A stretch of 64,000 nucleotides of DNA from Lachnospiraceae bacterium (GTDB taxonomy: Bacteria > Bacillota > Clostridia > Lachnospirales > Lachnospiraceae): positions 1 through 64,000 of the forward strand of contig SVDZ01000003.1 of assembly GCA_015057625.1 (NCBI GenBank). The letters run 5' to 3'. The translations under genes were made by a program, and so were the position numbers. The notes beneath the pieces are model-generated. The model was not told where the DNA came from, did no database searches, and saw nothing but the letters and a program-made list of their open reading frames with translations. Below are positions 1 to 64,000 of the stretch, in pieces. Numbering within the stretch: position 1 is the stretch's first letter; each line of letters starts with the position of its first letter.

Positions 1-97
1 GGATTACGTACTAAAATCAAGAATCTACAAAAAAGTACGTAAAATTGTTCTGGGGATTACGTACTAAAATCAAGAATTTACAAAAAAGTACGTAATT
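1..97 (-). repeat. Two units of the 52-53 bp TACGTAC hairpin repeat
   Basis: Two copies, starting at 1 and 54 (period 53), each bounded by TTACGTACT and AGTACGTAA-type inverted ends about 42 bp apart. They match, in inverse orientation, the seven-unit array at 38644-39001. The array probably continues to the left of the window. No gene overlaps it. Each unit would form a short hairpin in either strand. Confidence 0.85.
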
Positions 98-174
98 GTG
101 TATCAAAATGTACAGTTTGATAAAACATTTATATAATCGTGACTAAGTATTTCCGAAAGCAACTGAAATTCACA

Positions 175-435
175 TTTCAAAAATTATACTTTATGAAACA
201 TAGCATCGTCATGGGAAAGGCTATGCAATAATGAGATGAGACGATAGCGAGGCTTTCGTTATGATGAGCATGCTAGCTGAAAATGCGAGCTCTGTTTGAG
301 TCCGAAGGACGAGTTGCGCAGGAGCATTTTCTAATAAGCGCATGCGAGGAATAGAAAACGATGCGTGTCTCAGATTATTATTGTATAGACTTTCTAAGGA
401 CGATGCGTCCGTTTCACAAACTATACTTTATGAAA
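175..435. repeat. Long imperfect palindromic element, copy A
   Basis: About 260 bp that folds back on itself. The left arm (TTTCAAAAATTATAC..., then GCATCGTC) matches the reverse complement of the right arm (TTTCATAAAGTATAG..., then GCATCGTC), with scattered mismatches. The apical part (about 270-345) holds a GTCC-GAA-GGAC hairpin inside a GAAAATGC/GCATTTTC stem. This core is shared with the elements at 26480 and 60094. The outer right arm is shared with the element at 39029. No open reading frame fits it, and no transposase is nearby. It ends directly at the A-tract of the pfl terminator. Confidence 0.8.
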
Positions 436-465
436 AAAGGACTGTCGCGTATTGCGACAGTCCTT
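433..465 (-). terminator. Intrinsic terminator of the pfl operon
   Basis: Perfect 12-bp stem AAGGACTGTCGC / GCGACAGTCCTT with a five-base loop, followed on the minus strand by a run of T. It lies 23 bp after the stop of the glycyl-radical subunit gene. Confidence 0.9.
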
Positions 466-488
466 GAAACTTCAAATGTCTATAAATC

Positions 489-737
489 TTATAAACCTGT
501 GCTAGCATGGAATGTTCTGTGAATTACATCATCCTGCTGCTCTTTTGTTAACTTGATGAAGTTTACAGCGTATCCAGAAACACGGATTGTAAGCTGTGGG
601 TATTTCTCAGGATGTGCCTGAGCATCAAGTAATGTTTCTTTATTTAATACGTTAACGTTGAGGTGGTGTCCACCTTTTGTTGCATAACCATCTAATAAAG
701 ATACTAAATTATCTACCTGTTTTTCGCTTGCTGCCAT
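489..737 (-). CDS. Separate glycyl-radical domain subunit of pyruvate formate-lyase
   Basis: An 82-residue protein equal to the C-terminal domain of pyruvate formate-lyase (PFL). It carries the RVSGYAVNF glycyl-radical motif (Gly near residue 55), preceded by [10 protein letters not shown] and followed by [10 protein letters not shown]. In E. coli PFL this segment is the last ~75 residues of a 760-residue chain. Here it has its own ATG and a strong AGGAGG site, directly after the activase gene. E. coli GrcA (YfiD) is a similar stand-alone spare part that rescues cleaved PFL. This gene differs because the large subunit next to it lacks the domain altogether, so the small protein is inferred to be an obligate partner. 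The family match is very clear; the subunit role is inference. Confidence 0.9.
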
Positions 738-766
738 TATTTTTTCCTCCTAAATTCTTTAATCTT

Positions 767-1522
767 TTAGCTCATCTTTGAACGTATATCCGCAACCCCC
801 TGCAAAATTATGTTTCTGCAGGCAACCGCCATATCTTTTGTGGCCGGTTTAACATTCTTAAGCGGATAATCAATTCCGAGCTGTTCATATTTAACTACGC
901 CCATATCATGATATGGAAGAGCATCTATTGCTTTAAGGTTTCTCAATGTACCAATAAACTGTCCTAACTTAAATAAGTAGTCCTTGTTAATGGTGATACC
1001 CGGAACGCATACATGTCTTATCCATATCTCTATGCCTTTTGAATCAACATACTGAGCGAATTTCAAGATGTTGTCATTTGGACGTTTGCACAACTTCTGA
1101 TGTTCCTCAGGATCGATGTGCTTAATGTCCAACATGACTAAATCTGTTGCCTCTAACAATCTGTCAACTTTCTTTAAATACTCTTCGTCATCAGGTCGAA
1201 ACATCGTTCCTGATGTATCGAGACAAGTATGAATTCCTCTTCTGTGTGATTCCTCAAACAGTTCAGTGAGAAACTCTATCTGAACCATCGGTTCTCCACC
1301 TGTTGCAGTTATGCCGCCGTCTTTATAAAACGGTCTTTTCATCTCGTATTGTTCCATCAGTTCTTCCACAGTCATCTCTTCGCCGCCTTCCATTGACCAT
1401 GTGTCAGGATTGTGGCAATAAGCACATCTCATAGGACAACCTTTAAAAAATACTACAAATCTCAAGCCCGGTCCGTCAACTGTTCCGCAACTTTCTATTG
1501 AATGAATTATACCTGTTTTCAT
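767..1522 (-). CDS. pflA: Pyruvate formate-lyase activating enzyme
   Basis: A 251-residue radical SAM enzyme. The cluster-binding motif CPMRCAYC is near residues 30-37, followed by the TGGEPMVQ segment typical of glycyl-radical activases. It uses a [4Fe-4S] cluster and S-adenosylmethionine to abstract hydrogen from the PFL glycine. Length is normal for the family. It starts 18 bp after the large PFL subunit gene, with an AGGAAG site, and is followed 29 bp later by the glycyl-radical domain gene. It therefore sits between the two halves of its own substrate, where a normal pfl operon has pflB intact and then pflA. Confidence 0.95.
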   Translation of the reverse strand: MKTGIIHSIESCGTVDGPGLRFVVFFKGCPMRCAYCHNPDTWSMEGGEEMTVEELMEQYEMKRPFYKDGGITATGGEPMVQIEFLTELFEESHRRGIHTCLDTSGTMFRPDDEEYLKKVDRLLEATDLVMLDIKHIDPEEHQKLCKRPNDNILKFAQYVDSKGIEIWIRHVCVPGITINKDYLFKLGQFIGTLRNLKAIDALPYHDMGVVKYEQLGIDYPLKNVKPATKDMAVACRNIILQGVADIRSKMS

Positions 1523-1540
1523 TAAAGAACACTTCCTTTA

Positions 1541-3589
1541 TTATTCAGCTGGTTTGAATCCTGGAATATCAATATCGCCAGCGATAACCTTGTCATCCTT
1601 ACCAAGTGCATCAGGAATGATTGTGAATGTATTTGAAATACCATCCTGTGCGTTCATAAATGGAATCTTAGCTACTGATGAAAGTGATGCTACAGCACCG
1701 TGTGTATCTCTTCCGTGAAGTGGGTTAGCACCTGGAGCGAATGGCTGTCCAGCCTTTCTTCCGTCAGGTGTGTTACCTGTAGCTCTTCCGTATGTTACGT
1801 TAGATGTAATTGTAAGGATAGACTGTGTTGGGATACCATCTCTGTAAGTATGGTTCTTTCTGATGTAACCCATGAACTTGTTAACGATTTCTACAGCGAT
1901 GCTATCAACTCTGTCATCATCGTTACCATATTTAGGGAATTCACCTTCGATTTCGTAATCAACAGCAAGTCCATCTTCATCTCTGATTACTTTAACCTTA
2001 GCGTACTTCATTGCTGAGAATGAGTCAGCTACGATTGAAAGACCAGCAATACCTGTTGCGAACCATCTCTTAACGTGTGCATCATGTAATGCCATCTGGA
2101 TTGATTCGTAGCAGTATTTATCATGCATGTAGTGGATAATGTTAAGTGCGTTTACATAAACACCAGCTAACCACTTCATCATATCTTCATATTTTGCCAT
2201 GATTTCATCATAGTCAAGGTACTCGCCTGTGAATGGTCTGTACTTTGGTCCTACCTGTTTCTTTGTCTTCTCATCAACACCACCGTTGATAGCGTAAAGT
2301 AAACATTTTGCAAGGTTTGCTCTAGCTCCGAAGAACTGCATTTCTTTACCGATTCTCATTGAAGATACACAACAAGCGATACCGTAGTCATCACCGTGTG
2401 TTACTCTCATAAGGTCATCGTTTTCGTACTGCATTGAAGAGTACTCGATAGATAACTTAGCACAGTATCTCTTGAAGTTCTCTGGAAGTCTTGTAGACCA
2501 AAGAACTGTTAAGTTTGGCTCTGGAGCTGCACCTAAGTTCTCTAATGTATGAAGATATCTGTATGAGTTCTTTGTAACCATGTGACGTCCGTCAATACCA
2601 ACACCAGCGATTGACTCTGTTACCCAAACTGGATCTCCTGAGAAAATATCATTATATTCAGGTGTTCTTGAGAACTTAACGCATCTTAACTTCATGATGA
2701 AGTGATCTACGAATTCCTGAATCTGTTCTTCTGTGAATGTTCCGTTAGCTAAATCTCTTTCAGCGTAGATGTCGATGAATGTAGATGTACGTCCAAGTGA
2801 CATTGCAGCACCGTTCTGATCTTTAACTACTGCTAAGTAAGCAAGGTATAACCACTGAATTGCTTCCTGAACATTTTCAGCAGGTCTTGAAATATCGAAA
2901 CCATAGATGTTTCCTAATTCCTTTAACTGCTTAAGAGCCTTAATCTGCTCTGAATACTCTTCTCTATCTCTAATAACTTCAGCTGTCATGACGTCAGGTG
3001 TTGCTGCCTTCTGAGCTTCCTTATCTTCGATAAGTCTGTCTACACCGTAAAGTGCAACTCTTCTGTAGTCACCGATGATACGTCCACGTCCGTATGCATC
3101 TGGAAGACCAGTGATAACGTGGCTTGATCTACAAGCTCTCATCTCTGGTGTGTAAGCATCAAATACACCTGCGTTATGTGTCTTTCTGTAGTTTGTGTAG
3201 AAGTCTACTACTTCTGGATCTACTTCGTATCCGTTGTCAGAGCAAGCCTGCATTGCCATACGGATACCACCATTTACATGAAGGGCTCTCTTAAATGGAG
3301 CGTCTGTCTGGAATCCAACGATTGTTTCTTTATCTTTGTTAAGGTATCCAGGTCCGTGAGCTGTAATTCCTGTAACAACCTTAGTGTCCATATCAACAAC
3401 TCCGCCTCTTTCTCTCTCTAACTTCTGGAGTCCGAGTACCTGTTCCCATAAATCCTTTGTGTTCTGTGTTGGTCCAGCAAGGAAACTTGCATCACCATCA
3501 TATGGTGTGTAGTTCTTCTGGATGAAGTCTCTAACGTTGATTTCTTTTTCCCAAGCGCCGCCATTAAATCCTGTCCATGCTTCTTTCAT
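1541..3589 (-). CDS. pflB: Pyruvate formate-lyase large subunit lacking the glycyl-radical domain
   Basis: A 682-residue protein matching the PFL barrel along its length. The catalytic cysteine pair is seen in [13 protein letters not shown], followed by the expected [11 protein letters not shown]. It ends soon after [12 protein letters not shown], with a tail [12 protein letters not shown] and a true TAA stop. E. coli PFL (760 residues) continues through the RVSGYAVRF motif, which is absent here and instead encoded at 489-737. The two pieces add up to 764 residues. The enzyme converts pyruvate and CoA to formate and acetyl-CoA during fermentation. The start has a clear AGGAGG site. The catalytic domain is certain; activity in two pieces is inferred. 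Confidence 0.95.
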
Positions 3590-3646
3590 TTTGTTTCTTC
3601 CTCCTAAAAATAATAAATAAGCTAATGCTTTTTATAACATAAGCAA

Positions 3647-4183
3647 CTAACGGTATGTCAGTAAATCTTCAACAGTCTTTCTCTTTGGTGCATTAGGCTC
3701 CTCTGCAGGGTATCCAAGCGCCACCATCGACATAATTAACTGTCCTTCAGGTATCTGTAAGATTTCCTGGGCTTTCTCTATATCATAGAGTCCCATTATT
3801 ACTGTTCCAAGTCCCTTGTCAGCAGCTGCAAGACAAAATGTCTGAGTTGCAATTCCATTGTCAAAGGCCTGCCAGTTATCTTTTCTCACTGTGGAGAAAC
3901 TTCCGTCTCTCTCAAAACCTGAACGTTTGTCAACGATTACTGTTGCTACTATAACAGGTGCACCGTTTATAATCGATGCATTGTGCTCAGCACAACATTC
4001 TGCTGCGAGTTTTGATTTAATCTCATCACTCTCAATAGCAATATACCTTGTTGTTTGTGTGTTTTTCCAAGAAGGTGCGTAAGCTGCAGTTCCAACCAAC
4101 TCCTCAATGATTTCTCTTGAGACTTTTTCGGAAGTGAACTTTCTGACACTTCTTCTTGACTTTATGCATGTTACTGTATCCAT
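3647..4183 (-). CDS. Nitroreductase family protein
   Basis: A 178-residue flavoprotein of the nitroreductase family. The N-terminal KSRRSVRKF motif binds FMN phosphate. A middle segment APSWKNTQ and a late IMGLYDIEKA...GYPAEEP are typical. The ATG at 4183 is chosen because AAAGGAGGG lies directly upstream; an in-frame ATG at 4261 has no such site and adds a non-conserved leader. It is 57 bp upstream of the split pfl genes and may be co-transcribed with them. The substrate is unknown; NAD(P)H-dependent reduction of quinones or nitro compounds is the usual activity. Confidence 0.88.
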   Translation of the reverse strand: MDTVTCIKSRRSVRKFTSEKVSREIIEELVGTAAYAPSWKNTQTTRYIAIESDEIKSKLAAECCAEHNASIINGAPVIVATVIVDKRSGFERDGSFSTVRKDNWQAFDNGIATQTFCLAAADKGLGTVIMGLYDIEKAQEILQIPEGQLIMSMVALGYPAEEPNAPKRKTVEDLLTYR

Positions 4184-4218
4184 CGCCAATCCCTCCTTTT
4201 TCATGACATGCAATGCAA

Positions 4219-4246
4219 TTAATAAGTTACAGCTTCTACGTGTCAA
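4219..4246 (-). promoter_or_regulatory. Promoter of the nitroreductase gene
   Basis: TTGACA (4241-4246) and TATTAA (4219-4224) with a 16-bp spacer, 36 bp upstream of the start codon. It is a good sigma-A-type match and could also serve the pfl genes downstream. Confidence 0.6.
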
Positions 4247-4292
4247 ACTACTGATCGGCATCTATTTGCTAAAGAATAGATACTGCATAAAA

Positions 4293-4313
4293 GGTTAGTC
4301 TTGTTACCTAACC
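4293..4313. promoter_or_regulatory. Inverted repeat, possible operator
   Basis: GGTTAG and CTAACC separated by nine bases, about 46 bp upstream of the -35 box of the nitroreductase promoter. It could be a regulator site or a weak hairpin. The rest of the gap 4314-4526 is very AT-rich and shows nothing recognisable. Confidence 0.3.
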
Positions 4314-4526
4314 GTCATAAATATAACACTTTATTCTTTTTTTTGCAATGTGAAAACCAAATTTATTTGACGAAATTTAATCTAATTTCTTGATTAATTT
4401 TATTCAGTTAAAAACTGTCCGTAAAAGTGTACAACTCAAATATAACAAATCTATATTTTTTGATATATTTATTACAAAAGGTTTTTCTCTAATGTATTTC
4501 TTCTATAATAAATGAATATTTTGAAA

Positions 4527-5018
4527 TTATTTCCATTCGTAATTTCTCAAATGTCCTTCCATCTGCATTCCCGCAAAATCATTTTGTCGTAAAGCTTCAT
4601 ATAAAACTATGGCAACCGAATTTGCAAGATTGAGAGATCTGATTTCCGGGTTCATTGGAATTCTCACGCACGTCTCCTGATTTTCAACGAGAATATTTTC
4701 AGGTATCCCTGCACTTTCCTTTCCAAACATTATGAAATCATCTTCTCCAAAAGCTACATCACTGTATCTGTTTGGCGCTTTTGTTGTAGCATACCATATT
4801 TTAGCATTTGGATTTTTCTCACAAAAATCATCATAGCTGTCATATACTGTAACATCCAAATGTTCCCAGTAATCCATACCTGCTCTCTTTACTGACTTTT
4901 CATTGAGTATAAAGCCCATAGGTTCAATTAAATGTAATTTTGTTCCTGTAGCGCAGCATGTTCTTCCAATGTTTCCTGTATTCTGAGGAATTTCAGGTTC
5001 AAGTAGTACTATGTTCAT
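4527..5018 (-). CDS. trmL: tRNA (cytidine(34)-2'-O)-methyltransferase
   Basis: A 163-residue SPOUT-class methyltransferase of the TrmL (YibK) type. It opens with NIVLLEPEIPQNTGNIGR and has the knot motifs FGKESAGIP and IPMNPEIRSLNLANSVAIVLYE. It methylates the wobble ribose of certain tRNA-Leu. Length is typical. Its start lies inside the last codons of the upstream aminotransferase gene (20-bp overlap), so the two are translationally coupled. Confidence 0.93.
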   Translation of the reverse strand: MNIVLLEPEIPQNTGNIGRTCCATGTKLHLIEPMGFILNEKSVKRAGMDYWEHLDVTVYDSYDDFCEKNPNAKIWYATTKAPNRYSDVAFGEDDFIMFGKESAGIPENILVENQETCVRIPMNPEIRSLNLANSVAIVLYEALRQNDFAGMQMEGHLRNYEWK

Positions 5019-6177
5019 TTTCTAACCTCTCCACAAATTTTCTTACTCTCGAAAGAGCAAGTTTTAAATTTTCAATTGAGTATGCATAAGAAATACGAAG
5101 GAATCCCTCACCGCAATCTCCAAATGCAGTTCCAGGTACGACCGCAACCTTTTCTTCCATTAGAAGACGTGTTGCAAACTCTTCCGATGTAATTCCAAAT
5201 TTTTTAATACTTGGAAATACATAAAATGCACCATATGGTTCGAAACAGTCAAGTCCCATATCGTTGAGTTCATGCACAAGATACTTTCTTCTCTGATTAT
5301 AGGACTCGCACATCCTTTTCACATCTTCGTCTCCGTTTTTCAAAGCCTCCACTGCTGCATACTGACTGGTTGTAGGTGCACACATAATAGCGAACTGATG
5401 AATTTTAATCATCTGTTCCATAATAACCTTTGGTGCACATGCATATCCAAGTCTCCAACCAGTCATTGCAAATGCCTTTGAAAATCCATTTATGAGAACT
5501 GTTCTCTCTTTCATTCCTTCAATGGAAGCAATAGTAACGTGTTTTTCTTTGTAAGTTAACTCTGAATAAATCTCATCAGAAATAACATATATATCTTTCT
5601 CGATACACACCTGTGCAATGTCTTCCAAATCTTTTTGTTCGAGGATTGCTCCCGTAGGATTGTTAGGGAATGGAAGTACGAGAACTTTCGTCTTTTCAGT
5701 AATGTGTTCAAGAAGCTGCTCTTTTGTCAGTCTAAACTCGTCCTCTTCCCTTAAATTAATTATAACCGGAACACCTCTTGTAAGTTCAACACATGGAACA
5801 TAAGATACGTAACTTGGCTGAGGAACAAGAACTTCATCACCGGGATCAATCATTGCTCTTAATGCAATATCTATTGCCTCACTTCCTCCTACTGTAACAA
5901 TCACTTCGCTATTGTAGTCGTATTTTACTCCCATCTTTCTATCCAGATATTTGCAAATTTCAATTTTTAATTCTTTAAGTCCTGCATTAGATGTATAAAA
6001 AGTTTTACCTTTTTCAAGACTGTATATTCCTTCTTCTCTAATATGCCACGGAGTATCAAAGTCCGGTTCTCCAACACCGAGTGAAATAGCATCTTTCATT
6101 TCACTTACAATATCGAAAAACTTTCTGATTCCCGATGGCTTCATATCTTTAGCTACTTTTGAAATCGGATCTCTCAT
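4999..6177 (-). CDS. PLP-dependent aminotransferase, class I/II
   Basis: A 392-residue fold-type I aminotransferase resembling aspartate/aromatic aminotransferases. The PLP-lysine motif is seen in NGFSKAFAMTGWRLGY, and other family signatures are PNNPTG and ISDEIYSEL. Its ATG overlaps the stop of the Lrp-type regulator by one base, and trmL overlaps its 3' end. The tight pairing with an Lrp regulator suggests control by an amino acid. The exact substrate cannot be told from sequence. Confidence 0.92.
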   Translation of the reverse strand: MRDPISKVAKDMKPSGIRKFFDIVSEMKDAISLGVGEPDFDTPWHIREEGIYSLEKGKTFYTSNAGLKELKIEICKYLDRKMGVKYDYNSEVIVTVGGSEAIDIALRAMIDPGDEVLVPQPSYVSYVPCVELTRGVPVIINLREEDEFRLTKEQLLEHITEKTKVLVLPFPNNPTGAILEQKDLEDIAQVCIEKDIYVISDEIYSELTYKEKHVTIASIEGMKERTVLINGFSKAFAMTGWRLGYACAPKVIMEQMIKIHQFAIMCAPTTSQYAAVEALKNGDEDVKRMCESYNQRRKYLVHELNDMGLDCFEPYGAFYVFPSIKKFGITSEEFATRLLMEEKVAVVPGTAFGDCGEGFLRISYAYSIENLKLALSRVRKFVERLENEHSTT

Positions 6178-6659
6178 TATGGTGTCACCAACATCCTTTC
6201 ATCTTTTTCTTCTTCTATCATAGTTACGCCATAGTCTTTGTATTTCTTAAGCACGAAATGTGTTGCTGTGTTAAGAATCTGATCCAGTGTTGACAACTTG
6301 CTGGTTACAAACTGCGCAATTTCTTTCATGCTTTTTTCTTCTAATATAACTGTGAAATCAAATCCACCTGACATAAGGTACACTGCTTTTACTTCATCAT
6401 ACTTTGCAATACGCTGCGCGATGTTGTCAAATCCCATTCCCCTCTGAGGTGTCACTCTGACTTCTATGAGGGCAGATACTTTTTCTTCACTGGTGTTGTC
6501 CCAATTTATCAATGTATAGTACCCGCAGATTATTTTTTCTTTTTCCATTGCCGCTATTTCATTCGCGACCTCCGCCTCTTCTCTTCCAAGCATAATGGCA
6601 AGATCTTTTAATTCAATCCTGCTGTTCTTTTCAATAAGTCTTAATAATTCCTCTCTCAT
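6177..6659 (-). CDS. Lrp/AsnC family regulator
   Basis: A 160-residue protein with an N-terminal helix-turn-helix (about 1-50) and a C-terminal RAM/AsnC ligand domain with VRVTPQRGMGF and MSGGFDFTVIL. It shares one base with the downstream aminotransferase gene (TAATG), so it probably controls its own operon in response to an amino acid. The HTH is slightly divergent from E. coli Lrp but the length is normal. Confidence 0.88.
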   Translation of the reverse strand: MREELLRLIEKNSRIELKDLAIMLGREEAEVANEIAAMEKEKIICGYYTLINWDNTSEEKVSALIEVRVTPQRGMGFDNIAQRIAKYDEVKAVYLMSGGFDFTVILEEKSMKEIAQFVTSKLSTLDQILNTATHFVLKKYKDYGVTMIEEEKDERMLVTP

Positions 6660-6669
6660 TTAAGCCTCC

Positions 6670-7647
6670 TTATTTTTCATAAATATCATCGCCGCGAGGG
6701 GATTCAAGAAATCTCTTCTCGCCGTTATTGAACAATACCTTATCATTGCCTTCCGTCAAAGTTCCAATGACAGCTGCCGGTATGTCGTTCTCACTGAGAA
6801 GTTCTACCAGACCTTCGCCATCATGTGTTGCAATAAGCAACGAACCTTGAGACACCATCCTGTAAGGATTAATTCCAAACAGTTCAGTAACTTCAATGGT
6901 CTCCTGCCAAACCGGAATAGCTCTCATATCAATTTCTGCACCCATGCCAAAGAATGAAGCCATCTCCCATATCGCAGCAAAAACACCTCCCGCAGATAAA
7001 TCGTGCATTTTAAATGTTCCAAAATCTGCTGCTATTTTTGCCTCTTTCTCTACAGAGACATACTGTTTAAACCCAAGACATTCATCGCAAAATCTTCCGT
7101 TAAATCTCTCTCTTAAGTTTGCTTCCTCATCCTTTGCTATTATGGCAGTTCCCTCAATACCGAGTGCTTTTGTCATAACAAGCTGTATTTCCGATTCACC
7201 TTTAAGTATATCATTAAAATCAGTATTTTTCTCTCCAATAATTGTAACGGATGTTATGATTGTATTAACATCTTTTGAAAATTGTGTGTGCCCTCCTGCA
7301 ATCTGCATATTATGCTTCTTGCACAGTTCATCATATCTCTTCTCTATACTTTTAATCTGCTTTTCTTTTCCTTCAATTGGTAATATAAGATTGAGAGTCA
7401 GGGCAACAGGCTTGTAACCACCTGCCAGCATGGAATTGTATGCTTTGTAAAATGTATAATACTCTGAATCATCAATAGCGTAATCAACCACTCCGGAAGT
7501 AACCACTCCCACGTTGGTTCCTGAAATATTAATCACACTACAATCGTTTCCCACTCCACAGCCGCTTACAATGTTTTCATTTTTTGCTGTTACATTTTTA
7601 AATACGCTTCTTGTGAGCATTAGCTCTGAAACTTTTCCAATCTTCAT
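6670..7647 (-). CDS. AIR synthase-related (PurM/HypE-like) protein
   Basis: A 325-residue protein with the two-domain ATP-binding fold of the PurM/HypE/SelD superfamily. The N-terminal half has GVGNDCSVI, corresponding to the GxGDDxAV loop, and a glycine-rich IAGGHTQF. The C-terminal half has MHDLSAGGVFAA, corresponding to the family's (T)DxxxGGL segment. No hydrogenase maturation genes are nearby, so HypE is not assigned. It is 10 bp upstream of the Lrp-type gene and so in the same operon. The reaction is unknown. Confidence 0.75.
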   Translation of the reverse strand: MKIGKVSELMLTRSVFKNVTAKNENIVSGCGVGNDCSVINISGTNVGVVTSGVVDYAIDDSEYYTFYKAYNSMLAGGYKPVALTLNLILPIEGKEKQIKSIEKRYDELCKKHNMQIAGGHTQFSKDVNTIITSVTIIGEKNTDFNDILKGESEIQLVMTKALGIEGTAIIAKDEEANLRERFNGRFCDECLGFKQYVSVEKEAKIAADFGTFKMHDLSAGGVFAAIWEMASFFGMGAEIDMRAIPVWQETIEVTELFGINPYRMVSQGSLLIATHDGEGLVELLSENDIPAAVIGTLTEGNDKVLFNNGEKRFLESPRGDDIYEK

Positions 7648-7663
7648 ATTGTTCCTCTCAAAA

Positions 7664-7726
7664 AAACTGCCGCCATATTTTCACTTTCTTTATTGTACAC
7701 GTTTTGTGAAAATCTTGCGACAGTTT
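7664..7726 (-). terminator. Long-stem terminator between the VanW gene and the AIR-synthase-like gene
   Basis: Two 21-base arms (7664-7684 and 7706-7726) form an imperfect stem that begins AAACTGYCGC, followed on the minus strand by seven T. The 21-base loop contains TACAAT, which could be the -10 of the next operon. Confidence 0.75.
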
Positions 7727-7761
7727 ATTTATATTTAAGTATTAATTTTTGTTATATGTTT

Positions 7762-9282
7762 TTATAGTCCTTCATCTTCTGAAGCTTCAGGTTCTGATTT
7801 CGGCTTTTCATCTGTTGTGTTTGATGATGAATCAGAAGGTTTATTTACAGAATCCTCTTTCTTCTTGTCTTTTGATTTTTCTGTCTCTTTATCTTTATCT
7901 TTATCATCATCCTCTTCATCGTCTTCTTCTTTTTCTTTCTTAGTTCCTTGGACGACTTTTTTAGGAGTCATTCTGTATGTACTTGTGTTAACAAGTTCTT
8001 TAGATTCTTCCTTGCCATCAACATAGACAATCTTCCAAAGCTTTGCGACATATCCCACATGACCTGATGAAACTGTTTCCTGATAACTTGTAGGTTTTGA
8101 GCTATCCTTTTTCACCTCTGTCTTTATAGGAGTAGTGCTTACAGTCTCACTGACAAACTCAAGTTTTCTGTTTGCATCTCTGGTTTCATGTCCATATACT
8201 TTGAATGTAAGTGCTCCGTTTTCATAAATAGATCTGATGTAAATTGGTGCATCTGTATTGTTTTTAAACACAAGATCCTTGTAGTCACCGGCCAATGCCG
8301 CATCTGCTGCAAGTGGAACATATCCAACTGACATCGAATGAGGATATCTCTCCACAATTTCAATTTCAGCTCTTAACAATGCATTGTACAATGTGCTACT
8401 AACCTGACAGATACCACCGCCGAGACTGTCCTCAACTGCACCGTCTACATATGTACCCGCAGGATAATATCCGTTTTCCTCTGTCCATGGTTCAAGGTGC
8501 TCATTGAGAGAACACTTTTCACCCGGATATAAAATGATGCCGTCTAGGAGTCTCGCACCATTCTGAATATTTTTATTTCTGTTAGAAAAACTGCCTCCAA
8601 CAGAAAAATTAGATGTATACGAGCCCATTGCTGTATCTGAAATCATAGCAAAATCATCTTCGGTATACTCAGGTTTGTCTATTTCTGTCTCTGCCTGAAC
8701 ATCAATTTCAGACTTGCCATCCCAGCTTTCTGTTATAGACTTGTATACAAGTTCTGCTGTTTTTTCATAGTCAACTTTTATTCCTGTCTCTTCAGGCACA
8801 ACTGAAAAGCCAGTTGATGTAAACTTTAATGTAGCATTTTTTGCTTTTACATTAAGTTTATAGTCATTACATATTTTTTCAATTTTGGAAGCAATACCAT
8901 CTTCTGCAATGTGCATCTCGATTTCAAACTTCTTACCTTTGTGATCAACATCAAGAAGATCTTTGTATCTTGAAACAATATTTCCTTTGCTTCCAATCTC
9001 GACTGCAGAATCAACTACATCTGTGTTGACCCACTCATAGCCTAACTGACCAAGACTGATATTTATTTTCTTCTTATCCATCAAAATGTGAACCTGGGTT
9101 TTCCTTATATCATCCACCAGATTTCCAACTGCCGTGTTAGCCTCATCAGCAGTCATCCCACCTACATCAATCTTGTCGATATAAATTCCCTTTTTAATGG
9201 TCTGTGCTTCTGTTTTTGAATTAGAAAAAGCAAGGCCTGCTACCATACAGATAGCCATTAATAAATAAATTCTCTTACTCAT
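7762..9282 (-). CDS. VanW family cell-wall protein with peptidoglycan-binding-like domain
   Basis: A 506-residue exported protein. It has an N-terminal signal segment (residues 1-26), a region like the PG_binding_4 domain of YoaR proteins (about 60-200), then the VanW domain (about 225-350) with GGGICQVSSTLYNA and ERYPHSMSVGYVP. A G5-like strand region follows (about 360-430). The last ~65 residues are a highly charged Lys/Glu/Asp tail with no predicted fold. Such proteins occur at the cell wall of many Clostridia; the biochemical role is unknown. It starts 17 bp after a 32-codon gene. Confidence 0.88.
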   Translation of the reverse strand: MSKRIYLLMAICMVAGLAFSNSKTEAQTIKKGIYIDKIDVGGMTADEANTAVGNLVDDIRKTQVHILMDKKKINISLGQLGYEWVNTDVVDSAVEIGSKGNIVSRYKDLLDVDHKGKKFEIEMHIAEDGIASKIEKICNDYKLNVKAKNATLKFTSTGFSVVPEETGIKVDYEKTAELVYKSITESWDGKSEIDVQAETEIDKPEYTEDDFAMISDTAMGSYTSNFSVGGSFSNRNKNIQNGARLLDGIILYPGEKCSLNEHLEPWTEENGYYPAGTYVDGAVEDSLGGGICQVSSTLYNALLRAEIEIVERYPHSMSVGYVPLAADAALAGDYKDLVFKNNTDAPIYIRSIYENGALTFKVYGHETRDANRKLEFVSETVSTTPIKTEVKKDSSKPTSYQETVSSGHVGYVAKLWKIVYVDGKEESKELVNTSTYRMTPKKVVQGTKKEKEEDDEEDDDKDKDKETEKSKDKKKEDSVNKPSDSSSNTTDEKPKSEPEASEDEGL

Positions 9283-9299
9283 TTCCGCCTAATTGCCTC

Positions 9300-9398
9300 C
9301 TATAAAAAAGGATGTATAGTAGTTACAACCATGGCTAAAACAAGCAATGCAACGATTACTGCTGCAATCTTTTTGTTATACTTCTGAAAAAATTCCAT
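9300..9398 (-). CDS. Small single-pass membrane protein (32 aa)
   Basis: A short reading frame starting MEFFQKYNKK, followed by a hydrophobic stretch of about 18 residues and ending HPFL. An AGAGGTAGGAT site precedes its ATG. Its stop codon lies inside the ribosome site region of the VanW gene, so the two are probably coupled. Small size limits certainty, but start, ribosome site and membrane segment agree. Confidence 0.6.
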   Translation of the reverse strand: MEFFQKYNKKIAAVIVALLVLAMVVTTIHPFL

Positions 9399-9471
9399 AT
9401 CCTACCTCTTTTACTAAATCCTTATAATCTTGTAATCCAAACTAGAGTATATCACAACAATCTGAAAACTC

Positions 9472-10185
9472 CTAGTAGAATTTTATGCCCTTTTCCTTGA
9501 GAATTTTGTCTATTTTTATAGAAGCCTCACCTCTTGAGAGTAAATCTATATCAAAATCCATCTCCATTCTATGATGTCTGTAAAGATCCATAAGATACTT
9601 TTTCTGCTTCTCGGTAATTGGCTCAATCTTCTTTTCTCTATACTTTAACTTAGTGCTCTCAAATAAGGTTTTATGTTCTTGTCCAAACTCCTCCTGCAGT
9701 TTTTGGTATAGCATTGATGTGATTGAAGCATCGTTAAAAGCCCTGTGGTGATTTTCATCGACAATACCGTAATACTCGCACATGTTGGCCAAAGATTTGC
9801 TGGCAAGTGACTTATGAACCTTTCGGGAAATCTTTAGCGTATCAACGCCTTCCTTTTCAAATTCAATTTTCAGGTTGTCTGCATTCTGCTTTAAAAAGCC
9901 ATAATCAAATGAAAGATTGTGCCCAAGTAGCGGGTAGTCCTTAGCAAACTCAACAAATTTGGGGAGCACTACTTCTATAGTGTCACACCCTCTTACCATT
10001 TCATCATCAATTCCGGTAAGCCCTGTAATAAATGGAGATATACTTCTTTCCGGATTTATTAGTTCCTGAAAAGTATCAACCACTTTTCCATCTATTATTT
10101 TAAGAGCCCCAATCTCTATAATTTTATCCTGATTAGCTCTGACACCTGTTGTTTCTATGTCCACGCACACGTAACTGTTTACCAT
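9472..10185 (-). CDS. DnaQ-like 3'-5' exonuclease
   Basis: A 237-residue DEDDh exonuclease. Motif I is VDIETTG (residues ~8-14), motif II is LLGHNLSFDYGFL, and motif III is HRAFNDA. This fold proofreads DNA polymerase III (epsilon or the PolC insert). A C-terminal extension of about 60 residues has a basic helical part. It is 17 bp downstream of the radical SAM gene. Whether it works in replication or repair is unknown. Confidence 0.88.
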   Translation of the reverse strand: MVNSYVCVDIETTGVRANQDKIIEIGALKIIDGKVVDTFQELINPERSISPFITGLTGIDDEMVRGCDTIEVVLPKFVEFAKDYPLLGHNLSFDYGFLKQNADNLKIEFEKEGVDTLKISRKVHKSLASKSLANMCEYYGIVDENHHRAFNDASITSMLYQKLQEEFGQEHKTLFESTKLKYREKKIEPITEKQKKYLMDLYRHHRMEMDFDIDLLSRGEASIKIDKILKEKGIKFY

Positions 10186-10202
10186 ATTCTCTCCTGTATT
10201 CT

Positions 10203-12053
10203 TTACTCACCGCTTGTCACAATTGTACTTACCTTCATTGTCCTTGCACTGTAATGCAGAGGATCTCTGTTCTTATAATCAAACAGAATAAATGTCTGAT
10301 TATTTATATATTCTCCCTCACTCACGTATCTTTCCACATCAAAATCAAATCTCTCAATATGAGTCTGCCCTGCGAGTTGCTTTGAATCATATCCTTCATA
10401 ATCCGGCAAATATTTTCTTTCTGCTTCTTCATTTATATAGAAAGTATTTATTTGTTTTTTGTATTTTGACATATCATATGCAAACCCGGGTCTGCTCTTA
10501 ATATTTTCCCTAAGATACACATCCATCACAAGTAACTGTCTGAAAATATCAAATGCTTTATCGTCATGATTTATGTTGTACACATATTCTCTGTAAAAAT
10601 CAAGAAGCAAATAGTATCTCTTTATTCGCGAATGATGTTCACCATTAGGTGAGGCCTCTTTATAATACTCACCCAATTTATCATACATATCAAAGGGATT
10701 TTCAAAATATTTTTCAAGCTGCTTTATTGCACAGCCAAACTGTCCACTATTATGAAATATTTCCAGAACTTCTTCCACGCGCTTAAGTCTCAATATATCA
10801 TCATAGCTAATCCATTTTGTGGATAACACCTCATAAGGTGGTCTGGACGAGTATGCCATTTCATTTTCTTCAATCTGATATTCTATTTTTGAACCGTGAA
10901 GCACCTTCAAAAATCCCAACTGCAATTCGTCAGGTCCTAATGAGTAAACCATATTGAAAGAATTTATAAATGAATTAATATCTTCATTTGGAAGTCCCGC
11001 TATCAAATCAAGATGAAGATGAATGTTGCGCGGCTTTTTAAGTTTTTCCACTACTTCTTTAACTTTATTAAAATCCATCTTCCTGTCAATAAGTTGGATA
11101 GTTTCAGGGTTAGTAGTCTGAACACCTATCTCTAACTGTATTAATCCCGGCCTCATCTGACTGATAATCTCAATTTCCTCGTCAGTCATAATGTCTGCGG
11201 CAATCTCAAAATGGAAATTTGTTATTCCATTATCATTTTCCTTTATGTATCTCCATATTTCATCAGAATGATTTCGCTTGCAGTTAAATGTCCTGTCTAC
11301 AAACTTCACCTGCGCAGTCTTGTTATCGAGGAAGAATTGCAGTTCCTTCTTTACCAGTTCAATATCTCTGAATCTAAGTTTTTTATCAATAGATGACAGG
11401 CAATAACTGCAAGAAAAAGGGCACCCTCTACTGCTCTCGTAGTATATTATTCTGTTTTGAAAATCTTCCAGATTCTCATAGACAAATGGAATTTTTGACA
11501 TATCAACAATTCCCGCGTCACGATTTTCACATATTAAGTCTCCACAGTCACCCTCTGCAGATGAAATATCATTTTTCCCTTTTCTGTAACTGATTCCGTC
11601 AATTTCTCCCAGATATGTATCCACATCTTCATTATTATTTTTAGCATCAATCCACGCGCTGACTGCTTTTGTAAACGTCTCTTCACCTTCGCCCCTGAAA
11701 ATCCCCTTAACGTAGTTCATTTCTTTAAGAACAGCAGGGGCATTATATGAAACCTCAGGGCCGCCTAACCAGATTGGTACATTACTCATTATCTTCCTTA
11801 GGTCATCTACAATGTTTTTTACATATTCTATATTCCATATATAACAAGAGAATGTTAGTACGTCCGGTCTTCTCTCGTATATATCCTGAATAATGTCCGT
11901 CTCGTATCTGTTAATAGTGTATTCAGCTATTTCTATTTCATTATCTTCCAAATATTTTTCACCCAGATATTTTTCTGCATAGGCTTTAAGACTGTATACC
12001 GCAAGATTTGAGTGAATATATTTAGCATTAATCGCAACCAATAATATTTTCAT
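10203..12053 (-). CDS. B12-binding-domain radical SAM protein (DUF4080 type)
   Basis: A 616-residue protein. It has an N-terminal B12-binding Rossmann domain (KILLVAINAKYIHSN..., GGPEVSYNA) and a central radical SAM domain with ESSRGCPFSCSYC (CxxxCxxC). The C-terminal ~170 residues match the DUF4080 extension. The ATG at 12053 has GGGAG upstream; the longer frame from 12113 has none. The family resembles MiaB/elongator-type radical SAM enzymes but its substrate is not established. It is divergent from the GH16 gene. Confidence 0.88.
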   Translation of the reverse strand: MKILLVAINAKYIHSNLAVYSLKAYAEKYLGEKYLEDNEIEIAEYTINRYETDIIQDIYERRPDVLTFSCYIWNIEYVKNIVDDLRKIMSNVPIWLGGPEVSYNAPAVLKEMNYVKGIFRGEGEETFTKAVSAWIDAKNNNEDVDTYLGEIDGISYRKGKNDISSAEGDCGDLICENRDAGIVDMSKIPFVYENLEDFQNRIIYYESSRGCPFSCSYCLSSIDKKLRFRDIELVKKELQFFLDNKTAQVKFVDRTFNCKRNHSDEIWRYIKENDNGITNFHFEIAADIMTDEEIEIISQMRPGLIQLEIGVQTTNPETIQLIDRKMDFNKVKEVVEKLKKPRNIHLHLDLIAGLPNEDINSFINSFNMVYSLGPDELQLGFLKVLHGSKIEYQIEENEMAYSSRPPYEVLSTKWISYDDILRLKRVEEVLEIFHNSGQFGCAIKQLEKYFENPFDMYDKLGEYYKEASPNGEHHSRIKRYYLLLDFYREYVYNINHDDKAFDIFRQLLVMDVYLRENIKSRPGFAYDMSKYKKQINTFYINEEAERKYLPDYEGYDSKQLAGQTHIERFDFDVERYVSEGEYINNQTFILFDYKNRDPLHYSARTMKVSTIVTSGE

Positions 12054-12172
12054 TGAATTCTCCCGTTTATTTATAGATTTATTCAACTTTTCTAACAATA
12101 TAAAACTATACACCTAATTGCCAGTCTGTTACAATACATAAAGAAAATAAAAATTTATTTTAGGAGCAATAT

Positions 12173-13027
12173 ATGAATTTTGATGATTATACACTTGTAT
12201 GGGAAGATGACTTTAATTATGAAGGTCGTCCCGATGAAACTAAATGGGCATTTGAGACCGGCAACCATCAATGGCCAAACAAAGAACTTCAAGCTTACTC
12301 TGACAGACCAAACAATGTTTTTATCAAAGACGGTTGTCTGGTAATAAGAGCACTTAAAGAAAAGGACGGAGAGAGGGAATACACCTCCTCTAAAATTACG
12401 ACTGCAGGAAAACAAGCTTTCCAATACGGATACTTTGAATTTAGGGCAAAGATTCCAAGAGGCAAAGGTTCATGGCCTGCCATCTGGATGATGCCTGAGC
12501 AGGACTGGTCATTTCTTCCCGACTATGTGCCAAGAAAAGATAACGGCAGACCCGACTGGCCTAATATTACAGAGGAAATGAAAAAAGAGTTTGGCGGCAT
12601 TCCTGATAAAATGAAATGGCCTGAGTGCGGCGAGATTGACATCGTGGAACATGTGGGAAGAATGGAGAATGATTTGTTGTTCAGTTTACACAACAAGAAT
12701 CACAATCACGCCAATAAAAAAACTGTTCCTTATACCAAGAGAGTTCATTTCGATATTGATCTTTTTGCTGACTTCCATAACTATGCCATGGAATGGACCA
12801 AAGATTATATTGAATATTTTATAGACGGTGTAAGCTACTGCAGATACAACAGAAGCGACGACAAAGAATGCCAGGGACATGATTCATGGCCTTACGACAA
12901 GCCATATTTCATTATTATGAACATTGCTGTGGGCGGAGGTCTTGGAGGACCTGTTGACGAGACAGCTTTGCCTTATGAATTTATGATTGATTATGTAAAA
13001 GTATGGCAAAAAAATGGAAACCCTTAA
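12173..13027 (+). CDS. Glycoside hydrolase family 16 beta-glucanase
   Basis: A 284-residue GH16 enzyme. The catalytic motif is CGEIDIVEHVG (nucleophile and acid/base glutamates either side of the Asp), with upstream WPAIWMMPE and downstream FIIMNIAVGG. The family cleaves beta-1,3 or beta-1,3-1,4 glucans. There is no signal peptide: the start MNFDDYTLVWEDDF leads directly into the lectin-like fold, and TTTAGGAGCAAT is the ribosome site. A cytoplasmic role on imported oligosaccharides is inferred. It is one of few plus-strand genes here. Confidence 0.9.
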   Translation: MNFDDYTLVWEDDFNYEGRPDETKWAFETGNHQWPNKELQAYSDRPNNVFIKDGCLVIRALKEKDGEREYTSSKITTAGKQAFQYGYFEFRAKIPRGKGSWPAIWMMPEQDWSFLPDYVPRKDNGRPDWPNITEEMKKEFGGIPDKMKWPECGEIDIVEHVGRMENDLLFSLHNKNHNHANKKTVPYTKRVHFDIDLFADFHNYAMEWTKDYIEYFIDGVSYCRYNRSDDKECQGHDSWPYDKPYFIIMNIAVGGGLGGPVDETALPYEFMIDYVKVWQKNGNP

Positions 13028-13050
13028 ACCAAAGGGTTTCCATTTTTTTA
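13011..13050. terminator. Bidirectional terminator of the GH16 gene and the tRNA pair
   Basis: A 15-bp perfect stem AAAATGGAAACCCTT / AAGGGTTTCCATTTT with T runs on both strands. The left arm includes the last codons of the GH16 gene. The tRNA transcript arrives from the other side. Confidence 0.85.
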
Positions 13051-13060
13051 CAAAGAAAAA

Positions 13061-13131
13061 AGCGGGTGATGGGAATCGAACCCACGTATCCAGCTTGGAA
13101 GGCTGGTGTTCTACCATTGAACTACACCCGC
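13061..13131 (-). tRNA. tRNA-Gly (anticodon UCC)
   Basis: A 71-nt cloverleaf with 7-bp acceptor GCGGGTG/CACCCGC, anticodon stem CCAGC/GCTGG around CTTCCAA, T-loop TTCGATT, and discriminator U. CCA is not encoded. It follows tRNA-Phe on the minus strand with a 4-bp gap. Confidence 0.95.
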
Positions 13132-13135
13132 AAAG

Positions 13136-13208
<73 letters not shown>

Positions 13209-13243
13209 ACACATTTATATGTGCGTTAGCACTTGCATTGACT

Positions 13244-13272
13244 AGTTTATTATAATCTCAGATGTTTGTCAA
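13244..13272 (-). promoter_or_regulatory. Probable promoter of the tRNA-Phe/Gly unit
   Basis: TTGACA (13267-13272) and TAAACT (13244-13249) with a 17-bp spacer, 36 bp upstream of tRNA-Phe. A TATAAT is also present but too close to this -35 box. Confidence 0.5.
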
Positions 13273-13286
13273 GCAAAAAATCTATA

Positions 13287-15134
13287 TTATTTATATTCTA
13301 TTTTTTCGTACTGTGGTTTTACCAGTGTCAAAATATCATTATACAGATATTCATGTCCTTCAACTGTTGGCATCTGACAATTTGTGTAAAGATAATCCGC
13401 TATGCTAAAAAATGAGTACTCAACCGGTTCTGTATACACATAACTTCCATCACTTAATTGTGCATACGCCCTAATTCTCCATTCATCTGAATACTCCATG
13501 GGATTTCTTGTTGAAAATAACATTGTCATTGCATATGTAGTTGAAGGCACTTCATTATCCCATTTGTTATATGGCATTTTACCTTTTGATGTACTTTCAA
13601 AACTTCTTACATAAGGATGGTTACTTCCAACATACAAAACACTCTCGTCTGCAAATTCTGATAACGAGTATACCACTCCTGAACTTATAACTTTTTCCCC
13701 TTTTATCTCGTCTGCAACTGTATAAACCGTTCTAAGACCTTTTGATTTCGAACTAATCTGACATCCGTTTATTCCAAGAGTATACTTATCTGTAACGACA
13801 TTTATATTACCATTTCCCTCTCTTGGCACTGCTTTAATTCCAATATATCTGCCGGTTGATATACTTCCATATATTTCATTTTCTGAAATAAAAGGTACGC
13901 CCTCTATCTGTTTGGCATCTTCGGGATTGTAACTATCATCGCTTTTTACTACCTCAATCTGCTTTTCTGCATTCGGACTAACTTTAACAACAGGATCTTT
14001 CCCCTTTGTTCCTATAAATGTCTGACCATTTCTAGTCCATCCCATTCCTGCACCGATAGCTTGTGTTCCATCCATTTCTAACTGGCTACGCATAATAACC
14101 TCGCCATCTGTTACAGTGAGACTTCCACCATCTCCGGTCTTTCCATCAACACTATTTGTAGATCCTCCACCTACTGCTCTAAGACCCGATTCACTTATGG
14201 CTGTCAATTTCCCTCCATTAACGGTAATATCACAACCAGCTCCGCCTATTTTATTTGCATCTCCTCCTCCAATTGCAAGAGAATACTGAGATGATACATT
14301 TACTTCACCGCCATTTACAATCAGCGTCCCACCATTTCCGCCTTCAAGATAAGAAACACCACCGCCGATACCTACGCCCTGAGAACTGCCTGCCTCAACA
14401 TATCCGCCATTTACTGTCACATCAGCGCCTTCTGCTGCTGTATAATTATCTCCAAAACCTGCGCCAATACCTGAACCGTATTGTGATTTAGCCAACACTG
14501 TTCCGCTTTCAATAGTAATTGTGCCCGAACTCTTTCCTGAAATACGTGTTGAATATGTATTTGCTATTCCACCAATTGCCGCACCAACATGTGCATTTGC
14601 TTCAACCGTAGCCTCTTTAATTACAATTTCCCCACAAGCCTTGTCTTCACAGTAGCGGCTTGCACCTATAGCTGCGCATGCATCTCCTGTCTGCACTAAT
14701 AATTCTCCCTTACCTGAAATCGTAAGTTTTGATTTTGACGGAATATGTATACCTGCATTGTACAAACTTGTTAATGAACTCTTTGTTTCCTCAGGAACTA
14801 CTATTTCCACCTGAGAATCGTCTGCTACAATCGCGCTGTCATATTCTGACCTAATATTAATATTTTCTAAAACAATTGTCGCCTTAACCCCTTTAGTAAC
14901 AACAATATTATCACTTGTCAAAACTACACCTTCCTTCATTCGAATTGTGTAAAATCCATCCGAAATAATATCAAGTTCTTCACCGAACTCAACTTCTCCC
15001 ATTGCTGATACAACAAAATCTCCTGCCTCAATTGTTTCGTATTGATTTTCATTTGCCTGTACAGGCAATTCCAAAAATATTATTGTAACTGTCAATACCA
15101 AAGCCTGTGCCTTTGTCAAAACAACACTTTTCAT
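13287..15134 (-). CDS. Secreted glycine-rich beta-helix-like protein
   Basis: A 615-residue protein with an N-terminal signal peptide (hydrophobic to about residue 27). From about 80 to 390 there are repeated units of the form G(A/G)xIGGG...G(G/D)xxTVNGGxVxA, spaced about 35-45 residues. This is the pattern of a right-handed beta-helix or of carbohydrate-binding Cthe_2159-type proteins. The last ~200 residues are a different domain with many aromatic residues. No LPXTG, SLH or lipobox is seen. A surface or secreted sugar-binding role is likely but unproven. Confidence 0.7.
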   Translation of the reverse strand: MKSVVLTKAQALVLTVTIIFLELPVQANENQYETIEAGDFVVSAMGEVEFGEELDIISDGFYTIRMKEGVVLTSDNIVVTKGVKATIVLENINIRSEYDSAIVADDSQVEIVVPEETKSSLTSLYNAGIHIPSKSKLTISGKGELLVQTGDACAAIGASRYCEDKACGEIVIKEATVEANAHVGAAIGGIANTYSTRISGKSSGTITIESGTVLAKSQYGSGIGAGFGDNYTAAEGADVTVNGGYVEAGSSQGVGIGGGVSYLEGGNGGTLIVNGGEVNVSSQYSLAIGGGDANKIGGAGCDITVNGGKLTAISESGLRAVGGGSTNSVDGKTGDGGSLTVTDGEVIMRSQLEMDGTQAIGAGMGWTRNGQTFIGTKGKDPVVKVSPNAEKQIEVVKSDDSYNPEDAKQIEGVPFISENEIYGSISTGRYIGIKAVPREGNGNINVVTDKYTLGINGCQISSKSKGLRTVYTVADEIKGEKVISSGVVYSLSEFADESVLYVGSNHPYVRSFESTSKGKMPYNKWDNEVPSTTYAMTMLFSTRNPMEYSDEWRIRAYAQLSDGSYVYTEPVEYSFFSIADYLYTNCQMPTVEGHEYLYNDILTLVKPQYEKIEYK

Positions 15135-15228
15135 TCTCCAATACCTCTCATATCTTTCTTATTCTTTTGTCATATGTACTATTCCCAATACTGCTCCATA
15201 CAAGTCTGAAGGACTTTTCTATAAAACC

Positions 15229-15272
15229 AAAAAACTGCTATCACTTCTAAAATAAAGCAACAGCAGTTTCAT
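15229..15272 (-). terminator. Terminator after the pyruvyltransferase/flippase gene
   Basis: Arms AAACTGCT (15232-15239) and AGCAGTTT (15262-15269) with an internal loop, followed by T residues on the minus strand, just after the stop codon. Confidence 0.6.
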
Positions 15273-15278
15273 TATTTA

Positions 15279-17543
15279 TTATTTATTTTTATTAATAACA
15301 AATTTATTTACCATCGCCGCCATTGCAATAAGCAGAAGTTCTGCCACGCTGGCCCAAAGTCTGGCTACAACCGAAATAATTCCGGCCATTCCATTGGACA
15401 TAAGTCCTGTAAGGGTTGTGAAGGCAAAAATCATTACCCACTCGCGAACTCCGATTCCGGATGGAGCAAATACTGCAAAAAATCCTACTGTTACAGCAAG
15501 TCCATAAACTCCACCAACAAAGAGAAACTCTGATGCATTGATTGGATTAAATGAATTAACAAGCATATAGAACCCAATTCCACAGATAATCCAGTTCAAA
15601 ATAAAGCAGATAACCACTTTTATCATATCTGGATAATTAATCTCAATTATTAAATCTTTTTTGTGTGTGATCTTCTCTATGATTCCAAAGAAGAAATTAA
15701 GAATCTTAGGATTAATCATTATAAAGAATACTACAACAATAACAGCGATTGCAGCTATAAAAACTAAAACTGCAGTTGAATCTGAAATACTGTTTGGAAC
15801 TACATATCTGATTAATGTCAAAAGTCTCTCCCTTGGGAAGAAGATTAATGAAATTAAAAACAGGAATGCCGCACCGAATAATGTACACAGGTTCTCAAGA
15901 AGGAAGCATATTGTAACCTTTCTCATAGGCACTCCCTGCTCGTCGTATGCCGGGAAACGTGCAGCTAATGTAAATACTTTACCCGGAATATATCTTCCAA
16001 GTGTGGAGTACAGATATGTGGTAACTGCAGTGCTTGCCTTGATAGAACACTTGTTAAGCTTTGTAATATAATGCCATAAAAATGCCTGTGTAGTTTTGTA
16101 AACAAAGTACATCAAAATGGCCATAGTAAACCAGAACCAGTTAATCTTAATGTGTTCTTCTCTAATCTCTGAAATATTTCTCTTAAAAAATCTCACAAGA
16201 TAGTAGAGAACTAAAGCAAGAAAAATAAACTTAACTACACTGACAATTTTCTTTTTCTTTTTTTTCTTTTCTGCCTTGATGACATCATCTCTGTTCTGAT
16301 CGAAATCATCTATTATCTCTGTAGCATACTCAATATTTTTCTTTGAGCTTGCTATAACTGTGTCATAATTCTTTTCGATGGAAGCCTTGATTCCTCCAAG
16401 GTTCTTTTCAAAATCATCAAACTTTTCTTTTAGGTAATTAATCTCAAGCTTTGAGAAGTCTATTGCGAACTGACCCAGTTCAAACATATCGAGAACTTCT
16501 TTGTACTTGTGACTCCAGCCAACTAAAAGTACAGGTACTTTTTTCTGAAGTGAACCAATCATAGCATGGAATCTTGATGCGACTACAAACTCACATCTGG
16601 CAATGTACTCACGAATTTCTTCAGCATCCATTTCCTTGTGATACCATCTTACCTTTGACTTGTCAGCAACTTTTTCATATATCTCATCGCCAACCATAAG
16701 ATCATTGTTTCTAGGCTTTGTACTGTTGATTCTTGCAGCGTTTGCAATGATGAATACATTGTATCCCTTTTCATTTAAGTAATCGATGAACTTAACTGTC
16801 TCTCCAATATAATCAATATTCATCTTTGTACATTTTTTATTAACTACTGAACTGATAGAAAGACCTGCAACTTTTTCTGTAAAGAAATCGTCTTTAGCAC
16901 AGTCCTCTTCAACCATTTTTGCAATCTTTTCGTCATCTTCCATAGTAAATGCACCGTCTGCACACAGTTTTACATTGTCGGAAATCTTGATACCCTTAAG
17001 GTTTTCAAGTGTGATTTCTCCTCTTGCACAGATAAGTTTAAGCTTTGGAAGAATAATTTTTGCCAATATTTTATTAATTGGATTTTTGAAAGGCCCCATA
17101 GCCTGTGAATACTTGATTACTCTAGAGCCCATCATAATAGGCACTGCCGCACAGACAAATGCGTAAGTATTCATAACAATTCCACGGCTGTCAACGAATG
17201 AAATCCCTGCCTCATCCAAAACAAAATCTGTATTCTTGTAGGCTCTCAAAATTTTATTTTTGCAAAGCAGCTTGCCAATAGGCTTAATCCAGCCAAACAA
17301 GGCGTACAAAATTGCTAAAGGAAATGCTACAAAAAGTAACTGCTGAGGTGTGCAGGATACGATATTGATAAAATCAAACGGTATCTGATCCTTGTCCTCA
17401 TCCGGATAAACTGACATTAAATTAATTTTCAATCTCTTTCCATACTTTTTGTACAACTGCTTAATAGAACTCTGAAGCATAGCTGCAGCGCCCTTATTTC
17501 CACTGTAACTTGCTGCTGTAATCGCAATTACTATATCCTTCAT
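15279..17543 (-). CDS. Fusion of polysaccharide pyruvyl transferase and LPG-synthase/flippase-like membrane domain
   Basis: A 754-residue protein in two parts. Residues 1-390 match the polysaccharide pyruvyl transferase (CsaB/WcaK) fold: TAASYSGNKGAAAML at the start, KYSQAMGPF in the middle, and ASRFHAMI near residue 325. A Lys-rich linker at about 425-433 leads into residues 435-754, which have several membrane helices and the GRYIPGKV and APSGIGVREW signatures of the LPG_synthase_TM/AglD-like (UPF0104) family. The first part would put ketal pyruvate on a surface glycan; the second may move lipid-linked material. It is downstream of a GT2 gene in a glycan operon. Confidence 0.85.
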   Translation of the reverse strand: MKDIVIAITAASYSGNKGAAAMLQSSIKQLYKKYGKRLKINLMSVYPDEDKDQIPFDFINIVSCTPQQLLFVAFPLAILYALFGWIKPIGKLLCKNKILRAYKNTDFVLDEAGISFVDSRGIVMNTYAFVCAAVPIMMGSRVIKYSQAMGPFKNPINKILAKIILPKLKLICARGEITLENLKGIKISDNVKLCADGAFTMEDDEKIAKMVEEDCAKDDFFTEKVAGLSISSVVNKKCTKMNIDYIGETVKFIDYLNEKGYNVFIIANAARINSTKPRNNDLMVGDEIYEKVADKSKVRWYHKEMDAEEIREYIARCEFVVASRFHAMIGSLQKKVPVLLVGWSHKYKEVLDMFELGQFAIDFSKLEINYLKEKFDDFEKNLGGIKASIEKNYDTVIASSKKNIEYATEIIDDFDQNRDDVIKAEKKKKKKKIVSVVKFIFLALVLYYLVRFFKRNISEIREEHIKINWFWFTMAILMYFVYKTTQAFLWHYITKLNKCSIKASTAVTTYLYSTLGRYIPGKVFTLAARFPAYDEQGVPMRKVTICFLLENLCTLFGAAFLFLISLIFFPRERLLTLIRYVVPNSISDSTAVLVFIAAIAVIVVVFFIMINPKILNFFFGIIEKITHKKDLIIEINYPDMIKVVICFILNWIICGIGFYMLVNSFNPINASEFLFVGGVYGLAVTVGFFAVFAPSGIGVREWVMIFAFTTLTGLMSNGMAGIISVVARLWASVAELLLIAMAAMVNKFVINKNK

Positions 17544-17575
17544 TTATACCTCTCCAATCAAATACTTCTTTACGC

Positions 17576-17608
17576 AACAATAAGAACGCCGAAGCGTTCT
17601 TAGTTGTT
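17576..17608 (-). terminator. Stable hairpin between the GT2 and pyruvyltransferase genes
   Basis: On the minus strand a long stem closes on a TTCG tetraloop (arms AACGC/GCGTT and outward to AACAA/TTGTT). The T-tract is poor, so it may stabilise or attenuate the transcript instead of fully ending it. Confidence 0.5.
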
Positions 17609-17613
17609 AACTA

Positions 17614-18579
17614 TTATTTGTTATTTTTCTCTTCACATTCTTTATCATAATCTAATTTTCTGACATGATACTGAACATCTTCGATAAGCTTTCTGCTTGA
17701 AGCTATAACGTCAGCAAGCAATGCAATAATAAATGTCTGTACACCCATAAGTATAAATGTGCTTGCCAAAATAAGCGACTGTACATGCCCTACTCCATGT
17801 CCTGTTGCCAATAAAACGAGGAATCTAATTCCTATACCGAAACCAACAAGGAACAAAAGTATTCCTATTGTTCCAAAGAACATAAGTGGTTTGTATAACA
17901 TAAATGCACGTATGATTGTGATAGTAGATCTCTTTACATATCCAAACATACTGCTGAATAATCTTGATTTTCTAAGTTCAGGATTCGTTCTGATAGGAAC
18001 CGACTGCATAGCAATCTTCTGACGTCCTGCCTGAATAATAGTCTCAAGTGTATATGTGTATTCGTTAGTAACATTAAGTCGAAGTGCAGCTTCTCGGCTG
18101 TATGCTCTGAAACCACTTGGAGCATCAGGTATATCTGACTTTGAAGCAACTCTTACTGTCCAGCTTCCCAAATGCTGAAGTTTCTTCTTGAGTGGAGAGA
18201 AATGAGCTGTGTTATCAATTGGTCTCTCCCCAATTACGATGTCTGCTTTCTCTTCAAGTATCGGTCTGACTAACTTTTCGATATCATCCCCACAGTACTG
18301 ATTATCTGCATCTGTATTTACAATGATATCTGCTCCATTTCTGAGACATGCATCAATACCGGCCATGAAACCTTTCGCAAGACCTTTATTTCTTCTAAAA
18401 TTAACTACGTAATTTACGCCCCATTTTTTTGCCACTTCAACTGTGGCATCCTGACTTCCGTCATTGATGATGAGATATTCAATCTCATCAATGCCATCAA
18501 TATGCTTTGGCAATGCGTTAAGTGCAATCTCAAGTGTCTCTGCTTCGTTGTAACATGGTACCTGAATTATTAACTTCAT
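17614..18579 (-). CDS. Family 2 glycosyltransferase, dolichyl-phosphate-mannose-synthase-like
   Basis: A 321-residue GT2 enzyme. The catalytic part (1-220) has VPCYNEAETLEIAL, INDGSQDAT and NTDADNQYCGDD. Two membrane helices follow (about 235-300). This layout fits enzymes that load a sugar on a polyprenyl-phosphate carrier for membrane GT-C enzymes. The gene upstream encodes a large multi-pass membrane protein that could use such a donor. Sugar and acceptor are unknown. Confidence 0.9.
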   Translation of the reverse strand: MKLIIQVPCYNEAETLEIALNALPKHIDGIDEIEYLIINDGSQDATVEVAKKWGVNYVVNFRRNKGLAKGFMAGIDACLRNGADIIVNTDADNQYCGDDIEKLVRPILEEKADIVIGERPIDNTAHFSPLKKKLQHLGSWTVRVASKSDIPDAPSGFRAYSREAALRLNVTNEYTYTLETIIQAGRQKIAMQSVPIRTNPELRKSRLFSSMFGYVKRSTITIIRAFMLYKPLMFFGTIGILLFLVGFGIGIRFLVLLATGHGVGHVQSLILASTFILMGVQTFIIALLADVIASSRKLIEDVQYHVRKLDYDKECEEKNNK

Positions 18580-18639
18580 AACTGTTACTGTCCTTTCGTC
18601 GTTTCAAATTGTATTTTATTCAAAAAACTTCCTGTGCTT

Positions 18640-20553
18640 TTACTCGTGGCCTTCATACATGTCAGGTGTGAAAAGTACAAGTTCATTTTCTTTTTTGATA
18701 AGGTCTTCTTTGAGGTTCTCGCCTCTTACCAAAATGATATCTCTTCCCTTGCTATCCATATCATAACCGGTAAACATATAGAAGTTTCCTTCTCCCATTA
18801 CCGAATTACACTCATCGATAGCTCTCTTTACATATTTCTTGCTTGCAATTACGAAGAACTCTGTCTGCCCCTGATCTTTTACATAATTGATTCCTCCAAC
18901 ATTGTAATCATTCATTACAAACTGGTAAAGCTTAACAAGCACCGCATCGTCATGTCTGTAAACACATGGATATTTCTCTGACAATTCTCCGATACCATCA
19001 ATGTGGTTAATAAATTTGGTGATATGCGACATTCTGTCAGTAATTCTATTATCTCTGTCATTTCTTACTTTTACAAATACGTTGTTGATAATGCCCACTG
19101 ACACCACCAATATAATTGCAAATGTACAAATATGAATAAACTCTTTTTTTGTCTCTGTAAGAATAAGAATAATAAGCATTATTGCAAGAGCAAATAATCC
19201 AGCTTTAAACATAGCCGAAACTAAATGTGGAAATGCATCATTCGTTCTTGATTTTACAATATCCAAAAAGCTTGTTAACGAAAGAAAATATCTTGAGTTT
19301 GTAGCAGGCTTATTCTGTAACTGTGGGCATACCCACTTTACAAAAGCAAATAAAGTAACTGTATAAACTGCCACAGATGATATTTTTGATTTAATCTTAA
19401 TTATCTGTTCTTTCTTATTAGTTAATGCAAACAATGCAAGTGTACAGATAGGAGTTACTGAACCAACCACATATCTTCCGTACATCATTCTGTCTGATCT
19501 TTTTAAATCAATTCCATTGAAAAACTCCCATGCATGCGGGAAGAAGAACAGTGCTCCAAGGAAGAATGTTCCAAGAAGACAAAGCAATGAGAATACAGCA
19601 AATATTTCTTTGCCCTCTCCTTTTCTTTCCTTAAATGTTCTTAAAATAATTACTGCTGCCGCAATAAATCCGATAATAGCCAATCCGTATGTTGATGCAA
19701 AAAGATTGAATAACCATCCTATAAATAATTTGGTCTGAATGATTGCACCCTTTGGAGTGAATATTTTCATAAATGTTTCTATATCAAAGTTTTCAACGCT
19801 GGCATGCTTTGTACCGTACTTTCCGTACACTCCATGCTTAACGTATCTTGAAACAAATTTATCAATAACCATCAATACAACAGTTACCGGAACATATGCA
19901 CTGTATACAACCATTTTTTTCTTAAACCAAATATGGACAATTGCAATAGTCATAACTGTTGCTATGAGCAACACAATACCTCTGGAATGTGCCATATAAG
20001 AATATACCGATACTGCCGCAAGTAGAATACTGTAAGCTACAAACTTCTTTCCCTTCATGTCCTCATCCATACTGAGTTTTAATATGATTAAAACTAAAAC
20101 CCAAGGAAGAAGGATGAGCATCATATCTCCTCTTGCATACATTGTGTAAAGCCACATTGATGGAATAGCTGTTCCGGCCACAGCTAAGAACAATGCATAT
20201 ACTTTTGATTCCACCTTAAGATACTTTCTCACAATATTGTAAGCAATTACAGGAATAAAACTTATGCAGAACATGTGAAAGGCCATTATAACCTTATACA
20301 TTCTAAACGGATTATGTTTAAAAAGAAGGTATATAGGAAGATAAAGCAATGACTGACCATATTTATAATAGAAGCCGCCCATTGTCTGAACACAAATGCT
20401 CCAATCATCTCCTGCAAGGAACGCTGTATTTGCAATAGTTCCCACTTCATCAAGAACAAGTGGAACACAAAGGTGTATTCCATAAAAAACTGAAACTGCT
20501 GCAAATGCTAAATACATCAATATACTTATCGACTTATCTGATAAATTTTTCAC
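18640..20553 (-). CDS. Large multi-pass membrane protein, probable GT-C glycosyltransferase
   Basis: A 637-residue protein with about 11-12 predicted helices, then a soluble C-terminal part (about 525-637). An early acidic site, PLVLDEVGTIAN, lies in the first extracytoplasmic loop, as in GT-C enzymes that use polyprenyl-phosphate sugars. The GTG at 20553 is chosen because AGAGGTG sits nine bases upstream; the ATGs further up lack a site. It lies 60 bp upstream of the GT2 gene, in the same direction. Exact function not recognised. Confidence 0.65.
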   Translation of the reverse strand: MKNLSDKSISILMYLAFAAVSVFYGIHLCVPLVLDEVGTIANTAFLAGDDWSICVQTMGGFYYKYGQSLLYLPIYLLFKHNPFRMYKVIMAFHMFCISFIPVIAYNIVRKYLKVESKVYALFLAVAGTAIPSMWLYTMYARGDMMLILLPWVLVLIILKLSMDEDMKGKKFVAYSILLAAVSVYSYMAHSRGIVLLIATVMTIAIVHIWFKKKMVVYSAYVPVTVVLMVIDKFVSRYVKHGVYGKYGTKHASVENFDIETFMKIFTPKGAIIQTKLFIGWLFNLFASTYGLAIIGFIAAAVIILRTFKERKGEGKEIFAVFSLLCLLGTFFLGALFFFPHAWEFFNGIDLKRSDRMMYGRYVVGSVTPICTLALFALTNKKEQIIKIKSKISSVAVYTVTLFAFVKWVCPQLQNKPATNSRYFLSLTSFLDIVKSRTNDAFPHLVSAMFKAGLFALAIMLIILILTETKKEFIHICTFAIILVVSVGIINNVFVKVRNDRDNRITDRMSHITKFINHIDGIGELSEKYPCVYRHDDAVLVKLYQFVMNDYNVGGINYVKDQGQTEFFVIASKKYVKRAIDECNSVMGEGNFYMFTGYDMDSKGRDIILVRGENLKEDLIKKENELVLFTPDMYEGHE

Positions 20554-20625
20554 TGTTTCACCTCTAATAATCATCATTATCCTAAAATACATTATCATAT
20601 TAAGATACTATTTTGCAAGTAAAAT

Positions 20626-22506
20626 CTACTTCTGATGAGATTTTACTTTTGTCCACAGATTTGCACAATACTGCTTCAATTCTGTATCCTGATATCTGAA
20701 GGTCTCATTGAGAGGATTATTAAGGTCAGGTGCACATGCGTTGTTTCCCAGATAATAATCATCTCTAAACTTTTCATATGTGCTCTTAACTGATGAGTCA
20801 TAGCCTACATATTCCTCATTAATCTCAGAGACATCTTCCTCTATCATGTAATTGATAAACTGATTTGCCAACGTGGTTTCCTTGCAATCTTTTGTGATAA
20901 CCATACAGTCACACCACTCGTTGGTCCCCTGATTTGGAAGGAAGAAATCCAAGTTTTCATTTTCGTCTATTACGTAGGCTCCATCTCCTGAGTATACTAC
21001 GGCCATAGCTTTGTTTCCGGAAATCATATTATCCATAACATCATCACCTACATAAACCGGATCCATAGTATCTCTCTGTTTGATAAGCCACTCATAAGCT
21101 TCATTATATTCCTTCTTGCTCTTTGTATTCATTGAATAACCAAGAGACTTCAAGGCAATCATAAATGAGTCTCTCTCTGAATCGTACATATAGACATTGC
21201 CTTTGTACTTTTCGTTGAGCAGAATATCCCAACCTTCTTCTAAGTCCTTTTCGTCCACAACTGTCTTATCGTAGACAATACCTACACCTCCCCAGAAATA
21301 CGGAACTGTGTATTTTCCTTTAGGATCATATTCATTATTCCAAAGGTGTTCAATAACATTGTCTTTGTTTGTAATGAGACTCCAGTCGATAGGCTGAAGA
21401 TACTTTTCTTTTATGAGTCTTTCGATCATATAATCGGAAGGAACGAGTACATCGTACTTTTCCCCACTCTGAAGTTTCGTGTACATTGACTCATTTGAAT
21501 CAAAAGTCTCATAGATAACTTTGCAGTTGTATTCCTTCTCAAAATCATCCAGCAATGTCTTGTCAATGTACTCTCCTGCATTGTAAACCTTTAATACTTT
21601 TTTACCGGCGCCACTCATATTAAATGAAAAGCCTGCGATAAACAATACAAGTAAAACTCCGCCTGTAAGTACCACTCTTCTTCTCAAAGTTCCGGCTTTT
21701 GTCTGATATGCCATTCCCGTACTCTTGTGAGTCTTTCTCACAATTGCAGGAATTACATTTACAAACACAAGTACCAGTGTAACCACGACTATAAGAATTG
21801 TAGACAATGCATTGATTGTAGGATTAATTCTCTTTGACATGTTGTAAACCACAATGGAAATATTCTCCACTCCATTTCCTGTAACAAAATATGAAACAAC
21901 GAAATCATCAAGAGACATTGTAAAAGCAAGAAGCATTCCCGCAAAAATACCCGGCTTCAACATCGGTATAACTACCTTTGTGAGAGCCTGGAACGGAGTT
22001 GCTCCTAAATCCATTGCTGCATTTGCAAGATTATGGTCCATCCTTCTGACTTTTGGATAAACGCTGGTAATTACATACGGCGTACAAAAAGCTATATGTG
22101 ATAACAGCATGGCCACATATCCCTTCTCTATCTTTAATGAAGAAAAGAAAATCATAAGACCGATAGCTGTTACAATATCCGGATTCATAATCGGAAAATT
22201 ATTTACATTGAGTATCCACTCTTTTATTAGTTTTCTGCTTCTCGATAAACCTATGGCTGTGATAGTACCAAGTACTGTCGATATTATTGTTGAAATAATC
22301 GCAATGCTTAAAGATACATACACCGCACTCATGACACTGTTATCATGAAGAAGTTTCTCATACCATCTGAAAGAAAATCCCGTGTAGTGAGTAAGAGATT
22401 TTGATGAGTTAAATGAGAACACCATAGTCACTACAATTGGAAGGTAGAAAAATATAAAACAAAGGGCGATATATAGTTTTGCGCCAATACTATTTTTCTT
22501 TTTCAC
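20626..22506 (-). CDS. potCD: Fused polyamine permease (PotC) and polyamine-binding protein (PotD)
   Basis: A 626-residue fusion. Residues 1-260 are a PotC-type ABC permease with about six helices and the EAA-like loop AAMDLGATPFQALTKVVIP. Another helix (about 275-297) then leads into a PotD-like binding domain (310-626): VYNAGEYIDKTLLDDFEK, VPSDYMIERL, YFWGGVGIVYDK. The binding domain stays tethered to the membrane instead of being a separate lipoprotein. It starts one base past the potB stop and is the last gene of the transporter. Imports spermidine/putrescine by family assignment. Confidence 0.93.
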   Translation of the reverse strand: MKKKNSIGAKLYIALCFIFFYLPIVVTMVFSFNSSKSLTHYTGFSFRWYEKLLHDNSVMSAVYVSLSIAIISTIISTVLGTITAIGLSRSRKLIKEWILNVNNFPIMNPDIVTAIGLMIFFSSLKIEKGYVAMLLSHIAFCTPYVITSVYPKVRRMDHNLANAAMDLGATPFQALTKVVIPMLKPGIFAGMLLAFTMSLDDFVVSYFVTGNGVENISIVVYNMSKRINPTINALSTILIVVVTLVLVFVNVIPAIVRKTHKSTGMAYQTKAGTLRRRVVLTGGVLLVLFIAGFSFNMSGAGKKVLKVYNAGEYIDKTLLDDFEKEYNCKVIYETFDSNESMYTKLQSGEKYDVLVPSDYMIERLIKEKYLQPIDWSLITNKDNVIEHLWNNEYDPKGKYTVPYFWGGVGIVYDKTVVDEKDLEEGWDILLNEKYKGNVYMYDSERDSFMIALKSLGYSMNTKSKKEYNEAYEWLIKQRDTMDPVYVGDDVMDNMISGNKAMAVVYSGDGAYVIDENENLDFFLPNQGTNEWCDCMVITKDCKETTLANQFINYMIEEDVSEINEEYVGYDSSVKSTYEKFRDDYYLGNNACAPDLNNPLNETFRYQDTELKQYCANLWTKVKSHQK

Positions 22507-22507
22507 A

Positions 22508-23335
22508 CTATTCTCCTCCCTTCTCTTCAGGATCTATCTTGTTCATAAACCTCATAAGAGCAATGATTACGAGAGCAAGAATAAGTGAAATTGCACTACC
22601 AAAGTTCCAATCACCAATCGAGATAAACTGCTGTTCAATCAGATTTCCGATAAGTGTATACTGAGCACCACCCAAAAGTTTTGGAATGACGAAGGTTGAG
22701 ATTGAAAGCAGGAATACCATTGTAATTCCGTTGATAATTCCCGGCAGTGATAATTTCAAAATTACCTTTGTAAATGTCTGAACTCTGTTTGCTCCAAGGT
22801 CGGCTGCCGCTTCCACAAGAGAATGGTCCATTTTTGCCAGTGATGTGTGAATAGGAATAACCATAAACGGCATCAAATCACATATAAGACCTATTATTAC
22901 CGAAAAGTCCGTATACATCATATTTACCGGATTGATTCCCAACAATGAAAGAAACGAATTAACCAGTCCATTGTCTGACAAAAGACTAATCCATGCGTAA
23001 GTTCTAAGCAATGTATTAATCCACATTGGGATTGTTACAAGCAAAATCAAAATCCCCTGAACTTCTTCTCTTGCCTTTGAAATAATATATGCCATAGGGT
23101 ATCCAAGGAAAAGACATATTACAGTTGTGGCAAGACCTAGTTTTAATGATTTAAAAAATACATTCAAATAGACAGGTTCGAATATTTTCCTGAAGTGCTC
23201 TGCTGTAAATGAAATATTTACCAGAGTACTTGTTCCCTTTGTAATGGAGTAGAGAACTATAAGAAATAATGGAACCACTATAAGAAAGAGCGACCATACA
23301 ATGTATGGATTTACCAGTTTTTTAAAATGTTTCAT
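22508..23335 (-). CDS. potB: Spermidine/putrescine ABC transporter permease
   Basis: A 275-residue permease with six predicted helices and the coupling loop EAAADLGANRVQTFTKVIL. It forms the channel with the PotC half of the downstream fusion protein. ATG start; spacing of one base to the fusion gene and 55 bp from potA. Confidence 0.93.
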   Translation of the reverse strand: MKHFKKLVNPYIVWSLFLIVVPLFLIVLYSITKGTSTLVNISFTAEHFRKIFEPVYLNVFFKSLKLGLATTVICLFLGYPMAYIISKAREEVQGILILLVTIPMWINTLLRTYAWISLLSDNGLVNSFLSLLGINPVNMMYTDFSVIIGLICDLMPFMVIPIHTSLAKMDHSLVEAAADLGANRVQTFTKVILKLSLPGIINGITMVFLLSISTFVIPKLLGGAQYTLIGNLIEQQFISIGDWNFGSAISLILALVIIALMRFMNKIDPEEKGGE

Positions 23336-23390
23336 TTATTTATCCTTCTAAAAAATATTTCTGTAAATCTGTTTCACAATCATTTGTGTA

Positions 23391-24434
23391 TTAATATTCC
23401 ATAGTGTACATAACATGAATATCATCCGGATCAAGTCTCATTCCAACTTCGATTCCGAGCTTGTAATATTCTGTAGTGTGCACTTTGTATTGTCTCTTAT
23501 CTGTCTCTACTAAATATTCGTAGTGCACTCCCTTGAATACTTCCGACACTACCTTTCCTGTAAGCTGTCCGTCTTTCTTGTCTACTATTTTGATATCCTC
23601 CGGTCTTAACACAACTTCAATTTCTTCATTTTTCTTGAAACCTTTATCGACACAGACAAACTCAACATCATCAAACTTAACCAGACAGTCATCCAGCATC
23701 GTTCCCTCGATAATATTTGACTCGCCGATAAAGTTTGCAACAAATCTGTTCTCAGGCTCATTGTAAATGTCAATCGGCGTTCCAATCTGCTGAATGACTC
23801 CATCATTTAAAACTACAACCGTGTCTGACATTGACAATGCCTCTTCCTGATCGTGTGTGACAAAAATAAATGTAATTCCAACTTCCTGCTGTATCTTCTT
23901 AAGCTCTGTCTGCATTTCTTTTCTGAGTTTCGCATCAAGGGCTCCAAGAGGTTCGTCCAGTAAAAGTACCTTTGGTTCATTTACTAGTGCCCTTGCTATG
24001 GCAACTCGCTGTTGCTGACCGCCGGACAGCAGAGTGACATCTCTTTTTTCAAAACCTGAAAGACCTACAAGTTTAAGCATCTTCATTACTTTTTCATGGA
24101 TCACATCCTTATCGACCTTTTTAAGATTTAATCCAAAGGCTATGTTGTCATAGACATTCAGGAAAGGAAACAGTGAATATTTCTGGAATACTGTATTTAC
24201 CTCCCTCTTGTAGGATGGAATTTTAGTCAAATCATCTCCGTTAAACAAAACGGAGCCCTGACTTGGTTCTTCAAAACCTGCTATTATTCTTAAGATAGTA
24301 GTCTTACCACATCCTGACGGACCAAGCAGTGTAAGGAATTCATTTTCATGAATGTTCAAATCTATTCCTCTAAGCACCTGCTGGTCATCAAAGTTTTTTG
24401 TTAATCCTTTAATTTCGATAATTGTATTACTCAA
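23391..24434 (-). CDS. potA: Spermidine/putrescine ABC transporter ATP-binding protein
   Basis: A 347-residue ATPase. Walker A is GPSGCGKTT, the signature is [15 protein letters not shown], Walker B is [12 protein letters not shown], and the H-loop is VTHDQEEA. The last ~110 residues form a TOBE-type regulatory domain. It starts with TTG at 24434. The region containing its ribosome site is duplicated upstream (24435-24492). First gene of potA-potB-potCD. Confidence 0.95.
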
Positions 24435-24492
24435 TTTATATCTCCTTGCAAATCTTTTTTGGATTTATATCTCCTTGCAAATCTTTTTTACG
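24435..24492 (-). repeat. 29-bp tandem duplication holding the potA ribosome-binding site
   Basis: The minus strand reads twice through AAAAAAGATTTGCAAGGAG and then ATATAAAT. The copy next to potA provides GGAG eight bases before its TTG start. The other copy presents the same GGAG with no start behind it. Confidence 0.85.
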
Positions 24493-24497
24493 GTTTT

Positions 24498-25907
24498 CTA
24501 TCTCTTTGTATATGCGTAATTTCTCAGCACTTTGTCCCATATTACATACGCCTCATATGTCTGATGCAGGAAGCCGTCAGAACAGTACTCTTTCTTTAGG
24601 TACCCCCTCTTATCAGCCAGGTATGATGCAATGTCAATAAACTCATATCCATTTTTCGCACAATACTCTCTCATAAGTTTATTTAACTTGTGAAGTCTCT
24701 TTCTGAATTCCACATAAAACTTTGATCCTTTAAGAGTGTATGTGTCGCTGATAATATATATTTCCACTTCAGGATTATACTTTTTCATCTTTTTAATAAA
24801 CTCTATATAATGCGTATACGCTGCATCAAGACCTCCCACATTAAGCACATCATTTATGCCAAAGAAGAGAAATACTTTTTTGGCTCCAAGTTCCTTAACC
24901 ACTTTGTGCGGTGCAACATGTTTTCCCCTGTAAAGAGGATGAAGATCAGACTCCTCTGACAATGCATGGATAAGATTATAACTTCCAACTCCCATCATCT
25001 TAGCGCCATCAAGATATCCCTTTTCTTTATTTCTGATATAATTTCCGAATCCAAGCATAACCGAATCTCCAAAGAAAACTGAGTCCTTGAAAAATCCGTC
25101 CGTCTCCTTGAAGTTTCCATTAATAACACTGTCGGCATTTTTGATTTTACACTTCTTAGCCTTTGACCATACACTGTAATACTTTTTCTTTTTAATCACT
25201 TTGTATGTTCTAATTTTCACATAATAAGTTTTATCTTGAACAAGCTCATACAAGTTAGTCATATCGGCCTGTTTGTTCGCTATTCTCACTTTCTTTGCCT
25301 TTGAAAAATCCTGCTTTTTGCTGTAACAGATCTCATATCCGTCGATTTTCTTACTTCTTTCCCAGGAAATATTTAGGGTTGCTGTTTGAAGTGATTTTGC
25401 ACTTACCAGTTTTACATTAGTCACAACTTTAATCGGCTTACTAAACTTTCCTCTCCTAACAGCTCCGTTGCCTGATACAAAGCCGCAAACTTTGACTTTA
25501 TAAAAACATCCCGGCTTTAATTCCTTCAACCTGAAAACATCGTCGTTTGTAACACTAACCCTTTTATAATTTTTCTTTTTATACTGGCGGGCATATACTT
25601 CATATCCGCTGATTCCACTCTGCTTCCTCCAGGTGATTTTGGCTTTATTATCATCCCCAACAATCTTTATTAAAGGCTTTTCAATTTCAATTGTAGTTTC
25701 AATCACTTTACCCGCTGTAGTCTCAATCTGATTATCGGATGTGGTTTCAATCTGATTACCGGATGTGGTCTCAATCTGATTACCCGATGTAGTTTCCAGT
25801 TCTTCTGCTCTTATCATATCTGTTTTGTCATGGCAAGAATTCAAAACTACAATAGCAGAAATGATTGATATACCCGATACTATTCCTTTTAATATCTGCT
25901 TTTTCAT
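24498..25907 (-). CDS. SGNH-hydrolase lipoprotein with fibronectin type III-like domains
   Basis: A 469-residue lipoprotein. The lipobox is VLNSC (Cys25). A linker with four ETT(S/A)(G/D)(N/K) repeats spans about 38-72. Two fibronectin-like modules follow (about 78-165 and 168-255). The SGNH hydrolase domain (about 270-469) shows GDS (Ser282), GINDV, and a final DGFLHQ with the catalytic Asp/His pair. It is a paralogue of the protein at 56681-58012. Such esterases often remove or transfer acetyl groups on surface glycans. It lies upstream of potA, but a functional link is not evident. Confidence 0.85.
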   Translation of the reverse strand: MKKQILKGIVSGISIISAIVVLNSCHDKTDMIRAEELETTSGNQIETTSGNQIETTSDNQIETTAGKVIETTIEIEKPLIKIVGDDNKAKITWRKQSGISGYEVYARQYKKKNYKRVSVTNDDVFRLKELKPGCFYKVKVCGFVSGNGAVRRGKFSKPIKVVTNVKLVSAKSLQTATLNISWERSKKIDGYEICYSKKQDFSKAKKVRIANKQADMTNLYELVQDKTYYVKIRTYKVIKKKKYYSVWSKAKKCKIKNADSVINGNFKETDGFFKDSVFFGDSVMLGFGNYIRNKEKGYLDGAKMMGVGSYNLIHALSEESDLHPLYRGKHVAPHKVVKELGAKKVFLFFGINDVLNVGGLDAAYTHYIEFIKKMKKYNPEVEIYIISDTYTLKGSKFYVEFRKRLHKLNKLMREYCAKNGYEFIDIASYLADKRGYLKKEYCSDGFLHQTYEAYVIWDKVLRNYAYTKR

Positions 25908-26071
25908 AATTCCCTCTTTTCATTAATATTCCGAAGCAAACTCCAAAGGCAATTATATCACGTTTATATATAAATGTACAAAGAGTAAAATTCAAACCTC
26001 TACAAGTATATATCAACTGTGGGCAAATAAATTTTGACTACTGATTTTTCTTCTGTTACAATTGGAATGTT

Positions 26072-26160
26072 TCGGAAAAATTATATTTTATGGACTAATC
26101 GCCCCCGAAGGGCTATACACATATCGTTTTACCATCTAAAGGTATAAAACAAAATAACCC
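26072..26160. other. Element-end-like sequence at the edge of the repeat island
   Basis: TTTCGGAAAAATTATATTTTATGGA resembles the left end of the palindromic element at 175, and is followed by a GCCC-CCGAA-GGGC hairpin and the start of the 65-bp array. It may be the relic of another element end. The stretch 25908-26071 upstream holds only AT-rich sequence with the SGNH gene's ribosome site. Confidence 0.35.
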
Positions 26161-26472
26161 GGCATGTCTTTTACCTTCCAAATAGGATATTTGTTTGTTT
26201 AGAAGGTATATAGCCAAAATAGCCCGGCATGTCTTTTACCTTCCAAATGAGATATTTGTTTGTTTAGAAGGTATATAGCCAAAATAGCCCGGCATGTCTT
26301 TTACCTTCCAAATGGGATATTTGTTTGTTTAGAAGGTAATTGATAAATAATAAACAAACTTGGTTTACCTTCCAAATAAATATAATGGTTGTTTGGAGGG
26401 TAATTGACAACAAATTAACAATTTTGCTTTACCTTCCAATTCAAGAAACATCCTAAATGGAAGGTAAAACGG
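26161..26472. repeat. Array of five ~65-bp hairpin repeats
   Basis: Units centred on TTACCTTCCAAAT begin at 26171, 26236, 26301, 26365 and 26429 (periods 65, 65, 64, 64). Each pairs with a downstream AGAAGGTA or GGAAGGTA to form a hairpin. The first three are nearly identical over the full unit, including GGCATGTC; the last two keep only the palindromic parts. A single similar hairpin (TTTACCTTACC...GGAAGGTAAA) is at 58189-58237. Confidence 0.85.
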
Positions 26473-26479
26473 AGAATTC

Positions 26480-26758
26480 TGTGTTTCATAAAGTATAGTA
26501 TATGAAATGTGAGCAATAGTTTTCAGATGAGCAAAGCATAAATGTGACAATCCCTGTGACGATAGCTATATTTTCGTTACGACGAACATTCTAGCTGAAA
26601 ATGCGGGCGCTGTTTGAGTCCGAAGGACGAGTTGCGCAGGAGCATTTTCTAATAAGCGAATGCGAGGAGTAGAAAATATAGTGTGTCACGGATTGTTACT
26701 TTATGCGTGCTCATGGAAAACTTTGCGTCATTTCAAAACCTATACTTTATGAAACACA
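26480..26758. repeat. Long palindromic element, copy B
   Basis: It is bounded by a perfect 19-bp terminal inverted repeat (TGTGTTTCATAAAGTATAG and its complement). Inside, about 85 bases of each arm pair imperfectly, for example TTTTCAGATGAGC with GCTCATGGAAAA. The apical core is the same GTCCGAAGGAC-containing structure as copy A. It is nearly identical to copy C at 60094-60364, in inverse orientation. The right end runs up to the ribosome-site region of the DMT transporter gene. Confidence 0.88.
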
Positions 26759-26786
26759 ATCCTATCTATATGGAAAAAGGAGCATT

Positions 26787-27770
26787 ATGAAATCTAAACA
26801 GTTTACACATTCAATTTTATTATTAATTACTGCTTTGGTATGGGGCATTTCTTTTGTCTCTCAAAATTATGGCGGTGATGCACTTGGTTCTTTTACATTT
26901 AATTCAATAAGATCTTTTCTTGGAGGACTTATACTCATACCTGTTATTCTGTTGCTTGACAAATCAGGTAAGTCACCTAAGGCTCCAAAGTCATCTGCAG
27001 GCAGAAAACAGCTTTTCATTGCCGGTGGGTTATGTGGAATTATACTTTGCATTGCCAGCAACTTTCAGCAAATTTCTTTTTCTTTCGGGGCAACTTCCGG
27101 AAAAGCCGGATTTTTGACAGCCTGCTACATTCTAATCGTTCCGATTCTTGGAATATTTATGAAGAAACACTGTCCTCTAAATGTGTGGATTGGCGTTTTT
27201 CTGGGTCTGATTGGTTTATACCTTCTTTGCTTTAAAGAAAATGATGGTTTCAAGATATACGATATTCTTTTACTAATCTGTGCCTTTATTTTTTCTTTAC
27301 ACATTATTGTAATTGATAAATATTCACCTCTTGTAGATGGTGTGAGAATGGCTTGTATACAGTTTTTTGTTTGCGGAATCCTAACCGCATTTCCGATGAT
27401 ATTTATGGAAATGGGTGTTTCACTCAAAGGAATTGATAACGAAACATTTAATTCATGGTTATCTAATTTTCATTCTTTCAAGCCATTAATTCCACTTTTG
27501 TATTCAGGTTTCATTTCCTGTGGAGTAGGTTACACGCTACAGATTGTAGGGCAAGAGGGGGTAAATCCCACTGTAGCATCCTTACTTTTAAGTTTTGAAT
27601 CAGTGTTCTCGGTATTAGCAGGTTGGATAATTTTAGGCGAGCATATGAGCAAAAGAGGCATTCTCGGATGCGTACTTATTTTTTTTGCAATTATAATTTC
27701 GCAGATTAATTTTAGTTTCTTTGTTGAAAAAAAGGAAAACTTTTCAGCTCACGCCTTGGGAGACAGCTAA
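26787..27770 (+). CDS. DMT superfamily (EamA) transporter
   Basis: A 327-residue inner-membrane protein with ten predicted helices in two EamA repeats. The first has ALVWGISFVSQN and the second ends SVFSVLAGWIILGE. The ATG at 26787 is chosen for AAAAGGAGCATT directly before it; a longer frame from 26703 is an artefact of the palindromic element. The substrate is unknown; relatives export amino acids or metabolites. It is isolated on the plus strand with a shared terminator. Confidence 0.88.
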   Translation: MKSKQFTHSILLLITALVWGISFVSQNYGGDALGSFTFNSIRSFLGGLILIPVILLLDKSGKSPKAPKSSAGRKQLFIAGGLCGIILCIASNFQQISFSFGATSGKAGFLTACYILIVPILGIFMKKHCPLNVWIGVFLGLIGLYLLCFKENDGFKIYDILLLICAFIFSLHIIVIDKYSPLVDGVRMACIQFFVCGILTAFPMIFMEMGVSLKGIDNETFNSWLSNFHSFKPLIPLLYSGFISCGVGYTLQIVGQEGVNPTVASLLLSFESVFSVLAGWIILGEHMSKRGILGCVLIFFAIIISQINFSFFVEKKENFSAHALGDS

Positions 27771-27807
27771 CAACTTAGCACAATCAACATAACAAATTTG
27801 TTAACTT

Positions 27808-27862
27808 AAAAAAAGAACTACAAAACAGAAGTTTTAACACTTCATATTTGTAGTTCTTTTTT
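27808..27862. terminator. Bidirectional terminator
   Basis: Arms AAAAAGAACTACAAA and TTTGTAGTTCTTTTT around a 22-base loop, with T runs on both strands. It serves the DMT gene (plus) and the acyl-CoA ligase gene (minus), whose stop is two bases away. Confidence 0.85.
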
Positions 27863-27863
27863 A

Positions 27864-29498
27864 TTAACCTCTATTCTGAGCATCTACAAGATTTGTACTG
27901 TGGTAAATCTCTCTAAGCTTTGGCTTTTCAATTTTACCTGTAGCATTTCTTGGAACTTCAGCGAAAATAATCTTCTTTGGTCTCTTGTATCTAGGAAGGG
28001 TCTTACAGAATTCCTGAATCTCTTCCTCTGTACATTCAGTGTCAGGATTGAGTTCAATGATAGCTGCTGTAATTTCTCCAAGTCTCTCATCTGCAAGTCC
28101 GATTACAGCCACGTCTTTTATCTTTTCAAACTTACTCAAGAAGTTTTCAATCTGTACAGGATAAATATTTTCACCACCACTGATAATAACATCTTTCTTT
28201 CTATCTACCAGATAGATAAATCCATCCTCATCCATCTCTGCCATATCACCTGTGAACAACCATCCATCTTTCAAAGTGTTTGCAGTTGCTTCAGGATCGT
28301 TGTAGTAGCATGTCATTACTCCAGGTCCCTTAACAATAAGTTCACCAACTTCTCCCTGTGCAACTTCTACACCTTCAGGATCAACTATCTTTGCTTCCCA
28401 GCCATAACCGGGAATTCCAATAGCTCCAACTTTATGGATATTATCCATACCAAGATGTACACAACCAGGTCCTATTGATTCACTGAGCCCGTAGTTAGTA
28501 TCATATTTGTGATTTGGGAAGTACTCTTTCCAACGCTTAATAAGACTCTGTGGAACCGGCTGAGCACCAATGTGCATAAGTCTCCACTGAGATAACTTGT
28601 AATCTTCTATCTTTAATTCTCCTCTGTCAAGTGCAAGAAGAATATCCTGTGCCCAAGGTACTAACAGCCAAACTATGGTGCATCCCTCATTTGATACTGT
28701 CTCAAAAATAGTCTTTGGTGTAACACCCTTTAATAAAACTGCCTTTCCACCTGTGAGAAGACTTCCAAACCAATGCATCTTTGCACCTGTGTGATAAAGT
28801 GGCGGAATACATAAAAATACATCATTTTTAGTCTGTGCGTGATGATTCTGTTCAACTTTTGCAGAATGCATAAGGCTCTCGTGATTATGAAGAATAGCCT
28901 TAGGGAATCCTGTTGTTCCTGATGAAAAATAAATAGCTGCATCATCTTTGTCATCAAGGATAATATTTGGTGCTACTGACGAACAGTTATTTACAAGATT
29001 ATCATATGGTTCTGCAAATGTAGGACATGTTCCACCTACAAAGAAAAGAATTCTCTTTTCTCCTATATCATCAACTATCTCTTCGATACGTCCTATAAAT
29101 TCAGGTCCAAAGAAAAGCACATCTGCTTCTGCTAAATCAAGACAATATTTGATTTCTTCAGCATCAAATCTGAAATTCATAGGTACTGCCAAGGCACCTG
29201 TCTTTAATATTCCAAAATAAATAGGTAACCATTCTAAACAGTTCATCATAAGAATGGCAACTTTGTCTCCCTTTTGAATTCCTCTGCTAAGAAGAAGGTT
29301 GGCAACTCTGTTTGCCTTCTCATCAAATACTGCCCATGTTATTTCTCTTCTATAATGGCAAATTGGATTGGCTTCGATTAATTCATAGTCTCTCCATGTA
29401 ACTCTTTTTCTCTCTTTAACGTCCGGATTGATTTCAACTAAAGCGACATCATTTCCGAACTGACTTGCGTTATGTACAAGTAAATCTGTAATTGGCAT
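27864..29498 (-). CDS. Acyl-CoA synthetase (AMP-forming)
   Basis: A 544-residue member of the AMP-binding (ANL) family. The P-loop-like motif is YFSSGTTGFPKA. Later motifs are GLSESIGPG, GWLFTGDMAEMDEDG and the catalytic-lysine segment NATGKIEKPKLRE. It activates a carboxylic acid to its CoA thioester. It resembles fatty- or aryl-acid ligases, but the substrate cannot be set from sequence. An internal ECxYRRE-like insertion near residue 45 is not typical. The indolepyruvate oxidoreductase genes lie upstream on the same strand but behind other operons. Confidence 0.88.
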   Translation of the reverse strand: MPITDLLVHNASQFGNDVALVEINPDVKERKRVTWRDYELIEANPICHYRREITWAVFDEKANRVANLLLSRGIQKGDKVAILMMNCLEWLPIYFGILKTGALAVPMNFRFDAEEIKYCLDLAEADVLFFGPEFIGRIEEIVDDIGEKRILFFVGGTCPTFAEPYDNLVNNCSSVAPNIILDDKDDAAIYFSSGTTGFPKAILHNHESLMHSAKVEQNHHAQTKNDVFLCIPPLYHTGAKMHWFGSLLTGGKAVLLKGVTPKTIFETVSNEGCTIVWLLVPWAQDILLALDRGELKIEDYKLSQWRLMHIGAQPVPQSLIKRWKEYFPNHKYDTNYGLSESIGPGCVHLGMDNIHKVGAIGIPGYGWEAKIVDPEGVEVAQGEVGELIVKGPGVMTCYYNDPEATANTLKDGWLFTGDMAEMDEDGFIYLVDRKKDVIISGGENIYPVQIENFLSKFEKIKDVAVIGLADERLGEITAAIIELNPDTECTEEEIQEFCKTLPRYKRPKKIIFAEVPRNATGKIEKPKLREIYHSTNLVDAQNRG

Positions 29499-29616
29499 TT
29501 CTGTTTCCTCCGTATATTAAGTGCGACCTATTATTTCTTTGTCGCTTTAAATCCCTAAAGTTAATTATAATAAGTCCTGCTTTGTTCGTCAACTTAAAAT
29601 CAGCTCATCACAGATA

Positions 29617-29650
29617 ACAAAAAAGCACCGCATACACGGTGCCTTTTCTC
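29617..29650 (-). terminator. Terminator upstream of the acyl-CoA ligase gene
   Basis: Stem GCACCG/CGGTGC followed by six T on the minus strand. It lies about 120 bp before the ligase start and ends whatever RNA covers the repeat region 29650-30147. Confidence 0.75.
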
Positions 29651-29720
29651 CATCCCGATGACTTAGCCACTTTCACCGGATTAATGCAGCCACTGCATTT
29701 CTCATTGTAGCCACATCTAT
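29651..29720 (-). ncRNA. Possible structured RNA with repeated GUGGCU loops
   Basis: On the minus strand, two hairpins precede the terminator: AATGCAG/CTGCATT (29683-29699) and CCGGTG/CATCGG (29655-29679). GTGGCT occurs three times, twice within hairpin loops or loop edges. It could be the end of a regulatory RNA or a leader/attenuator for the ligase gene. It matches no riboswitch class that I recognise. Confidence 0.4.
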
Positions 29721-29744
29721 ATTACACTTTTCCTTTCGTTTAGC

Positions 29745-30147
29745 CTTTCATACTCTACTTTAGCATATAGAATTCTCCATACTCTTTATAAAGTTTCCCG
29801 TCCTCATTCCCCTTTTTTCGTTTTCATACTCGGAAGCCTTTTTTTCATACTCATAAGCCTTTTGTTTTCATACTCGGAAGTTTGTTTTTCATATACTCAA
29901 GACAAGTTTGTTATCATACTCATTAGTCTGCTTTATTATTTCCGTTCCTTAGCCGACTTTCCAGTTTTCCGTTTTTTCGTTTTTCCTTTTGTAGTTTTTC
30001 CATTTTCCCTTTTGATAGTTTGTTCGTTTTTCTTTTCCTTTGTTAGTTTGTTTGTTTTTCTTTCCCTTTGTTAATTTGTTCGTTTTTCTTTCCCTTTGTT
30101 AGTTTGTTTGTTTTTCTTTTCCCTTTGCAAGTTTGCTCGTTTTTTCA
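29745..30147 (-). repeat. Purine-rich double repeat region
   Basis: A 400-bp gene-free tract, almost pure purine on the minus strand. Part one (29749-29921) has seven GAGTATG units spaced 21-47 bases, most followed by A-rich runs. Part two (about 30010-30140) has four or five ~33-bp units of the type AACAAAGGGAAAGAAAAACGAACAAA. It follows the stop codon of the 91-residue gene and would be its 3' trailer. No long frame runs through it on either strand that looks coding. Confidence 0.75.
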
Positions 30148-30423
30148 TCATACGGTTTCAATAATTTTTTCAAACCACTCAACCTTTAAAAAATAATTCT
30201 GTTCTTCTAAATAATCTGATATTTCTCCCTTATCACTATCTGTGCTGTCTCTCTTTAACAGCAACATCTCAATTTTGTCATCCCCTAATTTGCCAAGTGC
30301 CTGCTCGACATCTGAGTAACAAAATACAGTGCATCCGGGATATCTATCCATCAACAAATCATACTCTTTAACAAGTTTAGACCTGTTATTTTCAATGAGT
30401 GCTATATTCATCCTTTCACGCAC
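30148..30423 (-). CDS. Small receiver-like protein of unknown function
   Basis: A 91-residue product (GTG start) or 87 residues from the ATG at 30411. The sequence MNIALIENNRSKLVKEYDLLM... imitates the first half of a response-regulator receiver, but the acidic pair is E/N and there is no clear phospho-acceptor Asp; the C-terminal half of the fold is replaced by a short helix. It lies just downstream of a two-component pair, after that pair's terminator. It may be a decayed or specialised receiver. Both start codons have AAAGG-like sites. Confidence 0.55.
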   Translation of the reverse strand: MRERMNIALIENNRSKLVKEYDLLMDRYPGCTVFCYSDVEQALGKLGDDKIEMLLLKRDSTDSDKGEISDYLEEQNYFLKVEWFEKIIETV

Positions 30424-30520
30424 CTTTCAACCCTTTGTTATAGTAAAAGAGAATATGGATGGTACTCTCCTTTTCTATATGTACATTCTAACACAGCAAA
30501 GTTGCAATAAAGTTGCAATA

Positions 30521-30556
30521 AAAAAACCCAAAATCGCAATAATTTTGAGTTTTTTT
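30521..30556 (-). terminator. Terminator of the two-component operon
   Basis: Stem AAAACCCAAAAT / ATTTTGAGTTTT around a short loop, with T runs on both sides, 24 bp after the response regulator stop. Confidence 0.8.
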
Positions 30557-30576
30557 AATAAAATCATTTTCAATTT

Positions 30577-31368
30577 CTATTTTTTTAATCCATCCTCGTA
30601 AAACTGCCCCAGCAAAAATTCTGACCAACTGTAATTAATCATATACTCACCGTGAAATGCATTTAATCCCGAAGGTTTGCCCTCAAGCCAATCATAATAA
30701 TCACACTCTACCATAGATTTGTTAAGACCAAGTTTCCCCCAGCTGAAGTTAATCAAATTCTCGCAACCTACAGCTTGTAATGTATCCTTCAGATCATTTC
30801 TCAACTTCTGGAAATAAGATTTGTGCTGGCTGTCATCTTCCCATATAACTGCAGTAATTTCTGCATTGGTACAGGTCGCACCATTTCTGTCTGTAAGATA
30901 CGCTAACACTTCTTTTGTCTTATCAAGCTGAAACTGCAAAGGCTTATCATCCACAAATATTTCAAAATTTCCAAAGCATTGTAATCTTATTTTTTTACCT
31001 TCTGATTTTTTAATTGGGTTTCTAAGATTATTCATTTCTCTTGATACATCTAAAGTTTTAACCGGCTTTGTAATATAACCTGATGCCCTGAGTTCCATAG
31101 CCTCAACAGCATACTGGCTAAATCCGGTGCAAAAAATAATATTGATATCAACATTGGTTTCTTTCAATCTGTATGCAAGCTCAATTCCTGTCATTCCCGG
31201 CATCTGAACATCCAGAAATGCAATATCAATTTTGTTTTCTCTTGCATAATCCAAAGCATCAAATGCATCATCAAAACTCGAAATTTCACTTTTTTCAACA
31301 ACTTCTTCCACTGCTTTTTTTAATGCCTGCAACTGAAGTTCTTCATCATCAACAACAATTATATTCAT
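30577..31368 (-). CDS. Response regulator with SARP-like winged-helix output domain
   Basis: A 263-residue regulator. The receiver (1-120) has VVDDEE, phospho-acceptor Asp in IAFLDVQMPGMTG, and TKPVKTLD. The output domain (about 127-263) begins IRLQCFGNFEIFVDD and continues KTKEVLAYLTDRNGA, the winged-helix and early helical part of SARP/transcriptional-activator-type proteins. It is partner of the sensor kinase three bases upstream. Targets are unknown. Confidence 0.9.
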   Translation of the reverse strand: MNIIVVDDEELQLQALKKAVEEVVEKSEISSFDDAFDALDYARENKIDIAFLDVQMPGMTGIELAYRLKETNVDINIIFCTGFSQYAVEAMELRASGYITKPVKTLDVSREMNNLRNPIKKSEGKKIRLQCFGNFEIFVDDKPLQFQLDKTKEVLAYLTDRNGATCTNAEITAVIWEDDSQHKSYFQKLRNDLKDTLQAVGCENLINFSWGKLGLNKSMVECDYYDWLEGKPSGLNAFHGEYMINYSWSEFLLGQFYEDGLKK

Positions 31369-31371
31369 ATG

Positions 31372-32634
31372 TTAACTCCTTTTCTTCTTTGGAATTCTGA
31401 TTGTTACAACTGTTCCTTTTCCCTTTTCACTATTCACTTCTATTTTTCCGCCGCACATCATTTTAAGTCTCTGCCTTACATTCTCCATTCCTACGTGTAC
31501 CTGCGAATCCTTCTCAAAACTATCCGGATCAAATCCCACTCCATCGTCCTCAACGATGATTTCATAATAGTTCTTTCTGTCGATTGATCCTATAACAACT
31601 TTTCCTCCGCCCCGTTTCTGACATACCCCGTGAACTACAGCATTCTCAACAAGTGGCTGCAATGTTAGCGGTGGAATGTCAAAATCTGTCACTTCAAAAT
31701 TATAAAATACAGACAACCTTCTTCCAAATCTTATCTGCTCTATTCGAAGATAAGCTTTAGTATGTTCAATCTCCTTTTCGAATGGTATTATTTCATCATT
31801 GGTCATAGTATCAATGTTCATCCTGAGGTATGAAGAAAAATCCATTATGAGGTTTGACAAATGCTCATCATTACACATCTGTCGCATACTACTCAGTGCA
31901 TTGAATATAAAGTGAGGATGAATCTGCGATAACAAAAGCATCTTCTGACTTTTATTCAGTTCCTCCTCGTAGTGCAGTTTTGCCATCTCATCTTCAATAG
32001 TGATATTGAGATAAATAGCTACAATGGAAATATTCATTGACAAAAACACTACTGACTCATTCCACTTATCGATAAAGAATAAAGAAATTGTAGGAAAGAT
32101 AATATACAATATCCATGTCATCATTTTGGTTATTCCAATGGTCTTTCTCCATCTGATTGCGCACACAATATCAAAGAAAAGCCCCAAAATTAAAATAACC
32201 TGTACTACCCAATAATTTGAATTTTCTACCGGCTGCCCATTCTCAAGATGATAGAACCATCCAGTAAATATTGAACTCCAATATACTAAAACCATAATAG
32301 TAATCATCAAAAACGGTACTTGAACTACCATAGAAGCCACGTTGATGTACTTTCTCATTTTAGTAACAAAATAACCGTGAAAGAATATAACCTGAAACGC
32401 TGTCATGGTATACATAACACACCACAGAATAACATTTTCATGATCGATAAGATATGTAACCGAATCAACTAAGTTCATCAGAATCTGCGTAACAAGAATC
32501 CCCATAAAATACTGATTAATTTTTTCAGAGTACACAGTTTTCAACATATAACACAACATAATCGCAATCAATATTCCAGCTGCATATATCTCTAACGATG
32601 TACTCACTATGTTCACCAAATCGTTATTCATCAT
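31372..32634 (-). CDS. LytS-type sensor histidine kinase
   Basis: A 420-residue membrane kinase. Six or seven hydrophobic segments fill residues 1-200, without an obvious extracellular domain. The phospho-acceptor His is in SQIHPHFIFNALSSM, and the ATPase part has LTLQPLVENAVVHG, DDGVGFDP and GKGTVVTIRIP. The start is the first ATG of the pair at 32634 (GAGAGGG upstream); a TTG at 32637 is less likely. It works with the downstream regulator. The signal is not known. Confidence 0.9.
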   Translation of the reverse strand: MMNNDLVNIVSTSLEIYAAGILIAIMLCYMLKTVYSEKINQYFMGILVTQILMNLVDSVTYLIDHENVILWCVMYTMTAFQVIFFHGYFVTKMRKYINVASMVVQVPFLMITIMVLVYWSSIFTGWFYHLENGQPVENSNYWVVQVILILGLFFDIVCAIRWRKTIGITKMMTWILYIIFPTISLFFIDKWNESVVFLSMNISIVAIYLNITIEDEMAKLHYEEELNKSQKMLLLSQIHPHFIFNALSSMRQMCNDEHLSNLIMDFSSYLRMNIDTMTNDEIIPFEKEIEHTKAYLRIEQIRFGRRLSVFYNFEVTDFDIPPLTLQPLVENAVVHGVCQKRGGGKVVIGSIDRKNYYEIIVEDDGVGFDPDSFEKDSQVHVGMENVRQRLKMMCGGKIEVNSEKGKGTVVTIRIPKKKRS

Positions 32635-32761
32635 CAATCCCTCTCGTAATTATTTAGTCCGATTTTTCCAATAACTGTATAAAAAATTATACCACTATTT
32701 TTGCTTTGAAAAAACATCTTTTCTTGTTTTACGGGAAAGTTCATAGCACTTTACTGTAAAA

Positions 32762-32806
32762 CAAAAAATGACTGCTGCACCGGTTAATACCACCTGTGCA
32801 GCAGCC
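32762..32806 (-). terminator. Terminator of the iorAB operon
   Basis: A 14-bp stem with GGCTGCTGCAC and its complement around a nine-base loop, followed by six T on the minus strand, about 45 bp after the iorB stop. Confidence 0.85.
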
Positions 32807-32852
32807 ATTTTAAAGCTTATATTTTATTATTGCACGCATCTTACCTTATAGA

Positions 32853-33431
32853 CTATGCAAATAACTCATATCCCTTTTCAAAAGCAGCAACGTTGATGTC
32901 TACTGTCTTTGGAGGAACTGTGTTTTTAATTACTTCAATCCACTGTTCCTTTGGAAAATCCATACGCTTTGCGGCAGCTCCAAGAATAATTACGTTGAAT
33001 ACTCTTGAATTACCCATCTTAATAGCTTCATCCATAGCATCAAGAGCAAGAACATTGTGTTCTTTTGAAAGATTTTCAATGATGTTCTCAGGATACTGTG
33101 CAGCGCCTGTTACTACAGGCATTGGATCTATTCTCTGATCATTTACAATGATAACTCCGTCTTTTTTAAGGAAATGAGAATATCTTAATGCCTCAAGTCT
33201 CTCGAATGCAATAAGAACGTCTGCCTGTCCTTCTTCAACGATAGGCTCTGCAACATTTTCGCCGTAACGTACATAAGTAACTACACTACCACCACGCTGT
33301 GCCATACCGTGAACTTCAGAGAGTTTAACATCATAACCGGCAAGTACTGTAATACCGCCTAATATTCTACTGGTGAGAAGTGTTCCCTGACCACCTACAC
33401 CGACAATCATAATATTTTTTGTCTCTGCCAT
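32853..33431 (-). CDS. iorB: Indolepyruvate ferredoxin oxidoreductase, beta subunit
   Basis: A 192-residue gamma-type 2-oxoacid oxidoreductase domain. It opens NIMIVGVGGQGTLLTSRILG and has SEVHGMAQRGGSVVTYVRYG. With IorA it decarboxylates aryl pyruvates (from Trp, Phe, Tyr) to aryl-acetyl-CoA and reduces ferredoxin. Length fits the family. It starts two bases after the iorA stop. Confidence 0.95.
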   Translation of the reverse strand: MAETKNIMIVGVGGQGTLLTSRILGGITVLAGYDVKLSEVHGMAQRGGSVVTYVRYGENVAEPIVEEGQADVLIAFERLEALRYSHFLKKDGVIIVNDQRIDPMPVVTGAAQYPENIIENLSKEHNVLALDAMDEAIKMGNSRVFNVIILGAAAKRMDFPKEQWIEVIKNTVPPKTVDINVAAFEKGYELFA

Positions 33432-33433
33432 GA

Positions 33434-35176
33434 TTATTCTCCCTTCTTCTTAAGCTCTATTGCATCAAACTTACAATTACTCATACAAAGTCCGCAACCG
33501 TTACAAAGTGTCTGGTCAATAGAGATTGTACCATCTTCGTTCTTTGTAATTGCAGGACATCCTGAAGCAAGACACATACCGCACTTCTTACATTTTTCAG
33601 GAATTGCGATACATTTGCCCTTTGGAACATATGACTTAAGAAGTGCACATGGAGATTTTGCAATGATTACTGAAACTTCGTCTTTTGCAACTTCTGCCTT
33701 AACTACTTCTTCGAAATTCTTTAAATCAAATGGATCAGCAACTACTACATTCTTAACTCCCATAGCCTTGCAAAGTTCATCTAAGAGGATAACATTTGCT
33801 TCCTCTCCGGATAAAGTCTTTCCTGTAGCTGGGTTGTCCTGATGACCAGTCATACCTGTAGTTGAGTTGTCAAGGATGATAACTGTTCCTGTAGCTTTGT
33901 TGTATACCATATTCATAAGTGAGTTGACACCAGTGTGGAGGAATGTAGAATCTCCAATAACTGCAACCCAATTCTTGATATAATCTTTTCCTTTAGCTTT
34001 TTCCATACCGTGAAGTGTGGAAATACTAGAACCCATACAAACTGTTGTATCTACAACTCCAAGTGGATTAACGGCGCCAAGTGTGTAACATCCGATATCA
34101 CCTGCTGCATGGATTTTTAATTTTTTGAGTACTGAGTAAGTAGCTCTGTGTGGACATCCAGGACAAAGAATAGGAGGTCTTGCAGGAGCCTCAGCTGCTG
34201 CCTTAACATCAACCTTCTCACCAAGAATTTTTTCTCTTAACATATTTGCACTGTACTCGCCCTGAATTGTGAAGATATTCTTTCCGTCACATTCAATGCC
34301 CATTGCTCTAACCTGCTCTTCAATAACAGGCTCAAGTTCTTCAAATATAACAAGTCTGTCAACCTTTGATGCAAACTCTTTAATGAGTTTCTTTGGAATT
34401 GGGTGAACCATACCAAGTTTTAATACTGACGCTTCAGGAAGAACTTCCTTAACATACTGATATGGAATACCACTTGTGATGAAACCAATCTTTGTATCAT
34501 TGTACTCAACCTTGTTGATTGGCATAGTACATGCATCCTCTGTCAACTGATTTAATCTCTTTTCTACGTCTAAATGTCTCTTGATTGCATTGCCAGGCAT
34601 CATAACGTTCTTAGCAATGTTTCTCTCGTATACCTTGTCATCTACTTCTACTCTGTCTTCAAGATTAACAACACCCTGTGAGTGTGCAAGTCTTGTAGTA
34701 GTTCTTAAAATAACAGGAGTATCATACTTTTCTGACACTTCATATGCATACTTTGTAAATACCCTTGCCTCTTCACTGTCTGAAGGCTCGATAACCGGCA
34801 CCATAGCAGCGCGTCCAATCATTCTTGTATCCTGCTCGTTCTGTGAGCTGTATATTCCCGGATCATCAGCTACAACTAAAACCATTCCTCCGTTTACTCC
34901 AATGTATCCTGCAGTAAACAGTGGGTCAGCTGCAACATTAAGTCCAACCATCTTCATCATTGTCATTGAACGAACACCTGCCATTGAAGCTCCGATAGCA
35001 ACTTCAGTAGCAACCTTCTCATTTGGTGCCCACTCAGCATAAATTTCATCATACTTTACAATGTTTTCACTAACTTCAGTACTTGGTGTACCAGGGTATG
35101 CTGAAGAAACCTTTACGCCAGCTTCGTATGCGCCTCTGGCAATGGCTTCGTTACCCAACATAATCTTCTTATTCAC
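33434..35176 (-). CDS. iorA: Indolepyruvate ferredoxin oxidoreductase, alpha subunit
   Basis: A 580-residue thiamine diphosphate enzyme. The N-terminal pyrimidine-binding part has GVKVSSAYPGTPSTE; the C-terminal part has the thiamine site CPGCPHRATY...GDIGCYTLG...GDSTF. Two [4Fe-4S] motifs close the chain (CKKCGMC and CNGCGLC). It starts with GTG. Together with iorB it forms an operon for fermentation of aromatic amino acids. Confidence 0.95.
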   Translation of the reverse strand: MNKKIMLGNEAIARGAYEAGVKVSSAYPGTPSTEVSENIVKYDEIYAEWAPNEKVATEVAIGASMAGVRSMTMMKMVGLNVAADPLFTAGYIGVNGGMVLVVADDPGIYSSQNEQDTRMIGRAAMVPVIEPSDSEEARVFTKYAYEVSEKYDTPVILRTTTRLAHSQGVVNLEDRVEVDDKVYERNIAKNVMMPGNAIKRHLDVEKRLNQLTEDACTMPINKVEYNDTKIGFITSGIPYQYVKEVLPEASVLKLGMVHPIPKKLIKEFASKVDRLVIFEELEPVIEEQVRAMGIECDGKNIFTIQGEYSANMLREKILGEKVDVKAAAEAPARPPILCPGCPHRATYSVLKKLKIHAAGDIGCYTLGAVNPLGVVDTTVCMGSSISTLHGMEKAKGKDYIKNWVAVIGDSTFLHTGVNSLMNMVYNKATGTVIILDNSTTGMTGHQDNPATGKTLSGEEANVILLDELCKAMGVKNVVVADPFDLKNFEEVVKAEVAKDEVSVIIAKSPCALLKSYVPKGKCIAIPEKCKKCGMCLASGCPAITKNEDGTISIDQTLCNGCGLCMSNCKFDAIELKKKGE

Positions 35177-35248
35177 AATTAGTAACCTACCTTTCGTTTA
35201 ATAGACATCTCCAATACAAGTTCAAGATGCCAAAAATCGCTAAATTAT

Positions 35249-35277
35249 ATTATATATACATACCTCGTATAAGTCAA
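35249..35277 (-). promoter_or_regulatory. Promoter of iorAB
   Basis: TTGACT (35272-35277) and TATAAT (35249-35254) with a 17-bp spacer, 73 bp upstream of the iorA start. Confidence 0.75.
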
Positions 35278-35288
35278 ATACAACACAA

Positions 35289-35332
35289 AAGCGACCATGC
35301 TTTAGTAATTATTTACCAAAACATGGCCGCTT
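35289..35332 (-). terminator. Terminator of the sodium symporter gene
   Basis: Arms AAGCGACCATG and CATGGCCGCTT with an internal AT stem, followed by TTTT on the minus strand. Confidence 0.7.
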
Positions 35333-35361
35333 ATTGTAACTAACATATTTTCTATTTATTA

Positions 35362-36969
35362 TTAATCAAGTGCTTCTTTCTTAGGTACTGATACCTTCTC
35401 TTCAAATGCTTCAAACATAGCATCAATCTTCTTTGGATCATTCTGAGTTTTAGATAATACACTTATTACCGGAACGATTACAAGTCCACCTACCATCGCA
35501 ACAACACCTGAGTTAATTGATGATGAGAAAATGTATCCAAGTACTTTTCCCCATGAAGTAACATCAACACCGTTTAATGTGATAATCATTTGGATAACTG
35601 CGATTGCACATCCCCAGGCAAAACATACTGAACAAGCAAGCTTAGTTGCTCTCTTCCAGTAGAGACCATATAAGAATGGTGCCAGGAATGCTCCTGCTAA
35701 AGCTCCCCAAGATACACCCATCATCTGAGCGATGAATGTTACCTGTGGATTTGCATCCTTAACAATAGCGATAATCGCTGATATTGCAATAAAGAATACA
35801 ATAAATGCTCTCATTGTAGTAACCTGACTCTTCTCTGACATATCTTTCTTCAAAGCTGGCTTAATTACATCCAGTGTGAATGTTGAACTTGATGTAAGAA
35901 CCAATGATGAAAGTGTTGACATTGAAGCTGAAAGTACAAGTACGATAACTACTGCGATAATAACTGATGGAAGTGTTGAAAGCATTGCTGGTACAATTGT
36001 GTCAAATAATGGTGTCTGAACTTCATTTCCATCTACAATCTTTGTAGCGTACTTAATTTTATCTGCATATAATCTTCCGAAACCACCGAGGAAATAACAT
36101 CCACCGGCTACAATAATAGCAAATACTGTTGAGATAACTGTTCCCTTATGGATATCTTTCTCGCTCTTGATAGCGTAGAACTTACCAACCATCTGAGGAA
36201 GTCCCCATGTACCAAGTGATGTGAGAATAACTACAAATAACAATGCAAGTGGATCAGGTCCTAAGAAAGAAGAGAAAGCTCCTCCTTCCCATCCCTCTGT
36301 AGGAATAACTGAAAGTTTCTTTGTAGCTTCTACAAGTCCGCCGTTATTTGCGATAACTGAATAAATAACTGCGCTGATACCAAAGAGCATTATGATTCCC
36401 TGGATAAAGTCATTGATTGCTGTAGCCATATAGCCACCGAAAATAACATATACTCCTGTGAGCACTGCCATTACTAAAATAACAACCCAGTAAGGCAAAT
36501 CAAATACAAGACCGAACAAACTTGAAAGACCGTTGTAAAGTGACGCTGTATAAGGAATAAGGAAAATAAAAACTATAACTGAAGCTATTACTTTAAGCTT
36601 ATCTGATGCAAATCTCTTTCCAAAGAAATCCGGCATAGTTTTTGCATCCAGTTTCTGTGTCATAATTCTGGTTCTTCTTCCTAAAATATTCCATGCAAGA
36701 AGTGAACCGATAAATGCATTTCCAAGTCCTGCCCATGTTGATGCAAGACCAAACTTCCATCCGAACTGTCCGGCATATCCTACAAAGATAACCGCTGAAA
36801 AATAAGATGTACCGAAAGCAAATGCTGTAAGCCAAGGTCCTACAGAACGTCCTCCAAGTACAAATCCGTTAACATCTGTTGCGTGACTTCTTGTGTAGAA
36901 TCCTACGCCAATCATAACTGCGAAGAACACTATCAAAAGAATAGAACAAAGCCAAACTTGTGGTGTCAT
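35362..36969 (-). CDS. Sodium:solute symporter family protein
   Basis: A 535-residue membrane protein with about 13 helices. The SSS family signature is seen in VLGGRSVGPWLTAFAFGTSYFS and in GGYMATAINDFIQGIIM. It takes up a solute with Na+; relatives carry proline, pantothenate or sugars, and the solute here is unknown. It has a consensus promoter with a large dyad at the transcription start, so it is probably regulated by a repressor. Confidence 0.9.
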   Translation of the reverse strand: MTPQVWLCSILLIVFFAVMIGVGFYTRSHATDVNGFVLGGRSVGPWLTAFAFGTSYFSAVIFVGYAGQFGWKFGLASTWAGLGNAFIGSLLAWNILGRRTRIMTQKLDAKTMPDFFGKRFASDKLKVIASVIVFIFLIPYTASLYNGLSSLFGLVFDLPYWVVILVMAVLTGVYVIFGGYMATAINDFIQGIIMLFGISAVIYSVIANNGGLVEATKKLSVIPTEGWEGGAFSSFLGPDPLALLFVVILTSLGTWGLPQMVGKFYAIKSEKDIHKGTVISTVFAIIVAGGCYFLGGFGRLYADKIKYATKIVDGNEVQTPLFDTIVPAMLSTLPSVIIAVVIVLVLSASMSTLSSLVLTSSSTFTLDVIKPALKKDMSEKSQVTTMRAFIVFFIAISAIIAIVKDANPQVTFIAQMMGVSWGALAGAFLAPFLYGLYWKRATKLACSVCFAWGCAIAVIQMIITLNGVDVTSWGKVLGYIFSSSINSGVVAMVGGLVIVPVISVLSKTQNDPKKIDAMFEAFEEKVSVPKKEALD

Positions 36970-36995
36970 AATAAAAAATCCTCCGTATACTTTAT

Positions 36996-37049
36996 ATCGC
37001 TTTAGTGCGTTGCGTTTTAAACCGTTACGCTTTAAAGCACTAAAGTGAT
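36996..37049. promoter_or_regulatory. Large dyad at the symporter transcription start, probable operator
   Basis: Arms ATCGCTTTAGTGC (36996-37008) and GCACTAAAGTGAT (37037-37049) with two mismatched positions. Between them a second pair of GCGTT/AACGC-type repeats and TTTAAA boxes forms an inner dyad. It overlaps the -10 box edge and the expected start site. Confidence 0.6.
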
Positions 37050-37076
37050 TATATACAATGAAACCACGTCTGTCAA
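37048..37076 (-). promoter_or_regulatory. Promoter of the sodium symporter gene
   Basis: Consensus TTGACA (37071-37076) and TATAAT (37048-37053) with a 17-bp spacer. A consensus promoter joined to a dyad suggests strong expression held down by a repressor. Confidence 0.85.
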
Positions 37077-37088
37077 GTTATTTCTCAT

Positions 37089-37135
37089 AATTAAAAAGTG
37101 GATGTTTCATAATCTGAAACATCCACTTTTTAATT
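37089..37135 (-). terminator. Terminator of the degV-rpiB genes
   Basis: A 17-bp perfect stem AAAAAGTGGATGTTTCA and complement, five-base loop and T runs at both ends. Confidence 0.9.
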
Positions 37136-37144
37136 ATTTCAATT

Positions 37145-37609
37145 CTATTTGCTATAGTCAGCCTCTATCTTTTTGATGAGTTCAACTCGACCTGCGTGTC
37201 TTCCACCTTCAAACTCGGTTCCAAAGAATTCATCAAGAATCATCTTTGCCATCTCATCTCCAACAACTCTTGCTCCAAATGCAATTATGTTTGCATTATT
37301 ATGCATCTTTGTCATTCGAGCTGAATATGGTTCACTGCAAACTGCTGCAATTACTCCAGGTACCTTGTTAGCTGAAATAGAAATACCAATACCTGTTCCG
37401 CACATGAGAACACCGTAATCTACATCACCTTTAACTACCGCCTCACCTACTTCACGTCCCTTGTCAGGATAATCACATTTGATAATTTCGCCATTCTCAT
37501 CATAATTTGTTCCGTAATCTACACATTCATAGCCCTTTTCTTTCATATAAGCTATCATACTGTTTTTCAAATCAATTGCTGCGTGATCGCATCCAAATCC
37601 TATCTTCAT
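37145..37609 (-). CDS. rpiB: Ribose 5-phosphate isomerase B
   Basis: A 154-residue RpiB/LacAB family enzyme. The opening KIGFGCDHAAIDLK, YGVLMCGTGIGISISANK (active cysteine) and the HNNANIIAFGARV segment are typical. It interconverts ribose 5-phosphate and ribulose 5-phosphate. RpiB is preferred over LacA/B because of the H-N-N segment and the lone gene context. Confidence 0.93.
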   Translation of the reverse strand: MKIGFGCDHAAIDLKNSMIAYMKEKGYECVDYGTNYDENGEIIKCDYPDKGREVGEAVVKGDVDYGVLMCGTGIGISISANKVPGVIAAVCSEPYSARMTKMHNNANIIAFGARVVGDEMAKMILDEFFGTEFEGGRHAGRVELIKKIEADYSK

Positions 37610-37680
37610 ATTCTCCTCCTATGAAACTATTTTGTCACTCACCACTCATCACATATGTGCTTGAAGCTGCTTAGTTATAT

Positions 37681-38541
37681 CTACTCATCAAGTACCTGTA
37701 TTCCTGCTCCTACAAGACCAAATCCCAGATACACCGCGAGGGCACCTCCAAGATCAGCTCTCACAAGCATATTATAATCAGGGAAGTGTTCATTTACCAT
37801 ACCCTCAAGTTCAGCTCGAAGTTCCGGCACACCTCCGCCGCATATAACTATATTGTATTTCTTTCCTTCGACTTTATATTCATCCACAAGTTTTACAAGT
37901 GTGGCAAGTGTCTGCTTCATTCCACGAATCTTTGCCGCTGCATAAATCTCTCCATCGTTATCATCAAAAGAAAGTATAGGTTTTATATTAAGTACACTTC
38001 CAAGGAAAGCTGCTGCCTTTCCGATTCTTCCGCCTTTTTGCAAGAGAACCAAATCCTGAATACAGAAAAATACCTTCGTACCGTCAATTAACTGCTCGAC
38101 TTTTTTCTTCAATGTCTCAAAGTCCATTCCCTGTGCGACATACTCTGCTGCCTGGATTGCTATAATACCGATACCGATACTTGCCTGAAGAGAATCATAC
38201 ACTTCAATTTCCAGCTCATCCTCATCCTCTGCAAGCATCTTCATAAAACCGTAAGTTCCTGACAATCCGCTTGAAAGCATAACCATAATCGCCTTGTTGT
38301 ACCCTTGCTCTTTTACTTTTTCAAATGTATTTAGAACATCTTCACCCTGAGGTGAACTGGTCTTTGGAACTTCTGTCTTTATTTTCTCATATACGTCTTC
38401 AACTGTAATGTCAACGCCATCTTTATACTGACCGTCCTCGCATGTAATAACCATTGGAAGCATAAATATATTGTACTTTTCAATAAGCTCCTTTGGTACA
38501 TCCGAACATGAATCTGTAATAATCGCTATCTTATCTGCCAT
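37681..38541 (-). CDS. DegV family protein (fatty-acid binding)
   Basis: A 286-residue DegV protein. It begins KIAIITDSCSDVP and has SSGLSGTYG and an RIGKAAAFLGSVLNIKPIL segment. DegV proteins bind fatty acids; those called FakB deliver them to FakA kinase, but no fakA is in the window. Start ATG with an AGGGTTC-type site. It shares a terminator with rpiB. Confidence 0.92.
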   Translation of the reverse strand: MADKIAIITDSCSDVPKELIEKYNIFMLPMVITCEDGQYKDGVDITVEDVYEKIKTEVPKTSSPQGEDVLNTFEKVKEQGYNKAIMVMLSSGLSGTYGFMKMLAEDEDELEIEVYDSLQASIGIGIIAIQAAEYVAQGMDFETLKKKVEQLIDGTKVFFCIQDLVLLQKGGRIGKAAAFLGSVLNIKPILSFDDNDGEIYAAAKIRGMKQTLATLVKLVDEYKVEGKKYNIVICGGGVPELRAELEGMVNEHFPDYNMLVRADLGGALAVYLGFGLVGAGIQVLDE

Positions 38542-38643
38542 TTAGAACCCTCCACCGGTTTGTAATTGTTTTTCATTTTTATCTTATCACATAATGAAAC
38601 CAATTTGTAAACAATCTTATCACTTATGTATTTTGAAACACAA

Positions 38644-39003
38644 TTACGTACTTTTTTGCATTTTCTTGATTTTTGTACGTAATCCTCAGAAAACATTACG
38701 TACTTTTTGTTAAATTCTTGATTTTAGTACGTAATCCTCAGAAAACATTACGTACTTTTTGTTAAATTCTTATTTTTAGTACGTAATCCTCATAACAATT
38801 TTACATACTATTTTGTAGTTTCTTGATTTTAGTACGTAATTCCCATAACAATTTTACGTACTTTTTGTTAAATTCTTATTTTTAGTACGTAATCCTCAGA
38901 AAACATTACGTACTTTTTGTTAAATTCTTGATTTTTGTACGTAATCCTCATAACAATTTTACATACTTTTTGTTAAATTCTTATTTTTAGTACGTAATCC
39001 TCT
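38644..39003. repeat. Seven-unit TACGTAC hairpin array
   Basis: Units start at 38644, 38696, 38748, 38801, 38854, 38906 and 38959 (period 52-53). Each runs from TTA(C)GTAC(TTTTT) to AGTACGTAA, about 42 bp, so each is a hairpin. The spacers are short (about 10-11 bp) and are of two types, CCTCAGAAAACA or CCTCATAACAATT, instead of being unique. Same family as 1-97, inverse orientation. Confidence 0.9.
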
Positions 39004-39028
39004 ATCTTGTATTTAATTTTAAGTATTG

Positions 39029-39377
39029 TTTCCCAATAATATACTTTCTGAAACGTATAGCCACGTAAGATTCAGGATTGATGCCGTGTAGATGCAAATG
39101 CTTTTTTCTGACAACATTGAAACAAGTGCTTTAAGGTTATCTGATAAAAGAATATTAATCCGAAGTCAAATTTCGAGGATTACAAGTCCTCGAAATTTAG
39201 CATTCGACGCGGGTAGTCATCAAGAGAACCCGCGTATGTATGCGGACGAGGATTTAATATTCTTTTGAAGATATAACCTTAGTACTTGTTTCAGTTTAAG
39301 AAAAAACATTTGCAGGTACAGGGCAAAAGACTGAATCTTACGTAGAGAGTCCGTTTCACAAACTATACTTTTTGAAA
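39029..39377. repeat. Long palindromic element, copy D (different core)
   Basis: About 349 bp. The arms pair over more than 100 bases each, including ACGTAAGATTCAG, GCAAATG, TTTTTTCT, GAAACAAGT, AAGGTTAT and AAAAGAATATTAA on both sides. The apical part has two hairpins: AAATTTCGAGGA/TCCTCGAAATTT and GCGGGT/ACCCGC. The outer right arm (GTCCGTTTCACAAACTATAC...) equals that of copy A, but the core is unrelated to copies A-C. It ends at the A-tract of the tRNA terminator. Confidence 0.8.
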
Positions 39378-39413
39378 AAAACACGGGGCATCATCCTTAC
39401 GATGATACCCCGT
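39375..39413 (-). terminator. Terminator of the tRNA-Tyr/Leu unit
   Basis: Stem CGGGGCATCATC / GATGATACCCCG with a short loop and seven T on the minus strand. Confidence 0.9.
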
Positions 39414-39417
39414 CATA

Positions 39418-39501
39418 TGCCGGCGACCGGAATCGAACCGGTACGATGTTGCCACCACAGGATTTTAAGTCCTGCGCGTCTGCCAGTTCCGCCACGCCGG
39501 C
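39418..39501 (-). tRNA. tRNA-Leu (anticodon UAA)
   Basis: An 84-nt class II tRNA. The acceptor stem is GCCGGCG/CGCCGGC, the anticodon loop CTTAAAA, a long variable arm (GTGGTGGCAACATC region), and the discriminator is A. Confidence 0.95.
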
Positions 39502-39505
39502 AAAA

Positions 39506-39587
39506 TGGGTGGAGAAGGATTCGAACCTTCGAAGGCGGTGCCAACAGATTTACAGTCTGCCCCCTTTGGCCACTCGGGAATCCACCC
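39506..39587 (-). tRNA. tRNA-Tyr (anticodon GUA)
   Basis: An 82-nt class II tRNA. Acceptor GGGTGGA/TCCACCC, anticodon loop CTGTAAA, long variable arm, T-loop TTCGAAT and discriminator A. It is upstream of tRNA-Leu on the minus strand. Confidence 0.95.
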
Positions 39588-39609
39588 AGTTATTTTATTA
39601 ACATGTATA

Positions 39610-39638
39610 TTTATACCATACATGCAAACAAACTTCAA
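39610..39638 (-). promoter_or_regulatory. Promoter of the tRNA-Tyr/Leu unit
   Basis: TTGAAG (39633-39638) and TATAAA (39610-39615) with a 17-bp spacer, 23 bp before tRNA-Tyr. Confidence 0.6.
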
Positions 39639-39690
39639 TCATTTTTTACACAAAAAGATGATCAGTCAATTCCCGATTAGCCACAAATCA

Positions 39691-39719
39691 TTGTAAATAA
39701 AAAACAAAAATGATATGCT
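39691..39719 (+). promoter_or_regulatory. Possible promoter of the sortase operon
   Basis: TTGTAA (39691-39696) and TATGCT (39714-39719) with a 17-bp spacer, 36 bp before the sortase start. Confidence 0.4.
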
Positions 39720-39755
39720 TTAAAATATGAAAAATGACTGTCAGGAGGCATCTTA

Positions 39756-40520
39756 ATGAAGAAAAAACTCCCTTGGATTATTATATTTATTCTTTCATTA
39801 ATATGCGTGGTTATGGGTACCGTATTTTTAACCATGCAGTTAATGTCAGGAAAACAGGATTATTCAGAATACAAAATAGAAGAGACATCTTTTGCACAGG
39901 AAGTATCATCTGAAGTTTCATCTAAAAAACCTATTATCAATTTCCAAAAACTTCAGAAAAAAAATCCTGACATTTATGCGTGGATAAAAATTCCGGGAAC
40001 TAAGATTGACTATGCTATCTGCGAAGCAGGTAAAGGACGAGATGATTCCTTCTACCTTTCACATGATATTTTCGGGAACTACGAATTTGCCGGAAGCATC
40101 TACAGCGAAAAACAAAATGCCCGCGACTTTTCTGATCCTGTGACGGTTTTGTACGGACACAATATGAACAACGGCTCTATGTTTGCAGGTCTACATAAAT
40201 TTAAAGATGAGAACTTCTTTAAAAAGCATGATAAATTCTATATTTATACGCCTGACGGAACACTTACCTACAAAATCTATGCAGCCTATGAGTATGACAA
40301 CAGACATATTTTAAATTCCTTTGATTTTGAAGACAAAGAAGTGGTTGACTCATATTTTCAGTCAACTCTCTCTCCTGTCTCAATGGAAAGCAACATCAGG
40401 GAAAGTGTATCTCTTACAACAGAGGACCACATATTAACTCTCAGCACTTGCGTCAACACTAACAGCAGCCTGAGATATTTAGTACAGGGGGTACTTATCA
40501 AAGATGAGCGAACAAAATAA
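39756..40520 (+). CDS. Class B-like sortase
   Basis: A 254-residue membrane-anchored transpeptidase. An N-terminal helix (about 5-27) is followed by the sortase barrel: YAWIKIPGTKIDYAI, the catalytic His in LYGHNMNNGSMF, and the catalytic Cys in LTLSTCVNTNSSLRYLVQG with the essential Arg. The NNGSMF segment and overall layout fit class B. It joins surface proteins with a C-terminal sorting signal to the wall. A candidate substrate is at 41840. The LCP gene overlaps its end by 17 bp. Confidence 0.9.
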   Translation: MKKKLPWIIIFILSLICVVMGTVFLTMQLMSGKQDYSEYKIEETSFAQEVSSEVSSKKPIINFQKLQKKNPDIYAWIKIPGTKIDYAICEAGKGRDDSFYLSHDIFGNYEFAGSIYSEKQNARDFSDPVTVLYGHNMNNGSMFAGLHKFKDENFFKKHDKFYIYTPDGTLTYKIYAAYEYDNRHILNSFDFEDKEVVDSYFQSTLSPVSMESNIRESVSLTTEDHILTLSTCVNTNSSLRYLVQGVLIKDERTK

Positions 40521-41766
40521 CCATCGCAGACACCATGTTCCAAAGCAAGTGGAGGATATCGTACTTGAAAATGAGAACGGCTTTGACATTGACTGGGATT
40601 CCATAGAACAAAATGTCGAAACTTCGAGACGTCGCAAACATTCAAGACGTCATTCATCTTCAGCGAAAAACAAAACACCTTCAAATGACAATGCAAGTGT
40701 AACCTCACTTAAACATTCAGTCAGCGTAACTAGCGAACATAAAAAAAAGAAAATTGGCATAAAAAAGATACTGTTCATTATTCTTTCGGTTATTCTTGCC
40801 ATCATCATTGGTCTAGCCATAGCATTTGCTTTGCTGAGATATTCAGGCAAGAAGAAACTTTTTGACAATAAAAATCTGAACATTCAGACTATAGATGATG
40901 CCTCAACGGATAATCGTGGTAAAACAGTTGTATACAATGGTAAAACCTATGAATTCAATCCTTATGTCACATCTATTCTGTTTATCGGTGTGGATAAAGA
41001 ATCTTTGGATTTGGTAGATAATGTCATCGGTACCGCAGGTCAGGCAGACGCTCTGTATCTCCTCGCATACAACGCCACCTCGGGAAGTGTCAAGGTCATC
41101 TCCATCTCAAGAGACACTCTTGTGGATGTCAACACTTACACTACTACCGGTGATTACGCCGGTGTTAAGAACACTCAGATATGTCTTTCATACGCTTACG
41201 GAGACGGCAAAAATCTCAGTGCTGAGAATGTCCTCACATCTGTCAGACGAATGATGTTCAACATCCCGATTAACTCATATCTTGCCATGGATTTAAAAGC
41301 CATTGGAAAGTTAAACGATGATATCGGTGGAGTCTCACTTAAATCTCTCACTACTATTGGCGAGGATTTTAAGGAAGGTGAAGAAATTTTGATAAAAGGG
41401 GATCTTGCTGAAAAATACGTGCGTTACAGAGACACAAATGTACTTGACTCAAACAACGATCGTATGGCAAGACAGCAGCAATACTTAAATGCATTTACCG
41501 GCAAACTGGTTACTGCAACAAAAAATGATATCACTACACCTGTAAAACTTCTTAATGATTCCTCAGACTATGTAATAACCAACTTCGACACATCGAGAAT
41601 CACATATCTTGCATCAAGCATTATCCCGAATTACTCAGGTCTTGATATAATTGGAGTGCCGGGTGAAATTAAGAAAGACAAAAATGATGAGAGGGCAATT
41701 TTTATTCCCGATGAAAAATCTCTCTATGAAATATTGTTAGAGGTTTACTACACACCTGTAGATTAA
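40504..41766 (+). CDS. LytR-CpsA-Psr (LCP) family cell-wall glycan ligase
   Basis: A 420-residue LCP protein. Residues 1-85 are a charged cytoplasmic region rich in His/Arg/Lys/Ser. A membrane helix is at about 90-112. The LCP domain (about 155-320) has ILFIGVD, ADALYLLAYN and SISRDTLVDV, with the arginines that bind polyprenyl pyrophosphate, and later KYVRYRDTN. It moves glycans from lipid carriers to peptidoglycan. It is translationally coupled to the sortase. Confidence 0.9.
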   Translation: MSEQNNHRRHHVPKQVEDIVLENENGFDIDWDSIEQNVETSRRRKHSRRHSSSAKNKTPSNDNASVTSLKHSVSVTSEHKKKKIGIKKILFIILSVILAIIIGLAIAFALLRYSGKKKLFDNKNLNIQTIDDASTDNRGKTVVYNGKTYEFNPYVTSILFIGVDKESLDLVDNVIGTAGQADALYLLAYNATSGSVKVISISRDTLVDVNTYTTTGDYAGVKNTQICLSYAYGDGKNLSAENVLTSVRRMMFNIPINSYLAMDLKAIGKLNDDIGGVSLKSLTTIGEDFKEGEEILIKGDLAEKYVRYRDTNVLDSNNDRMARQQQYLNAFTGKLVTATKNDITTPVKLLNDSSDYVITNFDTSRITYLASSIIPNYSGLDIIGVPGEIKKDKNDERAIFIPDEKSLYEILLEVYYTPVD

Positions 41767-41839
41767 TTAGGTTAAGCTACCAACTTGCTTTATTTTTTTT
41801 TAAGTAGTATACTCATATTAGTTATATACGGAGGTGGCA

Positions 41840-42145
41840 ATGATGAGAAAAACTTCACTTTTATTAGTATTAATGACATTTGCATTAACATATACCTTTT
41901 CAGCAGACGTATTTGCTGCAAGCAGTCCTATTGCTGAAACTATTACAGATGAAGCCATCGATGGTAATCCTGACGAAGAAGATGAGGATCCTGATGATGA
42001 TATGCCTGAAGAAGGAAAGGATTCAGATGGAAGCAATCCATCTGACACTTCACCAAAAACAGGAAGTGCTGTTCCTTTTGCATTAGTTGCTTTGATTGGT
42101 GGAGCAGGTGTTGCATTAATTTCACGCAAGAAACTTGAAGATTAA
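41840..42145 (+). CDS. Small acidic surface protein with SPKTG sorting-type signal
   Basis: A 101-residue secreted protein. A signal peptide ends near FAASSP (about residue 28). An Asp/Glu/Pro-rich stretch (about 40-68) follows, then SPKTG, a hydrophobic segment of about 18 residues and the basic tail SRKKLED. This is the layout of a sortase substrate. The mature part would be only about 50 residues. Start at ATG 41840 with GGAGG five bases before; a GTG at 41834 overlaps the ribosome site. It lies just after the sortase and LCP genes. Confidence 0.75.
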   Translation: MMRKTSLLLVLMTFALTYTFSADVFAASSPIAETITDEAIDGNPDEEDEDPDDDMPEEGKDSDGSNPSDTSPKTGSAVPFALVALIGGAGVALISRKKLED

Positions 42146-42180
42146 TTCATTTATTCTATTTAGAATTGTTGAATACCATA

Positions 42181-42216
42181 AAAATACCGGTGCCGCAGGG
42201 CACCGGTACTTTTTTA
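42181..42216. terminator. Bidirectional terminator
   Basis: Stem ACCGGTGCC / GGCACCGGT with a GCAG-type loop and T-tracts on both strands. It serves the SPKTG gene and the GH13 gene. Confidence 0.85.
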
Positions 42217-42220
42217 TGTT

Positions 42221-44290
42221 TTATTTATTCTCAGTTTTTTTCTTTTTGCTCTTATAGATTGCCGAACCAAAAGGTCCCACGGTAACTGTCAGTTCCCCGT
42301 CAACAATCTGCGCATCTACTGAACCAATGTTATATTTATCTTTATCGCAAATCAAAATTCGCTTCATGGTGTTTCCGTCTTCAACGCCAAGCCTCCATAC
42401 AGGTATCTTAACTTCAACATAGTCTCCCGAATTGTTTACAATAACTGCCATCTGGCTTGATTTGTTGAATCTTCCATAAGAAATAACATCCTTACGTTCA
42501 AACAGCGGCATATACGCACCATTTCTTAAAACAGAATTCTGCTTGTGAATTGCAATGGCATCTCTGTAAAACTCCAACAAATCCAAATCTTCTCTTCCCC
42601 AAGGATAGGTTCTTCTGTTATCGGGATCTGTCCATCCACAAAGACCTGCCTCATCACCGTAGTATAATGTCGGAGCTCCCGGAAGTGTCATCTGCATAAC
42701 TATAGCTTCTTTCATGATGTGCTTGTTTATTCCAAGAGACGCTGCTTCCGGTCCAACCGTTGCAGTACGTCCAACCATACTGTTTGTTCTAGTAAGGAAT
42801 CTCGAATGGTCGTGATTTGACAACTGATTCATAGCACACAACAGCGAGTTGGTCTGAAAATTTAACATATTATATCTCATGCTGTCAAAAAATACTCTTG
42901 CATTCCCCTTCAAATCTGGGTTGTAGTTGTCACTATGCTTGTCTACACCTGTTAAAAACCAGGTTACAGGTTCCATGAACGCATCATAATTCATAATTGT
43001 ATCCCACTGGTCGCCCATAAGCCAAGGCTTCGGACTCCCGTAATGTTCTGCAAGAATTATAGCATTAGGATTTGCCTTCTTGACTGCTTTTCTGAATTTT
43101 CTCCAGAATTTGTGATTGAATTCTTCACTATGACCAAGATCAGCTGCAACATCCAGTCTCCAACCATCCACATTGTAAGGTTCTGACACCCACTTTGCTC
43201 CAATTCTCATAATGTAATCGCAAAGTTTCTGTGATTCCTCGTAGTTAAGTTTTGGGAGTGTATCAAATCCCCACCATCCCTCGTAAAAAGTTTTTCCTTC
43301 ATCGAAGAATTTGAAGAAGGAGTTATAAGAACTTTCATTATTTCCGTAGGCACCTGCTTTGTAGCTGCCATTCATCTGGTAAAAGCCTTCTTTATCGAGC
43401 CATTTATTAAAAGAACCACAGTGATTAAAGACTCCGTCAATAATGACTTTGATTCCTCTCTTGTGAGCTTCTCTTACAAGCTTTGCAAACAGTCTGTTAC
43501 TTGCTGTAAGATTCTCTCTGTTAGTGGTTCTCATGATATATCTTCCGGCGTTTCTGTTGTTCATATCGCCTTCCGACAAATTAGTTCCACCGTCTTTTAC
43601 TATCTTTCCAATATGTGGATCCACATGGTCGTAATCCTGTGTATCATATTTGTGATTTGATGGCGATACAAAAATTGGATTAAAATAAATCACCTCAACT
43701 CCAAGTTTTTCAAAATAATCCATCTTATCGATGACGCCCTGCAAATCTCCACCGTAAAAATTAAATACATCCTTTGCATCAGGCACCTTGTACCAATCGT
43801 CAATCTTTTTAACATGTTCGCCAATGTATGCATATTCGTTGCTCTGTACGTCGTTTAATTTATCACCGTCATAAAATCTGTCCACGTACACCTGATACAT
43901 AACCGCACCCTTGGCCCACTCCGGTATATCAAATCCCGGTGTCAGCTCAAAACGGCTGTTATGTGGCACTTCAAAATTGACACCCAATTTATCATAGTAT
44001 AATACTCTGTCACCGGTTTCTATCTTGAAGTAGTACTTAATCAATTCATCATCTGCTCTGTATCTCAATTCAAAATATTCGAATACTCCGATTGACTCAG
44101 CGCTATCCATAACAAACTCATCTTCGTTAATATTGATACTCACCCTGTTAGCACTGTTTGCTAATGTTCTCAACACGAAAGTATATGTGTAATCTCCTTC
44201 AGATTCAACCCTGCAAAAATCGGCTGTTCCATCGTGAAACAAAGCCTCTTCAAGGGTTAATTTGGTATTAGAGTTGTTATTATCATCCAT
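42221..44290 (-). CDS. Glycoside hydrolase family 13 (cyclomaltodextrinase/neopullulanase-like)
   Basis: A 689-residue enzyme. The N-terminal ~120 residues form a CBM34-like beta domain. The GH13 barrel shows MYQVYVDRFYDGD, GVFNHCG, DGWRLDVAADLGH (nucleophile Asp), ILAEHYG (acid/base Glu) and LSNHDHSR. There is no signal peptide, so it acts on imported maltooligosaccharides or cyclodextrins. The ATG at 44290 has AGAGGAAAAGAG upstream; the frame from 44326 does not. Confidence 0.9.
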   Translation of the reverse strand: MDDNNNSNTKLTLEEALFHDGTADFCRVESEGDYTYTFVLRTLANSANRVSININEDEFVMDSAESIGVFEYFELRYRADDELIKYYFKIETGDRVLYYDKLGVNFEVPHNSRFELTPGFDIPEWAKGAVMYQVYVDRFYDGDKLNDVQSNEYAYIGEHVKKIDDWYKVPDAKDVFNFYGGDLQGVIDKMDYFEKLGVEVIYFNPIFVSPSNHKYDTQDYDHVDPHIGKIVKDGGTNLSEGDMNNRNAGRYIMRTTNRENLTASNRLFAKLVREAHKRGIKVIIDGVFNHCGSFNKWLDKEGFYQMNGSYKAGAYGNNESSYNSFFKFFDEGKTFYEGWWGFDTLPKLNYEESQKLCDYIMRIGAKWVSEPYNVDGWRLDVAADLGHSEEFNHKFWRKFRKAVKKANPNAIILAEHYGSPKPWLMGDQWDTIMNYDAFMEPVTWFLTGVDKHSDNYNPDLKGNARVFFDSMRYNMLNFQTNSLLCAMNQLSNHDHSRFLTRTNSMVGRTATVGPEAASLGINKHIMKEAIVMQMTLPGAPTLYYGDEAGLCGWTDPDNRRTYPWGREDLDLLEFYRDAIAIHKQNSVLRNGAYMPLFERKDVISYGRFNKSSQMAVIVNNSGDYVEVKIPVWRLGVEDGNTMKRILICDKDKYNIGSVDAQIVDGELTVTVGPFGSAIYKSKKKKTENK

Positions 44291-44376
44291 TCTCTTTTCC
44301 TCTTTTTCTATTTTGGAGCTTTTCACTTTAATATTTCCCGGAAAACCCTCTATTTTTCATATTATCCCATCTTCTA

Positions 44377-44413
44377 AAGAAAAAAGGACAGCTGCTACTG
44401 CTGTCCTTTTCGG
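44377..44413 (-). terminator. Terminator of the ftsH operon
   Basis: Stem AAAAGGACAGC / GCTGTCCTTTT, seven-base loop, T runs on both sides. It lies about 155 bp after the ftsH stop; the sequence between holds nothing else that I recognise. Confidence 0.75.
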
Positions 44414-44567
44414 AGAAGGTATTTGTTTTTTTATGGGGTGTAGCAAAAAAAACTATATAATGTATTGGGGGGTTTTACAATATTATAATATCATTTGGCA
44501 CCCCTTTTGTCCACCCCTTTTTATCAAAATTTACCTTCTAAAGTAAAATTTCACATTTAGTTCACAT

Positions 44568-46394
44568 TTACTTCTCGAAAATAGATTCAAATTCTTCTCT
44601 TGTAATCTTTTCTTTTTCAAGAAGCATCTGTGTACATGCTTCAAGTTCATCTCTGTGATCAAGAATAATCTGTTTTGCTTTTTTGTAGCAGTCATCTACT
44701 ATATTCTTTACTTCTTCGTCAATAAGTGATGCAGTCTTTTCGCCGTACCCCTTCGAATGTGCAAGGTCTCTTCCGATAAATACCTCATCCTCATCATTTC
44801 CGTAATTGATAAGTCCTAAATTTTCTGACATTCCATACTTTGTCACCATGGACTTTGCAAGGGATGTAGCCTGCTTAATATCCTGTGCTGCACCTGTTGT
44901 AATATCGTCGAAAATAATTTCCTCAGCAATTCTTCCTCCAAGATCAACCATAATATCCTGAAGCATCTGACCTTTTGTAAGGAACATCTCATCCTTTTCA
45001 GGCAGCGGCATTGTGTATCCTGCCGCACCAGCACCTGTCGGAATAATAGATACTGTATGAACAGGTCCTACATCCGGAAGTAAATGGAATAAAAGCGCAT
45101 GACCTGATTCATGATAAGCAGTAATTCTTCTTTCTTTTTCAGACACAATTCTGCTCTTCTTTTCTTTTCCTATGCCAACTTTGATAAATGATTTTTCTAT
45201 ATCATCTCTTGTGATGAATTCTTTTTTGTTTTTAGCTGCATTAATTGCCGCTTCATTAAGAAGGTTTTCGAGGTCAGCACCTGTAAATCCTGCTGTTGTT
45301 CTTGCTATATTTTCAAAATCAACATCATCGCCAATCTTTTTGTTTTCCGCATGAACCTGAAGAATTTCTTTTCTTCCTTCAACATCAGGTCTTCCCACAA
45401 GTACTTTTCTGTCAAAACGTCCCGGTCTCAAGATAGCCGGATCAAGAATATCTACTCTGTTTGTTGCCGCCATAACTATGATTCCCTCGTTTACTCCGAA
45501 ACCATCCATTTCAACAAGCAACTGGTTAAGTGTCTGCTCACGCTCATCGTGTCCGCCACCCATACCTGTACCACGGCGTCTTGCCACTGCATCAATCTCA
45601 TCGATAAAGATAATACATGGTGCATTTTTCTTTGCCTCAGCAAATAAATCTCTAACTCTCGATGCACCTACACCTACAAACATCTCAACAAAATCTGAAC
45701 CGGAAATGGTAAAGAATGGAACTCCCGCCTCTCCTGCGACAGCCTTTGCAAGTAATGTTTTACCTGTTCCCGGAGGTCCCTCAAGGAGTATGCCCTTTGG
45801 AATTCTTGCTCCCATTTCGATATATTTTCGAGGATTCTTAAGGAAATCAACCACTTCCTCAAGCTCTTCTTTTTCTTCCTTCAAGCCGGCAACTTTTTTA
45901 AAGTTTATGTTTTTGGTATCAACAGCAAGTTTTGCCTTGCTCTTTCCAAAATTCATCATTTTGCCGTTGCTTCCGGAATTCACTCCCATCATTGAGAAGA
46001 AGAATAAAACAAACACTCCCATAAATATCAACGGAAGAATAGTTGTAAGGAAAACACTGTCACGCCTTACATCTGATATTTCCACATCTACTTCCTTGGC
46101 ATCTGTTCCATATGATTCGATAATAGAATCAATTTCTTCGATTGCTTTATTTACATCTGTAACGTAAATAAGTCTAGTACCTTCTTCTAACTTAATCTGC
46201 AACTTTCCTGTTGGAACTTCTTTATTTTGTATTACATATATACTCTCTACCTTATGTTCGGTCAAATCTTTAAGCATATCTTTATACTTGTAGTCGGAAC
46301 TTCCTCCCGCAAGTAAAGTTGAGCCGTACAAAACTAAAAGTAATGCGATTATAATAACCACATATATTCCAAGCCCTCTGTTTCTTCCCTTCAC
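44568..46394 (-). CDS. ftsH: ATP-dependent zinc metalloprotease FtsH
   Basis: A 608-residue membrane protease. Two membrane helices (about 9-26 and 110-130) flank an extracytoplasmic domain. The AAA domain has [21 protein letters not shown] and RPGRFDRK. The protease has the zinc motif HESGH. It degrades misfolded and regulatory membrane proteins. Start is GTG with AAGGAG upstream. Place after hprT is the classical order for Firmicutes. Confidence 0.97.
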
Positions 46395-46462
46395 CTTCTT
46401 TTCTCCTTTTCACATTCTAGTCATTCTATAGATATGGCGAACGATTTCTAATCACTGCCCCT

Positions 46463-46993
46463 TTAATTCTCGTCGAAACGAATCACTCCAACATATGGAA
46501 GATCTCTGTACTTCTGGTCATAATCAAGTCCATAACCGACTACAAACTCATCAGGTATATCAAAACATGTATATTTTACTTCTACATCAACCTTTCTTCT
46601 GTCCGGTTTGTCAAGCAATGTAGCCACCTCTAAACTTGCCGGTTCCCTGCTTTTAAGGATAGGAATCAATTTGCTGATAGTATATCCTGAATCTACAATA
46701 TCCTCCACAACAATAACGTGTTTTCCTTTAATAGAATCATCCAAATCCTTCTTTATTCTTACATCACCCTTGCTCTCTGTACCGGAGCCATAGCTGCTTA
46801 CACTCATAAAATCCATAGTAATTGGTAGATTTATTCTTTTTGCCAAATCACTGAAAAAGAAAATGCTTCCCTTTAATATGCATATGAGGTGAATAGACTT
46901 TCCTGCGTACTCTCTGCTGATACGCTCACCCAAATGTCTTACTCTTGTATTAATTAAATCTTCACTTATAAGTTCTGTTATTTTTTCTGCCAT
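46463..46993 (-). CDS. hprT: Hypoxanthine phosphoribosyltransferase
   Basis: A 176-residue purine salvage enzyme. The PRPP-binding motif is VIVVEDIVDSGYT and the flexible-loop region MSVSSYGSGTES is present. It makes IMP/GMP from hypoxanthine/guanine. It lies between tilS (18 bp) and ftsH, as in Bacillus. Confidence 0.96.
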   Translation of the reverse strand: MAEKITELISEDLINTRVRHLGERISREYAGKSIHLICILKGSIFFFSDLAKRINLPITMDFMSVSSYGSGTESKGDVRIKKDLDDSIKGKHVIVVEDIVDSGYTISKLIPILKSREPASLEVATLLDKPDRRKVDVEVKYTCFDIPDEFVVGYGLDYDQKYRDLPYVGVIRFDEN

Positions 46994-47011
46994 AATCGTA
47001 CATCCTCTATA

Positions 47012-48406
47012 TTATCTTTCTATTGTCAACTTAAGACAATTAACTGTTTTTTCTGTCACCTTATAGTAACTGCTAAGTCTGTAACCAACAACCCATACAA
47101 TGTGGCTTCCGTCAGCCACCAATAGTATGTTATCCCTCTCTTCTCTGGGAATTTTCTCATTAATGAAATAATCTTTCAATTTTTTAGTATTGCCGTCTAA
47201 ATCAATTGTAATGTAATCTCCGGTCTGTCGTTTTCTGACGGTTAATGCACCTTTTATCTTATCACAATCAATCCATTTAGTATATATTAAATCGGGGATA
47301 TTTTGTTCGAATGTCTCCATATTTTCCCCTATTGTATTTACTTTTGCCACCTTTACAGTCTCATTATCAATTATATTTCCGTTTTCAAATATTATCTCAT
47401 TTATATCAGGCTCACTTTTCAACTCTTCCTCATTATTCCTTTGAAAAAACTCAACTGTTTTGTACCCCTTCTTTACAACAATACCGTATGGTAAATCTAT
47501 TGAAGCACCTGTTTCTGCCCAAAACAATTTGCAGGCCAACCTAATATGAAGAGACGTAATATCCTTTAATTTTCCGGCAATGCCTTGAATCACCATTCTG
47601 ATCACTCTTTTTGTCATAGCGGAATGTTCTGTGATTATATCCGTTGAAATTACATATCTTTCACCTGTTTTGCTGACATATTTGCTAAATGTAGCCTCCG
47701 TCTGTTTTTGAAGATAATCCTCTATCTCAAGCATACTTTCCCCAGTCTTTGCTATATTGATGTCTGCTGCTTTGTTAAGATTCTCTTTAACATACGGAAT
47801 CACTATATTTCTCAGTTTATTTCTTGAGTAATCATTTGATAAATTTGTACTGTCCGTTCTATAATTGATTCCTTCATTTTCAAGATAACTCTCAATCTCA
47901 TCTCTTGTAAGGCACAGTATCGGTCTTATAATTTCATCTCTTTTAGGCTTGATGCCACACAATCCGCCTATTCCTGTTCCTCTGAACAAATTAAACAGAA
48001 TCGTCTCCGACACATCATTGAGATTATGTGCAACTGCAATACAGTCTGCTCCTCTATCCTTCTTTACCTCGCGGAAAATATTGTATCTTGCATTTCTGCC
48101 GGCCTCTTCCTCTGAGCATTTCCACTCTTTTGATAATTTGGCAGCATCAATATCCCTACAAATACACTCAACTCCCATCTTATCACACAATCTGACTACA
48201 TATGCCTGATCCTCATCCGCCTCCTCACCTCTGATATGATGATTTACATGAACTGCGTATAATTTAAGATTGAAGAAATCTCTCAATTTGCAAAGCATAG
48301 TCAACAGGCACACTGAATCCGCGCCACCTGAAACTCCTACTACAATTCCATCTCCCTGCTCTATCATTCTATTTTCATTTATAAAATCTAATACCTTTTT
48401 TTCCAT
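47012..48406 (-). CDS. tilS: tRNA(Ile)-lysidine synthase
   Basis: A 464-residue enzyme. The PP-loop is VVGVSGGADSVCLL. NHHIRGEEADEDQAYV and VAHNLNDVSETILFNLFRGTG follow. The C-terminal ~100 residues form the tRNA-contact domain, with KLKDYFINEKIPREERD. It changes C34 of tRNA-Ile2 to lysidine. Confidence 0.96.
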   Translation of the reverse strand: MEKKVLDFINENRMIEQGDGIVVGVSGGADSVCLLTMLCKLRDFFNLKLYAVHVNHHIRGEEADEDQAYVVRLCDKMGVECICRDIDAAKLSKEWKCSEEEAGRNARYNIFREVKKDRGADCIAVAHNLNDVSETILFNLFRGTGIGGLCGIKPKRDEIIRPILCLTRDEIESYLENEGINYRTDSTNLSNDYSRNKLRNIVIPYVKENLNKAADINIAKTGESMLEIEDYLQKQTEATFSKYVSKTGERYVISTDIITEHSAMTKRVIRMVIQGIAGKLKDITSLHIRLACKLFWAETGASIDLPYGIVVKKGYKTVEFFQRNNEEELKSEPDINEIIFENGNIIDNETVKVAKVNTIGENMETFEQNIPDLIYTKWIDCDKIKGALTVRKRQTGDYITIDLDGNTKKLKDYFINEKIPREERDNILLVADGSHIVWVVGYRLSSYYKVTEKTVNCLKLTIER

Positions 48407-48437
48407 ATGAATAATATACTTTACTGATTTTGCAAAG

Positions 48438-50300
48438 TCAAATTTTATCCCAAATGCCTGCGACCAGAACTGTCATATCATCCTTTCGCCTTGTACCAAG
48501 TTTTTTCTCTACACTTTCAAGAATCTGATTTGCCAATTTTTGAGGGTTATTTGTATCAATATCCATTATAATTCTTCCAACTGCTTCCTCCCTCTCTCCT
48601 GCTTCGAATCCATCTGTCACTCCGTCTGATATCATTATTACAAAATCACCATTATATAGTTTCTTTGACACAGTCTCCATCTCGGCGCTTTTCACAGACC
48701 CTATAGGCAAAGTTGTGGACTTTATGCATTCTACCCAGTTTCCTCTTTTTATATACGTGCAGGCCGCGCCCATTTTCACAAGATTGCAAGTTCCCGAATA
48801 CAAATCAATCATTCCAACATCAATTGCCATTGGGCTATCCCATTGATTACCACACATTAGCGTGGAATTAATAAGCTTAAGGCTCGTTTCCTTTTCAAAA
48901 CCGTTCTTCATTAACTGTTCCAACATATCAAGCACGATTCCACTGTATTTTCCGGCTTTCTTCCCGACTCCCATACCATCGCACACACTAAGAAGGCATT
49001 TCCCAAACTTCAACTTTGTTATAGAATAATTATCCCCTGATATAGGTTCATTTTCTTTTACTCTCTTCGCGACCTTACAGATTACATTAAAATTAGTATC
49101 CTGCACCATACTTATAGTTATATCTGAGCACAATTCATAACTCATCTTTACCTGAAGTAATTTCGATACCTCACCCCCAAATTTTTTTCTGTCAAAACCT
49201 TTTTTCATCTTCTTCATCAGCTTTATCTCAACAAAAATAATTCCTCCGTCTACTCTTGAGATACTTATCTTTCTGGCGGGATTTTTCATTTCCTTTAAAA
49301 GCTGACCAACTACCCTCTTTGCTCGGTCATATTTCTTTTCCTCTGCATAATCTTTCTCTCCAAAGCTTTCGATAATATCAGCCATTTCATTAAGTTGAAG
49401 AGCTACAGCTTCTCTTCCCTCTTCCATTCTGCTTCTCCAAATAAAATTAAGCCTTGCCCTCTCGAAAATACTGTTTACTCCTGTTATGAGTTCTCCCTGA
49501 TTTATGCATTGCGCACTAACTTCCTCTGGCAAAATTTCCCTACTCACTTTACCGTTATTTTTCGCCAATTCTATCATATTCATAATATTCTTCTTTGAAT
49601 TTTGGGATTTACTTCCCCAACAAACCCCCGAATTTACACACTCCGCACACACTTCTCCCGTCAACTGATTTGCCAGGTGGCTTGCATTCATCGTATCTTT
49701 ATTTTTCATATCTGCACCCGGAAGATTCATAATCCTGTCTGATAGATATCTAAATCCCATAGCTGCACTTTCTATTCTTCTGTCAGTCCACATCTTATTA
49801 TCGTCTTTAATGCTCATATTTAATCCATTTTCAAGAAAGCCCTTTATGGCAATACAAAACACCATACTTCCTGAACCTGACACCAATGTAAGCATAAATA
49901 TAATGAATAATCGATAATAGCTGTCATATAATAAATTTTCACCGTAGAGAGTTGTTAAATCCGTATCCATAAACCACTCCCCCAATTCCATTAATAATGT
50001 TGATGCTCCTGTTATCACCGCAATACTATTTATGTTAACTGTTTTACTTTTCTTCCTATGTAACAAGACCGTGTTCATTACCGCCACCATCAATGTCCCA
50101 TACTTTACGCACCCGATAATTCCCATTGAATTAAATAGGCCGACAATCATTAACGGAAACATAATAAAATATCCTCCCCCCACTGCCGTAACCGCTCCAA
50201 GCCATGCCGTCGCAAGTGGATTGTATTCTAATATAACGCACTGAGTTAACAACACACCTATCATTTGTACAATTAATGGTTTTACTACTCTTCTTTTCAT
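48438..50300 (-). CDS. spoIIE: Stage II sporulation protein E-like PP2C phosphatase (short form)
   Basis: A 620-residue protein. Five or six membrane helices lie in residues 10-185, fewer than the ten of Bacillus SpoIIE (827 residues). A regulatory segment follows, then a PP2C phosphatase domain (about 405-620) with metal-binding DGMGVGKKAGKYS and SDGVTD. SpoIIE dephosphorylates SpoIIAA to activate sigma-F. The start is the third of three ATGs (50300), seven bases after GGAGG. Position between divIC and tilS confirms the assignment. Confidence 0.9.
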   Translation of the reverse strand: MKRRVVKPLIVQMIGVLLTQCVILEYNPLATAWLGAVTAVGGGYFIMFPLMIVGLFNSMGIIGCVKYGTLMVAVMNTVLLHRKKSKTVNINSIAVITGASTLLMELGEWFMDTDLTTLYGENLLYDSYYRLFIIFMLTLVSGSGSMVFCIAIKGFLENGLNMSIKDDNKMWTDRRIESAAMGFRYLSDRIMNLPGADMKNKDTMNASHLANQLTGEVCAECVNSGVCWGSKSQNSKKNIMNMIELAKNNGKVSREILPEEVSAQCINQGELITGVNSIFERARLNFIWRSRMEEGREAVALQLNEMADIIESFGEKDYAEEKKYDRAKRVVGQLLKEMKNPARKISISRVDGGIIFVEIKLMKKMKKGFDRKKFGGEVSKLLQVKMSYELCSDITISMVQDTNFNVICKVAKRVKENEPISGDNYSITKLKFGKCLLSVCDGMGVGKKAGKYSGIVLDMLEQLMKNGFEKETSLKLINSTLMCGNQWDSPMAIDVGMIDLYSGTCNLVKMGAACTYIKRGNWVECIKSTTLPIGSVKSAEMETVSKKLYNGDFVIMISDGVTDGFEAGEREEAVGRIIMDIDTNNPQKLANQILESVEKKLGTRRKDDMTVLVAGIWDKI

Positions 50301-50430
50301 CATCATACCTCCACACTTATTCCAACGTGCAAAGTATACAATGTTCTCTTCAAAAAAAATGTCAAAAAAAAGGAACATTGCCATTATACTTTTTGACAAT
50401 TGTTCCTTAAATAAATCAATTAACTTCCTC

Positions 50431-50796
50431 TTAGTTAGCCGGTTTGAATATAACCTCATTAGGATAAATAAGTCCCAACTTTCTGGCCTGTTCCTCAATA
50501 TAAGCATTGGTCTTTACATAAACCTTCTTTTCTTCAAGCTCCTCTGCCATCTTCAACTGTTCATCATACTCTGCCTGAAGCTTTTGCTTTTGTTCATTAA
50601 GTTCCGCAAGTTTTTTCTTCGAACTATTAATATTTATAATAAATACACTACTTACTATAGAAACAACAACAATAATAATTGCTATCATAACGCGGTTATC
50701 ATTTCTTCTCTTTGCCTTGCTTCTTCGGCTCACCCTTGAAGTAGCTGTATTTGGTCTTACTCTTTTGTTTTTCGCGGAATGCTGTCCACTTGCCAT
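50431..50796 (-). CDS. divIC: Septum formation initiator, FtsB/DivIC family
   Basis: A 121-residue single-pass membrane protein. A basic cytoplasmic end (1-33), one helix (about 36-57), a coiled coil (about 60-95, SKKKLAELNEQKQKLQ), and the C-terminal QARKLGLIYPNEVIF are typical for DivIC. It joins FtsL and DivIB in the divisome. The GAGG site eight bases before ATG 50796 supports this start, which creates a 98-bp overlap with yabQ in another frame. Confidence 0.9.
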   Translation of the reverse strand: MASGQHSAKNKRVRPNTATSRVSRRSKAKRRNDNRVMIAIIIVVVSIVSSVFIININSSKKKLAELNEQKQKLQAEYDEQLKMAEELEEKKVYVKTNAYIEEQARKLGLIYPNEVIFKPAN

Positions 50797-51163
50797 ACAT
50801 GTGTCCTCTTTTCCTTTTTAATACTCTAAACATAAGTTTAATAGGTTTAGATACAAATATCAATGCTTTAACACAATAATTCACAAAAATGTTACTTACA
50901 CTAAAGTGATACATAAACATCGCTGAAAATATAACCCCTATTGCATAAAGCCTGACCCCACCGTAATTATATGTTAAAAAAACAAAATAAGCCACACCTG
51001 AAAATACAATCCAATAAACAAAGTCTCCTATAATTTTGGATTGATACCCTAATTTAAAGAATCTCCTTGCTACTCTAAAAATATCGTAGACAACAGACAT
51101 AACAATCCCCAGTATATAGGATGCTGCAATTAAAATCAACTGCTGCTCAATAAATTTTGTCAC
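50699..51163 (-). CDS. yabQ: Spore cortex biosynthesis protein YabQ
   Basis: A 154-residue membrane protein with about four helices: QQLILIAASYILGIVMSVVYDIFR at the start (given here in parts), then three more up to residue 100. A strongly basic tail follows. YabQ is needed for spore cortex formation in Bacillus. The GTG start shares one base with the yabP stop. Its tail overlaps divIC. Confidence 0.85.
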   Translation of the reverse strand: MTKFIEQQLILIAASYILGIVMSVVYDIFRVARRFFKLGYQSKIIGDFVYWIVFSGVAYFVFLTYNYGGVRLYAIGVIFSAMFMYHFSVSNIFVNYCVKALIFVSKPIKLMFRVLKRKRGHMYGKWTAFREKQKSKTKYSYFKGEPKKQGKEKK

Positions 51164-51444
51164 TAACTTAGCAGCCTCTTCATTATGGATTTACCTTTTT
51201 TTGAAAAAGATGAAACGTCAGAGTAGTTAATGCTGTCTGCACTCCCTTCGACTTCAACTTCCCCTTCTTCAAGTTTGACTTTTCTAACCTTAAGGTCGCT
51301 TCCTTTTATTGTTAACATACCACAGGTGGATTCAAGTATTATCTCCTTGAGATCAAATGAAATTACATCTATAATTCCTGAAATAACAATACTTCCTCTG
51401 TTTGTCATTAATAATTTATGGGTTCCCGGCTGTGACTGTTCCAT
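51163..51444 (-). CDS. yabP: Sporulation protein YabP
   Basis: A 93-residue YabP/YqfC family protein. NRGSIVISGIIDVISFD and LEEGEVEVEG are typical. It takes part in spore formation with YabQ. It is the first gene of the yabP-yabQ-divIC-spoIIE run, 55 bp after rqcP. Confidence 0.92.
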   Translation of the reverse strand: MEQSQPGTHKLLMTNRGSIVISGIIDVISFDLKEIILESTCGMLTIKGSDLKVRKVKLEEGEVEVEGSADSINYSDVSSFSKKGKSIMKRLLS

Positions 51445-51499
51445 AAAGCTCCTACCTCTTATTAGTTTAACGACATTAACCTATGGTACATTCTATGAA

Positions 51500-51742
51500 T
51501 TATGTTAAGTCTTTATACATTTCTACAGCATTTTCTTTTTTAACTGTCTCATTTAATGAAAGAACTTCAACTTTAACTGTTCTCTGGCCAAACATAATCT
51601 CTAAAATATCACCAACTTTAACTTCAGCGGATGCTTTCACTACTTTTCCATTGATAAGAACTCTTCCGGCATCACATGCTTCGTTAGCCACTGTTCTTCT
51701 CTTAATAATTCTTGAAACTTTCAAATATTTATCTACTCTCAT
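51500..51742 (-). CDS. rqcP: S4-domain RNA-binding protein RqcP (Hsp15-like)
   Basis: An 80-residue S4-domain protein. MRVDKYLKVSRIIKRRTVAN and GRVLINGKVVKAS are the S4 signatures. RqcP helps RqcH add Ala tails to stalled chains on the large ribosomal subunit. Position next to yabP and HU is the usual one in Clostridia. Confidence 0.93.
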   Translation of the reverse strand: MRVDKYLKVSRIIKRRTVANEACDAGRVLINGKVVKASAEVKVGDILEIMFGQRTVKVEVLSLNETVKKENAVEMYKDLT

Positions 51743-51777
51743 ATCTCCTCCTGCCGATAAATTTTGCTATTTGGCAA

Positions 51778-51814
51778 AAACAAAGGAGCCTTTGCCATTG
51801 CAAAAGCTCCTGAA
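51778..51814 (-). terminator. Terminator after the HU gene
   Basis: Stem GGAGCCTTTGC / GCAAAAGCTCC around CATT, with T-rich sequence after it on the minus strand. Confidence 0.75.
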
Positions 51815-51836
51815 ATAATCTAACTATATCAAAGAA

Positions 51837-52109
51837 TTAGTTGATAGCATCTTTTAATGCTTTACCAGCTTTGAACTTTGGAACGTTAGATGCAGCGATT
51901 GTGATAGTCTTTCCTGTTAAAGGATTTCTTCCCTGTCTCTCTGCTCTCTTAGAAACTTCGAATGTACCAAATCCAACTAACTGAACCTTGTCATCAGCCT
52001 TTAATGCTTCTTCAACTACTTCTGCGTAAGCCTTTACAGCCTTTGTAGCGTCTGCTTTTGATAATCCTGTCTTTTCAGCAATTGCTGCGATAAATTCTGT
52101 CTTGTTCAT
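51837..52109 (-). CDS. hup: DNA-binding protein HU
   Basis: A 90-residue HU protein: [20 protein letters not shown] at the start and [18 protein letters not shown] at the DNA-binding arm. It is the main nucleoid protein. It has its own promoter and terminator, so it is probably strongly expressed. Confidence 0.97.
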
Positions 52110-52172
52110 CGTATAATTCCTCCTAATATAAAATATATAATAATACGTTTTCTCGCGTATACCTCAAGTAAA

Positions 52173-52202
52173 TTTATACCATTTTTATAGTGCGATTGTC
52201 AA
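52173..52202 (-). promoter_or_regulatory. Promoter of the HU gene
   Basis: TTGACA (52197-52202) and TATAAA (52173-52178) with an 18-bp spacer, 63 bp before the start. Confidence 0.7.
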
Positions 52203-52288
52203 GCAAATATAAGGATTTTAGCCTTATTTTATCGGATTTTTTTGCTATTTTTATAAAAACGGTCCAATACTCTGAAAAAGTTCTATAA

Positions 52289-52834
52289 TCAGATGAACAA
52301 ACTACCAAAATATGTCACTGCAACACGAATTATTTTTTCTTCAAACTCATCAAAATTCTTGTTTTTATCCTCACTAATAAGGCCTACTGTTCCCACTACA
52401 TCTCCCTGTGAAATAATTGGGTATATTAACTGTTTTTTTCCGGAAACACTCTCGCCTTCATAAACCGAACATCTCAGCCTTGTTTCTTTACAAGTGTTGA
52501 TTTCTTTTCTTTGCTCCATTACACTCTCAAGATGCTGACTCAGATTCCTGTTTTCATATTCTTTTTTCAGTTTTCCCTCTGATGCAATAATCTGATCTCT
52601 GTCAGAGATAAATACTGTCATCTTAGTAATATCTGCCATAGCCTTGGCGTAGGCCTTGGCAAAATTAGTCATTTCCCCAAGGGGTGAATACTTTTTCAGC
52701 ACAATTTCGCCCTCCCTGGCAGTAAATATTTCCATGGGATCACCTTCTTTTATCCTGAAATTTTTTCTAATCTCTTTGGGTATAACTATTCTTCCAAGCT
52801 TATCGACAGCCCTTATAACTCCCGTTGCCCTCAT
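52289..52834 (-). CDS. spoVT: Stage V sporulation protein T
   Basis: A 181-residue regulator. The N-terminal AbrB domain reads ATGVIRAVDKLGRIVIPKEI, and a GAF-like domain fills the rest (about 55-181). SpoVT modulates sigma-G genes in the forespore. Its length matches Bacillus SpoVT (178). Confidence 0.94.
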   Translation of the reverse strand: MRATGVIRAVDKLGRIVIPKEIRKNFRIKEGDPMEIFTAREGEIVLKKYSPLGEMTNFAKAYAKAMADITKMTVFISDRDQIIASEGKLKKEYENRNLSQHLESVMEQRKEINTCKETRLRCSVYEGESVSGKKQLIYPIISQGDVVGTVGLISEDKNKNFDEFEEKIIRVAVTYFGSLFI

Positions 52835-52893
52835 ATAATCTCTCCTTTTTATTTTTTATTATCCGTAATAAATAAGAGATTATACATATATTG

Positions 52894-53106
52894 TTATTCC
52901 GCGCAGGCAACAACAGTTTTTGTTTTGATATATCTTCCGTTTTTTACTCTTTCATCCTTTGGTTTTTTTGTTTCGGCAGGAATTGCCCAGACATTGCCAA
53001 ATTTTATGGCCCCTTTGATACGTCCCTGAAGACATAAAGTATTAATTCTTCTTTCGCTAATCCCCCAAAGTTCCGACATTTCTCTTAATGTTTTAAAATT
53101 ACTCAT
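52894..53106 (-). CDS. Small helix-turn-helix protein under a cyclic-di-GMP riboswitch
   Basis: A 70-residue protein. Residues 5-40 (TLREMSELWGISERRINTLC) look like an excisionase/MerR-type winged helix, followed by a WAIPAETKKP segment often seen in small HTH proteins of mobile or regulatory origin. The ATG at 53106 has GGGGAGG six bases before it; an upstream in-frame ATG at 53181 has no site. The riboswitch and terminator at 53306-53420 lie in its leader. Its targets are unknown. It could be a c-di-GMP-controlled regulator. Confidence 0.75.
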   Translation of the reverse strand: MSNFKTLREMSELWGISERRINTLCLQGRIKGAIKFGNVWAIPAETKKPKDERVKNGRYIKTKTVVACAE

Positions 53107-53305
53107 AGAAAACCTCCCCATTAAATAAAAAATTTTACTTAATAACTTTTTCATCTCATTCACATAGTTTAAGTTTTTCATCTCAACCAGTATGAGTTCG
53201 TTTTCATATCAACCTGTATATCACCCCATTATTCGGGTTAATTATTGATATTAATGCTATTGGAATCTTTTTTCATAGGGAAATTCAAAGAACTTTTCTA
53301 TGAAA
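53107..53305 (-). other. Long leader between riboswitch terminator and the HTH gene
   Basis: About 200 bp without a gene. It contains two repeated segments (TTTTCATCTCA twice on the plus strand, and CAACC(A/T)GTAT twice), and the strong ribosome site of the HTH gene. No other structure is clear. Confidence 0.5.
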
Positions 53306-53340
53306 TAAAAAAAACATTACAGCTAGTAGCTACAATGCTT
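53306..53340 (-). terminator. Riboswitch-controlled terminator
   Basis: A ten-base stem CATTGTAGCT/AGCTGTAATG around ACT, followed by eight T on the minus strand. The bases ATTGTA in its first arm can pair instead with TACAAT at the 3' edge of the aptamer, giving an antiterminator. Confidence 0.8.
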
Positions 53341-53345
53341 TTTTA

Positions 53346-53420
53346 TTGTATGCAACTGGCTGACATTTTAAAGTCCCTATAGCTTTGCGTCGCTGCCTTT
53401 CGACAGTTTTGCCTTTTTTC
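53346..53420 (-). promoter_or_regulatory. Cyclic-di-GMP-I (GEMM) riboswitch aptamer
   Basis: On the minus strand the aptamer shows GGCAAA, the CTGTC-GAAA-GGCAG tetraloop hairpin, GCGACGCAAAGC, the second hairpin GGGAC...GTC, then AGCC and GTTGC closing the outer helix with GCAA. These are the conserved elements of the type I class, including the GNRA loop. A terminator follows. Formation of the outer helix when ligand is bound would free the terminator arm, so an OFF switch is inferred. Confidence 0.87.
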
Positions 53421-53445
53421 GTTATCAAGTTTTATTATGGTGATA

Positions 53446-53474
53446 ATTTTACTCCCAAGTTCGAATATTGTCAA
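53446..53474 (-). promoter_or_regulatory. Promoter of the riboswitch-HTH transcript
   Basis: TTGACA (53469-53474) and TAAAAT (53446-53451) with a 17-bp spacer, starting the RNA about 20 bases before the aptamer. Confidence 0.8.
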
Positions 53475-53521
53475 CCTACAATTTTCATAATTTTGTTAAC
53501 ATTTTTTTACAAGCTTTAAGC

Positions 53522-54637
53522 TTATTTAATTTTCATTATTCCATTATTGCTGTTAAAGGAGTCTATGTTATACAAAATCAGAACATCACTCACTTTTTCA
53601 TTTTGGTTAACATAATCGCTTATATGTGGCATATAATATCTAGGATCAATTACATGTATCCTTCTGTAGTGATATATCAAAAACGGTATCATGCAATTTG
53701 CAAAACTGTCCTTTACCACAACAAGTTCATCCTCGCTCTCCGCGTTTTCATTTTCTACTATCTGAAGCGCCTGATTTCCTCCGCCAAAAACACTGTATTT
53801 ATCTTTTTTCTTCAGAAAACTGTAGTCGTAAAAACTGTTCTCATCTTTTTTCTTATCAACATAATGAACCACTAATTCATCTTTTTGCAAATCAACCGCT
53901 TCAATAACATCCGGCTTCATGGATCTTATTAGCACTTTTGAGTAAAGAGTACCTCTAAACTCATCACTGAGCACCTTTTTTTCAAACTTCTCTTTTGCCT
54001 TTACCGGAATCCCTACAGCCTCGCAAAATGATTTGTAACCGCAGTATGCTCCATTGTAATTCCAATGGTGATCCAGGTTGTAGAAAACATTTGAATTATT
54101 CTTTTCTATTTCAAGTTCACTCAAAACATCTATCGTATCACACGAAACATCACTATAAATCTGCTCAATAATATTTTTCTCATCCACAATGTCAGGTGCA
54201 TTCGCAGGTATTTTTTCCGAATAAACTGCTGCATCCGTGGGAACCAGCATAAGATGAAGTTTGACTTTCGTCTGATCAATATTTGCAGTAAGTTTTCCCA
54301 TTCTTTCTGTAAATATAGTTGTGTCCGGCTTCTCAATATGCTGAATGAGCCTGTCTTTAGAAACAAATACACCATTCATCTCTTTATAGCCAATAGATTT
54401 TTGAACAGTACTTTTTAAGGACACAAGCCTGTCCCTTCCCGGGAAATGATCTGATATATACTTTTCTACCTCATCTGAAAACTGTCCACTGACAATATTT
54501 TCCACACTCACGGTTGGAAATTTCTGTAATATTCTATTTTCATTTTCTGAAAACTCTTTTTTAGGAAGAGTAATTATTAATACAGGTATTATCAGTAGCA
54601 CTGCTGCAACCGACACCGAAACAACTCTCTTGTACAA
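53522..54637 (-). CDS. DHHW-motif protein, AlgX/DltD-like O-acylation partner
   Basis: A 371-residue protein. An N-terminal membrane anchor (about 5-25) is followed by an SGNH-like fold with the NLDHHWNYNGA motif (about residue 190) that names the family, and a late VVKDSFANCM with the predicted Ser. It acts outside the cell with the MBOAT protein to transfer acyl groups. TTG start with GGAGG. Last gene of the operon. Confidence 0.88.
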   Translation of the reverse strand: MYKRVVSVSVAAVLLIIPVLIITLPKKEFSENENRILQKFPTVSVENIVSGQFSDEVEKYISDHFPGRDRLVSLKSTVQKSIGYKEMNGVFVSKDRLIQHIEKPDTTIFTERMGKLTANIDQTKVKLHLMLVPTDAAVYSEKIPANAPDIVDEKNIIEQIYSDVSCDTIDVLSELEIEKNNSNVFYNLDHHWNYNGAYCGYKSFCEAVGIPVKAKEKFEKKVLSDEFRGTLYSKVLIRSMKPDVIEAVDLQKDELVVHYVDKKKDENSFYDYSFLKKKDKYSVFGGGNQALQIVENENAESEDELVVVKDSFANCMIPFLIYHYRRIHVIDPRYYMPHISDYVNQNEKVSDVLILYNIDSFNSNNGIMKIK

Positions 54638-54655
54638 TATTCTTTCCTCCTGATA

Positions 54656-56047
54656 TTAAAATCTGAAATACAGAAATGGATTGTAAGACTCGCTGATAAT
54701 CATAGCAACTGACAAAACAAACAATAACAGATACACAATCGCTCCGACAAATCCCACTGCTTTCTCATTTTTTTCTTTTAATTTTCCTGTTACAAATGAA
54801 ACTGCCGGTGTGGATAGTACCATTGCCAACAAATATATCCAAACATGCTGAGTCAATATGAAAACGCCTTTGCTGTCTGCCATATTTGAATAATTAAACA
54901 TTCCTTTTACATAAATAGCAATATCCGACAATTTGTCAAAGGAAAATATAATCCAACCAACCATTGCAAAAAAGCATACGTAAATATGTGCAACCACTGA
55001 CGGCAACTTTTCCAACGCATTTTTCAACACAAATTTTTCTATTATCAGAATAATTCCAAAGTAAATTCCCCAGAGCATAAAATTCCACTGTGCGCCATGC
55101 CAGAACCCTGTCAGAGCCCAGACAACAAATATATTAATTATATTTCTAGGTACACTACATCTGGATCCTCCAAGAGGAATGTACACATAATCTTTAAACC
55201 ATGTAGTTAATGACATATGCCATCTACGCCAAAATTCAGATACAGACTTTGCAATGTATGGATAGTTAAAGTTTTCAGGGAAAGTAAAGCCTATCATTCG
55301 CCCGATACCAATTGCCATATCGGAATATCCTGAGAAATCAAAATAAATCTGAAGTGAAAAAGCCAAAATACCAAGCCACAGTGTTAGAGCAGACTGTCCT
55401 GCGATCCCACTGTTTTGTATGTCCGTAAACACTGCGCCCACACTGTTTGCTATTAATACCTTCTTAAATAATCCCCTTAAAAATCTCTGCATTCCATTGT
55501 CGAAAGATTTTAAGTCAATATTTCTTTTGTGAAGTTCTTCGCCCACTATACTGTATCTGACTATAGGACCGGCAATAAGCTGAGGAAACATTGATACATA
55601 TGTCATAAAATCTAAGAAGTTATGCTCCGTTTTAACCTTTCCTCTATAGACATCAATGCTGTAACTCATTGTCTGGAAAGTATAAAAACTTATACCTATC
55701 GGAAGAGCAAGCTTTGGCACTATAACCGAAAGTCCTGTTATTTCATTAAAAGTAGTGACGAGCAATGTCGAATACTTAAAAAAGCCAAGCATAGACAAGT
55801 TGACACATACTGATATTATCAAAAAAATTATTTTTTTCTTTGGAAACTTTTCGATACATATACCATTCATATAATCCACTATAGAGGAGAATACCATAAG
55901 CCCAATATATATAGGCTCCCCCCATGCATAAAAAACAAGACTAAAAATACAGAGAACTATATTTTTAGCCTTAAATGGTACAATGTAATAAATCAAAAAG
56001 AAAATAGGTAAAAACATAAACATAAATGTTGAACTACTAAATACCAT
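54656..56047 (-). CDS. MBOAT family O-acyltransferase (AlgI/DltB-like)
   Basis: A 463-residue membrane protein with about 11-12 helices. It has the family segments YFDFSGYSDMAIGIGRM, NFNYPYIAKSVSEFWRRWHMS, and the catalytic His in TGFWHGAQWNF. It moves acyl groups, usually acetyl, across the membrane to modify wall polymers or exopolysaccharide. It is 18 bp upstream of the DHHW gene. Confidence 0.93.
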   Translation of the reverse strand: MVFSSSTFMFMFLPIFFLIYYIVPFKAKNIVLCIFSLVFYAWGEPIYIGLMVFSSIVDYMNGICIEKFPKKKIIFLIISVCVNLSMLGFFKYSTLLVTTFNEITGLSVIVPKLALPIGISFYTFQTMSYSIDVYRGKVKTEHNFLDFMTYVSMFPQLIAGPIVRYSIVGEELHKRNIDLKSFDNGMQRFLRGLFKKVLIANSVGAVFTDIQNSGIAGQSALTLWLGILAFSLQIYFDFSGYSDMAIGIGRMIGFTFPENFNYPYIAKSVSEFWRRWHMSLTTWFKDYVYIPLGGSRCSVPRNIINIFVVWALTGFWHGAQWNFMLWGIYFGIILIIEKFVLKNALEKLPSVVAHIYVCFFAMVGWIIFSFDKLSDIAIYVKGMFNYSNMADSKGVFILTQHVWIYLLAMVLSTPAVSFVTGKLKEKNEKAVGFVGAIVYLLLFVLSVAMIISESYNPFLYFRF

Positions 56048-56067
56048 TTTACTACCTTCTTTATTTA

Positions 56068-56667
56068 TTATTTGCTACTGTCTACAAGATTTTGAGCTTC
56101 TTTATTGTTTTTGCAAACAACAAGAGAAACAAATCCATCAGAGTTTACTATTTTAGCAGAAGCTGCCTTATCATACTCCTCCGGAGCATAATCCCTGGTA
56201 GAATCTTTAATACTATCTAAAACAACTTGAAGTGAAGCAGCAACCCTATTTGCTGCTGAATTATCCTTACACTTAAATAATGCAATTACATCCGCTGAAG
56301 GAGATACACTTCCCTGATAGAATGCATACTCTGTAGCATCGCTTACATCAATACCATAATAATCCATCAAGTCCTCTCCGTCCAAAGAATACATATCTGA
56401 AAAATAACCTGTTCCAATAAGCTTATTGTATATTTCCTTTACACCCAGACTCACTTTCGCTTCTGTTGTCTCTTCTACTGTAGTAGTTTCTTCCACAGTT
56501 GTTGTCTCTTCTGCTGTAGTAGTTTCCTCAACTGTAGTAGTTTCTTCCACAGTTGTTGTTTCTTCTGCTGTAGTCTTTTCATCTGATTGTTTGCTCTGGC
56601 ATCCTGAAAGCATAGAAACAGAAAGAATTCCCGTCAAAACAATCATAGCTAATCTATCTTTTCTCAT
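56068..56667 (-). CDS. DUF4358 lipoprotein
   Basis: A 199-residue lipoprotein. The lipobox is SMLSGC (Cys near residue 23). A linker of six ETT(T)(V/A)E repeats spans about 31-68. The DUF4358 domain follows (about 70-199). The gene is commonly found beside MBOAT/DHHW genes in Clostridia, but its function is not known. The ATG at 56667 has AGGAG nine bases before it. Confidence 0.82.
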   Translation of the reverse strand: MRKDRLAMIVLTGILSVSMLSGCQSKQSDEKTTAEETTTVEETTTVEETTTAEETTTVEETTTVEETTEAKVSLGVKEIYNKLIGTGYFSDMYSLDGEDLMDYYGIDVSDATEYAFYQGSVSPSADVIALFKCKDNSAANRVAASLQVVLDSIKDSTRDYAPEEYDKAASAKIVNSDGFVSLVVCKNNKEAQNLVDSSK

Positions 56668-56680
56668 TTGCTCTTTCTCC

Positions 56681-58012
56681 TCATTTCTTTTTATTACTTG
56701 CGTAATTTCTAAGAACCTTATCCCATATCGCATAGGTAGGTATATTCTGATGAATAAAATCATCAGAACAATACTGTTTTTTTAAGTACCCATCACTTGT
56801 TGATATGTAAGTTGCAATATCTACATATTCACAATCACTTTTCTCACAGTACTTTATCATATATTTGTTTAATTTTTTGAGATTTTTTGCCAAAGTACTG
56901 CTTCCTTCATGGCTTTTCACAGGGTACGTAGTACTTAAAATATAAATTTTGGTCTCAGGGCATTCAGCCTTAATCCTATCAATCAACTTAACGTAATTAA
57001 CATAAGCCTGCTTTGGATTTTTAGTATTGTACACATCATTTATACCAAAGAAAAGGAATACTTTTTTAGCTTCCATAATCTTTGCAACATTCTCCGGTGC
57101 GAGATGTTTTCCTCTGTACAATGGATGGAATTTAGAGTTTGGTTTTAACGCCTCAATCAATGAATAACTTATCACTCCATCAACTTTAGCGCCATCCAAA
57201 TACCCTCTGCCCTTTGATTTCGTATATATACCAAGGCCTGAAAGCACTGAATCTCCAAAGAAAACCGAATCTTTGAAAAAGCCTGATGTACTCTTAAAAT
57301 CACCATTTACAATACTGCTTATTTTCTTGGTTTTGAATTTTGTACATTTAGACCATGCACTGTAATATTTCTTTTTATTATTTTCCTTATATGTTCTGAT
57401 TCTGACATAGTACTTCTTATTTGATAATAAATCGTAAATATTCTTGTTATTTATATCTGCCTTCGAAATCTTTACAGCCTTTGCATCTTTAAATATCTTA
57501 TTATCACTGTACTGGATATAATATCCTGAAATGTCTTTACCTTTTTTCCATTTTACAACAGCTGAAGATGCACCTAGCGCATTTGCTCTCTTTAATTCTA
57601 CATTGGTCACAACATTTTCAATTACGTTACTGTACTGCCCCATTACAGTTTTTCCGTCCGTCTCTTTGTAACCTCTGATTTTAATCTTATATACTCTTCC
57701 CGGTTTTAAATTTGAAACCGAAAACTCTGTAAAATTACCTGCAGTTACTTTTTTATATGTTTTAGAGTCCTTTGCCTTGACCCATACTTCGAATCCATCA
57801 TTCTGTTCAGCGTTATTCCAAACTATATAAGAAGCTTTTTCAGCTTTTCCTTTTGAAATAGCAGGTGTGTTTACCTCAGGTGTCACAATCAATGTCGACT
57901 CACCTTCAGCTGTGCTCTCACCATCAGCTTTAACTGATAAATGGTAATTTGCCGCCCCACTGAAAACAACAGTTGTCACTGCCAAAAGACATAATTTCTT
58001 TTTAATGTTCAT
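56681..58012 (-). CDS. Secreted SGNH hydrolase with fibronectin type III-like domains
   Basis: A 443-residue paralogue of the protein at 24498-25907. It has a signal peptide (about 1-29), two fibronectin-like modules (about 55-140 and 145-230) and an SGNH hydrolase domain (about 245-443) with FFGDSVLSG, GINDVYN and a terminal DDFIHQ. It is first in an operon with DUF4358, MBOAT and DHHW genes, so it is probably the transferase or esterase acting on the acylated glycan. Unlike the 24.5-kb copy it lacks a clear lipobox and the ETT linker. Confidence 0.86.
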   Translation of the reverse strand: MNIKKKLCLLAVTTVVFSGAANYHLSVKADGESTAEGESTLIVTPEVNTPAISKGKAEKASYIVWNNAEQNDGFEVWVKAKDSKTYKKVTAGNFTEFSVSNLKPGRVYKIKIRGYKETDGKTVMGQYSNVIENVVTNVELKRANALGASSAVVKWKKGKDISGYYIQYSDNKIFKDAKAVKISKADINNKNIYDLLSNKKYYVRIRTYKENNKKKYYSAWSKCTKFKTKKISSIVNGDFKSTSGFFKDSVFFGDSVLSGLGIYTKSKGRGYLDGAKVDGVISYSLIEALKPNSKFHPLYRGKHLAPENVAKIMEAKKVFLFFGINDVYNTKNPKQAYVNYVKLIDRIKAECPETKIYILSTTYPVKSHEGSSTLAKNLKKLNKYMIKYCEKSDCEYVDIATYISTSDGYLKKQYCSDDFIHQNIPTYAIWDKVLRNYASNKKK

Positions 58013-58060
58013 AACATTTCTCCTTAATTCGTCTTTTCGACTTTTTTCGCCACAACTTTT

Positions 58061-58088
58061 AGTATAGCATAATTATTATTTTTAGCAA
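58061..58088 (-). promoter_or_regulatory. Probable promoter of the O-acylation operon
   Basis: TTGCTA (58083-58088) and TATACT (58061-58066) with a 16-bp spacer, about 50 bp before the SGNH gene start. Confidence 0.5.
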
Positions 58089-58125
58089 ATCTATTTACAC
58101 ATTGGATAATCTTGGTTATTTCGTG

Positions 58126-58237
58126 AGGTATAGTTCTTGAAACACAGAATTGTCATAATACGGGCTGCGAGAAAATGAGATATGCATCATTTACCTTACC
58201 TACCAATGCAACACAAAGCTTAAATGGAAGGTAAAAA
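58126..58237. repeat. Degenerate relic of element end and hairpin repeat
   Basis: GTATAGTTCTTGAAACACAG (58126-58145) resembles the end of copy B together with its flank GAAACACAGAATTCTC. About 45 bp later TTTACCTTACC ... GGAAGGTAAA is a diverged hairpin unit of the 65-bp array type. The order is the same as in the island at 26.4 kb. Confidence 0.5.
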
Positions 58238-58272
58238 AGACATTCTAACGTTTGCCAGAATGTCTTTTTTAT
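58231..58272 (-). terminator. Terminator of the MPN-domain gene
   Basis: A 13-bp stem AAAAAGACATTCT / AGAATGTCTTTTT around a ten-base loop; T run on the minus strand. Confidence 0.85.
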
Positions 58273-60038
58273 TAATTTGCTTTTGTTTCTTTTTCCTTAG
58301 TGGTTGTCTGCTCTTTAGTCTCCTCTTCGGTCTTTGTAGACTCCTCTGCTTTGGTTGTCTCCTCTGATTTTGAGGTTTCCTCCACTTTTGTAGTCTCTTC
58401 AACTTTTGTAGTTTCTTCAACTTTTGTAGTTTCTTCAACCACTTCTTCGCCGTTAAGCTTTATAACAATTCTACTTTCATTTTCATAAAGAGTATTTGTA
58501 TCTTCTTTTAAATCATTGATATCATTATGCAACGAATCCACATAATCCTGCATAGTCTTTTGCATTGAGTTAATATAATTGTTCATAGAATCAACTTTCC
58601 AGAAAAGAACTACGATAACTCCAATAGCAATTATCAAAAGAGTAGTTATGAATCCAACAAACATTTTCAATCCTTTTGTTTGATCCTTATACTCCTCATC
58701 ATAGTCATTGTAAATGTAACTGTCATCGCTTGGCTGTGTGATTTTTTTCTCAGAATCTTCAAACACTTTTTTCATCTGATTTAAATCATCATTATTCACA
58801 TCCTTCATAGAAGCAACCACCTGTGAGTTATCTCTATGTTTTTTATTTTTACCTATCTCAGAAACTTCTTCCAGAATGATTTCCTGAGCATTATTTTCTG
58901 CTTCTTTGCTTTGCGCCAAATCATCAAACACAGGCATCTCTGTTGTATTCTGAAGAAATGGTTTGTTGTCGATATTATCATCAATCATAGGAGTCTCAAC
59001 AAACTCATGATCAATTTCGTTCTCTTCATGCGCTTCAATTTCTTCAGGCACTTTGCCTTCTTCGTACTCTTCGATTTCTTCCTGCTGCAGATATGTATCT
59101 CCCATTCCCTGATTTGCCTCAACTTCTGTTTGTTCAAACAATTCCTCTATTGTATGTACCGTAGAATTTGGCTCATCCTGTACAGGTTCTTCTGTCACAT
59201 ATGTTTCCTCTGCAATCGGTGTTTCCTCTTGAGTAAATGGATTTTCTACAATCGGTGTTTCTTCTGAAACATTTGATCCCTCTACATCTGAAGGTTCCTC
59301 TATATCTGAAGGTCCCTCTATAACCGAAGGCTCAGTAGAATTAACAGGTTGTACATCAACAATCGGTTCAGTTACAACCGGAGTGCTCTCCATAACCGGT
59401 GCACTTTCTACAACCGGTGTACTTTCTACAACCGGTGCACTTTCTACAACCGGTGTGTTCTCAATAACCGGTGTACTTTCTACAACCGGCACCTGAATTT
59501 CCGGTATATGTTTCTTCTCTCTTTTTTTAATTTCATCATCAGTGAAAATAAAGAAACCATCGATTTTTTTCATTTTACCTTCTTCCATATAGTAAAATGC
59601 TTCGACTATCTGAACCGGGTCAACAATATATTCAATAATATTTTTTCCTTCAAATGTACGAGTTTGGAAATATTCATCATACTCTGTTGCATTGCATCCT
59701 GTATCTGGATTTGTATGCATCCATCCGATTATTTTGTAAGTAGGATATTTCTGCTTTTCCTGTTCAATATATCGAATAGTATTTTTTGTAAACTTGATAG
59801 AGTTTGATGTTGCCTCACTAAATTTTGCCTCTACAAAAGCTCTTATAATATAATAGTGTGTTTCACCTTTTCTGAGCTTATTTCCAAGCAGAATACCTCC
59901 TGCCTGCACTACATTCTTGTCCTTCGAATAGTTAAAAATATCCTTATAGACTTCCTTAGAAATATAAACTCTTTGTAATCCTTGTCCTGTTCCGCCCACA
60001 ACTCTGGTTTTCGCAGGTAATCTGTTCTCTTTACTCAA
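58272..60038 (-). CDS. Membrane-anchored MPN/JAMM-like domain protein with repetitive linkers
   Basis: A 588-residue protein. Residues 20-175 look like an MPN (JAB/PAD-1) fold: GGILLG (47-52), Glu70, then HTNPDTGCNATEYD (108-121). The JAMM consensus is HxHPx6SxxD; here the second His is Asn110 and the Ser is Thr118. A PVVES(T/A)-type repeat fills about 184-222, then a long Glu-rich region, one membrane helix (459-480), a coiled coil (about 484-515) and an EETTKV-repeat tail to the end. There is no signal peptide, so the MPN part should be cytoplasmic and the tail outside. TTG start with GAAGG upstream. No partner gene is apparent. Confidence 0.75.
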   Translation of the reverse strand: MSKENRLPAKTRVVGGTGQGLQRVYISKEVYKDIFNYSKDKNVVQAGGILLGNKLRKGETHYYIIRAFVEAKFSEATSNSIKFTKNTIRYIEQEKQKYPTYKIIGWMHTNPDTGCNATEYDEYFQTRTFEGKNIIEYIVDPVQIVEAFYYMEEGKMKKIDGFFIFTDDEIKKREKKHIPEIQVPVVESTPVIENTPVVESAPVVESTPVVESAPVMESTPVVTEPIVDVQPVNSTEPSVIEGPSDIEEPSDVEGSNVSEETPIVENPFTQEETPIAEETYVTEEPVQDEPNSTVHTIEELFEQTEVEANQGMGDTYLQQEEIEEYEEGKVPEEIEAHEENEIDHEFVETPMIDDNIDNKPFLQNTTEMPVFDDLAQSKEAENNAQEIILEEVSEIGKNKKHRDNSQVVASMKDVNNDDLNQMKKVFEDSEKKITQPSDDSYIYNDYDEEYKDQTKGLKMFVGFITTLLIIAIGVIVVLFWKVDSMNNYINSMQKTMQDYVDSLHNDINDLKEDTNTLYENESRIVIKLNGEEVVEETTKVEETTKVEETTKVEETSKSEETTKAEESTKTEEETKEQTTTKEKETKAN

Positions 60039-60093
60039 TCTGTAAACCTTCTCTTCTAAAATATTTAGCCAAATAAATCATACTTCTCCAGTA

Positions 60094-60364
60094 TTTCATA
60101 AACTATAGGTTTTGAAATGACGCAAAGTTTTCCATGAGCACGCATAAAGTAACAATCCGTGACACACTATATTTTCTACTCCTCGCATTCGCTTATTAGA
60201 AAATGCTCCTGCGCAACTCGTCCTTCGGACTCAAACAGCGCCCGCATTTTCAGCTAGAATGTTCGTCGTAACGAAAATATAGCTATCGTCACAGGGATTG
60301 TCACATTTATGCTTTGCTCATATGAAAACTATTGCTCACATTTCATATACTATAGTTTATGAAA
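60094..60364. repeat. Long palindromic element, copy C
   Basis: A 271-bp element with perfect 15-bp ends TTTCATAAACTATAG and its complement. It is nearly identical to copy B in inverse orientation; it differs by a paired change near each end (G/C to C/G). Its right end overlaps the last codons and the TAA stop of the OTC gene. It fills the gap between the MPN gene and the OTC gene. Confidence 0.88.
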
Positions 60365-61343
60365 GTGTTGCTTTCATGACCGCTTTGATTGTGTGCATTC
60401 TGTTTTCTGCCTCATCAAACACGATTGACTTGTCAGATTCAAATACTTCATCTGTCACTTCCATCTCTGTGAGTCCAAATTTTTCATATATTTCTTTTCC
60501 TGTTGTTGTCTTTAAATCATGGAATGCAGGGAGACAATGCATGAACTTGCAATCAGGTGCTGCACTGTTCATTAATTCCATTGTAACTCTGTATGGGCTT
60601 AAATCATCAATTCTCTCTTTCCAGATTTCTGCCGGTTCACCCATAGATACCCACACATCTGTGTAGATAACGTTTGCATCCTTAACTGCTTCTTTAGGTT
60701 CTTCCATAAGTGAAATTGATGCTCCTGTCTCACTTGCAACCTTCTTGCATTCCTCTACAAGACTTGGGTCCGGCCAATATTTCTTTGGTGCACATGCCAC
60801 AAAATCAAGTCCCATCTTTGCGCATCCAACCATGAGTGAATTTCCCATGTTGTATCTTGCATCACCCATGTAGACAAACTTAATACCCTTTAATTTTCCA
60901 AAATGTTCCTGAATAGTTAAGAAATCTGCAAGTATCTGCGTTGGATGAAACTCATTTGTAAGTCCGTTCCATACCGGCACTCCTGCATATTTTGCAAGTT
61001 CTTCAACGATTTCCTGTCCATATCCTCTGTATTCAATTCCATCAAACATTCTTCCGAGAACTCTTGCCGTATCTGCAATACTCTCTTTCTTTCCAATCTG
61101 TGAGCCTGAAGGATCAAGATATGTAACACCCATACCAAGATCATGAGCTGCAACTTCAAAAGAACATCTTGTTCTTGTACTTGTCTTTTCAAAAATAAGT
61201 GCTATATTTTTTCCTCTAAGAGTATCAACTGCAATTCCCTGTTTTTTCTTTGCCTTCAAATCTGCTGCCAAATCAAGAAATTCCTGAATCTCGTCAGGTG
61301 TAAAATCTAAAAGTTTAAGGAATGATTTTCCTGTTAATGCCAT
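60357..61343 (-). CDS. argF: Ornithine carbamoyltransferase
   Basis: A 328-residue enzyme. The carbamoyl-phosphate loop is [24 protein letters not shown] and [10 protein letters not shown] complete the active site. It makes citrulline from ornithine and carbamoyl phosphate, or works in the reverse, catabolic direction; sequence alone does not decide. The ATG at 61343 has AAAGGA upstream and follows the pyrI stop directly; the frame from 61373 overlaps pyrI. Its stop codon is in the end of the palindromic element. Confidence 0.93.
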
Positions 61344-61344
61344 T

Positions 61345-61773
61345 TTATTGTCCTTTCTCCAATGCTTCTTCACAATACAAGCAACGGTAAACCTTTTTTT
61401 CTATATCAGCCAAAAAGAATATCTGCTCTAATTCCTGCTCTACACATGTAATGCATCTTGGATTTTTGCATTTTGCCACATTCGAAATACGTGTAGGCAA
61501 TGTCAACGGTTTTTTCTCGATAATCTTTTCGTCTTTAATTACATTAACTGTAATATTGTCATCTATAAATCCAAGCAAGTCCAAATTAATATCAAGTAAT
61601 CCCTCAATCTTAATGATATCTTTTTTTCCCTGCTTACCGCTTTTTGCGTTTTTAATAATTGCAACTTCGCCGGTACATTTATCTAATTCTAAAGCAGCAT
61701 AAATATCCATACACTTTCCTGCTTTAATATGATCAATTACATATCCATCTTTAAGTCCGCTAATATTTATCAT
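61345..61773 (-). CDS. pyrI: Aspartate carbamoyltransferase regulatory chain
   Basis: A 142-residue PyrI. The allosteric N-terminal half is followed by the zinc site CKNPRCITC...YRCLYC. It binds nucleotides and regulates PyrB. It is one base from the pyrB stop and from the OTC start, so three carbamoyl-phosphate genes form one operon. Confidence 0.95.
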
Positions 61774-61774
61774 C

Positions 61775-62692
61775 TTATACCTCCAAGCCTAACAGCATCA
61801 TAATAAGTGCCATTCTGATGTAAACTCCATTTTGTGCCTGTTTGAAATAAACCGCTCTCGGATCTGAGTCAACCTCAACCGAGATTTCATTTACTCTTGG
61901 AAGTGGATGCATAACAATCATATCCTCTGATGCATACTGCATCTTCTGCTTATCGAGAATATATCTGTCTTTCAATCTGATGTAATCCTCTTCATTGAAG
62001 AATCTCTCTCTCTGGACTCTTGTCATATATAAAATATCCATCTTAGGCATTACCTCTTCGAGAGTTTCAACCTCTTCAAATGGAATATTATTTTTCTTAA
62101 GTACATCTTCCCTAATAAATTCAGGAATCTTAAGTTCCTCCGGTGAGACAAGAATAAATTTAACTCCCGGATATCTGACCAATGCTGTAATAAGTGAATG
62201 AACAGTACGTCCAAACTTCAAATCTCCGCAAACGCCAATGGTAAGATTATCTAATTTTTTCTTATATGTATGAATGGTAAGTAAATCTGTGAGCGTCTGA
62301 GTTGGGTGCTGATGTCCTCCATCTCCTGCATTGATAATCGGTACCGGTGATTTCATTGATGCAACAAGTGCTGCTCCTTCCTTTGGATGTCTCATAGCAA
62401 TTATATCGCTGTAACATCCCACAACTGATACAGTATCCGATACGCTCTCTCCCTTACTTGCCGAACTTGATGTAGCCTCTGAAAATCCTAATACCTGCCC
62501 GCCAAGTCTAATCATTGCTGACTCGAAACTAAGTCTTGTTCTTGTACTTGGCTCATAGAAACATGTAGCCAAAATCTTTTTATTAGCTACTTCACTGTAC
62601 TTTTCAGGGTTTTCCCTAATATCTTCCGCAACCTTTATGAGATTGTAGGTTTCTTCTACCGATAAATCCAATGGATTAAGTAAGTGTCTCAT
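61775..62692 (-). CDS. pyrB: Aspartate carbamoyltransferase catalytic chain
   Basis: A 305-residue enzyme. [15 protein letters not shown] is the carbamoyl-phosphate loop, [15 protein letters not shown] follows, and the C-terminal half has [11 protein letters not shown]. It starts pyrimidine synthesis from carbamoyl phosphate and aspartate. It is the first gene of pyrB-pyrI-argF. Confidence 0.96.
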
Positions 62693-62800
62693 ATTGTTCT
62701 CCTAGTAAAAATATTTCACATTTTTGTATAAAAATAAATGTGATAAACATAGTGCTTTATTTTGGGGTAAACACTAAAAGCATTTTATACGCCACGTTTT

Positions 62801-62829
62801 ATTATACAATCAATACAGCCTAATCGCAA
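62801..62829 (-). promoter_or_regulatory. Promoter of pyrB-pyrI-argF
   Basis: TTGCGA (62824-62829) and TATAAT (62801-62806) with a 17-bp spacer, giving a leader of about 100 nt. The leader has one weak hairpin, CACATTT...AAATGTG, before T-rich sequence; attenuation is possible but not shown. Confidence 0.6.
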
Positions 62830-62839
62830 TAATTTTGGG

Positions 62840-63670
62840 CTACTTCTTAACAGTAAAATAAATATTTTTAAAGTATTCTTCAATTCTTTTTGTCTGTCCA
62901 CTAATATGCCACTTTGGATAAGCCTTCAACATTCGTTTTGATTTTATTGACAATCGTTGAACGAGCTCCTCATATTTCTTTCCAAAGTCTGCCATCTGCG
63001 TTTTTACATTGTCACTCATATCAGAAAATTCATCTTTAAATTCATCCTTGAATTCATCGCTTCTCTCAGCCGCTTCAAGTGCTGTTTTTCCAACTTTTTC
63101 TGTAAGGTTATCACTTATATCACGAAGAGTCTTTGCCACCTTTTGAATTTCTTTGAGATCCCTCTTTATTCCAATGACAGTCTTATATGTAACGATCAAA
63201 TCGCATATCATCGCTATAGAACATAAAACTAAGACCACCACTCCCACATAAAAAGGTACGTAATGAACCATCTTACTTATAAAGGCATGGAAATATTTCA
63301 CTGAAAACACCACCGTAATTCCCCACAAAATGCAAAACTTCAGGCAAATGTATCCATTCAGGTTAAATGGCTCCTCCGAGTAATCCCACCATCTCATATG
63401 AAACATTTTGTCCAGTGCCCATCCGCCAAATAATTCTATTACTGTGGCAATAACGATTCCTCCACCAAAGAGAAGCCATTTTTTGTCAAGTACCGGTGAA
63501 AGAATAATAAGAACACTCACCATACCAAACCCATATATCGGGCAAACCGGGCCGTTTAAAAAACCTCTGTTTATTAATTTTCCTTTTGTAACAGCCTGAT
63601 ATGCCACTTCAAGACACCATCCAAGAAATGCATATATAAAAAAATACGCTACTAAATAATAAAACCACAT
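62840..63670 (-). CDS. Putative ABC transporter permease, CmpB family
   Basis: A 276-residue membrane protein with about four or five helices in residues 1-170 and a charged helical tail. The opening LVAYFFIYAFLGWCLEVAYQ and NRGFLNGPVCPIYGFG are the signature of the putative ABC-transporter type IV (CmpB) family. No ABC ATPase is next to it. Function not known. Confidence 0.8.
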   Translation of the reverse strand: MWFYYLVAYFFIYAFLGWCLEVAYQAVTKGKLINRGFLNGPVCPIYGFGMVSVLIILSPVLDKKWLLFGGGIVIATVIELFGGWALDKMFHMRWWDYSEEPFNLNGYICLKFCILWGITVVFSVKYFHAFISKMVHYVPFYVGVVVLVLCSIAMICDLIVTYKTVIGIKRDLKEIQKVAKTLRDISDNLTEKVGKTALEAAERSDEFKDEFKDEFSDMSDNVKTQMADFGKKYEELVQRLSIKSKRMLKAYPKWHISGQTKRIEEYFKNIYFTVKK

Positions 63671-63731
63671 ACAAACTCCTTTACCGGATACAATTACATT
63701 TGTCCGATTATTATATAATCATCTGTAAACT

Positions 63732-63780
63732 ATATATAAGAGCAGTAATTTTCTTATGCGAAAAAACTGCTCTTATATAT
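63732..63780. terminator. Inverted repeat upstream of the CmpB gene
   Basis: Arms ATATAAGAGCAGT and ACTGCTCTTATAT around a 19-base loop. It lies between the hppA end and the CmpB gene and may terminate hppA; the T-tract is weak. Confidence 0.45.
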
Positions 63781-63892
63781 TCTATGTTTTTTTCATTTAT
63801 TTATTCTGCTTTTAAAATACGCCCACACTTTTACTTAGATGGGGCAGCCACTCCTTCACTTTGTTTAGAGGGGAGTGACATCTACTTCATTG

Positions 63893-64000
63893 TTATAATA
63901 ATCCTGAGCCGAACAATCCCGCAAATACCAGCGAAACTATAGTCATAAGCTTAATCAGGATGTTAATTGACGGTCCTGATGTATCTTTGAAAGGATCACC
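63893..64000 (-). CDS. hppA: Membrane-bound pyrophosphatase, C-terminal end (partial)
   Basis: The last 35 codons and stop of a gene running off the window. The read [17 protein letters not shown] followed by a hydrophobic helix ending GLFGSGLL is the C-terminus of Na+/H+-pumping pyrophosphatases. These use pyrophosphate hydrolysis to pump ions across the membrane. Confidence 0.88.

Follow-up and report, generated by a model that had tools for sequence, protein, structure and literature searches.

Riboswitches for c-di-GMP are commonly interpreted as controlling genes for adhesion, motility or polysaccharides directly. In the window analysed here (64,000 nucleotides from a Lachnospiraceae bacterium, positions 1 to 64,000 of contig SVDZ01000003.1), the gene behind such an element encodes a 70-aa helix-turn-helix (HTH) protein, which raises the question of what the switch controls and in which direction. 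Taken as a whole, we consider it probable that a c-di-GMP-I OFF switch acts on a small, probably self-repressing winged-helix protein, which most likely acts in trans. The promoter, GEMM-I aptamer, terminator (17 bp) and HTH gene that a first-pass annotation had proposed were all found, in this order, on the minus strand. The features of the locus are as follows; G001 and G002 are two species of the same genus.

53474..53446, minus strand: promoter TTGACA-N17-TAAAAT, with 11/12 consensus positions, kept in G001 and G002.
53452..53468, minus strand: putative operator ATATTCGAACTTGGGAG in the -35/-10 spacer, with C6 and G15 of the HTH-family dyad (from spacer statistics and dyad covariation).
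53423..53348, minus strand: c-di-GMP-I (GEMM-I) aptamer (Rfam RF01051; hairpin covariation across linked loci).
53350..53345, minus strand: UACAAU, predicted 5' strand of the antiterminator, overlapping the aptamer 3' edge (fold of the truncated transcript).
53344..53308, minus strand: intrinsic terminator stem-loop of 17 pairs (sequence, pattern scan, conservation and fold).
53336..53331, minus strand: AUUGUA, predicted 3' strand of the antiterminator, inside the terminator (fold of the truncated transcript).
53314..53307, minus strand: U-run of the terminator (sequence).
53305..53271, minus strand: one copy of a 35-nt palindrome that is interspersed in the genome, immediately following the terminator and outside the switch (sequence reading).
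53113..53119, minus strand: Shine-Dalgarno sequence GGGGAGG of the HTH gene, just before the ATG (sequence), kept in G001 and G002.
53106..52894, minus strand: 70-aa excisionase/MerR-like winged-helix protein, the putative riboswitch target (sub-cut-off HTH_17 match, PHROG, AlphaFold model and dN).
52834..52884, minus strand: hairpin UAUAAUCUCU...AGAGAUUAUA before spoVT (counterpart formed by other base pairs in G001 and G002).
52885..52857, minus strand: putative sporulation promoter GTATA-17-GATAATA, overlapping the 5' arm of that hairpin (by inference).
52289..52834, minus strand: spoVT, the gene after the HTH gene (Pfam SpoVT_C, 1.9e-34).

The aptamer was checked with the Rfam c-di-GMP-I covariance model, as the first-pass annotation had advised. 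It matched RF01051 with 60.5 bits (gathering score 35; E-value 2.4e-9) over the full model (1-87), and is the sole c-di-GMP-I match in the whole genome. The ligand-contact positions GGC and TTGC, which we take to contain G20 and C92 in Vc2 numbering, are conserved. These residues fit a c-di-GMP-type aptamer rather than a cGAMP-type one, and reading the element as a cGAMP variant was rejected on the GGC at the contact position. Across the linked loci, 97% of cells in the aptamer hairpin are paired, and the number of double-change cells is 24, compared with 8.7 after shuffling and 1-5 in slid controls. Next to its binding site, the window aptamer shows no strong P1 stem. From its sequence, it is predicted to bind c-di-GMP. 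Two linked aptamers carry unusual letters near the ligand site, namely GTTGTA in place of GTTGCA at L094 (L094:3851-3926) and AGCAAA in place of GGCAAA in the L104 leader; these are possible ligand variants or signs of decay.

The pattern scan by itself performed at chance level for terminators (1 found, 1.1 expected), and the terminator is credible because of its position and its conservation in the two same-genus species. TACAAT at the aptamer 3' edge and ATTGTA in the first terminator arm are exact complements, and the corresponding RNA strands paired when the transcript was folded up to the terminator loop. The pairing that had been claimed for them is thus reproduced in the predicted fold. 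The gain from this pairing in the window was 5.9 kcal/mol, against 2.9 ± 1.8 kcal/mol for shuffled arms (p = 0.065). Summed over 12 linked loci (L104 left out, its terminator being misassigned; L065 kept, its terminator being doubtful), the gain was 68.6 against 50.1 ± 6.7 for shuffled arms (p = 0.005). The aptamer and the terminator do not overlap at the window locus, and a ligand-stabilized aptamer would therefore favour termination. An ON switch, or a non-switching aptamer before a constitutive terminator, would be compatible with the window-only gain, which is not significant, and GEMM-I switches are known in both polarities. However, termination is possible in the bound state because the aptamer does not reach into the terminator; in the window, the aptamer 3' edge takes part in the competing helix; and the combined gain over the 12 loci is significant. 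We regard these alternatives as unlikely. The OFF switch by transcription termination is favoured as the best reading and is the most likely polarity. Of the ligand-controlled OFF switch in the first-pass annotation, the competing pairing is seen in the predicted fold and the polarity is kept as the preferred reading. Most type I riboswitches of C. difficile are OFF switches acting by termination (PMC7699646).

In RNA started from TTGACA-17-TAAAAT, the aptamer would be made first. Without ligand, UACAAU would pair with AUUGUA, which would block the terminator and allow transcription of the HTH gene. With c-di-GMP bound, the aptamer would keep its 3' edge, the terminator would form, and synthesis of the HTH protein would stop.

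Ten further copies of the 35-nt imperfect palindrome behind the terminator were read in the genome, mostly right behind a terminator-like hairpin and a T-run. Their 5' flanks are unique and the 3' flank is common to most of them (ATGCTCCGCAAGGATGC), and the copy at 53305..53271 is absent from the corresponding site in G001 and G002. These features suggest an interspersed element that is inserted downstream of terminators. Elsewhere in the window (56068..56763, minus strand), a DUF4358 protein carries a tandem TTVEETTTAEE repeat.

The promoter of the HTH gene points to a second layer of control. Nearly all members of the HTH family have a strong promoter with 17-nt spacing; for each gene the best-scoring promoter nearby was taken, a choice that favours no spacer sequence. 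Among the 62 dereplicated HTH-family promoters, spacer position 6 is C in 58 and position 15 is G in 52. The motif [TG]C[CG] at spacer positions 5-7 is present in 50 of the 62, compared with 18 of 350 promoter-like control sites from the same loci (Fisher 2e-37), and symmetric spacer positions are complementary in excess of shuffled spacers (147 against 121 ± 7.1; p = 0.001; 47 spacers), significance values that are inflated by relatedness among the HTH genes. The motif occurs in none of 14 c-di-GMP-I promoters unlinked to the HTH gene, and is thus associated with the protein rather than with the aptamer. The window spacer has C6, G7 and G15; in G002 the G of position 7 is missing, and other genera have stronger operators than this genus. 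The spacer dyad is evidence for autoregulation of the HTH gene, in which the protein, probably as a dimer, would bind the dyad between the -35 and -10 elements of its own promoter and probably repress it by occupancy. The regulator would then be subject to two brakes, one set at the promoter by its own concentration and the other in the leader by c-di-GMP. A genome search at up to three mismatches found no second operator-like site and matched only the window's own, so that its targets in trans are putative; most likely the protein acts in trans on such targets.

The HTH protein matched Pfam HTH_17 with an E-value of 2.3e-4 and 21.8 bits, under the cut-off of 27, and its best PHROG is an excisionase. 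The AlphaFold model (pLDDT 70) contains two helices and a wing. Its top fold matches are Xis, BmrR, SoxR and BldC, with Z about 5.5 and E-values above 0.1, and the PDB contained no sequence relative at E ≤ 1. The protein is accordingly not treated as an HTH_17 member, and the name excisionase/MerR-like refers to its predicted fold only, which is similar to those of MerR-family DNA-binding domains, BldC and Xis. MerR proteins bind promoter spacers, between -35 and -10. The spacer carrying the HTH-family dyad is 17 bp, whereas MerR spacers are 19-20 bp, and the 70-aa chain contains no effector domain. The PHROG match, the Xis proteins among the top fold matches and an apparent relaxase gene downstream at L182 (judged by eye) would also suit an excisionase, that is, a recombination directionality factor of a mobile element under c-di-GMP control. 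We consider this very unlikely: no integrase adjoins the HTH gene in the window, synteny with spoVT is conserved in the genus, and dozens of loci have the promoter-spacer dyad, which suggests that the protein binds promoters. A phage-carried module was rejected, since relatives in the viral scan reached only 39-45%, phage records were at most 53% identical, and plasmid relatives reached at most 57%.

The regulator at this locus has been maintained in the genus. G001 (C45) and G002 (C3) share the order DHHW gene, promoter, aptamer, terminator, HTH gene and spoVT. The aptamer and terminator align to those of the same-genus species with 78-79% identity, while the interval of 200-300 nt between terminator and HTH gene has no match between the species; the window has an unusually long spacing here, about 200 nt of non-conserved sequence. 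For the HTH gene, dN is 0.089 with saturated dS between the window and either G001 or G002, and the values between G001 and G002 are 0.006 (dN) and 0.48 (dS). By these estimates, the HTH gene is under strong purifying selection. Could the module instead be a relic, in which the cargo operon was lost in the genus and the switch and HTH gene persist without a regulatory role? The pair does head multi-gene operons in other genera, G002 contains a decayed copy with an in-frame stop in the HTH gene (L065), and the aptamers at L083 and L087 have decayed. Nevertheless, dN/dS is far below 1 in the three species, and the aptamer core and the terminator are intact in all of them, which makes a relic improbable.

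As for the neighbouring genes, those for O-acylation (MBOAT and DHHW) come to an end before the riboswitch promoter, on its upstream side, and a link to O-acylation was rejected on this ground. On the other side, the HTH gene and spoVT are co-directional in 3/3 species, 59 nt apart in the window, with no clear terminator between them, an arrangement in which spoVT and the sporulation cluster could be the true target through read-through past an incidental HTH gene. The 10-bp hairpin between the two genes argues otherwise, as it is predicted to mask the ribosome site of spoVT in read-through RNA only, and G001 and G002 have an equivalent spoVT-leader hairpin built from different (compensatory) pairs. 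The sporulation-type motif GTATA-17-GATAATA overlaps the 5' arm of the hairpin, so RNA from this putative promoter would lack the arm. The masking hairpin and the separate putative promoter thus probably shield spoVT from the switch. In addition, the purifying selection on the HTH gene and its position behind the aptamer in other genera without spoVT speak against an incidental HTH gene. We regard control of the sporulation cluster by read-through as quite unlikely, and spoVT is probably not a direct riboswitch target. The surface or lifestyle control suggested earlier from these neighbours was not supported, with the O-acylation genes ending before the promoter, spoVT seemingly insulated, and the operons of other genera being different.

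The HTH protein as target is also found elsewhere in the family. At about 15 loci in other Lachnospiraceae, this small winged-helix protein is likewise preceded by a c-di-GMP-I aptamer, which is decayed in two cases. When named genomes were scanned with four HTH sequences, 17 loci were obtained; ten of them have an Rfam aptamer upstream of the HTH gene (L080, L081, L082, L084, L085, L086, L089, L090, L091 and L094; L080 and L081 are the loci of the two same-genus species). Aptamers were further recognized by sequence motif at L104, L137 and L140, and by two genome searches at L185 (G155). L083 and L087 retain decayed remnants, and L088 has none. An Rfam aptamer also precedes the decayed HTH copy L065; this second riboswitch-HTH copy of G002 (L065:8642-8941, minus strand) has stops in the HTH frame and lies before a GTPase-like gene. 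On a tree of 71 HTH rows, which rests on few columns, the aptamer label requires 5 changes compared with 14.7 for shuffled labels. The starred branches force at least 2 changes, and the association of aptamer and HTH gene therefore arose or was lost more than once. Among 200 genomes of the family, 80 contain c-di-GMP-I riboswitches, mostly unlinked to the HTH gene, and the module is a minority use. Searches of the open-access literature found neither a study of c-di-GMP-I riboswitches from Lachnospiraceae nor one of such riboswitches at the head of defence operons.

The genes behind the riboswitch-HTH pair in other genera vary. Dynamin-like GTPases and LeoA/LeoBC-like proteins are encoded at L086, L089 and L180, and also at L088, where the aptamer has been lost. 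The cargo of L082/L176 includes an MkoA-like helicase with PIN and AAA_2 proteins, HerA/DUF87 ATPases are found at L083, L180 and L182, and WYL regulators at L085/L086 and, by similarity, at L104 and L137. At L185 (G155 C54), the pair is followed by genes for a MotA/ExbB-EAL fusion, for Wzz and for polysaccharide synthesis. A riboswitch-less HTH relative (L187; G138 C15) heads an operon with a 744-aa Piwi-domain (Argonaute-like) protein. In a PADLOC search at 1e-6, 43 separate genes directly behind HTH relatives (three with the riboswitch: L104, L137 and L140) matched 216 families, with type I restriction and methylation at the top, and 43 window genes used as control matched 15. The two counts are a contrast and not a rate, because families rather than members were counted and PADLOC is rich in restriction-enzyme models. 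BrxA, MmeI and ResIII were identified with Pfam among the genes directly behind HTH relatives. The wider HTH family, mostly without riboswitch, thus appears often to head restriction-modification, BREX and Argonaute genes; at the window locus the next gene is spoVT, and heading of defence genes is seen in much of the wider family. Judged by their gene content, the riboswitch-linked operons resemble phage-defence or stress systems, which c-di-GMP may gate. The module would come from a controller family that often heads defence-like operons, and in this genus, before spoVT, it would most likely act in trans.

Regulators adjoining defence genes have been described. RptR is a small repressor of defence islands described in Gammaproteobacteria that binds TAGCTA repeats (PMC12255303), and the WYL regulators BrxR/CapW repress the promoter of the adjoining defence operon (PMC9122601). 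The HTH family would share with them repression of an operon promoter, as suggested by the operator statistics, but differs in its excisionase/MerR-like winged helix, its putative site in the promoter spacer and, in part, its riboswitch; the WYL proteins are also much larger than the HTH protein.

The genome of the window has 12 GGDEF and 6 EAL domain matches. No PilZ domain was found in it by a search whose controls were positive, and a search for class II c-di-GMP riboswitches gave no match, its controls being silent as well. The window aptamer is the only recognized c-di-GMP receptor found in the genome. The second-tier control of a small DNA-binding protein by c-di-GMP that the first-pass annotation had put forward is plausible, with control by the ligand being its presumptive part, and has a precedent in Vibrio cholerae, where the c-di-GMP-I element Vc2 precedes tfoY and controls a regulatory protein (PMC7371385). 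Vc2 is an OFF switch on such a protein, as the window element would be. Vc2 acts on translation, TfoY is unrelated to the HTH protein, and no description of an autoregulatory dyad in the promoter spacer was found for Vc2 (PMC7371385). With the type I switches of C. difficile (PMC7699646) and RF01051, the window element shares the aptamer core, the binding residues, the downstream intrinsic terminator and the probable OFF logic. The known targets of those switches are structural, motility or antitoxin transcripts, whereas the window element would act on a small winged-helix regulator whose putative operator lies within the very promoter of the switch.

The riboswitch class is already known; what is new is its insertion into an HTH controller. 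The spacer dyad operator, the recurrence of the module and the link of the wider family to defence operons go beyond the earlier annotation. As a tentative broader picture, which we hold to be possible rather than probable, small winged-helix autorepressors would control phage-defence and dynamin-like operons in gut and rumen Lachnospiraceae, and one branch would have put a c-di-GMP riboswitch between operator and gene, whereby the state of the operon would be set directly by the messenger of biofilm formation and motility (high c-di-GMP, low HTH protein); in the genus of the window, the only recognized receptor found may then carry much of the c-di-GMP response. C6...G15 in the promoter spacer offers a testable operator for a large uncharacterized family of regulators, and the module may be the main readable output of the GGDEF and EAL domains in this genome. 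If ligand control is true, one small protein would couple a lifestyle messenger to operons of defence or stress.
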